A model generated the notes under the pieces. It ran no database searches, was not told the DNA's origin, and saw only the letters and a program-made list of their open reading frames with translations. This document shows, piece after piece, positions 1-64,000 of a stretch of 64,000 nt of DNA. The stretch covers positions 3,402,197 to 3,466,196 of the forward strand of contig NC_090789.1 in assembly GCF_040054535.1 (NCBI RefSeq), read 5' to 3'. Within the stretch, counting starts at the first letter, position 1. Each line of letters starts with the position of its first letter. This DNA comes from Antennarius striatus. Its lineage: Eukaryota; Chordata; Actinopteri; Lophiiformes; Antennariidae. A program made the position numbers and the translations under genes.

Positions 1-3000
1 TCTGATTACTGATGTAAATTATTTAAAAAATATGTATTTCAAAAATATTATTTCACTGTGTTTGTTTTATGATTTCAACCTCAGGCACTGTTTATTATAA
101 TAAAACTTTCAAAAAGTTCAAAACAAGCATTTGGAACAATTTATTTTCATGTCTTCTGAACAACTTTTAGAGCATGTTTACAGAACTTTTCAATGATAAA
201 TCCACTTCACTCCTGAAATCACAGCACTTTTGTGTGGCTATAAATGTATTTTCCACAATTAAGATGATAAGTTATTCAATTAACTCCAAATAAGCTAAAT
301 TCAGCTAAATTCACCATATAAATGTTCACCACTATGTGAACATTTATAAGACTTACGTGACTGGTATTGGAAAATTTAAAGAAAAGGAAGTACAGGAACC
401 CACAGGATTTTTTTTTTTTTAAATAATTTATTCATTGTGGATCCTGTCACCAAAAACAGGATATCAATTCTATTTTACAAGATGCAACATCATTTTTTAT
501 TAGTATTAGTATTTTGAAGAATGAAAATCAGTGGTGCTAAAATAATCAGCAAAAATTCCGTTTTCAGTTGGATTTCTTTCTTTATTTCTTCATTTCACTC
601 TCAGTTGAAAGCTGTTATCAAAATTAGCATTACCACGTCCAGAAATTATAATTCACAAAATTTCCACATGCTCTTGCTTTTTTAAGTTTGTGTATTTTAT
701 GTGTACTGAATTCCATCCCTTCCATCACTGAACAAAATGGCTTGCGCTCCTGCTGTGTGACCAGGCCTCACTTCATCACAGGAAATGTGCCGGAGGGAGC
801 TGTTTCCACGCTTCCTCCTCTTTCTAGACACCATGAACTGTTGTGTTCTCTTCTCTCAAAGGGTGGCGACAAAGCCACATCTCTAATGTTCATCCATCCC
901 ATCATCCCTCCTCCCTCCATCTTTCTTCTGAGTGATCAGACATGAATTTAAAGCATTCACTAAAGAGGCACCAGAAAAACAGAACCTGAACATGTAATAA
1001 AGATCATATTAATGGGCTTCAAGTCATCTTATTATTATTTTATGAATTGTTTCACGTTCTAATAATAACACTTTATGAGATTAACCGATTAATCAGTTTG
1101 AAAAATAACAACAAAGGTCTTCACAGAAGAGAGTTTATGACACTCAAAATACCCAAGCATGAAAATCCCTGCATGATTAAGAAAATAAAATTAACTGATA
1201 TAAATTAGATTCATTTTCATTACAAGAGGCACATGAATAAAGGAGCTGATTGATTAAATATCAAAGCATATGACTGAACCATAACTGAACAGTGATTAGG
1301 AGGAGATTAAAGCCCATTAAAATAAAAGCATTAAAGTGTTAGAGTCTGGCTGACTGCCAAATTGCCAGTTGTTTTAAGGTTAAGTCTTGTTAATCATCTG
1401 AAACCAATATTATTATTTATTATCAGAGAACAGAATTATTGAACCAAGAATTTTATTTTGTAATATTGATTCATTCTTTCCAGTGTCATTAACCTTTTTT
1501 TACTCTTATCATACACCTTATATAAATAGAAGTTTTTTTTCCCGGAGTGAAATATTGAGTTTGCATCATATTTCCCCTGTTTTCTCCCCCAGGTCTGGCG
1601 CAGACAACCAATGAAATCTCAGTTGCAAACCTACTGATCCACATATATTCTTTGTTTCAATTTCAGGATGGACTAAGATCAAATCAAAGCTGATCCAGTT
1701 TGAAAGTGCAGTGTTATTTTTTTCCATCAATTGCTATCAAACTGATCATTTTCATGGCGCTGGTAGAAATCAGCTAATCAGCTCTATCTTTACTGGACAG
1801 ATATGCTCTGAACCTTCCAGACTCTGCAAGCATGCAAATAAGCATATTCTCATGCAGGGTTATCATGGAGTGCTTGAAATATTAAGTGTGTGCATGTTCA
1901 AATTTCAATAAATCATACTGGAAAGCGCGCTGGCTAAAATTATAGATGGGTTACTTAACAGAGAAAATGAATGCACATTTAATTAACAAGCTAATTTCTA
2001 CTGTTTTATTCCAACCCATCCGTTGTAAATTGAATTTATCCAATTTAAAGCTCAGAATCTTCACTTTAACAGGATTGTATAAAGACATGAAGGGTTTAGG
2101 TGGCACATGTTACTGTAGCATGTTGTCACCATGAAAACACGGAGCCAACACTGCGTGTTTTGTTCAGCTGCTTGATGGAGATGGCTCAGTTTAGACAGGC
2201 CCACATTCATCAACATCCCCACTCTTCCGCCCATTCCTGAGCTAATCTCATTTAGTCATTCAGTGCTGATGTTCTTTCCACCATCAACGGCTCGTAATGA
2301 AGAGTCATCTCTGCTGCTCAATCTAATCTTTAAGCAATGCCCCAGATATAAATAGGGAGGAGGGGGGAGAGAAACAAATCGTCTCCATATTATCTGTCAG
2401 TCTTTTTTTTTTTTTTTTTTCACTTGTCCAAAGTGTCATTAACTGCACCGTCAATATGTTGAGCATATTGTTACTCACAGCCTCTGAGTGGAAAATTAGA
2501 GCCTCAATAACCCTTTTGTTTGAAGTGTTTATTATGAGAGAACGGATGGCTCTGTCTTCGGAACGGGAATAAAATGTAAATTCTAACAAGATCCTGGACT
2601 GGATTTGTTGTCTTCAAACAGAACGTGATAACTGTCCCATCCTCAATTCAAAACTGAGCATCAATAATATATTTAATGTTTTACCTCATTGAAGTCATCG
2701 GGGTTTTGCAAACAAGAATTTGAATTTGATGCAACAGTTTTAAAACAGGATTATGAGAGGGAACAGATTGGGACAGTTGTGGAATAAAGGCTCATTCATT
2801 CAGGAATACAAGGTTCAATACTTTCAATATATAAAGGATATTTTCTACATGAAATCTGGAACATTTTCATCTTCAGAATCATTGTTGCACCGTTACCCTG
2901 GTTTGACTTGAGGAAACATACTTTAAACTGCATGGATTTATCAAATAAACCTCTAAAATATTTGTTTTCTGGACAATATTTCCCTTTAAATTTCAGTGAT

Positions 3001-3966
3001 ATTATTTATTTCCCTTTTGCCTGTTTTCCTTCCATTAGAGATTTCCAGTCTGAATATTCACAGCGTAAAATATGATGGGGTGGAGCATGAATTCAGGGTG
3101 GGTGACATCCACAATCTTGTTGTCCACATTCAAAATGATTTCACGTTCGTGCAGCGGGGCTCGTGCTGAAAGCTGAAAAATTTACCTCATCGATGAGATT
3201 CAGGTGAGAATTTCTCCTACATACAACTTTATGTGTGAAATATTTCAGATTAACTGACACATTTTGCGATTTCAATGTATTTTTGTGTGTTAGGAATTAA
3301 ATTAAAGGTCACTTGCTTTGAATGGCTTTAATTTCACTGTCAACACTTATTCTAGCTTAAATTTCCTTTTTTTAACTGTAAAGCAAGAATTTGAAATTTA
3401 TGCTAATTTTCCAAGGAAATTTGCTACTTTTTACCAAAAATATATATATATGTATATATTGGTCATGTATTTTACAGTGTTATGAAATTTTGAAAAATCA
3501 AAAAACAACTCTGTTTCTTTAATTTCAAAACTGAAAACAATCTTGACAAATGTTTCCATCCATTTCCTTGCGATAGAATTAAATTCTTGAAACAAATTCA
3601 GAGCATCTTTAAGGTTAACAGATATTTTTCACACATTTTTCAGTTCCATCACATTGTTTCTGGATATTTCTTCCCAGAGAATTTTGATTCTTTCAGATTA
3701 AAATCAGATGAACTGACGTTGCCGTTAACACTTTGTTGTCCAGTAATTTGTTTATGCCACAAGACTAATGAACTTATTTACTCGCAGGCTGCAGCACCTA
3801 TTATATAATAATCACTTCCTCCGTTCTTGCAGGGATAAATGACTGTCAGCCAATAAACAGACAACCAGAACTTACATCTTTAGTTCACTGTCTACAAGGA
3901 CGGACGGGCGGAAACGTCTCAATCACCAAACAGCCGCACTAGGGGGATTGGCCTCAGAGCAGCGAC
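1..3966. other. Non-coding spacer upstream of the relaxin-type receptor
   Basis: AT-rich DNA in which I see no coding exon, RNA gene or clear transposon. All open frames are short and lack any recognisable protein pattern. A 13-bp perfect inverted repeat lies near its left end (separate entry). The last few hundred bases must hold the promoter and 5' leader of the receptor starting at 3967, but I cannot point to a convincing TATA box. Confidence 0.6.
317..348. repeat. Perfect 13-bp inverted repeat (hairpin)
   Basis: Positions 317-329 (TATAAATGTTCAC) are the exact reverse complement of 336-348, separated by a 6-base loop. It is seen directly in the sequence. It could be a hairpin, the core of a small palindromic transposon remnant or a dimeric protein-binding site; nothing nearby decides between these. 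Confidence 0.7.
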
Positions 3967-5187
3967 ATGTCCGACTCTGACTTCAAGAGACTGGAGCTCT
4001 TCAACAGGATCCTGAACGGTTGTGGCGTCGGCCCCCCCTGTAATAACTCCCAATTCATCCAGAACACCAGTTCCGATGGCGGACTGGAGATCCTGGATGA
4101 TGGCTCTCCCTGGTTGAGAGTCTTCATTTCTGTTGTCTACTTCATCGTGGCCACAGCAGGCATGTTGGGGAACCTGTTGGTGATGTTCCTGCTCTATTCC
4201 ACCCACACCATCACCACAGGCACCGTCAACTTCTTCGTGTTCAACCTGGCTTTGGCTCACCTGCTCTTCTCCCTGGCTTTGCCGTTTTGGGCCATAGACA
4301 TGGCCCTGGACTACAGTTGGCCTTTTGACCAGGCCACATGCAAGGCGGTATCCCTGCTAACCGGGCTCAATGTCTTCGCTAGCTGCTTTTTCTTGATGGC
4401 CATGAGTCTTACCCGCTACTACTACGTGGCCACTGCTCTGAAATCCAGTGCCTCCCTTTGTAATAAACCATACACCTCCCCGTTGGTGACCGCTTTCATC
4501 TGGTCTGCAGCGTTGGCGGCGGCGGCACCCCGGGCAGTGTTTGCTGATCTGAGGAACGTTGGGAGCGGGAACGATACGGCTTGCCTGCTACGTTTCCCCG
4601 ACGGGACGGCCTGGCTGGGAATAAACCAGCTGGTGCGAGTGGTGTTGGGGTTCCTGCTGCCCTACACCACCATCACCCTCTCCTATCTGCTCCTGCTACG
4701 ATTCCTCTGCCGTCACAAACTCAAGAGCTGCAAATGCCTACGAAAGACTGACATTTCAAAGTCGGTGGCCGTGGTTGTGCTCTCCTTCTGCGTCTGCTGG
4801 TTCCCCTACAACATCCTCACCCTCTGGGGCGTCCTCATCCAACTCGACATCGTTGATATCAGCCCTTCCTTCTACTTGACTCAGACATACTTCTTCCCTC
4901 TGGCTAACTGTTTGGCGTTCACCAGCAGCTGCTTCAACCCCGTCATCTACTGCCTGGTGCGGAAAGAATACCGCCTGGCGCTACGTAATATATTCTATAA
5001 GCTGAGTCTGGCCATTATGTCCAAGATGCCCTATAGCATCAACTATAGCATTAATTCTGAGGGGGTGTCTGGACAAGTCGCTCCATTGGCTATCCCACTC
5101 CATAGTGTGTGCAGCCGGACGAGCCAGACCAACACCAAGAGGTACGAGCCTCTGTCGGCACTGCCAACACCTCTGTCCACCCTGTAA
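3967..5187 (+). CDS. rxfp3-like: Relaxin-family peptide receptor (RXFP3/RXFP4-type GPCR)
   Basis: An intronless 406-residue rhodopsin-class receptor, expected at the plasma membrane as a Gi-coupled receptor for relaxin-3/INSL5-type peptides. Seven hydrophobic segments lie at about 50-78, 86-110, 124-152, 171-191, 220-248, 264-292 and 305-330. Family marks include WPF after TM2 (118-120), TRY in place of DRY (149-151, also the form in human RXFP3), CWFP in TM6 (277-280), NPVIY in TM7 (324-328), the C125-C206 disulfide pair and N-glycosylation sites at N26, N33 and N202. The second extracellular loop pattern CLLRFP and the TM6-TM7 stretch resemble RXFP4 as much as RXFP3, so the exact teleost paralogue is unresolved. 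The start has a purine at -3 and precedes a full TM1 with no other in-frame Met nearby. Human RXFP4 is at 1q22, in keeping with the 1q21-type neighbours here. Confidence 0.9.
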   Translation: MSDSDFKRLELFNRILNGCGVGPPCNNSQFIQNTSSDGGLEILDDGSPWLRVFISVVYFIVATAGMLGNLLVMFLLYSTHTITTGTVNFFVFNLALAHLLFSLALPFWAIDMALDYSWPFDQATCKAVSLLTGLNVFASCFFLMAMSLTRYYYVATALKSSASLCNKPYTSPLVTAFIWSAALAAAAPRAVFADLRNVGSGNDTACLLRFPDGTAWLGINQLVRVVLGFLLPYTTITLSYLLLLRFLCRHKLKSCKCLRKTDISKSVAVVVLSFCVCWFPYNILTLWGVLIQLDIVDISPSFYLTQTYFFPLANCLAFTSSCFNPVIYCLVRKEYRLALRNIFYKLSLAIMSKMPYSINYSINSEGVSGQVAPLAIPLHSVCSRTSQTNTKRYEPLSALPTPLSTL

Positions 5188-5713
5188 AAGGCCACATCCA
5201 TCGAACTCTCTGCACCCAAACTTCAGATCGAGCTAATACTGAGTGTTTTACTGTAAACATCCTGATTAAACGTGTAGAATTCAGATTCACAGGGACGAAG
5301 CTGCTCCTCAAACACAGCTTTCACCGGCCATGCTTTGTACAGTTTTAAATATGAAATCTTGGCCATTGTTGCCATAAGTCGCCAAGATGGTCAGAGTGAG
5401 GTTGTGCCAGTTTATGAGTAGGATGATTACTGCTGTAGGTAAAGCTAAAGGCTAATGGGAGGCTCTGAAATTGACAATGTGTGTGTAAAACATGTCACCA
5501 GAGGAATGTATGATTCTTAGTTTAGTTTCTAATTCGTTGACTTTTCTTATTCGGTCAATGAACACAGGGGGGGGGGGGGTTTCACATTGCACACACTACT
5601 CAACACAACGGTGATTTTATTCATGTAAAAATGATTATCTATTTCTGCTGCTCAGTCATCGGTGATGTCTTGTCCAGGTGTGAACACGCATTTGTGATGT
5701 GTTAGACATTGTA

Positions 5714-5719
5714 AATAAA
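5714..5719 (+). terminator. Polyadenylation signal AATAAA for the receptor gene
   Basis: A canonical AATAAA 527 bases past the receptor stop codon and the first one on this strand, giving a 3' UTR of about 0.55 kb. Assignment to this gene is inferred from position. Confidence 0.6.
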
Positions 5720-5946
5720 GTTATTCCTAGCCAACACTCTCCACTACTTGTTTTTGCATGCTTTTTCCACAGTGTTAAAATATCCGAGCTTTTTTTTTTA
5801 TTGTCCTGTGATGCTGCAATAAATTAATATAGTCTTAAGAACTCAAAACTTTTATGCTGAATTTAGTGGTTATCACTTTTTAAAGATGTGTTTTTTATGT
5901 TATTCTACCAATCTTGCCAGCGTTAAAACAAGAGTTTAAAAATACA

Positions 5947-5960
5947 CCACTAGATGGCGC
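5947..5960 (+). promoter_or_regulatory. CTCF-type motif, perfect match to CCASYAGRKGGCRS
   Basis: CCACTAGATGGCGC fits every position of the vertebrate CTCF core consensus. It lies between the convergent receptor and syngap1 genes, where an insulator would make sense. Occupancy is inferred, not shown. Confidence 0.55.
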
Positions 5961-6393
5961 TGTTGCCCAATTTTATAAATATTTAAATTTGAATATTCAG
6001 TAAATCAATTATATTTATCATCTTCCTTTCAATGTTCCACCAATTGCATCAAACAGATATTTAGTAGAGTACAAACCTCCTTTTACTTTCATTTAAATTC
6101 TATTTTAAAGGAGGGGACAGAATGAGTGTGAACATATCACAGGCCTGCAGGCCCTGATGAAGAGTGTGATCGCGGCTGAGGAGAAGCTGGAGGAGCTGTG
6201 AAGGGATGGATGCGGGGTGTCGGGCAGGTGGCTGCGGTCCTCTGGCATCCTGCAGGCGGGGATGGAGAGCAGATCGATGCCAGGAAGCCGCTGAGTGACA
6301 GCAGAGGATGATTGACTTGTTTTGGTGTTTGGACGCATCTCTGCCTGAGAACGGATCAGCTCTTAGGTACAAATGCGGAGGCTCGCTGAGCTC

Positions 6394-6436
6394 TGACGTC
6401 ACGACGGGAGGGTTTGACAGAGGCGGCGTGACGTCA
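6394..6436. promoter_or_regulatory. Twin full CRE palindromes (TGACGTCA) in a GC-rich patch
   Basis: Two exact TGACGTCA sites, at 6394-6401 and 6429-6436, are 35 bases apart centre to centre at the edge of a GC-rich patch (about 6100-6440) in otherwise AT-rich DNA. Full CREs bind CREB/ATF dimers and cluster near transcription starts. No gene with a clear first exon could be linked to it, so it may be a promoter for an unrecognised transcript or an enhancer. Confidence 0.5.
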
Positions 6437-9400
6437 CAGAAAGTAGGGAAGTTTTAGTTACTACTAATTTTTTATATATATATATATTTTGTTCTCGTTT
6501 TTTTTTTAGTTTTTTTTTTTAGTTGAAGTTTTTTGATTATTCAAAGTTTCTCACTTGGAAACTACAAAATAAAAAGATCTCCAATTAAGGATTTATTCAT
6601 TTATTTAAATCACTCAGAAAAAAATCACCTGAAAAATGAGTACATTCCCTTTGTTCAAACAAAACAAATCATATCGATCAAGTATACTGACACTAATAAT
6701 ATTAGTTACAAGCGCAATCATATCTACAATAACTACCATTATAAATAAAATTACAAACATTGAACATCCACCACACAACATCGGGGGGAACTGGAGGGTA
6801 TGGCTTATCCATGGGGCATGGCTTCTTTCAAAATAAAAGTCAAGTAAATTAAGGTATTACATCCAGTAGGCCCAATTCAAGTCAGATATCCCACCAACTA
6901 TATGTTTGTGACACAGTAGTTCAATTGTGCAGAATAGTAGCTGCCAGGAAAAATAATTTTTTTTTAAAATGCTATACATCCATTTAAGAAACATAAATAT
7001 GTCAATAGCTGTCAAATATTCCTATTTAAAATATACAAGATATATTGTTTTATTTATGTGGCCCTGCTTTATCTGCAGCAAAGCAGCCGTTACGCGTTTC
7101 TTCAGTAACTTTCAGGCTTGCTGCGTTTTATTACAGTGGAGAATTTATCAGATTTTTAAATTTGGAGCAAGAAACACAGCTCCTGCCCCCTTCTATGTAA
7201 CAAATAATACAAGAGGTGTAAAATACACTATATGGATGAGAGGAGGGCCAGGGACCTACCAAAATAAAAGCACAGTAGTCGCCTCAGCACAGGCCGCCTC
7301 ACTTCGTGTGCTTTTTTTAGCTTATGTGGTCAGTCGCCAACAGTGTGTTCAGATTTTTTTTTTTTTTAAACATTCGGCATCTGTGATATCAAAAGTTCTT
7401 GTTAGCAATATCTTTGCATTCCTTGTAACACCTGAGAGTTTGACGATTACCTGGAACACCACTAATCTCATCCTGCGTTTGTGAGGAGCTTTTTATGAAA
7501 CGCAACGGCAGCGGCGCAATATACAACAGGACAAAATTTTAGAAATGGCTCTGAAGATGATCGAAGCTACTGTATGTACAAGAAATCATAAGATAGCAAT
7601 GAAACCAGCAAGAGAAGTAAAGCTGAATATGCATTTGGTTAAAATAAGCTTTATAGTAAAAGTATTTGTGCTCTATAAGTGGAGGTTTTATAGTCCTCTC
7701 AGGTTGTGGTGATAAACAGAATAAGGATCCCCACAGAGATAGAAGTCTACCTCTACAGTTAATATAGTTTGTTTTTTTTCAATAATACATGGTTATTTCA
7801 TATAATTCTATATCTTTCTAGATATTTCTCAGATGGATGAATCGAGGCTCCTCATACAACCAAAATAAATAAATGCATATCTAAAATGCGAGATGACTTA
7901 AAACTGCAATCCAGCATTGTTAAGAGCACTGCTCCTGGTTTGGGGTTGTTTTTTTTTCGATAAAGATGGGTGAGATACTTTTGACAATCTGTCTTATTAC
8001 ACCACTTCTAAGAAAATGCTCTATTTTGGGGGGAATTTTTTTTTTACAGCTCTCATCCCATCAACGCAGTCACACCGTAGCACTGTGGTTTCTGGATTGC
8101 AGCATTAAGAGCTCATAATAAAATCAGCATTTTTTTTTGTTTTGTTTTTATTTAAACCACAAGTTTCGACATGCCTGAAGGCCTACCTTTGATTTGAATA
8201 CATCTTACATATAAGAATAAATGTACATTAAGCTATTTTATACACGTCTGGTAACATAAACGTATAACTTTGTATATTTATCTCGAAGGAAAATGTTATC
8301 TTTAAAGGCAAGAGGTTAAGATAAATCATGTTGTGTGATATAAACGCTTGTGATTATCATACAGAGTTGGTTATTAATCATCACCTGCAAAAAAAGAAAA
8401 CCTTATGGACTGGCGTTGTTATTTTGGGCCCTGGGCTCAGACTGTAAGGCAGTCACGTCAGATGAACATATTCTACACATCCCTGCGTGGAATCTCTTTA
8501 TTGTTCTGTTGTTGTCACTGTTTGTTCTTCCTCTATCTCAATGAAAAACTGCTGACTGTCACTCTCACCTGGATTTAAAAAAAAAAAGGAAGAGTCAGCC
8601 AGTCAGAAAAAAAAAAGAGAAGATCATTATTTTTTTTGTTTTGTTTTTTGTACATTAGAATAATATCCAACACCAAATCCACATACTTGTCCCCGCACTT
8701 AACAAGCACATGCAGAACTGTTGCACATCTATGCTTCAGGAACATTAAACACAACGGATGAGTAAATCACTACTTTTGCTGATTTTGTTTCCAGTTGCAC
8801 ATAATGTTTATAATCATATATATTAATTTTTAATCCAATACAGCACTTTTCAAAACCAATGTCACAAAGTGCTGTACAACAAAAACATGACGAGGCAAAT
8901 AAGAGAAATAATGAAAAATGGCGCAGAACGTTGGTTTTAAAGATATTTTCCGGGGTTGTTTGATGACGTTTGAAGCTCGCTCGCTTTGCTGTCCAGAGAA
9001 ACTAAAGATGATCTGAAGCCCTGCTGTCAGAAATGCCCCCGTCTGCAGCTACGGCCATCAGCGTCATCCTTCTGAAGTGTCTGATAGCGTAGCTTTCGAA
9101 TAAAGTCGATGCCGCTCAGTAACAGCAGCAAAATGTTGCTTAGAAAATAAAAATATAGTCAGTGTCGTGTCCCTCCGTGTGGGATGTTTGTCTACTGATC
9201 TTATATAACGCATCTTTAGGTTGCTATCAGGTGTGAACGGGGGGTCCTAGAACCTGGCATGGGGGCAAGCACCAAAAAAGCTGCATTCTACTTTTTAACC
9301 ATCAGCATTTTTACGCCTGAACTCAGTTTGTTTCAGGATTATTATCATTTAAACTTCCAGGTCAGAAAACTTTTCTCTCAGACTGAGCAGTAATTCCGTC

Positions 9401-10378
9401 TAAACCTCAATAGAACGCCACAAATCTATCAGTCTTTGCGACTTAATTACGAAGTTTTTGAAATGCCATATTCTTTATTGTGATTATTTTTATTATTACA
9501 AAGTGAAAAAAACCAAAACACATCGGAATCTCCCTTTTTTTGTGTGTGAAGTATTATTTGAGAGAACGTTCTTCCCACTGAGAGTCAAAAGTGTCGTTGT
9601 GGGGGGTTTTGGGGTTCTTTTTTTTTTTTTTTTTACACCGTAAAAGGAAACCAACGAGAAAGATTGAGATTTGCGTTTAAAAGCAATTGATTGATCGTTG
9701 GGTTTGTTCGGCGGTCTAATCCAATGGAATGGCTTCACTATAAACGATGTATAAATCATAATGATAGCAGTTTTGCAGCGACAGCGTTACTAAATGATTT
9801 AATCGCAATCAAATAGTGATAGAAGTCTTGTTTTTGGGTTTGGGGTTTTTTTTTTCGGAGCCCAGATTTGAAGATAATAGCTGGCAAATGGCGGAACAGA
9901 TTTAACACGCTTGTTGTTTTGGACAGCCGTCACCACCAGGGGATATTGTGCTCATTAAAAGTCTTTTCTACATTTTGTCTGGAGCCACTTAAGTGAGAAG
10001 GGCGCGCTGCTTGCAGCAGGGAAACTCACAAAATCCGTCTTCATCTCTTCTCCTCTTTCCCCGATTAAATAAAGAAACTTATTAGTTTCGCTATTGCCAT
10101 TGTTGTGGCGTTGGCTTATATTTCAGTCAAAATGCACAGAAGAGTCACTGCACGCATTGGTCCTCACGCTAAAACTGATTGTCAAGTTTCTGGTTCAGGC
10201 AAAATTGGAATAATGTGCAAAGTTGTTTTCTTAAGAAAGTTGTGAGATGAAACCTCTGGTGGTCCTGAAGAGCTTCTCTTCACGGGTTGTTGGGGGGTTT
10301 TTTTCGTAGGAGGATCTGCATCGGTCGTCTTTACACCCGTGTGACCATCATGACCTCTGGTCACATCGGTATTGACAG

Positions 10379-10417
10379 TCAGGACCCTGGGTGGCCACCG
10401 TAGACCTGGTTGATCGA
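10379..10417 (-). CDS. syngap1: Candidate terminal coding exon of syngap1 (tentative)
   Basis: A strong minus-strand acceptor (long pyrimidine tract then CTTCAG) is followed in phase 0 by 12 codons and a TGA. The phase matches the donor of the last firm syngap1 exon, which ends after ILTDQ. The predicted tail SINQVYGGHPGS is not one I recognise from the alpha, beta or gamma SynGAP carboxy termini. A rival acceptor exists at 11804, described in the findings. Transcript data would decide. Confidence 0.3.
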   Translation of the reverse strand, partial: SINQVYGGHPGS

Positions 10418-12179
10418 CTGAAGAGAGAGAAAAACCAGTGAGCTCACAGCTTCGGACTCCATTTAGTAGACTGATAGCAAAGAAATATAAAGCAGTGCAT
10501 CATCGGCGTAACCGTTAAAGCTAGGTTAGCATCACCAGGTGACAAAAATCTGATCTTTTCAAATCCGATTTGAGCAAAACATCGGACACATGTAAGATTC
10601 ATGGCTGTGTGCCCTCAGATCAGTGATTCTAGTCGACTCAAGGAGGTTGTGATCACCATAAACCGGCTTATCAGTCATCAATAGACAATTAAATCGGCTA
10701 CTTTAATGCGTCTGCCTCCAGTACAAAGACACGACCGACAGGACAGGACTGCAAGAAGAAGGAGCAAATGTTTCTTCTGATTGACAGGACAGCACAACGG
10801 GTTTATCCGTAGACGCCAAACTCCTCTGCCTTACCTGGAATGTTGATTCATAGATTAGAATAATCAATTTTATGCATGTTTTCATGTCATAGTACGATGT
10901 GTGTGACATTAAAAAGATAAAATATTTTATTAAATATAGGCAAATTACAGTATCAAACTAAGCAGGATATAATTTTGAAACATCAAACCCCGATACTATG
11001 TTAACTAGAAATACCGAAGTTTATTTTCTTTTGAAATTTGAGGTTTTTCTTGCCTTTTAAAATCCCAGGCAAGGGATGATGAGGATGACGACAATGATGA
11101 TGGCAATGATGATGATGATAATGATGACGAGGGACTATTCCTGATATCAAGTCTTTCCCTAGTACCGCCTCACACTCCCTTTATTGACTGTGTAGGATCT
11201 CCGTTATCCTGGTCATGGTCATCCAAAACTGGACTTGAAGAAAGTTTCTTAAAGATTTTTCTTCAGTTCCTTTATTTTTTTTTGGGGGGGGGGTTTAGAC
11301 TAGAATTAACACCTGAAATAATAAAAAAAAAGTTAATCCCGCTCAAATAAACCCAGAATAAACCTGATTCAAACAGCGTTATTAAAAAAACAAAAACAGA
11401 AGGAACAGCAGTCAGACTTCCTTTAAGTGAAACATCCAATATTATAACATCATATATTGTTTTCATATGACTGCCGTTTTGAGCCCAAAGGACAGCAAAC
11501 AAACCACATCAGTCAACTTCAGTCGTCTAATGTTCTCTAAACGGGATAAGAAGCCTTTTCTCCGTGCAAACGTTATTATTTTATTGAAGACGCTGCGTAA
11601 AAGAAAATTACCATTTCACATCCGTCTCAGTGTGAGGAACGCTTCTAAATACGGTCCGAGTCTCCAAACAGGCAATTTTTTTGTCTATTTGCTCTTGATA
11701 TTGAGAGCTGAGAGAAGGTGATGTTTGCTATTCAGTCATCACAGCACAGCCTCTTCACCTGCGTCACAATTCCAGCCCACACGGCGCATTCACCCAACTC
11801 TAGTCTGGCAGAAATCGCTGGTGAGTCACAGTCAAGGTATTCTTTAGTAATGAATGCGTTCTGCGCTAGAATGGGGGGGGTTCTTTTTGAAGGGGAATTC
11901 TATTCATTTACGCTGTTGACGCCTTGCTATTCCCTTCACACAGAGGAACTAGATCAACCCCCTATTTTCTTAAATGGTGAAATGTTATTCCAAGATGTGA
12001 CATGAAGCGCATGACGGTCTGCAAAACTTTTTTCACCTGCGCTGCGTTTTTTTTTTTTTTTTTGGCGTCAATGCTTTGGGGATGTGATGTAAGAATGATG
12101 CAAAAGTGTTTTAGAGGACATGACTGGTTTAAGCGAGATAGGGATGATAAAAAAAAAAGATGTAGACACAGGCACAAAC

Positions 12180-15100
12180 CTGGTCTGTGAGGATTCGAGG
12201 CTTAATATCAGGAATGGGACCCCCTCTCAGCTCATCTTCCACAGCCATGAGTCTGACAACAGGGAAATAGAAACAAACATACTGGTTGACAAAAATAAGA
12301 CTTATGTAAAGCCGGCGTTCTTCAAAATTTCCTGCAGGACGGTTGCGGCCGTAAGATATTAATTCAGGCAACTTAAATTCAGCTGTTCTGTGTGCACCCA
12401 TCTGCTGTTCCATTACACATTTCCATCAGTAGCTGCAATTTAATCCTGGCATGAATCACTTCTCCTGTGCTTGATATCGAGTTACTTCAATAAAATCAAT
12501 TCCAGACTAAACTGGATTTGAGACCAATAGCAATTATGAGCCCAATGGGTGTTTCAGTACAATAGTTAAATGTGACAAATTTCGAGGAATCCAGTCTAAA
12601 TCCTGCTTTAAATGTACCCTGAGGAGTTTTTTGAGGGGCTACTGGTGTGTCGACCGGTGGGTCTCTTTATGTTCAGAGATGCAGACGAGCGTCAATTTTC
12701 AATAAAAGTGTAGCACACTTTTAAAGTAATAAAAAAAAAATTTAAAAAACAAAAACAAATGTCAGTCAAACCTCAAATGGTATAGGAAAAATATACATCA
12801 ATGCGATGGGAAGAAATGTTTTGAATGACGTTTAATCTTCGGTTACACACAAGCTTCGCCTCTTCAGTCAGGCGTTAAATCAGTTTTGTGCTTTTTTTTT
12901 TTTTTTTTTTTAAATGTAGAAGTTAAAAATGGTGTTTGTCTAAGAGAAAAACCTCCAGGGTTTTATTAAAATGCAGAGTTAAAATGTAGGCGATTTACCA
13001 TGAAACTATTAGCATCTCTAAATCCCACATTTACATATTTGAATTCATAGAATAATGAAACTGTAGAAACAGTTTGTGAGCTCTTTTTTTTTTTTTTTTT
13101 TGCTGTAGGGGTGTGCGATATGTATCGTCTAAGGTGATATCTTAAATGTTGTGCAAAAAAACAACAAAAAAAACAAGGATAGAGCCCTCGTTTTTGCTGA
13201 GTCGGACATTGAGGTTGCACGCGGTGTACGCCAGGTGAGTGGGCGTGGTCACTGCTCCGTAACGTTAAGAGGGGAAAATGAATGAACAGACAGCAACAAG
13301 GAAAAAAAAAAAAAAAAACAGCCACGCTGCCAGGCTCGCCATCCACTCTGTTGCAAAACCGGTTGCCGTTGACAACAGCTACACGACCAATGCGATCGAT
13401 TTGTGATTTTCTCATTTCCAACCGGGGCCGCCGTTCAGAAAGAGAAGAATATTGAGATGCTTTGGGGGTTCTGCTGGTCCACGACAGAACGCCACACACT
13501 CTCCAAATCGTATGGCAAAAATAAGTCCGACAACATTCAACATTTACACCACAAAAAAAAAAAAAAACAGAGCCAAATCGAACAGTTGCGATAAAATCAA
13601 TTTTAACTCCTGAGTGACACAATTTAAAGGATGCAAATTGTTCTTTATTATCCTTATTGACAAAATCATATAAAATATATATATCTTTTTTTTTTTTTTT
13701 GTCAATATCGCACACCCCTGTTGGATAGTCTGTTTCCCTCCATTTCCAGTAGTCATGCTAAACTAATCTAATCTAATTATCATCTGGAAAGATATTTATA
13801 TTTAATGTGGTGTCATTCGGTCATTCAATGCACCGCTGGTCACTTTTAAACAAAAAAATTTGGAAAAAAAAAAAAAAAAGGGGGGGGGGGATTTGAGCTT
13901 CGTTAGCCTCGTTCGTGCTAGCTGTAGTCCGGCCTGAACGCCAGTCACCTGTTGATGATGCCTTTGATTTGAGAATCCTTCTCCATCTGCTGCTGCTTCA
14001 GCCGCCGCTCGCTGTCCTCCAGCCGGTTCTGGTACTGCATCAGGATCTTGCTGGTCTGCTGCTCCTGCGACATGAGTCTCTGTTCGTACTCTTCCAGCTT
14101 ACGGTGAGACATCTTCAGACGCTCCTTCAAGGAATGGATCTCTTCTTCGTACTCCTTCACCTGAAATAAACGCCATAAATCATTTGAGTCGTGAGTAGGA
14201 TCGTTCGTGGAATGACGGTGGATGCACCGGAGAGCGCTGACCCTGTCTAGTCGTGACTCGTCCATGCTCTTGGAGTACTCCTTCAGCTGGCCCTCGCGGT
14301 CCGGCCGCAGGCTCTCGATGTCCGCCGACAGGTGAGGCATGTTGGACACCCAGGCCACCGTCCGTTCGTTGAGCGCCGGGGTGTTCAAGGTCGACTGAGA
14401 ACCCTGGAACGACATCAACGCGGGGTCAATCGTCGTGTTTTTGTTTTTTTAAACCGGCATCCTCCCAATCGGAGGCCCGTTCTGACCTGTTTGTTGCCCG
14501 GTTTGAGCAGATGCTGCTGCGGCGGCTGCAGCTGCGACTGCGGAGACTTCTTGGTGTTTTTGGTGGGCGTGTCCGTCGAGCCTTCCCCCGCCGCCGATGG
14601 ACCCTGATTGTCTTTGGCAGAGCTGGTCTGGTACGGCAGCCCGGGGGCCGGACTGTCCGTCACCGACAGCTGGGCGTCCTGTTGTTGCGTCTGTTGCTGC
14701 TGCTGCTGTTGCTGTTGTTGTTGTTGTTGTTGTTGCGGCGCCGCCTGTTGAGTTTGCCGCTGTTTCATCTGACCGCCGCCGAAGCTGGCGTCGGAGGAGT
14801 CCAGGAGGAGGTTCCGGCTTTGCGGGCGAACCTTGGGAGGTGTGGCGGTGGCCGGGTTGTTGATGGATCGCTGCGACTTCAGGTGTTGCGGCGGGGCCAT
14901 GGACGTTTGGCGAACGGGGTGGACCGTCGTCGGAGGTGTGGCCAAAGAAGCGGGGGTGCCTGTCCCAGTGGCGGTCTGGGATACGACTCCCATCAGGTGC
15001 TGCTGCTGGAGCGACTCCTTAGAGGACAGAATAGGGTGACAAAGAAATAAATAATATGCACTGTGGAGAATTTTAATATAATAAAAGCGTTTAAAGTAAC

Positions 15101-18100
15101 ACAGCTGGATGGAAAAAGGCTCAATCTGGGAGTCGATGCAGAGATGCTGCCGCTGCATCGCTGAACCACACGAAAGACCAACAACCGCTCATGCACACAC
15201 ATCTACGGACCATTTGGAACGTGCTGCCTGCTACACCACCGAGATGTGCGAGACAAGAAACGGAGGCAGGAGGAAGGAATTTTAACGAGGGGATGAGACA
15301 GCAGATATTTAATGGAGACATGTTGGCATGTCTTCCTTCTAGCGAGGCGGCGGCGGCGGCGGCGGTCCAAAAGGGAGCACAATTCACAGCTGCACCGCGG
15401 CGACAAGCACAAAGATGAAGACGCTAACCTTAACGAACGGGTAAAACGACAAAATAATTAACATATTATATATTATATAGCAGCGAAAATAGCTTCGCTG
15501 TACCTGAAGAAAATCACCTAATGTGATTTTTAAAGGGTGCATTTCTCTAAAAAAAAAAAAAAAAAGGTGTACGCTTAACTATTTTTAAAAAATTATTATT
15601 TTTTAAAATTTTTATTTTATACACCGTTATAATCCCCGAAGGGAAATTAAGAATGCACACTCTAGTTTTTGTTAGCCAATCACACGCATGCATATCAGTG
15701 TGTACAGGCCCCTGTAATACACACCATCGAACACAAGGGGGCCTGTAAGCATGCAGACGGAGGTAGAGTGGCGGGCAGCTCCTTCGTGAGCAGCTTGTGA
15801 GGGGGGGGAGCGGTGCGTTGCTCAAGGGCGCCTCGGCAGTGTCAGCTCATCTCCGGGTTTTTTTGTTTGGTTTTTTTTTGGGGGGGGGAGTGGGAATCGA
15901 ACCGCTGATCTCAGAACATTGGACGACCCGCTGAGCCACTGCCGCCCAGCAGATTTTCTACCTTTACGTTCTAAAACGTTTCCGCCGTTGGCGGTCCATT
16001 AGATTTATTGTTTCAGATAAGTGTTAATTCACATGTTGGACGTCAGTTTGGACGGTTCCTGTGGTATTTCTCTGCTGGAGACGGGCGGCAGGCAGTCCTA
16101 CCTGCACCTGCAGAGACAGCTGGTGCCAGGCGTAGTCGCTGCTCTGGTTCTGCCGGGTGAAGTCGTCGCTGTAACTGTGCGAGTGGACGATGCTGGGCTG
16201 CACCAGGCTGCTCTGCGACCGGAGCGCCGACAGGTCCTCGCTGCGGGAGAAGGCGTTGTTGCCAAAGGCCGGCTGGTAGTCGTGGTGTCCGTTCTCCGGC
16301 TCGGGGGCGAGGAGGAGAGGAGGAGGATGCTGGGATTGACCCGGGGAGTTCTGGGACGCCAGGTGGAATAAGGGGTTCTGGAACGACAGGGGGAAGTGCA
16401 TGGCCGCCGCCGCCTGCTGCTGCTGCTGGGAGATGGATTCCGTCGGCCCCCCGATGTGGCCCATCTGGCTCAGTCTCAAACCGGAGCCCGACGAGCCGGC
16501 TGGCATGTGGCCCCCCATTCGAAGGGGGCCGCAGAGGTTCCCGAAGCTGTGGCCCAGCCCGGCGATGGAGGCCTGGGAGGAAGTGAGCATGTCCCCCACC
16601 GAGTTCAGGTTGGAGATGCTGTTCATACGAGAGTCCTGGAGGTCCATCATGGACACGCTTTTGTTCACGCTGTGGACCTGAAGAAGAGGAACTTTAATGT
16701 TTTAGTCGTCTGTGAGTTATTTAAGGTTTTTTTTTTTTAACGTTGTAGGACAGGGGGGTCAAACCCTTTTCCACTGAGGGCCACATCAGCATAACAGCTG
16801 TCCCCGAAGGGCCAGATGTAACTTATAAATGTAAGTAAATGTAACACAAAGTAATGTAAAATAAATAACTACTGTTAATGTTAAATAACTGATTTTTTTA
16901 CTTATTCAATTTAAACATTAGTTTCACAGAAAAAAAATGTTTTTCTCTGTTATAATAAATCATAATTTTTCAGGTTATTAAACTCATAGAATTCCATCAA
17001 TCAAGGATCAAACTATCCAAGAGAATAAAGAAAAATGACATCAAACACAAGTTAGGACATTAACTTTATTCAAAGATAAAATGGGCTTAATGACTGCATT
17101 ATGGGAAATGTAGTTTTGGTCAAAGCACGCTTTAGATCTATTTATTTTTAGACATTGACCTTTTATGCTCTCAAGGGCCATATAAAATGATGTGGAGGGC
17201 CACATTTGGCCCCCCGGGGCCTTGAGTTTGACACACGTGTTGCAGAAGATATTAAACAACATCAAGACAGAAACCAGCCAATCAGACACCAGCTATTTTA
17301 CCTTGGGATCGGGTTCGGTGATGTCCGAGCTGCTGGTGCAGTAGGCGGGGCTGGAGCGAGCCAGTGGCGGGCGGGTTACGTAGAACACCTCCCTCGATGA
17401 GCGGAGGTCTCGCTCTGCTTGACGCCTCATGTTCAAATTGGATGAGAGAGATTCCACAGCAGAGACGCCCGTCGTCGGCGACGGCAGGCGGGAGATGTCG
17501 ATGGAACTGCAGGAACACAACGAAGAGAGTCTGATTCTGAGTACGGAGTCGTGTGGATTTAAATGAAGTTTAAATTTAAATGAAATTTGATGATGAAATT
17601 CAAATGTTTAGCTCATGCAAATGTTACTTCATTGCATAGAAACACTAAGAAAACAGGTGCATCATGGGAACATACCTGTTTAAGTCATGCATCATGAGGC
17701 TCTGAAAGTCAGAGGACATGAGGCGGTTGAAGGACGGCCGTGAGAACAGGCGGTCCTTCGGTCGGTCCGGCTGGTGATTGGTGGGCATGTGCAGCTGGGG
17801 GTTCCTCAGGGCCACGCTGATGTCGTTCAGGAGCCTCGGCAGGGGCCCCAGTTTCAGGATGGCGTCCTGCAACACGGAAACGGCTTTTTTTTTTCAAAAT
17901 CAGCGGCAAATTCAAAGCACTTCCTGCTCAAATAACACACGTAGGGACGCGCTGTAGGTGTATCTGCACCGATAATGAACTTAAGTGAAGTAAATGAACT
18001 AAATTAAGAGAAATTATTCTTTTATTTTCAGTTCGGCTTCATGTTTATTCAGTTACGAGTCATCACCTCTTTAAAGAAGTAGAAAACACAGTTAATAATA

Positions 18101-21100
18101 AATGAACTGAATGGGTTTTAATGAGAAGAAAGTGCGAAAAGCAGCTTTTAGGGGTTTGTTATTCCACAAAATAAATAAATCTAACTATTTTATACTAAAG
18201 CTAACAACATGCACTTTTTTAAATACTACCAGATCAGCACTTCCTCCCATTAAATCATTTACTAAAATATTTCTTAACTTTCATTATGCTTGACAATAAC
18301 TGACTTTATAGCAAATATACTAAATTTTAATTAAGTCAATTTACGCAGTTAGCATGTTTAGCACCTAATTATCAAACACTTCTTCATCATTCGGAGCGCC
18401 GTCCTTGCTGACCTTGCTCAGCTGTCCCATGACTTCCCACAATAAGCTGTGCAGCATGGACAGCTCTCTGCCGAGGTCGATGTAGCCCTCGAACCCCCCC
18501 GCGTTCCCTCCGGCGTCCATGTTGGAAATCTCATAGAGGAACTGCTGCATGGACCCCCACTCCATCTCCAGGAACTCGTTCATGAAGTACATGTACTCCT
18601 CCTTCGGGCCAAATCTGCAGGGCAAAAGACATCAAGAAGCACATGAATGAGAATTTCACCTTAAAAATAATTGATTTGTTTTAGTCATTAGATACTAAGC
18701 ATTAAATCTAATTATTAAATGGCCAACAGAGGTACTAAATTTTAATTATAGGTGCATATAGAAAGAGAATTATGGATAGACCCCGCCCTGTTGCAAACAG
18801 GCATATAGCTGGACGGACATGCCTCACCCTGTGGGACCCCTTCACTGGGGATTTAGCACGACGACTCACTTGCTGAAGCTGGCCAGGTTCTGCATCACCT
18901 TGGCGATGAGCGTGAGCGTGCGGGACGTGCGTTCGGCGGGGTACTCCTGCATCAGGTTGAACAGGGAGGGGGACATGATGGCCGGGCACATGAAGCTGAG
19001 GAACAGGGAGGAGCTGATCAGGCCGTCGGCGAGATCCTCTCTCCCGCGTTCGGCGCATCTGGCTCTCCACGAGGCGAAAACCTCCTTCAGCTCCCGAGGA
19101 AATATGCTGAAACGAGAAGATGAAGTTTGAGAGCTGGATCAGATCCAGAAGCCCCTCAGGAAATCTGAAGGAAAAACGACAGGATTCCACTCGGAAAACG
19201 ACGCTTATGAGATCAGCGATTATAGAAATGTGGAAAGACGTCTGAAGAATTCATTTCACGTCTCGCTTCTGTTTGTTTTTTGAGTTTACAAAAAGAAATA
19301 TTCGATATTTTTGCTCCAAATAGAGACAAGAAAGACAAATTTCAAATGTGGAAAAAACCCAATCGTGTTGCCTTCAGGGAATGTGGGAATGATTTTACAC
19401 CTCATAATAAACCCCAAGAGACTTTTAAATACTTGACATAACATATGCATTTTGTTTTATTGGGGGGGGGGGGTCTCACCAGAGAGAGTTGATAATCTTG
19501 CAGAGGAGCAGCTCGCAACACATCCGAAGGTTAGCTTGATGGTCGGCGAGAACCGACGGCGGGACGCGCATCGGATCCACCTCGCAGTTCTCCTCTGACT
19601 CGTACAAGGCTCGAATGAAGTCACCTGTAGGTTGAAAAATACCAAAAAATGATCAATAATCAATCAATGCACAGATGATGATGAGGACGATGTGACATAG
19701 AGATGCACAAATATCTCAAAAGCTTTATTCTATATTCTCCACCTATCTTTAAATAGAACACTATTTAAACGCGGAGTACCTATGGCGTCCTTGAGGTATC
19801 GGTGACCAATCAGCTTGAGGTACTCTTCCACAGCCTTCGTCGCTAACGTGTTCTCTCGAAAGATGAGGTGCTCGCGGTCCATGAATCGATCCACCTCACA
19901 CATCGCCATGTCGGACAGGAACTCCTGCGGCGAGAACAAAAAAATCGCTCTCAGGGTCAACGGGGTACGGGAAAAAAACCCAAAAAAAAACCCCATTTTG
20001 TAATCAGATTACATCCGCACGCCTCCCTTTACCTTTGTCTTCCCCGTGCTTTGGAGGATGTGCACCAGAGCGAACGCCACCTCCTCTTTGCTTTTGACAC
20101 TCAGCAGAGGCTCTAGAACTGCACACAGTGTTCGGTAGTTGTTGGTGATGTACTCCGCAAACTCCTTGTACAGCTCCATGGGTAGAATGTTCATAGTCTG
20201 GTAGCGAGATTTGACGCGTAGCGACGCGTTGATCACCTTGGTGCTCCCGACGCCGCCGCTTTTGGCCAAGACGCTGGATTGAATCACCGGGTACCACTGC
20301 TCCACAAACTGCCGGCCCGTGATGCTGGAGATGGGGATGCTGACGAGGCCGAGATACGTGCTTTTCTCCTGGATCACAAAACCAAGATTGTATTTCTATA
20401 TAACATCACTTCTCGGCGCAGGAGGCCGCGTTTCCCTCAAATCGAAACGGAACCGGCTGGTCACCTTGCGTCTTTTCTTGTCCGTCTCCTTGTAGAGGTG
20501 CAGACGAAGGCTACGAATGGTAGGCAGGTTGTTGAATTCGAAATGCTCGCCCCAGAAGACGGTGTCGGTGCGGGGTTTGCTGGTGGTGCGGGCGTACAGC
20601 ATGTCGTCCAGACACAGCTCGCAGTAGTAACGCTTCTTAGCGGGGAGGTCTCGGGCCTCGATGATCCACATCTTCAGCACGTTGTCCACCCGCCTGCTGT
20701 TGTCCTGGAATTGAAACGGGACGTCCTGTTACTGCATTATAGCAGCCCTTTAATTACATCTGTGGGTCATGTTGCAGTCGTACGACGAAAACGAGAAACG
20801 TCGGATGTTTTTTTTTGGTTTTTTTTGTTATTTTAAGTAAAGCCATGGTATTTACTTTGTTCGGTTTGACGGCTCGTTGCAGGTTTTCGATCCACTTGTC
20901 CCTCTCTGAGGCCGATCGACAGGCGAAACATTTCGTCCCCGAACTGGTGGTCACCTTCAGGCAAAGACAAAGTTTCAGCGCATTTTTTATTACGGTGAAA
21001 TTATTTCATTATGATGCGACATTTTTAAATATCTTAGTTTAAAAAAAAACAAAAAAACATATGCCTCTATAAAAATGGCAAGTTTAAACGTTTATTATCC

Positions 21101-23796
21101 TGGAATGACAATTTATTTATATCCAAGATGTTAAAAACTGTCACCAGGAGCTTTATCTCTTCTATTTGTCCAACAAATTCAATTAAATGGCTTGATGGGT
21201 TTTAAACAAGTCCATTAGCGGGTAGGCAAAAGGTCACGCAGAACAACCCACCTCGAAGCAGTATTCTTGTCCTAAAATACTGGAGTGGACAGGTTTTATT
21301 ATCGCCTCTTCGTCTAAAACCAGATCCAAAGCCTCGGCGGCGCTGCTAGGAGAAAGCAGGGATTCATGGGAGTGGGATTCCTTGAAGCTCTGCATCAATC
21401 GTGTCCTGGAGAGAGAAGACGGAGGGATTCAGACAGCCGTCGGTCTCCATATATCGATCATGTCGCCATTTAAAACAAACAACTCACGCACACTTTCAAA
21501 CATTAGCCGCTGGCGCCTGTTTTTTTTGGTGTGATTTCTGCATCCTGATCCTTTCATAATGAGTTTTGTGGAAGAGATAAGACGACCAGATTTCCAGTTC
21601 TGGCGTTTGCAGTTTGGTGTGTTGATTCCGCACATGTGACTCATTCTGCATGTTTGTCTCAGCTTTTTTTTTTTTTTTTTTTGTCTGCAAATTAAATTCT
21701 AGTTTAGCGTCGCTCGTCTGCACAAATTCTGCTCACCACGAAGCATCGGTCACCTCGCTGTAAGATAGAAAATTTCCGATCAGAAATAAATGCAGGTTGG
21801 AGGTCTGGTTTTGAAGAGTTGTCGGCCGCCGTCGCCAGGCCGCATGCACTGAGGGAGGCTCTTGGTAAACCCACTTGGCAGCAGAGGGAGAGCAGCTGCG
21901 TCGGAAAGCTGGAGAGCGATTCGGCTTTAGAGCAAAGTCAACCTGACATTACCGAGTGACTTAAGCGCCGAACAGCTTCCGAAGGAGCAGAAAATCCCTT
22001 TTTACCCGCCGTCGTCGCCACCTCCACCTCACAGGATCCCCGGGTTAATTTTATTTTAAGACCCGCGTGTTTTTTTCCTGCCTCACTGAGGACCATTACA
22101 TCCCTTTTCTAAAATGACGTTTCACATCTCAAGCTTTGGACAGCCACACCTGGCCTCAAAATGTCTTATATATATTAATTTATATCTTGTGACGGTAAAG
22201 GGGGGGTGGGGGTGTCGCTTCAGCATTACACTTCTGCTTCCTGCATCTCCTCCTCTGCATCTTTAACATTTCCCACATGGGGTGTCGTGACAGAATTGTG
22301 TGAGGGCTGCATAAAATTTTGATGGCGATGCAAGTCGGCTTCTTCCTGGGGGATAGCAGTCTACGGAATCCATACGCAGCGTATTCCTATACATGTAGCT
22401 GGAGAGGTCGGGACAGGTCGTGTGGGGGTCTATTGGGGTGGGGAGGGGGTTGCAGGCATTGAGTGCTTTGGGGGTGAAGTGTACATTTTTGAGGGTCCAA
22501 AAAAAACCTCATTTTTATGTCACACAACTCTTTCTGCTTCTCTCTTGTTCTCCAGAACAACAACAACAACAACAAAAGGTCTTCACACCTTAACCAAACC
22601 ATCATCATCCTCATCATCATCAGCGCCGTCGTACCGCCTACTTTCTCACCGCGGGACGCCGGTCCCAACATTCTGCTTCCACACGGCGTTGTGCAACTAC
22701 GCGTTCTACGCTACGCGTTATAATCACAGTCTTCATCAGTCGGGGTTGTGATGGAATAACAAGCGAAACCTTGATGCTGGAGGTTTGAAATCTTTCAGCT
22801 GCATCAAGAAGAAACGTCGCCTTCAGCAGGAGAAACAAAAAAGCGGTTGAACTCCTTCAGCTGTCGATTGTTGAGGGTATTAATAACTTGATTTGAGTTA
22901 CACTTCATGTGTTTGCCTGTTCTTTTCGGGTCCGTGTGGGTTTTTTTTCTTGCTGGGTGCGCCAGCTTCCTCCCACAGCCCGAAAGCAAGATCCAGAGGA
23001 ACGCAGAATACACCGTTATTTTTCACTTTTATTTGGTCAGGATCGAAAAAAACTACATGTTTGATAGGAAAGGAAATACAAGTGGCTGGACAGCATCCAA
23101 AAAAAAAAAAAAAAAACACAAAAAAAAAAACCCTAACAACAACGCTTTTAAGTAATTCCTATTTTCTTTTCTGCGATAAAATTCAATGCCAGGTCGAAGG
23201 CTTTTTGAATAAAGTTCAAGATAAATAAATAAACCGTAAAAAACAAAACTTTTTAGCATTTAACCGCGCAAAAAAATGGCCTCAAGGGTTCAGGAAGTTC
23301 AGTCTGCTGAGGAATGGGACGTTAAATCGATCAATTTGGTGCAAAAAACATTTAAATCTTTTAAATTCAGGATTGATTACCGATGCATTCTGGGTAGCAG
23401 GGATAGCGGAGGTCACTCACCTTTCTTGGTCAGCGCTCCGAAACCGAGGAAGAATCATTTGTCTGAAGCTGCTGGTCCGGTCCAGTTTGGGTTGACTTTT
23501 GGCCCTCTTGATGGAGCCCTTCAGCCTCCGATTGAGGAAACTCTGGATGGAAAATGTGAGAAAATTAAAAAAAAAAGTTTCGAATAAAACGCAAGAAAAA
23601 TATCGAACACAGAACTCGAAATGCATGAAACTGTCAACTCTCCTTCAACCGTGGCATCTGTTTCCATGGGAACAGAGAGCTTCCATGCTGATTTGAACCG
23701 TACTCACCGGCTGTCTGAAGGGCTGGGGGGTGGCGTTGGGAGGGGTCTCCATGCTCGACTGCCTGACGGAGGCAAAACTTGCCCGGCGAGATTGGT
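12180..23796 (-). CDS. syngap1: SynGAP, synaptic Ras/Rap GTPase-activating protein
   Basis: Accelerates GTP hydrolysis on Ras and Rap in the postsynaptic density. Coding exons, 5' to 3': 23796-23708, 23542-23421, 21405-21252, 20954-20856, 20704-20465, 20368-20033, 19924-19780, 19624-19480, 19106-18870, 18614-18413, 17866-17676, 17506-17302, 16677-16102, 15017-14487, 14403-14242, 14160-13949 and 12252-12180. All join in phase with GT-AG borders, giving about 1,239 residues (human about 1,343). Order: second half of a PH domain ([27 protein letters not shown]), C2 domain ([19 protein letters not shown]), RasGAP domain with arginine finger [10 protein letters not shown], a Ser/Gln-rich linker with 15 glutamines, and a coiled coil ([15 protein letters not shown]). 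The linker ([32 protein letters not shown]) and [10 protein letters not shown] separate it from DAB2IP and RASAL2. Oddities: FLRF is FLSF; the amino-terminal half of the PH domain and the QTRV tail were not found. The 5' and 3' ends are therefore incomplete. Confidence 0.92.
13106..13720. mobile_element. hAT-like non-autonomous element (MITE) in a syngap1 intron
   Basis: A 615-bp segment bounded by inverted termini: AGGGGTGTGCGATAT on the left and its exact complement at the right end, 13706-13720. Long T and A homopolymers sit inside. The termini resemble hAT superfamily ends, but no clean 8-bp target duplication is visible. There is no transposase. The 249-codon open frame spanning it arises from homopolymers and element sequence. 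Confidence 0.65.
14691..14735 (-). repeat. Polyglutamine-coding CAG/CAA tract in syngap1
   Basis: Fifteen consecutive glutamine codons in the exon at 14487-15017, followed after one Thr by three more. Codons mix CAA and CAG, which usually slows slippage. The tract sits in the disordered linker between the RasGAP domain and the coiled coil. Confidence 0.9.
15555..15948 (-). mobile_element. tRNA-derived SINE in a syngap1 intron
   Basis: On the minus strand the 5' end reads like a tRNA gene, with an A box TGGCTCAGCGGG (15927-15938) and a B box GGTTCGATTCC (15893-15903), the two internal RNA polymerase III signals. The body has the common fish-SINE phrase CTTGAGCAACGCACC, and the 3' part has AATTTCCCTTCGGGGATTA before an A/T-rich tail. 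It lies in the intron between exons 16677-16102 and 15017-14487, same strand as syngap1. The boundaries are approximate. Confidence 0.75.
16751..17239 (+). mobile_element. hAT-family MITE, full-length copy with target duplication
   Basis: A 489-bp element starting CAGGGGGGTCAAAC and ending GTTTGACACACGTG, inverted termini of the hAT type. It is flanked by 8-bp direct repeats matching at 6 of 8 bases (TTGTAGGA at 16743-16750, TTGCAGAA at 17240-17247), the hAT duplication length. Related copies are at 62531-62990 (minus) and, truncated, at 46298-46430. It has no coding capacity and lies in a syngap1 intron. Confidence 0.8.
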
Positions 23797-26700
23797 CTAC
23801 GACAAGAAAAAAAGAAAAAAAAACACGAGACGCGTTGAAAATTCTTTATTTCCAGTCAACAACATCAAAATAAACACTTTACAAACGCTGACCTTCAGGT
23901 GACGCTGAATTGTTGTGATTGCTTTTTAACAATGAAGGATGCAAGCTGTTCACACCGATTGGATTTTAATTCACGGCCAATTAAACTCGCCGTGTCGCCG
24001 TTGAATCATTTGCTCGGTAAATTTCCATCAAATTTTACAGGACTGGTGACAATTCACCCGCCTTTGCGCTCCTCCAGAGGAAGCAGCAATTACACACAGC
24101 GTTCAGACGCTACTGACGTCGTAATATTTGCTCAAACTTCTTTAAATCTGCCCAAAAAATTGCAGCAAATAGAGAATAAAGGATTTGATCAATTTTTATC
24201 AATTGACTATGGACTAACATTGATTTGATGATGTAATAACCAATTATAATGCTGACCCATTATACTGTATAACAACTCATATTTTTTGTAAATTGTATAT
24301 TTACACCAAATATTTCTGATTATTTCTAATTATTTTAACTGATTTTAATTGTGAAATGATCACTTCGTTGTAATTTTCAGCTCCATGAGGTCAAGTTTCA
24401 GGACAAGTTTATGTCATTTAATCCAGTTTTACCAGTTATGACATCATCATTTTTCATTCACATTAAATCTGTATCTTCAGCCACATTTAAAAAAAAAAAA
24501 AAAAAATCGACGGCATTCAAAAAGCAGGACAAACAGAATAACCACCAACAATCACAATGGTCGACACACAGCTACAGTCTCCAGATCAACGCTGCGAACG
24601 CCAGGAAGACACGTCTTGTCCACCGCCGTTCCACTAGAATAAGGTTTTTATAAAAACCCGGATCCTGATGGGAGGATAAATCCAGGCCTCGTAGTGGGAG
24701 GACGCAGTGATTCATCCTGAACCCTCCTGACTTTGTCTTAAACTCTGGAACTCGGAGCCGGATCTGTAAAAGCTCAGACAGGCAGCCTGTAGGGAATCAC
24801 TGGTGATCCTTCTGTGTGCGCCGGCTGGGAGAGACGAGGCCGACGAACAGGAAAACCCCAGAATACCCGACGCGTGACAAAGAGTTTTATAAATATATTC
24901 CCCCTCTTTGAATATCGATCCCGGCTGTTTCCTCCCATCAGAGGACGGATCGACCAATCAGAATAGAAATCCAGTTCAACGCATTCATATAATTTCCTGT
25001 ATGGATGTGACAAACGCCAGTGGATTTTACTAAACGCCCTGCGGTTGGCGTCCCAGGATGACATCCTTTAGAACAGTTCCACCCACAATCAGCTAAAAAA
25101 AAAATTAAAATTAAATTAAAAATGACCCAGTCATCATCCAGATGAGCCGTTTTTCATTTTCTAACCGAGAATCAAGACTCTGGCATCTTATAATTTCCTC
25201 GCTCCCGAAGCCTGTAAATAGGCTACTCTCCAGGTTCTATTCTGAATCATATGAATTGTTTGGTATCCATGGAAACAACTCCAAGGGCTCCTGCTTGAAC
25301 TGTAGACAATATTGGCACACACCAGCAGGCTAAAGATGATGAAAACCAGCCAGTTGTATAAAAGCAAAGCGGAGCGTTTCTGGTGTTTTTGCACAAAAGG
25401 AGCGAACAAAACACTTCTTTTGTATCTCGTACCTGGAGCCGGGGGGGGGGGGGGGGTTTCTGACATCTTCTGAAAGGGGCAGCAGATTGACGGGACGACC
25501 CGACGCAGGTGTCAAAGGTCAACGTCCCCCCCCCCCCGCATCCCCGGTTACATGCGACAGATTAAAGGCACACAGATGTGCTCACGCGGGCTATTCTGAA
25601 TGTAAATTGCTGTCGAGGCGGAACGTGTGGGCGGCAACAGCCTCTATCTAACTGATAGAGGGAGAGGAAGATGGAGAGAGGAAGACGAGGAGTGGGTGTT
25701 GGAGAAAAACACTCAGTACTTCACATACATCTGTAATTATACGTAAACTTTTGGAAAATTCGACTTAAATTATAACATTTTTTCTCCACAAGAGATCTTG
25801 ATAAAGAAAATTAAAACAAAAAAAAAAGCCTTATACAATAAAAATATCCATCAAATTATATCTACAGCATTTTTAATAACCCTGAACTCTCCCTGCAGCT
25901 ATTAAATTAGTAAAAGATGATCTTAATTATAATCCCAACTTTTAATTCCACCCCCGATGAACAATCCCAACCGAAACAACACGACTGATCTGCTGGATCG
26001 TCTTCAGCCGTCGCTCACATCCTCTGCCCACTCAGTGGTGCGCGTCGGAGATAACGCTGGCATCACGTTACCTTACACCATGGGACAAAACTTTATTAGA
26101 AGCGACGCGTAGCGACAAACGCTGGCAGCATCCTACCTGGCACGATGGTTTGAGAGAAATACCAGAATAACTTACGACAATCTACATGTGCTAAATCTAT
26201 TATGATAATTAATTAGAATGATAGATTTATTGTTTAAAGTATAATGGGGGGGGGGGGATATGCAGAGTTATGACCCAGAAACCCTCCTTTCACAGGTCAC
26301 GATTAAAAAAAATATATAAAATGCAAAAAAGTGCAGGGACCCCTTCAGGACTGTGGGAATATTAAACGCCGGTGCTCTGGGAATGAACCATGATGGATGG
26401 ACGAACAGATGGGATGGAGGCAACCAATTCTACTATTCCCCTTCCCCGCTTTTAAAAAAAAAAAAAAAGAAAAAACACTGATAACCCCGATCGCAGTGAA
26501 CGACAACAAAAAGGTTATTTTAAAGTTTGCCTGCATCCTCTGGAGTGATGCCTGAGTCATGTGGAGGACAGCGCTGCGTCAGCAAGGCCATAAAAAGAAC
26601 GCTGCCGGGACGGCGTGGACTGGAGATGTCAGGTATAAAGTATAAAATGATTCATAATAAAATCACACTTTTGTCATGTAGTAAAATCAACGCCTAAAAC

Positions 26701-26836
26701 TATTTTTAAAAGCAAAATTCATTCCGTCACAGATGCTTTTCTCTCGCCGATCCACATCCCTGAGCTACGCTGGAACATAAACGCATCGCTCATCAGCTGC
26801 ACCGGTGATGGTGGGGTTCGGCTTCGCTGGGTTCTG

Positions 26837-26838
<2 letters not shown>

Positions 26839-26867
<29 letters not shown>

Positions 26868-26868
26868 T
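26839..26868. repeat. CA dinucleotide microsatellite
   Basis: About 15 uninterrupted CA units in the syngap1-vps72 interval. Confidence 0.9.
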
Positions 26869-29800
26869 ACCAGGATCTCATTATGTCTGGTCTGGAGCCT
26901 CTGGTGACTCACAAACAGGCCTGCTGGGGCAGATGTCACATTCAAGTCAAATGGATGTTTCCATAATTGCTGCATTCTGACGAGTAAGTATCATTCATGT
27001 CATGAACGTGGCTGTTACAGCTGGGAATTTTATATTTTTTCAAATATGTCTATAAAGTTTAGTCTATATAAAGATAAACTACCTCCTAATTCAGACCTGG
27101 TGATGTTAAACCATCAATCTGTCCTCTAATTCCTGATTTAAAGAGTTAAAAATCCGACCAGTAAATAGCAGTTTATGAGAAGATGGTGAAAAGCAGCAAT
27201 TAGTTGCCAGTTCATGGTGATCCTTTTTAATTGCATATCTCTGCAAACTGTCAAATTTTCCAAATAAAGACAATAAATCAAATAACTTTTCAACTTATTA
27301 AACAGCATCTCTCCAGTGTTTGGGAGATGTGCACAAGAGATTGTGAAATAATATTGAAGCAAACTGTTACCATGGAAATAAGAAAAATCTCCCAATAAGA
27401 TTAAAAATAAATAAATAAAAAAAGGCACCACTTAACAGCACTTGGCTGCGTGTAGAAAATTTTTGAATTCCCACTTTGGAAGCGATTCCTATATTCTCAC
27501 TTCGATCGGATAAGAGACAGAGATGAACGATGTCTTTACTGGAAGAGTTTCCACACATTTTCACATCTTTAACTGTTTGTGCCAAAAAGTACAGTTAAAT
27601 AAAGTTAATTTAAAAAAACAAAAAAAACAAAGTGAGAGCATTGGTTTAATGGACTTTGAACGTTAAAAGCCCAATAAAAACTCTGAAAAGATAACGGCGC
27701 TAAAATGAAGAACGTGGGTTGTTGGGTTTTTGCAAAAAAGAAAAGTCACCCCAAAAAATAAATAAAAAAGGGGCGGGGGACGAGTGAGACCTGTGTGTTC
27801 CAAGCCTTTCTCTGTCCATGCTATGTTTAGCAACAGCACTGTAATCAAGTAAAATGTGAAAACGCACAGAGGACCTTTAGAGCGTTGAAGGATTTGAAAA
27901 GCAGAGGTGGGAGGAGGGGGCTGGAGGAAGCAAAGGGGCATTGTGGGGGCGTGAGGTAGCCACGGGGAAAAAAAAAAAAAATCGGCTTGATAACTGACGG
28001 GTATTTCTGGAGCGCCGGAGAGATTGACTTCACAACATTCCTGCTCTGGTAAAAAACCAGCGTTTCTGGGGAGGCCGGGGGACTCGGGGTTGTTTCCTTC
28101 ACGCGGAAAAGATCTCAAGCGAAAGGAAGATGTGAGATCGACGTCTGAAATCAAAATAACGTTAAAAATAAATAAATAAAAAGTGAAGTTGCCCTCCATC
28201 ACATGTGATTTCCAACACTCCGGTCTCTCTCCTGATCATCCCTCTGCCCATGCCAAAGCTAGCCAAGGGGAGTGTGGCCTAGTTACCATAGGAACATGTT
28301 CGCAGCCAGCTTCGCTCTCCATCAAACTACCTTCATTTTTACTAATGCGTTCAGAAGGATCATTGTGTGCCTTTGCTTATGAACATCCAGACCTAGAATA
28401 AGCAGCAAATTGACTCACCATTCACCAACTATAATGGGGTTTGTTTTTTCTTAAAAAAAAAAAAAAAAAACCCCAGCAAATTTCGACTAACAACCCCCCC
28501 ACCCCCCCAAGAACCTTCTTGTTTCTTTCATCCCAACACTTCAAAACACGACTCCGTGGGTCTGCCTGCGTGAAGCGAAACAACGGCTTTAAACACGCTG
28601 CGCCGACTAACAGAAAATGACTTCCCATCCTCTACCCAAACCACCCACCCCCCCAGAGGAAGCACAAATGGCTGCTTTTATCTGGGAAAGAAGTAAAGAG
28701 AGCGAAGAAGAAGAGGAAGACTCGTAGTGAATCAAAGTCAGGAGTAAAAGGCAAATATTGCTGTTGAACCCAAGAGGATGTCAAAATAAAACTTCAGGGA
28801 TTTGACAAAGAGGAGCTCTGCTGGAGGATTGAAAGGCCAAAAAATTATACATTATATATATATATATAAATATACTGTATGCCGATGAGCTTTTGCAAAA
28901 GCTGCGTCGTGCTGAGGTCTAGAAATACACCAGAAAGAGGAGAGTGCAGCTGAGGCTGAACTTTCAGGTGCCATTGGCGACGGCGGCGTCGATTGGATCT
29001 CGGGTAGAACATATAAAAAACACACACAACAGAGGAAAAACCCGACGACATCGAGACAGACTGGGGGAGGTGCTGCAGAAGCACAACAGACCGGCGACGG
29101 GCTACAACCGACTCACTTGGGGTTAAAACTCCAGGTCCGCCGCAGCAAACCTCCGCTTGACCAACCAACCCAAACTGACTCTGATGCGGCAGCCACGACT
29201 TTGAAGATGTGTCCATGCAGCTATTGGTGGGCACAAACACGGTTTATTCGTTCAGGCTTTTTTTTTTTAAAGATCGGACAGATCAATATAGTTTGAACAG
29301 CAACACAGAGACATTATTGTGCATAATATGATTCTGTTGACCAGGATGACAGAAAAGGTGGGAAACAGTTGGAAGCATTGCAGATTGACCGTCTGGGATT
29401 TGAATTCCGTTCCATCTGTAATCATTCAGAACATGAAAATGAAACATTTCTGTCAGGACAAGATAGATTTTGACTGAAAACAACAGAAAGTGCACATTTT
29501 TATTCCCTTATTTCACTTACCTTTAAAAATGCAGGCCATAATAAATTAGATACTAATAATAGGAGCGGTTTTCAGCCCATCATGGCTGCCCTTTATGGCC
29601 CAAATGTCACAACCACAAGCTGTGACTATGAGTAATTGATAAGGATGCTTCCCAACACATCACAGCTTCCCCGTCTCTCCTCCTCTGGCTGGGATGTCAA
29701 GAGGGAAATCATTGATAAAGAAGCCAATTAATAGATGTTCAACGCCTCCGTTGGTCACATTTTATGTGAGACGTTAACTGGTTTAAGCTGCTCAATGAGG

Positions 29801-31562
29801 AACCAGAAGGGGTCGACTAGTGTGGCAGCAGATTAACCAAAGGCGAGTTTCTCAGGCACTTCTATGAGAGGAAATTAATGAGAGTTATGAGGTAGAACGT
29901 AGTTGGAGTGCATCAACTGAGAGAAGAGACTCAAAATGGAGATTTACCACGGGTGGGGGGTTAAAAAAAAAAGCATCTTCTGAGAGAAGGATGGTAAAGA
30001 ACTTCACCAGGCCAAGCCTCAGTTCGAGAAGACCGCAGGACACGAGGAGTGAACGAGTTTTCTTTTTATCGTTTGATGAGAGAACATTCAAACAGACTGT
30101 CAAAGCCTTGCTGTCCTTGGCAGAAAAAGAAGCCAACCCTCCATCCCGGGTGCGTCATATTGAAAAAAAAATGGCTGGAAAGCATCAGAATAACATCGGA
30201 AACTTGATGTTGGAGGAGAATCGGCTCGGCGCCGGCTGTCAGGCTCCCGGATGACAAACTGTGGCAAAGAGTCCAGATTGTCAACAGTTCACAGAGAAGC
30301 AGAAGACTCTCACCCTTCCATCAACGCCCGACTTAAGCCATTCCCCGACAGCTTTATTGGCATTTCATATGAAACAGGATGACGGAATCCTGCAGGGGCC
30401 AGAGATTCAGGCAGAGACAGGCTTGTCTTGTTTTATCAAGAGAGCCGACACTTCATTAACTGAAGCTCTTCTCTCTCCGCTGCGTCGTGTGCTTCTCTAT
30501 ACTTAAGATGGTTGAATGGCATTCAAGAGTTGGCAGTGAAAGCTCTTGATTGACAAACTCTGACCCCAGGTTCAGGTCTTGGTACCAGGACCGGCAAAGG
30601 TCCAGCCTGTAGAGGTGATCAACGTTCAACTCAACCCAACTTTCCCCATTGGAGGGAAAAGAACCTGGTGCTACTTTTGTGGTCCCACCTCTGGTTGGTC
30701 AATGCCAAGCGCGTATTCTCTTGCACAGCCCCGATTAACGGCCGCCATGCTAAAACGACGATGCTACTTTAGCCCGCAACTTTTTTTTATTATTATTCTG
30801 CCTCATTGAGGGGCGATGAAGACTATGTTTAGACTGTTTGGGATCAAGACTTGCAGAAAAGCACCCCTTACCAAGTCAAAACGAGTCGGTACCATACATG
30901 TTTGGAAATGACCGAACCAAGGTTGAATGGCAAGAAAGCCAAACTGGTGCAACTGGTTTTTCGATGCAAAATATCGACACTGCATTCGAATTTACTTGAA
31001 GCAAAATGCATTTTCGGTGCTTCTTCGGCAAGTCACATTTAAAGGCCTTGCCTCCTGCAAAGATGGGTGTGCACAGGTCAAAGGTGGACAACCTTCTGTG
31101 TGAAATGAGATGGTAGAAATCGAACACTTCACGTGTGCAACACTTACCCGAAAAAACAGGACTTCCTAGTGTAGAAATCTCTTACAGCTCAACGCATCCG
31201 TGGATACACGCCGACTCCAGGCGGGTTTCCAGGGCACTTGGGGAGATACTGAGGTTCCAGGTCAACCTTTTTTTTTTGGGGGGGGGGGGACAAAAGGTAG
31301 AACTAGTTTGTGCAGACCTGAGAGATGCTTTCCAAATAAAAGGCCGGCGTTGTCCTCTTCGATATCTAGTTGAACTGCGCTCCTTCGAGCCGGTAGGACG
31401 CGCTCAACATGGGGCAGGTCCTTCTGCTCTCACCTATGCTGCAGGTGTGTCCATTCATGCCTTTTTCCAAGCGTGAAGACTTTTGGAGGAAGCTGGCTGC
31501 AGGTGGTGGTGGGAGGGGGGAGCTGGAGGTAGGGGGGTGGGGGCCGTCCTGTCACCTTCAGC

Positions 31563-32249
31563 TCAGTCCATCACTGAGGACACAGCTTGCCTGGCAGCAG
31601 CTCCCTTCCTGGTCTCAGCGGCTCTCCTCTGCGTCTCCTCCTGCTCTCCTTCTTCTGCTCCTTGTCGATCGCAATCCAAGAACTGAGAAGAGATCCCAAA
31701 GCAGCTTCCTGTGTAATAACGACGATCTCCTCTGAGGACTCTTCCAGTCATCTTAGTTGCTCGATCCGGACTTCTAACAGCCTCAGCTCGGCTCCGTTAC
31801 GAGAATATCAATACCTGGCAGCGCGTTTTTTGTGGTTCCCATCCACCAGTTAGTTCGTCTTCTGACACTTTATGTGCGTTTAACCCGCAGAGACACACGA
31901 CACGACCCGGACACGCGTGGATACACCTGAAAGCTGCGCATTAACCAAAGCGATTATTGGTATTTAAATTGGAATAATCACAAAGAGGATGTCTGTGTGG
32001 CTCTGCCACCTCCGAGCGCCGCGCAAAACTATAGCTGCACGTTTTGCGCACGAATTATTCCTTTCCTACCCCCCCCCCCCTTAAGGCGCAAACGTGAACA
32101 TCCACAATGAATTTTACAGGCGCAATCCGGAACATGTGCAGCAGCACCTGAGACGTGGAAAAACGATCCCCGGCGTCCTGGTTGGGCTCATTTCTTACTG
32201 GAGAGCGTTTGTAGTTGAATCTGTGCGGCATTCCGACGTCTCCATCATC
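31563..32249 (-). promoter_or_regulatory. Candidate syngap1 promoter / 5' exon region
   Basis: A GC-rich island within AT-rich DNA. Minus-strand reading shows a leader-like segment (31751-31563, open but closed by a stop just before a donor AAG|GTGACA) and, farther upstream, a 51-bp exon-like unit (32249-32199) with a long pyrimidine tract plus CAG acceptor and a GTAAGA donor. No other gene on this strand lies between here and syngap1, so these could be its untranslated first exons. This is inference from base composition and splice signals only. Confidence 0.3.
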
Positions 32250-33085
32250 CTGAAGGAGGAAGAGGAGGTGGGGGATGAGGATGAAGAGGAGGTGGTGGTG
32301 GTGGTGGGGGGGGGGGGGGAGTCCCCGTTCCAAATTGAAGCCGCGTCCTGTGGGCTCCTGGGGTCCGACACACCTGATTCCGGCTTGACGGTTACGCGTG
32401 AGAATCGGTGACCGGAGAAGCGTCTCTATCTGGGGGGGGGGGGTGTCACAAACGGAAAGCAACGCCTCCAAACGAAAGAGAGCCGCCCCCCCCCCCCTCC
32501 TCCCGCGGTGTGCCATCACCGGAGTTTGCAACATCCGAAAATAAAAAGCGAGCCGTGACTCGAATACCTGCCCCCCCCCCACGCCAAAAAAAAAAAAAAT
32601 CATCATTAATCATTACATTCATTGACACGGTTCTGAACGCAGGAAGATGATTGACGGGTGTCAAAGAGCTGAGCTGACGTCACTATTTCAATCATCATTA
32701 TTGATTATCAGCGTGGCGGGTTTTACCTTGACGCGGCCTCGCTGGACGTGGAGACACTGGTGCATGATTCTACACAACTGACTCCAGGTCGGCTTAGGCC
32801 CAAACAGTACATAAATATTTAACCGATAAACCCGTTCGATTATTGATCACTAGGGATAAAGGGTCAGAATTAGATGCTGCTACACCTGCAAACCCGCCAA
32901 ACACAGACTCGTCCATCAGACTGGGACGTGATTGGTCACTCCAGAGAACACGACTCCACCCCACGTGGGTTTATTCTATACACCTGTGACCGGAAGTGAT
33001 TGGAACACCTGAAATCAATGATTAATATGTGGAGCCTGAAGAAAGATAAATGCATGTTCTGGTTAACCTTTAGTTACTGGACTGT

Positions 33086-33087
<2 letters not shown>

Positions 33088-33136
<49 letters not shown>
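33088..33136. repeat. CA dinucleotide microsatellite
   Basis: About 24 uninterrupted CA units. Confidence 0.9.
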
Positions 33137-33137
<1 letters not shown>

Positions 33138-34436
33138 TGCACTACATAATGTCATATGATGACAGGTACAGTATTTAATTTTCATGTAGTTTAGGTTTGA
33201 GTCAACACTGATAGTTTTATACATCTAATATCAGGGAAAAGGCAGGTGCTGAATGTCATTGATCTTTTTCTGATCATGCATCCATCATGCTAATTTTTTT
33301 TTTTTCTTTCAGATTGAATAAATACCACCCACAGGCACACATCAGTTTTCCTTAATAATACACGACTGTCTTCCCATGTAGTGAGGCAACTTCCAGGAAA
33401 ACTAATAGTTGGTTAATAAGATGCTGTCCTAAAAACAAAAATCCTTCCTTTTTCTGCATGGGTGTCAGTCACTTTCCTTCATTTCCAATCGCGTTGCTTT
33501 GACTCGACTGAAACACGCGAGTCTGAACTCAAAGCTGTGGCAGATGTTGTGGAAACATATGGAGAAAAGGAGGAATAACAACAGCTTGAGTCAGCTGCTC
33601 ATCCGAGCTACAGAATCCCAGTAACAAGATCCCGAGGGGCCTCTGCATTCACTGCAGGGGGGTGCAGACGGCTTGACAGGTGAACCAGTTTTCAAAACAG
33701 GTTATTATAGAAGTTGTTCTTCTGCTTCCTTTAAACATACTTGTAAATTCATTTTCAATATTTCTTCCCTCAATGTCAGCAGATCTAGAATGCTGTTCTC
33801 CCTGTAGTCCCCGTTCATCCTCCCCCATGTACAAAAATAAATGTCAGCTCCATGCTTCCTTTATAAGGTCTTTATGCATCTTTAATGTCATAAATGAGCC
33901 TTTAGTTTAGCATTAAGTAGTCATCAAGGTTTAAAAGCACTACATTCCCCATAATGCATCTGAACACAACAGAACTGCCCAGCTCATTCAGCTGTAGTCC
34001 CTTTAACAAGAAAACCAATCTTCATGTTTGGAGGCAGTAGATGTCCTATTATTGAAACTAATGTTGATGTAAAAACAAAAACGACTCTCTTAAGTATTAA
34101 AGTGTTTCTGTTCGGTCACTTGTTTCCTGACTGAGCTGCAATGAAGACACGGCGACGACAACAAGGCATAAAGCTGGAACTTCCAGCCACAGTGGAGTCG
34201 ACTAACTGTGACTGATGGGTCCTGGTTTCAGCTTCGGCAGGATTTTAGAATGCATTTTTGCACAGGATGAAGACGCAGCAAATTAAGAAGAGGAACAAAT
34301 TCAATAACTGAGCATAAAGAACAACCAGTGAGTTTGTGTTTCACCTGAAAACCCAGCATTTTATAGTCAATAGGAATGAAAGACTGCAGGGAACCAATTG
34401 TCCTATTAGAGTTCATAAAAGCTTTGATTTTTGACA

Positions 34437-34563
<127 letters not shown>

Positions 34564-37025
34564 CTCAGTTATCTTTTTACCCTCTGTCTCTAAATCAGAA
34601 ACAGACTGGTGGTAAGTTCAAAAGCTAACATGTGGGTAATGATAGCCTTTCTCCTGAACGGTAGTAATTCTCTGACTCACTAAGGGGGGCATCTTTTAAA
34701 AATACACAGACAAAAAGAATAAAGTCAGATCAACATCAGCTGAAACATCTGCAGGAAACAAATCAGAATTTTTAAAACATTGTTAATGTTACTGAACGCA
34801 GAAAGCAACATGTGGTGTTAAAAATATCCAGAACACACACACACACACACACACACTGGAATTGACACGAACCCACTGTCAGCCCTCACTCACTCACACA
34901 CACACACAAGCACAAACACGCACACATCTCCATGGAAACTGATGATAAAGCTGGTCTGCAAAAAAGACGCAATTTGACAAAGCAGGTTAAGGAAATGGAT
35001 ACTCAGCAAGAAACACATATCTGAAGAATCCAAGAGGATTTTTCTTTTTTATTTCAACAAATAAAAAACACAAAAGAAAAGGTTACAAAATAATAAATAA
35101 CCTCAAAATAAACAAAAGAAGCTGAAGCCATGAACAGAAGAGCTTCAAATGCTCCCAAATCTTGTCAGTTTCTTGCTTTCCTGTGTGGCTTGATTACAGT
35201 CCAGGCGTGTGTCGCTGGTGTGAGTCGAATTTAAACACCGTTTGATGCAACAACGAAAATCTGGGAGGCCGCAAAAAAAATTAAATATTTTTTTTTAAAA
35301 AAGCAGAAACATCTGAAGAAGGAAAGTTGCGTGGATCTTGCAGATAGCAAGACAGAGAGGGTGGGCAACGGAAGAGGGAAGAGAGGACAAGGGATGGAGT
35401 ACAGCACAGAGTACAGCACACCACCTACACTGGTCTCCATGGCAACTACCACACTAGAACAAGTGATAATGCAGTTCCCTCTGTTCCTTTTTTTCTGAAA
35501 ACTGTTCAGTTTGCATCATATGCGCTGTTCCGTATGTGGGAGACCTTTCAGCGTTTCTGTCGTTCCAGATGAAACAAGAGGTTCAATGTCACCGAAGAAC
35601 GCTGCCGGCCAACATCATGACCGCCTCACATCCCTTCGTCCGGCAGAGACGTCGGCTCAGACGCAGAATTCATCACCATCGCTTTGAGGGATAACTTGTT
35701 TTTGAATTAATGTGGGGAGGTGGTGGTGATGGGGGGGGTTCCCTCCTTTTTTCCCAAAGCGAGTGGCTGTTTTAAGAGAAGCATGGAGGATTGGTGGAAG
35801 TGGAAAGGAAAATTAAATCAACTTTTTCGTTGTTGTTGTTGTTCCGTCCAAAAACCTTTACGGAAAGGTTAGCTTAGCTTAGCTTAGCTTTCTTTACAAG
35901 GATGCAGTGGCTTAAAACAATCTGAAAGATCATTTTGTCGCCTATGCATTAAAAATATTCTTCTCATCAGTACTCGTTTGTTGCTGATTAAACAAAACAC
36001 TTTGCTCTTTTGCATGAACAACAGGCCTCAAACTCAAAGATCAGTTTAATGCCAAAAGAAATCTAATGATCCAGAGATGAAATTGGGTATTATTGCTTGA
36101 AATGACAATAAATCAAGGAGGATTAAGGTTTATTTCTAGAAATAAGTCATTATTTCTGCCTAAAATTGACTAATTTATTCATCAAAATTGTTGCCATTTT
36201 TTCTCGCCCCCCCCTAAATGATGATTTTACCTCTGAATCCAAACTGGTGAGTTTGTCCTGGATGCACTGGTTACACTTTAAAAATACTTGTTTTCCTCAT
36301 CAACCATCCAAAAATGCCAAGTTTGCAGATATTTTCAGGAATCAGGGATACAGCTTTGACTTGAGATTATGCAAAATGCATCGTCATTGTTTTTCTTATT
36401 TAATCAAAAAACAGCCGACAGGTGAGGAAATTTTTTTTTTTTTAAACAAAAATACACTTTGAATGTAATCCTTAAGAGCTTCGGCGGTTTGGTTATTTTA
36501 TTTTTCCTCACACAGACACAAAACCCCGCATGGCGGCTGAACATCATCAGGAAAGTACAGGAACAGCCGGGAGGAAATCCGCTTGAGAGAAACATGATCC
36601 TTCTGGCAGCGACGTCAAAAGAAGTATTTTTGGGAGATTTTATGCAAAGGTAGAAAATTATGCCTGCGAGCACGCGCTGAGGGCTAAACCGACACGAGGA
36701 AGGCTTTACGCCTTAAACCCCTTCACCAGTCAGCCGTGACGCCGTCGCCTTCGTGGAGCCGCACATCAGCTGAAAAACAAACTTATTCCCCGGTAATGAT
36801 AGAAATTATTTTAATGATGCTAATTGTCTTTCAGTAGAATGAAATTTGCAGGTTATTAAATATGTGACTCAGCATTTCCATCAATTACTTCCCTGGCCGG
36901 CCTTTCAAACTGACTACGATGACTGATGTCAGTGTAGATAATATGAAACTTTAATATAAAGCAGAATAACACAGAAAAAAAAGGTTTCAGAAATAGGAGA
37001 TACAAATTATTCCACATTTCAAGTG

Positions 37026-37031
37026 TTTATT
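37026..37031 (-). terminator. Polyadenylation signal AATAAA for vps72
   Basis: AATAAA on the minus strand about 190 bases past the vps72 stop codon. Gene assignment is by position. Confidence 0.55.
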
Positions 37032-37222
37032 TTTCTTGAGAAATATCTACAATTTACGACACAAAATGACCTGATAATAAGTATAAAATAAAACGCCTGT
37101 CAGCGTGTTCGTTGACGCCACAATGAACAAAATTCCTTTCTGTACGTCACAACTACAAGTCTATTAACTTCCTGGTGTTCCAGATGATGACCTGCATTTC
37201 CAAACAGACCTGTTGACTTCCC

Positions 37223-40200
37223 TCATGTTCCCACGGCGCTCTGCTTCACCACCATCTTCTGTCGAGCGCCCTTCGCCGCCGCCGACGAGTCAAGTCCCGC
37301 CATCCCTCCGGAGGTGTTTGGAAACCCGTGCGCGGCCACGTATTTCCGGTAAGCCTCTCGGATGATGCGGAAGGCTCGCGTGTTGGCGTACGGGATGTCG
37401 GTGACGGGGTCTCGGTACAGCGCGGCCTTGTGGGTGACGGGACACACCTCCTGGACGGGGAGCTGGGGACTCGTCTGGTCCCTGTGAGGGAAGGCTGCCT
37501 CGAAGGCCTCGTCGTCGCTGAACGTGATGTAAGTACGGGAGCACAGGCCTCCAGCGGGCTGCTGGGAAGGAGTGGAGGGGTTCTGTGGCGCCGTTTGAGG
37601 GACGTCTTGATCCAACCTTTGGAAAACAGACAAATATGACATTTAGACAAGTAAAAAAATCAGCTTTTGTTTCATTCTCTTGGTTTGTTTTGGGCATATT
37701 TCTGTCGGGTTTTGGGACGTGATGTCCTAAATTAATTAAGGTTCTGTGTGGAGGATTTAAGGGGAAAGACAGAATCAATAATCTTTAAAGCTTTTGTTGG
37801 TGTATAATTAACATTCTAACTACATTATTTGTGATCCCATTAACGAGAAAGATATTGTTTACCCTTCTACATCAACGTTTTCTTCTTTTAAGGTGGCGTG
37901 AGACACCAGCGGCATCAGGACCGAATGGTAGCGGATGGTCGGTCCTTCAAACCGTCGCTTCTTGTGGACTTCTTTCTTCTTGTCTGCCTCCAGGCGTTCA
38001 TAGTTCTCTACAAACAGAAAGAAAATGAGTAGATAGAACCGTCTGAAAGGTCACGAGCGACCGGCGCCAGGCCTGATGTCTTATTAAAGACGGTAGACTT
38101 GATTTTCTGTGGAGGAACAGTTTCTCACCTAAAGATCGAATGTTGATCTCGGCTGTTATTTTGGCCTCGGCCAGCAGCTCCTCTTGGGTCAGGGGTCGGT
38201 CCCGATGAGCTCCTCGCCGTCTTCGAGGGGCGTCCTGACGTTCTTGCAGACGCAAGTTGGTCTTTCGGGTGTGCTCGCTGGTAGACTGTCGGACAGACTT
38301 CCGAGCTAAAGGAAGAAGAAACTCACAGCTTTAGAAAAAAGGTCAAAGAGTGACCGTCTGTGAACAGCGTTTGATGCAGCTGTGATGTCATCTTGCGTGT
38401 GAGTGAACGAGTTTTAAAATCTTACTCTCTGCAAAGTCTTGATATTCTTGCGGAATCCTCCGTTTGAGTTCTACTTTTGTTTTCTCTGTCTTCTTCTGTT
38501 CCTCTGACGGTCTTTTAGGTTTGGGTTTTGGCACCTTTATTGGTTCCTTGGATTAAAAAAGGAGACAAAAGACTAGGTCAGAACAAACAAACAATGAATG
38601 ACCAAAATATCCCTGTGGAAGTCAGAAATGATTGCTTGTGACCGTAACTGAACATATTGTGATTCCAAAGCCAGATAAAAATGAGCAATTGTGCTTCTTC
38701 CTCCCACAGCAACTGTTTAGAGGAAGACATTTGGCAACTAGTGGCTCCAGGAAAGCTGCAGAGCACTTATGGAACACAGATCACAGTGGAATGTGTGGAT
38801 GAAAAACAAATACCAGGAAACTACTTAGGAAAATTAAACGTTTCAATGTTCATTTGAATCAATCACCAAAAACATCACATGCAAACATAATTTCATGCTG
38901 CACTGTCATCCCTTAGGCGTAAATGTTGACTCATGGAATTAATTCTACCTTGTACGCTTTGGTAACAACCCGACTCTTCCTCCGAGGTGCATCCTCCTCC
39001 TGGTCGCTGTCTGGCTCGTCGCCTTCGTCGATGTCAAAGTCGCTGTCGACCTCATCCTCGGTGTCTGAATGTTCCCCGTGATACTCGTCATCACCCGATT
39101 CCTACAACAAAAAGCATATAATTCAGCCACAAACACATGATGTAAAAATGTCCCTGAATTTAGTCCCTGGGATTGACATGACAACATGATGTTGATCTTT
39201 TTACTGTCATCATATTTAATTTACTTGGTGGTAATTCAATTGTGACTCCATTGCAAACTACATTTAGATCAGAGCCTCCATTTATGTCCAAGCAGAAACA
39301 CGGCCTCTGATTGGTCAACAAATAATGAACACTGACTCCAATTGGTGGTTTTGAGTAAATAAAACCCAAATGTGGTGACAAAGACCAACATTGCTCCCAA
39401 GGTGAAGAGACTTGACAGATATTTTTAGTCACACTTGTCCCCAAATTTAAATATTTGCACATGCATGGTCACGGCATGCCAGCTGAGATGACTGAGTCAT
39501 CACAGGATTTGCGGTTTTGCATTTATCTGCTCTTGTCAAACCTCAGCTGAGAATCTCAGCCTGAGATTAACGTCAGAACCGCCAGCGGAACGACTGACAA
39601 ATCCCCCCACGCAAACGGACCCCTGAACCGGCACCTATTTAAAGACCGGACGCCAAAAAGCAAACTGAGGATACATATCTGCATCACTAATGTTTCTTAT
39701 ATGGAATGCAACCTGAAGCCTTTGCAGCACTTCATTCTTCAGTTTAATTTTGAAGCAGGTATAGTGGAACCTTGGTAACAAAAGGATTCTTGACCTTCAG
39801 AATGCACGGTCTTGCATGAATGAAGAGGCTCTGATATAAAACACTGTATGAGCATCACTTCACTTAAAGAGCGATGATTTACACCCAGCTAGATTCCACG
39901 AATATATCTCGCAATGAATATTTAAATATAAAGATGTTTTTTTTTAAATATTAAAAACTGCATAGTAGGAAAATGAAACGTACATTGGTAACATTATTTT
40001 TTGTTGTGAACGAGTCTTTGACGTAATATGAAGCAACACTCGTTGAAGGAAATGAGCGACATCAGTGCTGCGTTCAAGACACTTTCGAAAACGGGAAAAT
40101 ACAAACACTAATGTGTTTTGAAACTTGTTTACTATTCATTAATATGTAAATGAGGTTTCCGTCACTACATTTTTTTCACAGACGCCTTTAATGATCGATA

Positions 40201-40499
40201 TTGACTAACTGATGTACTTGAACTTTACTGATAATCGTATTTTACAAGACTGGCTGTTGATGCGATCAATCATCGTTTGTGTGTTCTTTTTTACCGGGTT
40301 GATCCTGAACAACACAGACGGGATGGGAGCTAATGCTAACCTATTAGCTCATTCTTGGAGTCAGTTCTTTTTGGTTACTCACGTCATTGAAGCCTCCATA
40401 AGTTGTCTTGTAGAATTCATCCTCTTCTTCGGCATCCAATAACTTTGACATGCGGTTACCCGCAGTCTTTCTGGGTTCCCGGCCGACTACTAGACTCAT
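37223..40499 (-). CDS. vps72: VPS72/YL1, H2A.Z chaperone of SRCAP and TIP60 complexes
   Basis: A nuclear subunit that binds the H2A.Z-H2B dimer and helps SRCAP and p400/TIP60 deposit H2A.Z. Six coding exons join in phase: 40499-40383, 39101-38949, 38546-38426, 38305-38129, 38007-37863 and 37616-37223, about 368 residues (human 364). The amino end has the YL1 signature (PRKTAGNRMSKLL, EEEDEFYKTTYGGF), then an acidic stretch (TEDEVDSDFDIDEGDEP) that contacts the histone dimer, then basic RRKSRVVTKAYK. The middle has KSVRQST and RPLTQEELLAEAKITAEINIRSLENYERL. The carboxy end is the YL1-C domain (CPVTHKAALYRDPVTDIPYA, FRIIREAYRKY). The start is the first Met in a short GC-rich first exon and matches the family. 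Human VPS72 is at 1q21.3. Confidence 0.97.
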
Positions 40500-41086
40500 G
40501 GCCGTATTCGCTAAACAACGCTAGCCTTGGCTGGCTAATATCTGAGTAACGCTACGGAACTAACACCACGCAACCTAAATATTTACCGATTTATTTCTGT
40601 TAATTTTACTGTTTTATTATATTAAACTAATTCGAATCCATAGTTAGATCTATGGTCATACACGAATGTGTGTTTCTGTTTGATACCACATATAGACGGA
40701 CAGCTAAATGATACTCATTACATCCGGGGTAGTTGATGTACTTCCGGGTGAACCTTTAGCAAAATTAAAAACAATAATATATCTACGTTAAAAAATATAT
40801 GTTCAACATTAAAATGCCTTTACCGTAACTTTCACATAAATTGATTTTACATGGATTTATTTCAGTTTATTTTATTCACATTTGTAAAAGAGCTCCAGAA
40901 ATTTAAATTTAGGAAGTAAAACGTTGACTTTATTTACTGCGGCTCTGCCAGGATATTCGATTTATCAATTGTAAAAAAAAAAATTGTAATATTTAATATT
41001 AGTTTATCTCTACTCTGAGTTATTTGGTGACGGCCACAAAAACTGACCACCGAACCAACTTTTTGGTTTTAAAGCAAATGCAGACA

Positions 41087-41100
41087 GCGCCCTCTACTGG
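41087..41100 (-). promoter_or_regulatory. CTCF-type motif, perfect match (minus strand)
   Basis: The minus strand reads CCAGTAGAGGGCGC, matching CCASYAGRKGGCRS throughout, between the promoter of vps72 and the 3' end of lingo4. The function is inferred. Confidence 0.55.
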
Positions 41101-41649
41101 TGGAGGTCATCACGCCACACTGCTTTGACCACGAAACATTAGAAGAAATACACACACAAAAACTGGCAAATGATATTGAGAGCACAATAATTTTATTATG
41201 TGCTACTTCCGAAAAGCAAAGTGCTTTAATTGTGGAGCTGAAGAAAATACAATACATTCCATACAGCCTTTAAAGAGTACAACAGTGGAAATGTCAATGT
41301 TAAAGTGCAAGCAAATATGGCTAATAAAGCAGGCCTGACATGCTATACTGACAAATGTTTTGCATACATTTATACATGGTTAACATCCCCATTTTAAAGT
41401 TGTCTTACTGTCTTTTGAGGTCAGGAATAATCTTTTCCCTTATACACATTTCAAACAAATTGAGTGAAACCAGAAAATTAGTCAGCCAGGCAAGCCTATA
41501 AAATAAATTCCAGTACATTCTACTTTATAAAATTGTTTCTGTAAATGAAGACCGGCAAAGGCAATCTAATCATCAGACAGGTAACTGAATAGTTTGCATG
41601 CATTGTGTCCATTAAAGTTAGCTCACTTTGGTTCTTTTTAAATTGAGAC

Positions 41650-41655
41650 TTTATT
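41650..41655 (-). terminator. Possible polyadenylation signal of lingo4
   Basis: Minus-strand AATAAA about 150 bases beyond the lingo4 stop. Another lies at 41192-41197, so the true 3' end is uncertain. Confidence 0.4.
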
Positions 41656-41804
41656 ACAGAGAAGCCCTCATGTAGAGTTGCATGCTAGCATGCTCACATT
41701 TACATAACAGTCTGTCAGCATGTTAAAAATGCAAGAGAGTTGACATTTTTGTGTAAACTCAGCATACAAAGTCAAATCCAGTCAAAATATTTTTCTTCAC
41801 TTAT

Positions 41805-43634
41805 TCATATTAGTTTCATGGTAACCCTGCTTCTTTCCATGTAGCTGGACGTCCCTCCCTTATTAGTAGACTCGGCACTTCTTGGCACATATGCTATTGT
41901 GGCTGTGTGCTTTATTTTCCCTTTGCTCTTGCTCCAGAAGAAAATGAAGACGAAGCAAACGCCTACCGAGCTGGAAAATGAGAGGAACCCGATGGTTGTT
42001 GCAATCAGCAACGTCTTGACATCTAATGGGAGTGTTTGAGTTCCATTCACGCTCGGAGAAGCCGAAGGAAAGGCAAACCCTCCTTTGAGGTGAAATGGTT
42101 TCTTAGACGATGATGGAAAGCCTTGGACATGCAGGCTAACTGTCAGGCTGTCATTTCCTGCCGCGTTCGATGCCACGCAGAGATAAGTGCCGCTGTCTTG
42201 AGGCTGAGCGTAGCGAACCTCTAGCGTACCATTATCCAGAGCCTGTATCCTACCAACGGGAGATAACGCTTCTTGCCGTGGGTCTAGCCAGGTGACAGAT
42301 GGTGCTGGGTCCCCTTCTGCATCGCAGTAAAACACTACCGTCTGTCCCTGATCCACTGACCCCCCTTGAGGCTTCCGGGACAGAATCCGAGGCCGTCGAC
42401 ACGTCAGCAGGCCGGGAACCTCAGCTTCGACGATATCTTGAAAACTCCAGCCCTGCAGCTGGACGGAGGTAGAGCAAGTCGGTGGATCTCCACCAAAGTC
42501 CAGATTCAGTCGCCTTTGCACCACCCACAGCAAACGGCAGTCACACGTTAGTGGGTTGTTATCAAGTCCTAGAGTTTTGAGGGTCTCCACTGAATGAAAA
42601 ACTCCAACTTCGAGCGTGGTGAGAAGATTTCTAGACACGTTCAGCAACTCCAAATGTGCCAAACCTCTGAACGCTCCATTTTCGATGGATATCAGCGATC
42701 CCCCCGCCAGGTGAAGCTCTTGTAGTCGGACCAGTGCTCCGAGCAGGTTCCCTTGAATGTGCGAGATCGGATTAAAAGAAAGGTCAAGGTAAACTAGATA
42801 TACAAGATGTTGTAAAGAGACGTACGGGACAGCACTGAGTTTAGAGTGTCTGATGGTGAGGGACGTCAGGTTCAGGTCAAAGAGAGAGTTTCCTGAGAGG
42901 TTCTCCAGCCAAGGACATTGAGAAAGCACGAGCTCCTTGAGACGCTCCAGACGGCTGAAGGAGTAGTTTGGCAGCGTGGAGAGGCCCAGCTGGTAGAAAC
43001 GAAGAACCTTCAGCCTGCCAAGCTGTGCCAGAGCTTCAGTCGGTACCGCCGTGAGGTTGCGGCCGTCGAGCTGCAGCTCTTGCAGGCCGGACAAACCAGC
43101 AAAAGCTTGATGGGAGATGAACACCAAGTCATTACCTGTCGCTTTCATGAACTGCAGAAGCGTCAAGTCAAGGAAAGTAAAATCTAGAAAAACAAGAATT
43201 TCATTGCTGCTTATGTCGAGAAATTTCAGGTTTGACAAACCAACAAAAGCCCCCACAGGTATGATTTTAAGGCGGTTGCGAGCGAGATGCAGAGTTATCA
43301 GACGTTGTAAGCCAACAAAGGCCTCGACTTCAATCGTCGACAAGATATTGTCGCTCAAATCCAAGTCTATGAGTTGTGTCAGATTGTGGAACTGCTGCCG
43401 TGGCAGAGTCTTGATGGTGTTATGAGTTAAGTTCAGCAGTCTGGTGTCCCGTGGGAGATCGATGGGCGCTGCGGTGAGGTGACCATCGGAGCAGTTCACC
43501 TCCAGGGGCGTGGCGTAGCAGCGGCAGGGCTGAGGACACGGCCACCGGGTTTCAGACGTCAGCGCCACCCCGGCCGTCAACAGGTACAGAGCCCCCCAGC
43601 ACAGCCACTGGTGGATGGCGACCCCCTCAAACAT
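41805..43634 (-). CDS. lingo4: LINGO4, leucine-rich repeat and Ig transmembrane protein
   Basis: A 609-residue type I membrane protein of the LINGO family (Nogo-receptor partners in neurons; the LINGO4 role is less defined). The whole coding sequence is one exon, as usual for LINGO genes. It has a signal peptide (about 1-25), an LRRNT cap with cysteines 33, 37, 39 and 48, roughly a dozen leucine-rich repeats (66-365), an LRRCT cap (C374, C376, C397, C422; PLTCDCRLLW), an Ig domain (C447 to C496, DSGTYLCVASN), a TM helix at about 551-577, and the tail SKGKIKH to VTMKLI. The VT-K ending and the location beside vps72 (human LINGO4 is at 1q21.3) favour LINGO4 over LINGO1-3. The frame stays open upstream to 43802, but a clear acceptor (CTCCTACAG) lies 11 bases before the Met at 43634, so the upstream part is intron and that Met is the start. 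Confidence 0.93.
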   Translation of the reverse strand: MFEGVAIHQWLCWGALYLLTAGVALTSETRWPCPQPCRCYATPLEVNCSDGHLTAAPIDLPRDTRLLNLTHNTIKTLPRQQFHNLTQLIDLDLSDNILSTIEVEAFVGLQRLITLHLARNRLKIIPVGAFVGLSNLKFLDISSNEILVFLDFTFLDLTLLQFMKATGNDLVFISHQAFAGLSGLQELQLDGRNLTAVPTEALAQLGRLKVLRFYQLGLSTLPNYSFSRLERLKELVLSQCPWLENLSGNSLFDLNLTSLTIRHSKLSAVPYVSLQHLVYLVYLDLSFNPISHIQGNLLGALVRLQELHLAGGSLISIENGAFRGLAHLELLNVSRNLLTTLEVGVFHSVETLKTLGLDNNPLTCDCRLLWVVQRRLNLDFGGDPPTCSTSVQLQGWSFQDIVEAEVPGLLTCRRPRILSRKPQGGSVDQGQTVVFYCDAEGDPAPSVTWLDPRQEALSPVGRIQALDNGTLEVRYAQPQDSGTYLCVASNAAGNDSLTVSLHVQGFPSSSKKPFHLKGGFAFPSASPSVNGTQTLPLDVKTLLIATTIGFLSFSSSVGVCFVFIFFWSKSKGKIKHTATIAYVPRSAESTNKGGTSSYMERSRVTMKLI

Positions 43635-43881
43635 CTGGTGGCCTGTAGGAGACCGAGAGAGAGCGACAGAAAGAGAGACAGGCAGAGAAGTTAGAAAGAG
43701 ATGATATTTACTGATGACTGGAAGCTGATTGGCTAAAGGAGATGATGGGTTTTGTCTTTGGAGTCTTGCAGACACTGGAGAAGAAAAATTAGACCTGACC
43801 AAACGATCCCAGATGGAGGCGGTGAATCATTTCTGTCAAACTGCAGATGGAAAAGTCTTCATTTTTTATTCAGTGTTTAAT

Positions 43882-43886
43882 GATAG

Positions 43887-43982
<96 letters not shown>
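43882..43982. repeat. (GATA)n microsatellite, about 25 units
   Basis: About 100 bases of GATA, interrupted once near the left end, in the lingo4 5' flank. Confidence 0.95.
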
Positions 43983-46297
43983 GCATATTGTGAACCAGCT
44001 GAAGAATTTCTGTTTTATTCTTTTTCAAGTCTTTAAAATTAATGTTTGATTGAGATTGACTGCAGCAAAAACCAGACAAGGTTAAAGCTTTAAATCATTT
44101 ATCATTTTTTTGTCGCTCTGACCCTGAAGGATAACTGTAAATAAAAATGATTTTCCATTTCCAAGGTCAAGAACTCGGTACTCTGACTTTAATTACGTCA
44201 TGTGGGGGCGGCAGAAGCAGGATTCTATTTTTCTGCATAATTTCTTTTATTTTTTAAAGTAAAAAGAAGATCAGGAGGAAGCCAATTGGTTCTAATCTTG
44301 GGGGGGGGGGATGACTCATCTCATCATAAATTGCGTGAGTCACTAAACGGGTTTAAATCTCCAAGCGCAAATAAACAGATAAACAAAGAAATGAAATTCC
44401 TCGGGTGTGAAGCCACCTGTGGTTCTGGCAGCTCCGCTCGCATGTCGCGCAGGAAGGTGTGACACTTTGGAGCGTTTCCATCCAATTCCTGCAACATTTA
44501 TTTAAATGTAAATGCAGAACATTCAAAATGAACTCTATAATGACATATTTTCTTCAAGTCTTCTCAAATGATTTTACACCCGGATGACTGGATTTATGGA
44601 AACACATCGCGCACACATTTCTAAAAGAGGTAATTGTGTCGGAGCTGGGGGGGGGGGGGGTAGCGCTGAGCTCCTCCAGGGAGCGCAAAATTCTAGAGTG
44701 AAAATTGTGTGCAAAAGTGAAACTGTAGTTATTTACTGTGGTGTGACAGAATAAACACGCTGGATTGCACCGTGAAAGGCTCCTGATTACAGTAGTGTCA
44801 TAACTCACCCGTCTCCTCAGCCTGGGGGGGTTGTCATTGCGGCAGCTCCGAGTGTTTGTGAGGATTAATTGTTGCTTCAAGCAAAGCCGGAGTGGAGTTT
44901 TCTGATCTATCAGGACCACCTTAGAAATAAATCCAGAAGAAATCCGCACGGTGAGAGAAACAGAGACGCATCACAACAAGAGAGCTCCATCCTCCTCACT
45001 GAGGAGAAGTCTTCCTCCGGAGGATGAAGCGGTCGATTCCCCCCGTCGCTTCTCCGTCCTCATGGCAACAACAACAACCTGGCTCCGGATGCTGGAGCGC
45101 TCGGTTCATGCTGGGGAATTATATGGTGGAGCTCCTGGACTCCATCCAGAAGGCTGCTCTGGATGACAGGAGGCAGGAACGGGTCAGCAGAAACACAGAG
45201 ACGCGGGGATAACAGCAGATGGGAATGAATAATAATCAGGAGTGTCTTGACAGCCATCTGAAAGGTTGGCACAACAACGATGTCTTGATATTATTTGGAT
45301 TTTTAGTCACATCATTACACGAAGGCACAAACTGAAGCCCCAACATGTCATTTTGACATTTCTGTCACGTCTCCATGAGCTGAAGATGATGTCTGAACAG
45401 TCACACTATAACCCTGGGCTGAGATTTAGGTGTCTGCAGCTGCATCAGATCAATAAATCCATCAGGGGTTCTTTTTTATGTTGTTGTTGTTGTTTTTTTA
45501 TCGTTGGAAACGACAGTCAGAGGAACGATGAAGCGAGACCTTGAAAGGCTCGCCCACACCTTCATCTTTCAGCAAACCCACAGTCTGTCTCTGAGTTCAC
45601 TTTATATGCAAATTGTCTCACTTTGCATGCTCACCATCCAGTGCAGAACAATATATTTGTTCAGTGAAATAAAAAAGATGTGCATGCAGGGATTGTGTTT
45701 CCTGTTGCCTTTACAGATTAGTTGTGTGAAGGAAATTAGATATATGGATGGATTGTTCCGAATCTGAATGAAACTAAATGCATTCTGAGTGAATGAGATG
45801 CACAAAGTAATGAAGGATGTAATGTGTTAAACACACTTGTGTCATACATTAAACACCAGAACTAATCTGAAAATGAGGACCAGGGAGGAAAACACAGAAC
45901 AAAGAGCTCAGATGAACCCGTAAAGATGATCCTGCAGGTCTGACGTGGTTTAAATCAGTTTAAATCTCAACACATCAGAGAATCAGACCTTCAACCACCA
46001 GCACCAAAAAAAAATAAGTGAATGAGGAACCAACAATATCAAATTTAGATTATCAGGAATGAATTTTGATTCTTATAGTGCTAGACTTTAATTCAGAGGA
46101 GTCAGCACTGGGGGGGGGGGGGGGGGGGGAGTCCATCCCATCAGGACCGCTTCACTGGGCCTGTCTTCACCGGACGCGTCCTGATGCAGCATCAATGCTA
46201 CGGATCAGCTGATGGGAGCAGATGTCAGAGGAACAGGTGATGCTGACCTGAAGAGTTACCTGAAGGGAAACCACGTGGACTGGAGGTTCCACTGGAT

Positions 46298-46430
46298 CAG
46301 GGGGGGTCAAACTCATTTTTACTGAGGGCCACATCAGTATAATGTCTGTCCTCAAAGGGCCAGATGTAACTTATAAATGTAACTAAATGTAACTCAGTGT
46401 AAAGTGAAATGAATGTAAATACTCCTCAGT
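46298..46430 (+). mobile_element. Truncated hAT MITE (5' part)
   Basis: Starts CAGGGGGGGTCAAACTC and follows the element at 16751 for about 130 bases (GAGGGCCACATCAG, GGGCCAGATGTAACTTATAA), then ends without a 3' terminus. It lies about 165 bases upstream of the MHC class I promoter. Confidence 0.75.
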
Positions 46431-46593
46431 GATCAGTAACAAGAGGAGCGTCAGCTGATCAAACATCAACAGGGGGGTCACATTTGTGTGGGTCCAGCAG
46501 TTTTCAGCGTCCACAGCTCCAACAACACGTCACCGTCAGTAAACTGATCCCCCACCCCCCCCATCCTCTGGCGCACTTTTAAACTCGGCTCCA

Positions 46594-46674
46594 TTCACTT
46601 TCACTTTTGATTCACTACCTGTGACGTCACTGCTCAGGACGAACTGCCATTGGCTCAGAAGGACGGGGAAGTCC
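46594..46674 (+). promoter_or_regulatory. MHC class I promoter: ISRE, X2/CRE, inverted CCAAT, kappaB-like
   Basis: In order: TTCACTTTCACTTTT (46594-46608), an interferon-stimulated response element in inverted form; TGACGTCA (46622-46629), the X2/site-alpha CRE bound by CREB/ATF with RFX in the enhanceosome; CATTGG (46648-46653), an inverted CCAAT Y box; and GGGGAAGTCC (46665-46674), close to a kappaB site. The X2-to-Y gap of about 18 bases fits the fixed spacing of the SXY module. It predicts interferon- and NLRC5-responsive expression. The module lies 113 bases before the start codon. Confidence 0.75.
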
Positions 46675-46786
46675 GCTGCTCTCCGTGTTCCGTCCTCACT
46701 TCACCCTTGATGGTCGGACTGGAAGCTTCACCAGAGACTCCTGTCGGCCGTTGTGTGTTCGGAGCTGCAGATGTGACTGGTTCAGC

Positions 46787-47711
46787 ATGACGATCTTGGT
46801 TCTGGTGGTTCTCCTGGGAACAGGTGTACCTGGTGCGGCGGGAGGTGAGGTCACGTGATTTCCCGATCGGGTAGGAGGAAGAGTTTGGTGTGTTTGTAGC
46901 CTGCTGGATGGATTCAGGGCTCTGTTGACGGACTTCCTGACATGTTAGCACCAGAGAAATGTTCAGGGGTGACCCAGCTGTCATCTGAAAGCTGAGCAGC
47001 TGATCCAGGATCCAGCAGGGGTAGATCCAGGGTAGATTTGTTCCAGGGTAGATTTGTTCTAGGTTAGATCCAGGGTAGATTTGTTCCAGAACCGGTTTGT
47101 CCAACATTCTTGACGTGACGCAGAACACAGAAACATGACCTCCTTGTGTTCAGACAGCAGACGACAGGAAGGATTCTGATTGTAGAAATCCTTCCAGTTA
47201 TCAGCTGATCATCAGAAACAACAAGAGCAACAGGAAGGAGACTTGATGAAACCAGAGAAGAACTGACTGAACAACAGACGCCATCAGAACCACTTTACTG
47301 GAGCCCAGTTCTTGTTGGTTCTGTGTGCAGGAAAATCAAATGTTTCACTGGTTTATGAAACACAAATCATGTTTCTGTTTCTTTCAGTGACTCACTCTCT
47401 GAAGTATTTCCACACCACATCTTCTGGAGTCCCAAACTTCCCAGAGTTTGTGGTTGTTGGGATGATTGATGACATTCAGATTGATTATTATGACAGTAAC
47501 ACCAAGAGAACAGAACCCAAACAGGACTGGATGGAGAAAATCACAGCAGATGATCCTGAGTACTGGAACCGACAGACCAGGAGGAATGAGGGGAACCATG
47601 AGACGGCCAAAGTCAACATTGAAATTTTAAAGAAGCGTTTCAACCAATCTGAAGGTTTGTTTATGTTTCTACTGATAAAATGTTGTTTATGTTTTCATGC
47701 TGCAGGAAGTA

Positions 47712-47744
<33 letters not shown>

Positions 47745-49118
47745 GTTCATCTGTTTGATGGCGTCTCTTGCTGACTCAGCACAAACATTCCTGTCAGACG
47801 ACTGGATGCTGCTGGACTTCACTGATCCAGTGTTTCTGTCCATCCCATAATAACCAGCAGAGATCGCTGAGACTGGATCAGAATAAGTCCATTGAGAGTC
47901 TCTCTCTCTCTCTCAGGTTTCCATATTGTCCAGTGGATGTCTGGTTGTCAGTGGGACGATGAGACTGGAGAGGTTACTGGTTTTGAGCAGCATGGTTATA
48001 ATGGAGAAGACTTCCTGGTCCTGGACCTGAAGACAGAGACCTGGATCGCTCCCAGACCTCAGGCTGTCATCACCAAACACAGATGGGATCATAACAGAGC
48101 TTTGATGGAACATGAAATGCATTACTACACCAAGGAGTGTCCTGAGTGGGGGAGGAAGCATTTGGAGAATGGGAGGAGCTCTCTGCTGAGAACAGGTAGG
48201 ATCACATGACCTGATGGAGTTTCGTACCGACAACCTTCATGTTTCTCTGGTGTTTGTGATCAACAGTAAACAATAAAGGTTAACGACACACAGACAACAC
48301 TTCAGATCCATCCCATCAAACAGAAGAACAAACAGTGACTCCTGGTGAGGAGCATCTAAAGTGTGTTTGTGCTCCTCCTCCAGAGCTCCCCTCAGTGTTC
48401 CTCCTCCAGAAGACCCCCTCCTCTCCAGTCAGCTGCTTCGCTACAGGTTTCTACCCTGACAGAGCTGCACTCTTCTGGAGGAGAGATGGAGAGGAGCTTC
48501 ATGAGGAGGTGGACCACGGAGAGATCCTCCCCAACCATGATGGAACCTTCCAGACCAGTGTTGACCTGAACCTTTCATCGGTGGCCCCTGAGGACTGGAG
48601 GAGGTACGACTGTGTGTTCCAGCTGGAAGGTGTGGAGGACGACTTGGTCACCAGACTGGACAAAGGAAAGATCTGGACCAACTGGGGTGAGACGGGGGTC
48701 GGGGGGTGGAGGTGGAGACACCTTTATTTCCTGCACTTCTGTTCAGGTTGTGACTCGTTGTTGTTTTCTTCTCTCCAGAGGAGCCCACTGACGTGACCCC
48801 CCCCACCACCACCATCATCACCATCATCGCTGTACTGGTTCTTGCTCTCGTCGTCATGGCAGCCGTTGGGTTCAAGCTTTCCAGACAGAGGACAGGTGAG
48901 GGGTCCGAACAGAAGCCGTCTCTTCCTCCCAGCTTTGATTTGACTCTTTGACCTGATGCTTTGACTCAGCGTGAAGCAAACTTCACGGTGGGATGACGAG
49001 TCTTTGTTTTCCAGCTAAACGTGGTTCAGTTCCTGAGGACAGCTCTGAGCTCTCTGAGGGACTGCAGCCGGGGGTCGGGGCGCAACCAGAGGTCAACAAG
49101 CACCAGAATGTAATCTGA
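46787..49118 (+). CDS. MHC class I heavy chain (classical-like, teleost U-type)
   Basis: Presents peptides at the cell surface with beta-2-microglobulin. Six coding exons join in phase: 46787-46844 (leader), 47388-47654 (alpha1), 47917-48195 (alpha2), 48384-48686 (alpha3), 48779-48895 (connecting/TM) and 49015-49118 (tail), 375 residues. Alpha1 starts VTHSLKYF and ends with the conserved glycan site NQS. Alpha2 has the C101-C164 pair (SGCQWDD, TKECPEW). Alpha3 is an Ig C1 domain (VSCFATGFYPD, YDCVFQ). The TM is LVLALVVMAAVGF. Peptide-end anchor positions: Y7, Y59, T143, W147 and Y159 are kept, position 84 is Arg as usual in fish, 146 is Arg and 171 is His instead of Tyr. Splice sites and frame are intact, so it looks functional. 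U-lineage is the best guess from VVGM, WIAP and AVITKH motifs. Being outside a core MHC, it could be a diverged class I copy. Confidence 0.93.
47017..47092 (+). repeat. Minisatellite in intron 1 of the MHC class I gene
   Basis: Three copies of a 16-base unit (GGTAGATTTGTTCYAG) plus a shorter variant (GTTAGATCCAG), in tandem. An older degenerate copy precedes it near 46.99-47.02 kb. Confidence 0.75.
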
Positions 49119-49606
49119 TCAAATCCATCAGGATGAGGATCTAGTTATCGATGGTTATTGATTAGAGTCTGTAGAAAACGCACTACAAATAGCGACCAAA
49201 CGTGGTCAAACTTAAAGGGTGTCATTAAAATATTTTATCACGTTTTCTTCACATTTTTCTTCCTGGAGACGTAAAACAGGATCTTTCCAACAGAATCATC
49301 ACAGCTGTCTTCAAACCACATCGCTGGTTTAACAGGAGTTGATTCAAACACGTCACCATCATTCCAATTCAAAACTTCTGCTGCTGGGTTGTTGTTGGTT
49401 CTTCCAGTCCTATTGGTCCTCCTAGGGTCAGGTGACCTGACGCTACCTTGAGATGAGATCTGACAACCACTAGAGAGTTGTCTCTGCTGTTTATCCTCAG
49501 AAAGCCTTTCTCTGCTGGTTGCTGCTAATCTAACTAGTTAACTAGGTGAACATTGGATGAAGTTATTCTGCTAGTTGGTTTATTGTCAGAACAAATTCTG
49601 CTTTGC

Positions 49607-49612
49607 AATAAA
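49607..49612 (+). terminator. Polyadenylation signal AATAAA for the MHC class I gene
   Basis: AATAAA about 490 bases past the stop codon, in a plausible 3' UTR. It is assigned by position. Confidence 0.55.
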
Positions 49613-50897
49613 ATCCCACATTTTACACGTGTCTCATCATTCTCACTTCTTTCACTTTAAACAAGGATGATTGAATTTATGAAGCTCAGAGGTCGATCCC
49701 ATTATCATTGACATGGTAAATAAAAGTAAGACATGAAAGTCAATGTTCGGGTATTTTGATGACTTTCTCCTTTCATGTTTCTAACTAATTCAAACGTTTC
49801 TGTGAACCAGAGAACTGAAACGATTGGGTTTTTTTCTGGCGCTTTGGAGCCACCTGCTGGTTGGATCCGGATCGTCCTGGAGGATTGGAACGTTCCTTTA
49901 TGTCTTCTTTGATTGTGTTTTATGTGTTTGAATCTTGGGGGTTTTTTTTGGTCTCACATCCCAAAATTTCCTGGAGAAAACGTTTCTAACTACTTAATAT
50001 GTTTACTTCAAAGTTTAAACTGTTTTAAAAAAACAACAGATAAACTTAATGATTTAAATGACGTCAGACCAGGTCAGAAAAACATTTACCAAGTTAGAAG
50101 CAGTTAAAACCACTTCTGCTGACACTCAGGTATCGTTTTTCATCATGAATCACCATGGAGACGCTGGATCAGAGCCCTCCGGTGGATAAAATCTGTATTA
50201 CTGTACTTACCTTTATCAGGTGTCTTGAAGGCTTTGTGTGAATACTAATGACGTTTAAAAATGCACTAAAAAGCATTTAAAAAATATTTATCACACCTGT
50301 ATTGGTGGGTTTTTCGCTGAAGCTTTGACGTTTTCCAGGAATATCTGAATTTCGGTCACTATAAAACGCCTCGTTTCTCATTTTCTGCTAAATTATTAAA
50401 CTGCACACTGAAACAACATCATTGTTAACGATGATAGCTGTCATTTATGGCTGAGGATAATCACTAGTAAATAAAGATACATAGAAAAGCAGTTGTTGCT
50501 TGTTTCTGCTGCCCCCTAGTGGCCAAAGTTATAACTACCTGGCGCAGGTATGACGAACCTCAGGTGTCAGGTGAGGTTATAGACTTAAAGACCATCTCGG
50601 TGTTGCCCTGGTGCTCTCAGGAAGGTCATATATTCAGCAAGGAAAATCTCTTTTTTGTCAAAATATATGATAACAATAACTGGAAACTGTCCGCTACTCC
50701 TCCTAATAGCTTTTGAACGCCTCCTCTGCTTTCATTAAGGCCACTAAATGTTAACAGGCATCAGCTGGTTGTGTGTTACTGATCTCCACAGCAGCTGTCC
50801 AATCAGAGCAGGATTCCGGCCCTCAGCCTGAAGCAGGACGTCAATAAAAGAAAAAGCTGGCCTGAAGGCCCATTTGTTCAACTCCCCAGGTTCAGAA
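49613..50897. other. Intergenic DNA between MHC class I and ctss
   Basis: No coding exon. It contains a perfect CTCF-type motif and the ctss promoter. A possible TATA-like AATAAAAG lies near 50843, about 55 bases upstream of the ctss start. Confidence 0.5.
50509..50522 (-). promoter_or_regulatory. CTCF-type motif, perfect match (minus strand)
   Basis: The minus strand reads CCACTAGGGGGCAG, a textbook CTCF core, between the MHC class I gene and ctss. A one-mismatch version (CCACAAGGTGGCGG) lies near 52.64 kb just past ctss. Confidence 0.6.
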
Positions 50898-52322
<1,425 letters not shown>

Positions 52323-52402
52323 TCAGCACGAGCCAGTTTTTGAAAGCATTCATTTTATATAAACTGTTTGATATGTAACTTATGGATTTGTGGGATTACA
52401 CA

Positions 52403-52408
52403 AATAAA
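52403..52408 (+). terminator. Polyadenylation signal AATAAA for ctss
   Basis: AATAAA 81 bases past the ctss stop codon, giving a short 3' UTR. Confidence 0.8.
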
Positions 52409-54880
52409 ACTGCTGGTAAACTAGTGGAAAGAACATTGGGAAGATTTCTAACTAGTCAAAGTCAAATATTTAAATCTGTTTAAGTAGCCCAGTGAATCTA
52501 TAATCTATGAATCTACAATCAGCTCAGACTCTTATAAGAAAATCTACATGTTCCTAAGGTAAAGGATTTAATGGTTAAAAGGTGTTTGACACTTGGAGCA
52601 TAATGAACGCCTCTGAACATGTAGTGGCGCAATATGGCCACAAGGTGGCGGTAGATATATTTGAAACCGCAACGGAAGTGACGATTTTACAACACTCTCC
52701 TGCCTATTTCACAATAAGTGTTTAAAAGCGGCATTATATACACTGAATTGCTTTTAATTTGAAATGCAGTCGCGGTTTGATAGCAATAAACGTAGCAATA
52801 GGTTTATTCTAAAATTTGAGCAACTAAATAATTTTTCTCTAAATTATAAGCCTGTCTATCCAGTAATTTGTCAAATATAAAATAGTTGAGAAATAACCAT
52901 ATTTGCACCAGTGACCTTATCAACATAATACAAGCAGCATTTCTGCAGTAAATACACATTTCTAGATTGTGTGTGATGGTTTCTGGCACACAAATTTCTA
53001 TCGATTTAGGGGATTGCGGTTTAGTGGTTTTGCCAGCAGATTTTCACATCATAGGATGTCCCGTTTGGTTAAGTATTTAAATATGTAAATTTATCTCAGA
53101 GAGCTCTGATATACTGTATCTTCCAATGTTTGCAGTTTTTCCCACCCCCAAATTTTCCAGGCTGTAACAAAATGCTGCAAACCACATCTCCCTACCCCAC
53201 ATTTAACTTTTTATCTCTGTGAATCAAACATGAACTGACTTCATGTGAAACGCAAACCATTGCATTGCTTTTTCTTTCGTCAAGGTTTATTTTTTTCCAT
53301 ATAATTTATCACTTTCTTCATAGCACTGGATAATAATCCCAGCATAATCAACAACTCTCACATTAAAATAAATACAGCACCTTTTTAGCATCACTAAAAT
53401 AATCTCAATACCGAGAAGTAATAAATACTGAAGTTTCTCAGTGTTCATTTACAAAACACAAAGACAACACACAATAGATTTGTGTCATATTGAACTTTTT
53501 TTGGAATTGTTTTCATTGATCTTTTTTAGTTCCACAAACTCCAAACTTGCACATACAAACATCTACAGTTTCCACACACATTACATTGATTTTTTGAATT
53601 GAACTCACATTTAGAGTAAAACCTCAAATCTTTTTATAAACGGGTCAGAATCGTACTCAACAACAACAACAAAAACAAAAAAAAAGGGGAAAAAAAGCAA
53701 ACATAAAATCCCTTCCGAGTCCAAACTAACAGCGAAGGATTCCGGCGGTTCCTGGAGGACGAAGGAGTCGTTTTGTGGCGTGGTTGAAGCGTTTCTTCTT
53801 GGATTTGTTCGGGACGGTCAGGCAACGGAAAAAACGCCATAAAGTGTCCTTCATCCCTCTATCGGACCGCCATCATCACGTTCAGTCTCCAGACTGCTGT
53901 TCGCTATACCTTCACATCACCCCCTCCATCGACTGAAACCGCTGACCCTTTTCAAACTTTATACATAAATATATATATATAGAATAAAAAGTCTACACAT
54001 AATAACATTAATTGGTAAACTTGTACATTTGGGACAGGAGCTTCTCTTGATAAGCCATTCATTTTGGTTTGAAATCTGACTTCCTGTTCTCCTCAGAATG
54101 GGGGGGGGGCCTCCGTTTCATTGCTCACACATAATCAGACTCATGAGGATAAAAAAGTTTCATGTTAAATTGTACTTTTTGATCAGAATTATGACTTCCT
54201 TTAAGAGTTTTTCCATTTTTTCCAGTCTTAACTCTCGCCGTTGTGACAGGAGGGATTGCACGATTACAAGCGTCCACCTCAGAAATTCAGGCATGTGTGT
54301 ATATATGTCTGTATATATATTTAAAAAAAAAAAAAAAAGCTACCTGGGTCCAAGGTAAACTAGGAGCACAGTCACCACTAACTTACTTCCAGAACGCATA
54401 CTCACATTTCACCAATTTTTAACCCCACTTTGATTAAGAACAATCACTGCAAGCAACAAATTTATGTCATCGTACGACAATGAAAACACCGGTTCTTTGC
54501 TTTAGACAAAAACAGTTGGCATACAGGACGTCCAAGAAACTCAGAGACAATAACGATACAAACATGCGTCACGATTCAGTTACAGGAGGGAATCGCAGGG
54601 GTGAAGTCGTCTCTGTGAATTTAAGGTGGGATGCTTTTTCCGCGTTCCAATGGAGAACAGACGTCTCTGAGGCTGGTTTATCAGCAAAAAAGAGCACCCG
54701 AGTCTATTATGAAGAACAAAAAGAATAAATTCTTCACTGCATATATTGAATCAGGTTTTTTTTTCTTCTCCTATAGTGTAAATATATGTCATGGTCCCCA
54801 ATTGAGCTGCTTTCATCGCAAGGATGAAAACATTGCAACAGAACAGAAGTAGAAAAATACACGACGGACAGTTTAGTCAG

Positions 54881-54884
<4 letters not shown>

Positions 54885-54919
<35 letters not shown>
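54885..54919. repeat. CA dinucleotide microsatellite
   Basis: About 17 CA units. Confidence 0.9.
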
Positions 54920-54922
<3 letters not shown>

Positions 54923-55376
54923 TACCACATCATCATCAGGATAATGACGCATCCGCTCTCTACACGAACACAACAGGATGCATTTGGTCATTAGGGAAGC
55001 ATGTCTGCAGACAGACAGACAGACAGATTGATATAGATTTGACAGCGATAGTTTAAGAGGCGTAAATGAAACGATTGGTGCTGCTCTCAGCGCCGTCAGC
55101 TACACGCGAGGCTAAAGACCAAGTTGTTAGTTCCATTGAAACGACAACACAATCCACCCGACGTCTCCGAAGCTCAGTAATTTAATCAGGTTTGTTTAAT
55201 CCACACACAAATCCCGTCGATGTTTAGTGGTTTCAAGAGGCATTTTATGTGAGATTATGTTTAGTTTTGTTACCTTAGCGCAGAGCCGGCTAGCAGTTTA
55301 ATATACAGACACGTCAGATGTCTTTTCATCAGCCTTCTTGTTGGAATGTCTAATCATTCTTCTAAACTTTATCTGT

Positions 55377-55378
<2 letters not shown>

Positions 55379-55418
<40 letters not shown>
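55379..55418. repeat. CA dinucleotide microsatellite
   Basis: About 20 CA units. Confidence 0.9.
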
Positions 55419-55420
<2 letters not shown>

Positions 55421-57066
55421 GCATCACTCATTCTCACTCACTGATTGTCGGCACATGTAGATGTACACCTTTGGAGAAACGATGCCAAAGCTGTCGTATG
55501 CGTAAAGAATAAACGTTCCCATTTAGTCATGATTCCTAAATTTAAGTCAAAGTCACAGACGGCTTCTTCTTTTCTTTTCTTTTTTTTTCACACAGCAGAC
55601 ATGGTGAAGGAACGACAGGAACAGAAGCCACTGGAATGAAATCAAGACGTGTGATTTGACGCCTCTGCAGATCGAAACGACTGCGGGTTCTTTTTTTTTT
55701 TGCCAATTCTTCTTCTTCTTTGAGGTCGTGTTTGTGCTCATGGGTAAAACGATGTCTCGACGCTATAATGAGAAAGGCTACAGGCATCGATTCCATGTTT
55801 GAACCCAAACAAAACAACAAGCAGAAAAGAAAAAAAAAAGTGTTTTCCGGGGGTTTTTCCTCTCCGTGAACGCCACTTGTTGTCATATTAAGGCTGATTT
55901 CTGCCGGTGTGTATGTGGGACAGAGATGAGTTGTTTAGCATGGCTGTAAACGTGGTCTAAACCTTTCACCACACCTGAGCTGCTGTGACTTCTATGATTC
56001 CATTCCTTCTAAATTAACCTCAAACATTAGGTTGTTGGATCAGTAAAATAGTCAACTTGGCTGCACTGATTTCCACAAAATAATGGATGTCAAACTAACA
56101 AATCGGACGTTTTCTCTTGTCTGGCGTGACAAAGACACACATGCAATCCACACACACACTTTACACAAGTAATTTAGGCAAATATGACACGAATGTATCT
56201 GCCTCCATGCGACCAGAATTCTTCCCACGGATGTTTCAGCTGCACGGTTTAGCAACAGGGAGGGAAAAATATTAGGTTAACGCGGAACACGGAGCGTCCC
56301 AATTTATAAGAGAGAATCCTGTGAAATGCATCTTCAGCTGTAGAGGAGCAGACCAGATCTACGCAGCGACAAACTAAAGAAAAAAAAATCTCCCGTTTCT
56401 GGATAAACCGAGCCTCGATTAGCTGACGAGAGCTCCCAGCAGGTCTGGCTTCAGGTCAAAGGTCAAAGGATGCTTTTAGAGAGAAAATATCATCTGGATT
56501 TCTTTTTTGCTTTTTTTTAGTAAGACGAAACTTCTACGTAACACGAGCATCAGTCTGGGTGAGCTGTACCTGGTAACATCACAGCTAAATTAAATCAGCA
56601 CTGAAAGCCACTGAGATCAAGGACGGATGAGACAGAAGAACAAATCACATCTGGAAAGAAATCCACGTACACGACTAAAATCTTTTCACGTCCCACCCAT
56701 GAATGGCTTTTAAGTCTCATCTCGGAATTTGTAGATCTGTGGGGCGGTTGAATTAAAACTCCCGGGAAAAAATGACCTCCTTGCCGTATAGAGCAATTTG
56801 CGACGTGTCACCCGCTACTCCAAAACATCTGATGTGAAGCATCCTGTGCGCCCTTTCTCTCAATCGCTGTGGTTTTTGTACAGATTTTCAATAATACAAT
56901 CCATTTCAAAGGATTCTGGGCTTACAATGGGAATGGCAGTCTGTCCAGTTGGTGTGTGATGGGCAGCGCTGAAGCTCACCCCCCCCCAGGGAAGGGGAAG
57001 GATGTTCGAGTTTAAGTTATCAAACAACTCCAGCTGCGCTCTGCTGCCCACTGCTGGCCGCTCGTT

Positions 57067-60059
57067 TTACTGCAACACCTGGCCTCGTGTTTCGGGCAGC
57101 TTCGTGGCGAGGAAACTACCTGCGGCGAGCGCGCCGGCAGCAAATATGATGGGCACGGCCTTGGTGATGCCGACGAACGACTGAAAGATGCTGATGCCCA
57201 AGACGGCCGCCAGCTTGCAGAGGGCGTTCAGGAAACCGAACGCCGTGGTCCTGGAATGTAAAGACGTTGAATAGTTTTTGACGCTTCAGGCATGAACATC
57301 CAAGCCTACAGAGATTTTAAATCCAATCTGACAAAAAGTACCCGTCCTAAAAATAATAATCCGACAATAACAAGCCTAAAAAGGATATTCACCTCCCCCG
57401 ATCAGAGTCGGAGGAGGTTACGTGATCGCAAGTGTTTGCACAGGGATAGATCCAATCAGCCAAGTAAAACAATCACCATGGCGACATCGCATAGTTACGT
57501 CCAGGTTGGACGTTGCAGTGGTGTTTGGGAGATGTTTGCACTCTAGCTGCAGAATAAAAACCCTAAAGAGACGGCGTTACCTTTTATCCGAGGGGTACAG
57601 CTCCACCGTTATCACATCCAGGGCGTTCCACGAGGCGATGCTGATGCCGCCAAACAGACACAGGAGGGCGATCATCCCCGACTCGCTGTTGCCAAACATC
57701 AGGAAGAAGCAGCTGACACAAGATATGATGCTGGATCCCGCTGGAGGAGGGGGGGGGTGGGGATGATATCACACGACGGTCAAATAGACCCCCCTCGGCC
57801 CACCAGTGACTTGTTCCACGTTGATTAGATTTCACCTACCCAGCATCCTCAGACGCCCTATTTTATCCATTAGCAGAGCGGAGACGATGTTGCCAGGCAA
57901 CACTGCCAACGTGCCGAGGAAGTTGACGAAGTATATCATGTAGGCATTGTTGAAATCGTCGCTGAAGTCCAGCATGCAGCCCTCCTTGTTGTGGAGAAAC
58001 GTGCTGTTGATGAGTTTACAGTTGACAAACCTGTATTTGAACAAATCTGAAGAGAAACAGGAAGAAATTTTTATTGATCATTTAAAAAAAATCTGTTGGC
58101 ATAATAATGTCATTTCTATTTGAGACAGGGCTAAAATCATATTTTTGCCCCCTAACCTTTAGAAATTAAGTTATTATATCTCAAAATCCAGGTTAGACAG
58201 GTGAGGGGTTTTTTTGCCCTGAGTTTCACCTCTCAGGCGCCACAGGCTCTCTAACACAGACAACAGTAGTTAAATGATGTCATGTGTTTTTATTTTACAG
58301 CAACATCTTCCATTTAAAATGAATGGAAGATGTAAAATAAATTCCAGAAAAAAAAGAAATCATTGAAATCTCTCCATCAATATGAGTTTTCCTTCACCTT
58401 TTTATCGTCTTTTCACATTTCTGCTGCCTGGAGCTACAAAAAAAAAAACTGCATGACTTCAGATTTTTCAGATGACGCCGCCTCCATACCAATAATCTCT
58501 AACGGCTTCTTTTTTTTTTAAAGTGAGTCAAGCGTGAAAAATGCTGAATAATCATAAATTCTGAAAAACACACGGGTGAAAAAAATGTATATTAGCGTTG
58601 GGTTCAGGGATGAGAGGCAGATGCTGCAGAAGAAGCTGTTGTGTGGATGTGAAGATGATGACATTTGAGTCTTATGTAACGACCATTACGTTCTCAGGCG
58701 CAGGCTGACATATTGATTGAAAGCGCGAGCAGAAAGCGAAGCGCAACGCCAATTCCTTCTCCTTGGAAAATCTACTACGATCTGCAGCATTAATTCTACT
58801 ATACTATTCCACACCGTGATGTCGACTTGCAGCTCATCGCCGTAGTTACCTGTGTTATAGAACAAGCTGGCGATGAAGGTGCAGTTCCTGAAGAAGGTGT
58901 GTGTAGACGTGATGTCCTCGAAGTAGCATTCCTCAAACACAGAGTCTTCGAACACCATGGACTTCATCTTCAGGTTGAGGAACCTGTCGGACACGCCTCG
59001 CTTTTTATATATCGTGTATTTTTTAAGCCTTATTGTCGATTTCCTGATCAGAACACGGATGATAATCACCGATCGGTTCGCCAAACACTTACTTGTCGTT
59101 GAAGTAGTGTCCCTCGCGATGCACTTGGTTCTCCAGGGTGAAGTTGAACGTGACGTGCGCCACTTGTTCTTTACTGTAGGTCTTCGTGCGTGACTCGTAT
59201 TCCTGCTTCTGGATGTATTTGATCATGTCTGGGAACCACACCGTCAGACCGTAGTAGCTGCAACGTTTAGACAGTCCCCGTTAGACAAAAATGAAAGGGA
59301 ATGTTTGGCAAAATCAGGAAAGGATTTAAGTGTTTGTTTGTTAATTTACCTGAAGGACATGGTGAACCAAACGGCCATGAGCATGAACGTCGTCCGTTTA
59401 TACTCGGGCCGGAAACAGGCCAGGATGTTATTCCTTATCTGCAAACAGAGCAAGGAAACAAATGAACAGGAAGCAACACCTTTCCTGATTTCTGATTGGG
59501 TGGGCAGCTGAAGACACGCCTCCACAATCACTCAATTGTTTCTTCTTATAAAGGCGGATGCATAGAACTCGATCTGAAGCAGGATTGGGCTTTCAGGCGG
59601 CTGATCCTCTTCTATACTCTCTATCCTATCGTCCAGGTGGAACCGGCCCCGGTTTGAAGATTGTAGCGTCGGCTTCTTCGACTTAAAGAGTGAAGATCTC
59701 TGAGTGGGCATGAAGTTGGTGGTTGAGCAGCAAACTCAGAAGAAAACAGACGGTGTGGGAGTGGAAGCGGAACGTGGGCCCGGATGCAAATTTTGAAACA
59801 CTCCGGGGGGAAAATGATGAGCAACACAATGACAGCACGAGAAAAGTATTAAAAAAAAACAAAAAACAAAAAACACAACACAAAAGCGATGCAAAAAAGG
59901 AAAAAGCAAATAATGTAGTTTGTTTCACCATAATTTCACTCCTGAGATCTGCATATGGATGAGATCCGACCGAGAAACGCGCAGGTCAAGAAGTCAAAAT
60001 ACAGAATAATAAGAAGTTTTTTAAAGCTCTTCTTCTCGGTTCCACCTACGCCTTCTTGC

Positions 60060-60120
<61 letters not shown>

Positions 60121-63100
60121 GGGCTCCGTTAAAAGCTTCCCTCCAGCCGTAAAAAGGCCAACGCCTTCCACTCTGGTTGTAATAGCTGTAACGCTAAATA
60201 TTTAACGAAGCAATGACCTCATGTGTGATATCTGGGGGGGGGGGGTGGCGTATTTCCTTATTAATAAAGATTCGGCTGCCTGAATAATAATAAATCTCCT
60301 GGTTTCGATCACTTGTGAGTTTTCTCCCCCACCTGCTTTGTGAGTCCCGTAATCTTCAGTCGGTAGCGCTGCCAGACCGGCGTGTCGGTGCCGGTGTCCA
60401 CCAGCTCGTCCGTCTGTTTGACCGTCTTGATGGTGGTGACCTGGAAGGAAACAGATCTTCACAGACACGCCAACTTTTTCCACACGCAACTTGTGGATTT
60501 TTTTTTTCCTTCTATATGTAGAAACAGGAAGCAGATGATCTATAATATACGACACAATCGTGCGATTCATCACGTCGCTCCATTGGGATCGGCGACGCCT
60601 GTGTACGACTGATGGTGAAATCATCAGGCCCGTCGTCCAGAGAGAGGCTCATTACCCCCGACGGAGGAGGTTAATGAGGCAGGATCTCTCAAAAAAATAA
60701 ATAAAATAAAACGCCACAAGGAATTTGATTAAAGTTTTTGGAGAGGAAGAGGATGGATTTCTCCAACACGGCCATTAAAAAGCCTTATTTAGAAAATACT
60801 TCTACATTTCCTGCTCATGCAGATCCATGTCTTTGATGAGATTATGGGTTATTGAGACACAAACTCACTGAGAACACTTTCTCCGGGTAACCCTTCGCTC
60901 GCATGTTGGTGTCGTGTACCAGCTTCAGGATCATCCAGCCTTCGTCGTGTTTGCCATTCTGGGAAAAAAAAAGAAAGAAAGCAAACGTCACACCGTCAAA
61001 AACCTTCCTTTATGTTTTTACCCGTTAAAAAGGGGGGGCGTCTTCTGACCTCTAAGTAGAAGCGTGGGCTCTCCGGCATGGCGCTGAGGGCGGCGATGGC
61101 CGCCACGCAAGGAAACGCGCAAACCAACACGAACACGCGCCAGCTGTGGAACTGATACGCCGAGCCCATCTGGAAACTCCATCCTGAGAAGACAAAAACA
61201 ACACCAGAAAATGTGAATAAAACAGATATATATAACAAATATTTGGGAATATTTCAGTTACTCTACTCACCATAATGTGGGATTATAGCCCAGGCCATGG
61301 CGGAGGCATATATTCCCCCAATCATCCAGAACATGCAGAGCCAGCTGAGATGTTCGCCGCGCTTCTCTTGGGCCAGAAATTCAGAATAGAAGGAGAAGAC
61401 GATGGGGATGGAGCCGCCAATCCTGCAAAGACCAGAAAGCAACTCAACTCAAGCAGATTAAGAGCTGCACAGAGAGATCAGATTAACAGAATTTTACAAC
61501 AAAAAAAATCTTATATTACATAATTTATTCATTGAATGCCTTTATTATGGACATGCAGACATGGTTTCATACCCTGAAGGAGATCCTTTTTTACAAGCAG
61601 AGATGCCGCGGCTTTAATCTCCTTTAATTTAATGCATTACTTACTTTGTTTTTGGTCATTCAGGTTTTCACATTGACTCTCATTAGTCCATCACCATGGA
61701 GCACAACCAAACTCACAAAAACCTGCAAACTGATTGATATCCCCACACGTAGGATTCCAGCATTTTCAATTTACCACTTCACTACACCGGAGAAACTGCT
61801 GCTATTAAATTAAATCAAAACTCTTAAGCGTTTGGAAACCCGACTGCGACCCAGAGGGATAACCATCGACACTTATTTTACCTTTCTGCAGCAGAGAAAA
61901 CATTTTACAATCAATTAATCCAAATGTTAAAAATGATTGTGTTCCATCATTTTTGCGGCTGATTTCTTTAGGGTGTCTGAACTTTTCTGTTGGCTTCCTG
62001 AGGTCATAAAACATCGGTCCCTGAATGCATCGCTTTTCAATTTACCCAACGCCCGAGAGGAGCCGGCAGAACAGGAAGGTGCTGTAGCCCTGGACGAAGG
62101 AGGAGAAGAAGGAGAAGATGCTGTTGATGGAGAGCGAGATGAGGAGAGACTGTCGACGGCCTATCCGGTCTGCCAGAGCCCCCCAGAGAAAAGCCCCCAC
62201 CATCATCCCGAAATATACAATCAGACCTGCGGAGAGAGAAAAAAGAAACAAGTGGTTTATCTGTGTTTTTACATGAATTTTAAATTTACTGTCACAGGTT
62301 TAAGCCTTCCTGTCTGCTGTCCTCCCACTGTCAGATTACAGGTTTGTGTTTATTCAAAGCTTTTGCTCTCAAGAAAAGTGGAAAACACGTCCGACAATAT
62401 TTCCTCTTCTTAAAAGATCAGACATTTCTCTCTCTTTTATCCCACTGTCAACTTCTGCCTCCAGAATGTAGAAACCAATCAGAAGTTCTCTCTGTATAAA
62501 ATCCAATCACAGATTTGTTTTTTGTTTTTTGGCCCTGTGGGCCAAATGCGGCCCACGAGAGCATAAAAGTGTCAAAAAATAATAGGTCAAGTGTGGTTTG
62601 AGAAAAACTGCATTTCCCACAATGCACTAATTGAACCCATTTTAACTCTGACACAAAGGTTTTGAACAAAGTTAATGTCCTAACTTGTGTTTGATGTTTT
62701 TATTCTTTATTCATTGATAGTTTGATCCTTGATCGATGGAGTTCTGCGGGTTTAATAACCTGACAAAATAAAAGGATTTATGTTACAACAGAGAAACATA
62801 TTTTTGTGTAACTAATGTTTGTAACTCATATAAGTCATAAATTCGGAGTTATTTAGCATTAAGGAGTAGTTACATTTATTTTACATTAAATTGAGTTACA
62901 TTAAGTCACATTTGTTAGTTACATCTAACCCTATGAGGACACTTGTTATGCTGATGTGGCCCTCGGTGAAAATGAGTTTGACCCCTCCTGATATAAGCAG
63001 ACAGGAGGAGGAGACGAGGTCGCGTCCTACCTAGCATGCTCTTGTTAGGTTCCGACAGGCACATGTCCCTCTCAGCGCTGGGGAGGACGAACCCGACCAC

Positions 63101-63640
63101 GAAGATCTCGACGCCGTCCGCCATGAGCGCCAGCCCCAGCACAAAGTACAGGGTCCACTGGAACTTCCCGTGACCGCATTCCTGCAAAATGGTCTCGTAC
63201 TGCTGGGCCAGCTCCTCCTGGTCCTTCCTCCTCTCGGCTTCGGACACGCCGATGTCTCTGAACTGCTGGGCGCCGGCCCTCACCGACCCCGGGCCCCCAG
63301 CCAGGCTGCCTTTGCCCGAATCGGCCCTGGGAATTCCTTGGTATTCACCTTCGTAGATTTCATCATCCTCGTCGTGACCCTCGGTGGAGTCGCTGTGACC
63401 GCCCTCGTCGTCGTTGGCGGCCTGGCTGTCTCCCCGGTAATAGGCCCCTCCGTCCTGGCTCCCCTGCACGGGGTAGTCGTCATCGTCCTCTTCAAAACGG
63501 CTGTAGGAGCGTCTGCTGTACTCGTCGTTCATCCGATCCACCGTCCGACCGGCTTTCTTGGACGCTTGCCGCTTGACTTCTTTGGCAATGTCTTTGGCAC
63601 CTTTGATAAACGCAGTCCGGTTTTGGTAATTGTCCTCCAT
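57067..63640 (-). CDS. sv2a: SV2A, synaptic vesicle glycoprotein 2A
   Basis: A 12-TM major-facilitator-type protein of synaptic vesicles, needed for normal calcium-triggered release and a partner of synaptotagmin. Coding exons, 5' to 3': 63640-63031, 62226-62046, 61422-61271, 61183-61050, 60958-60869, 60440-60333, 59438-59350, 59257-59093, 58983-58850, 58046-57840, 57740-57581 and 57250-57067. All are in phase, about 737 residues (human SV2A 742). It has a long acidic cytosolic amino end (EEDDDDYP, EGHDEDDEIYEGEYQGIP), TM1 at about 161-190, the MFS loop ALADRIGRRQ, GIGGSIPIVFS, then the lumenal pentapeptide-repeat domain (KSMVFEDSVFEECYFEDIT) with three glycan sites NFT, NCT and NST, then TMs 7-12 ending TRGQVLQ. 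GLIVYFGMMVGAF and GSIPIVFS favour SV2A over SV2B and SV2C. Human SV2A is at 1q21.2. A hAT element lies in intron 1. Confidence 0.95.
60065..60117. repeat. TG dinucleotide microsatellite in an sv2a intron
   Basis: About 26 TG units. Confidence 0.95.
62531..62990 (-). mobile_element. hAT MITE copy in sv2a intron 1
   Basis: Minus-strand copy of the element at 16751. It begins CAGGAGGGGTCAAACTCA at 62990, runs through GAGGGCCACATCAGCATAAC and CATCAAACACAAGTTAGGACATT, and fades at GGCCCACAGGGCC near 62531, so the far terminal repeat is eroded. It aligns along nearly the whole length of the other copy. Confidence 0.8.
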
Positions 63641-64000
63641 TTTTCAAGAGGAGGGGAGGGGGGGGGGTCAAAGATATGTGCTCACGATGCACCTGAAAGA
63701 TCTGAGAACTCCCAAGTATATCTGTGGACAAAATGGAAAGATGATGTCATAATTAAGTACTCATACTGGTACTTGCAAGTATTCAAATATCAGTACCCGT
63801 ACTTGTATTCTGATGAAAACTGGCATCAATGCATTAAAAAAGGAAAAAGTGATCTCAAAATGACCAAAGAAACCATCAGATGCTAAACGTGTGCAGATAG
63901 AAACACCCATTATTTAGCCTATATATTTACACGGGTGCAGTCATTAGCTCCAAACAAACTAATTACCCCTTAATGGGATGTTTCCAGTCTGTAGCCGTCA
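63641..64000. other. 5' flank / untranslated region of sv2a
   Basis: Minus-strand 5' leader upstream of the sv2a start. A possible acceptor (TTTCAG at about 63.69 kb) suggests that the coding exon begins shortly upstream and that a separate 5' untranslated exon lies beyond the window. No coding sequence. Confidence 0.4.

Follow-up and report, generated by a model that had tools for sequence, protein, structure and literature searches.

The window analysed here, a stretch of 64,000 nucleotides from the genome of Antennarius striatus, carries on its minus strand a gene in which PH, C2, RasGAP and coiled-coil domains follow one another in the order found in SynGAP. The PH domain is encoded in an open frame at 21234-21428 (Pfam PH_RASGAP, 92 bits) and ends in an exon placed in part at 20856-20939; the C2 exon lies at 20465-20704 (Pfam C2, 28.2 bits, window 20396-20728), and an exon likewise placed in part, at 20033-20362, holds the end of C2 and the start of the RasGAP region. 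The RasGAP domain comprises an exon with the arginine finger R485, which is present and intact (19778-19924), an exon of which the coding part was placed and which ends in CKIINSL (19482-19622), the exon at the position of the FLR motif, here FLS (18870-19106; acceptor ...tttcag, donor gtgagt; Pfam PF00616, 57.2 bits over 78 residues; hereafter the FLR exon), and an exon bearing K642, the conserved lysine of PKEEY (18413-18613). Beyond the GAP domain lie SynGAP exons at 17675-17866 and 17302-17505, a large linker exon at 16108-16677, an exon preceding the coiled coil at 14242-14403 (Pfam DAB2P_C, 149.1 bits, window 13945-14448), the coiled-coil exon at 13948-14160, which matches SynGAP 5JXC, and an exon past the coiled coil at 12180-12254, the last exon found in this copy that is shared with a second SynGAP copy on contig C9 of the same assembly. 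An open frame at 14418-15188, also on the minus strand, belongs to the SynGAP linker, includes a long polyglutamine stretch and has a partial match in the C9 copy.

The best PDB match of the window copy was rat SynGAP 3BXJ (E 7.8e-226; 13 matches, with no DAB2IP or RASAL structures among them). A tree of seven sequences paired the window and C9 copies (support 95) and separated these two and rat SynGAP from four paralogues of this genome (support 93); in the GAP domain, the window gene is closer by sequence to SynGAP than to DAB2IP/RASAL-type paralogues. In the placed exons the frames are open and GT/AG signals occur at the ends read; placement was incomplete for the linker at 14403-16108 and for the 5' exons that precede the PH domain. 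In each of eight exons, the window and C9 copies differed most at third codon positions, with 11, 7 and 33 nucleotide differences at codon positions 1, 2 and 3 of the FLR exon. Because the frames are open, the splice signals present and the differences biased towards third positions, we regard this as a conserved coding gene that does not look decayed and reject a pseudogene, which bears out, for the placed exons, the statement of a first-pass annotation of this DNA that the splice sites are clean and the gene is not a decaying one.

The minus strand of the window carries several other features. A single open frame of 673 amino acids with leucine-rich repeats and an I-set domain (41808-43826) is, we presume, LINGO-like. 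Exons of YL1/VPS72 (Pfam YL1 and YL1_C) lie at 37226-38330, and a C-terminal query of 105 residues from this gene had a single match across the whole assembly. A further open frame at 62918-63643 is without a Pfam match, and we take it to resemble the N-terminus of SV2A.

Substituted residues and the RasGAP loci of the genome

Codon 18997-18995 in the FLR exon reads AGC on the minus strand and encodes Ser where rat SynGAP 3BXJ has Arg, as seen in sequence, translation and alignment, and codon 19024-19022 of the same strand reads GGC and encodes Gly where the alignment again places Arg in 3BXJ. In rat/human numbering these are R596S, which replaces the FLR arginine (18995-18997), and R587G, which turns DRL into DGL (19022-19024), both exactly where the first-pass annotation had placed them. 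Residues of the GAP domain were counted from finger R485, and the letters at W572, R573, S590, S604 and K642 agree with those named in the available text of PMC11418247. A third replacement, N635S (18878-18880, minus strand, codon AGC), which turns LANF into LASF in the same exon as R596S, is absent from the first-pass annotation; Asn occupies this position in six comparators (the C9 copy, rat SynGAP and four paralogues of this genome, over 243 aligned residues) and also in p120GAP and neurofibromin, and is absent from the IQGAP-type loci of this genome. The equivalent residues would be p120GAP N942 and neurofibromin N1430.

These replacements differ in the weight they can bear. The Gly put forward as a second change is present, but it counts for little because neurofibromin has Gly there, both in the PDB and in the NF1-like exon of this genome. 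K628, K642 and the proline four residues past the FLR arginine are retained in the window copy. The proposal that the rest of the fold is intact holds for the arginine finger, but N635S alters the interface region.

The FLR exon was searched against the window's own assembly (548 Mb, 42 contigs), and seven matches were listed. Among these, a 100% match occurs at the window only and the next, at 86% identity, lies on C9, where a second SynGAP copy near C9:21457327-21457560 keeps DRL, FLR and LANF and reads DRL...FLRFLCPAI; the five further matches listed all keep FLR. This genome has two SynGAP loci, the window gene and the C9 copy, as the earlier naming of the former as a SynGAP paralogue had implied, and exon breaks are identical between the two copies in the parts compared. 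We also considered whether the window locus holds an alternative exon bearing Arg and rejected this, a single match on C14, the contig of the window, being found among the seven listed for the whole assembly.

Searching the same assembly with the Pfam RasGAP domain yielded at least 31 exon matches; the census of loci is a lower bound, and several of the 31 matches fall in other parts of the domain or share a locus; the weak match C14:11300031 (E 1.15), in which the motif was unreadable, was left out. The FLR site was readable at 15 RasGAP loci and is Arg at 13, Cys at one and Ser at one, the window, in keeping with the description of this arginine as near-invariant. The Cys is encoded in a RasGAP-like exon, LLTCFICPAVVKP, on the minus strand at C3:29081132-29081704, a locus that we assume to be GAPVD1-like; the gene names used for RasGAP loci of this genome, SynGAP excepted, are likewise putative. 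Three of the 13 Arg-bearing loci have YYR, the IQGAP-type motif, and since these keep the arginine, yet IQGAPs are reported in the available text of PMC12871552 to be inactive, the FLR arginine alone is no readout of activity.

The PDZ ligand and divergence of the two copies

One exon of the C9 copy ends in TSFPPWVLQTPV-stop, in which 10 of 12 positions are like the mammalian alpha1 ending. No alpha1-like PDZ-ligand exon was found on the minus strand of the window, where the best match to the mammalian ending was 5 of 12, or on either strand of 34.5 kb made up of the 3' end and 20 kb past the window's left edge, a stretch without N in which the best agreement was 5 of 12 with the mammalian ending and 6 of 14 with that of C9; the search extended to 32 kb downstream, and a diverged or more distant exon would escape it. 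In zebrafish, according to the available text of PMC11266194, an alpha1-like isoform is reported for syngap1b and not for syngap1a. Because zebrafish syngap1a is reportedly likewise without this isoform, the lack of an alpha1 exon bars the isoform and not membership of SynGAP; because no such exon was found, as in zebrafish syngap1a (PMC11266194), the window copy is probably a syngap1a-type duplicate, an assignment made solely on the missing PDZ-ligand exon. The suggestion that this copy keeps scaffold and C2 functions is consistent with its PH, C2 and coiled-coil parts, but the above search turned up no exon for an alpha1-like PDZ ligand, which makes a link to PSD-95 doubtful.

When 84 kb of C14 were compared with 50 kb of C9, of which 5 kb are N, the shared SynGAP exons and short repeat-like matches were recovered, and no other common gene. 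Window positions 16751-17250, 46290-46383 and 62715-63013 share such short matches with C9:21453881-21454522; this is a dispersed repeat, present within introns of both SynGAP copies. Exactly 5000 N in a row occupy C9:21462501-21467500, upstream of the second copy's C2 exon, and may conceal its PH exon, none having been found in the 50 kb of C9 examined (5 kb N). Scans of genome-contig and viral-contig collections for fish relatives found none.

The window copy evolves faster than the C9 copy. Over 305 residues of the GAP domain, with rat SynGAP as outgroup, the window copy has 18 changes of its own and the C9 copy five (binomial p 0.011), and branch lengths in the tree are 0.129 and 0.021, respectively; these relative-rate tests are post hoc and rely on one outgroup and small counts. 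The counts use 64 of the 110 residues of one exon (the remainder being without gap-free rat alignment), drop three C2 residues of rat that are missing from both copies and omit 13 GAP sites, three of them in the FLR exon, at which all three sequences differ. Within the FLR exon, the window-specific and C9-specific changes number eight and one (p 0.039, a generous value because the exon was chosen for its change). Of the exons compared, this one is the most conserved, with one shared change relative to rat as against 30 in the other GAP exons, and the ratio of window-specific to shared changes is 8:1 there versus 10:30 in the other GAP exons (Fisher p 0.0007). The density of window-specific changes in the FLR exon (8 of 79) versus the remaining GAP domain (10 of 226) fell short of significance (p 0.09), and the coiled-coil exon showed no rate asymmetry (window 5, C9 6). 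Of the 79 codons of the FLR exon, 30 differ synonymously between the two copies and 12 by a replacement, so that both Arg changes sit within real long-term divergence.

Seven residues of the window copy depart from columns that are invariant in the six comparators: I494V, K504R, I584L, R587G, R596S, L598M and N635S. The same count made as a control for the other sequences gave 0 for C9, 6 for rat, 1 for C15, 6 for C3, 2 for C18 and 37 for C8, and seven departures are therefore not unusual across the domain, rat SynGAP and C3 having six and C8 37. With C8 excluded, the window copy has 12 departures, seven of them within the FLR exon; the corresponding figures for the other five sequences in this exon are 0 to 3.

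Expected consequences of losing the FLR arginine

In neurofibromin, the arginine of the FLR motif, R1391, forms a salt bridge with KRAS E63, and R1391A is reported to lower GAP activity 400-fold while affecting binding marginally (PMC7437355, available text); the earlier expectation that loss of the FLR arginine should weaken GAP activity finds its support in this mutant. Plexin Arg1001, the equivalent residue, steadies the finger and enters a hydrogen-bond network with the backbone of Rap switch II, as described in the available part of PMC3787391. By analogy, one would naturally expect the window copy to have lost much of its GAP activity, towards Ras as well as Rap. Other reports qualify the analogy. 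Mutation of the FLR motif of Dictyostelium IqgC reportedly abolishes the interaction with RasG, so that Ras binding need not always survive loss of the motif (PMC12871552, in part), and QM/MM calculations predict that removing the charge of R903 would aid hydrolysis with G12D Ras, so that effects can depend on the GTPase (PMC10515638, in part). For SynGAP itself, the available text of PMC11418247, the one source found in a literature search for SYNGAP1 with R596, names R596C as one of the variants of uncertain significance that lie at the GAP-Ras interface and counts R596H with those whose tertiary bonding was judged to be affected. A search for neurofibromin with N1430 found no literature, and loss of the FLR arginine was absent from the titles and abstract openings of the matches listed for syngap1a/syngap1b and teleost SynGAP paralogues.

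The explanation that we favour, with a probability of about 60%, is that the window holds an intact-looking, syngap1a-like SynGAP duplicate whose GAP domain would fold and bind Ras but be catalytically weakened. R596 would normally keep both the arginine finger and switch II of Ras or Rap positioned for the transition state; lacking it, the domain could still bind Ras-GTP while speeding up GTP hydrolysis by one to three orders of magnitude less, an effect size borrowed from neurofibromin R1391A, that is, from another protein and from Ala instead of Ser. Most of what the window copy does might then depend on its PH, C2 and coiled-coil parts, with perhaps a weak buffering of Ras-GTP besides, and the C9 copy would supply the normal GAP residues and PDZ anchoring. 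Taken further, R596S, together with N635S, may be fixed in the syngap1a of one fish lineage, which would make this copy GAP-attenuated, Ras-binding and devoid of PDZ anchoring and would leave catalysis and PSD anchoring to the other copy; we put this extension forward tentatively, as possible and on balance doubtful.

Private alleles and errors of the consensus would mimic such a change, and the species itself might carry Arg: one assembly was available, and the AGC and GGC codons each lie one base away from CGC, an Arg codon. We think this rather unlikely, as the same exon holds six further window-specific replacements (eight in total) and the 30 synonymous codon differences from C9. An error at any chosen base is, moreover, rare in chromosome-scale assemblies. 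Alternatively, Ser may be harmless, or compensated through C2 and other contacts, leaving GAP activity near normal. The retained finger, K628, K642 and proline would be compatible with this, dual-specificity GAPs are reported to require their extra domains for Rap activity (PMC3787391, in part), and the FLR exon carries an additional positive charge, Q618R. However, position 618 is Arg in the FLR-bearing paralogues C15, C3 and C18 as well, and Q618R therefore reads as ordinary family variation and no clear replacement; with neurofibromin R1391A losing 400-fold activity despite an intact finger (PMC7437355), we regard compensation as improbable.

A shift in specificity, in which loss of the Arg pairing with Ras E63 would harm Ras more than Rap and leave a Rap-biased GAP, draws on the contrast between the salt bridge of neurofibromin R1391 to KRAS E63 (PMC7437355) and the Gln63 that Rap has and uses in catalysis (PMC3787391; both in part). 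Because the equivalent Arg of plexin contacts Rap switch II by hydrogen bonds and steadies the finger (PMC3787391), activity on Rap should fall too, and we consider such a bias very unlikely.

A weakened GAP domain in the window copy, our preferred reading, can be set beside known systems. The copy is like SynGAP (SYNGAP1; rat 3BXJ and 5JXC) in domain order, arginine finger, K628 and K642, and differs by R596S, N635S, R587G and the alpha1-like PDZ-ligand exon, which was not found. The syngap1b-like C9 copy, its best other exon match, is distinguished by DRL, FLR and LANF, the shorter branch and the exon with the PDZ ligand. Mice with GAP-dead SynGAP (R485L/F484A; Araki et al. 2024, as cited in PMC11418247 and PMC13296960) reportedly lack the severe deficits of haploinsufficiency, in the available text of both papers, and a weakened GAP in the window copy fits that report. 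In both cases the GAP domain is present, with catalysis removed in the mouse and presumably reduced here; in the mouse the finger is mutated, whereas in the window copy the finger is intact and the FLR arginine was lost naturally, in one of two copies.

These mice re-opened the question of whether the synaptic role of SynGAP lies in GAP activity or in structure (PMC11418247 and PMC13296960, in part). If R596S is indeed fixed in a fish lineage and weakens the GAP, the window copy would be a natural counterpart of the GAP-dead mouse, with catalytic and structural roles separated in an evolving vertebrate. Such a natural weak-GAP copy, if fixed, would offer an evolutionary test of the GAP role against the structural role and would caution against handling syngap1a and syngap1b as interchangeable genes in fish models. 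The GAP-related domains of IQGAPs resemble the window copy in combining a RasGAP fold with changed active-site residues, but they carry Thr at the finger position and YYR in place of FLR, and so keep the arginine that the window copy has lost (PMC12871552, available text).
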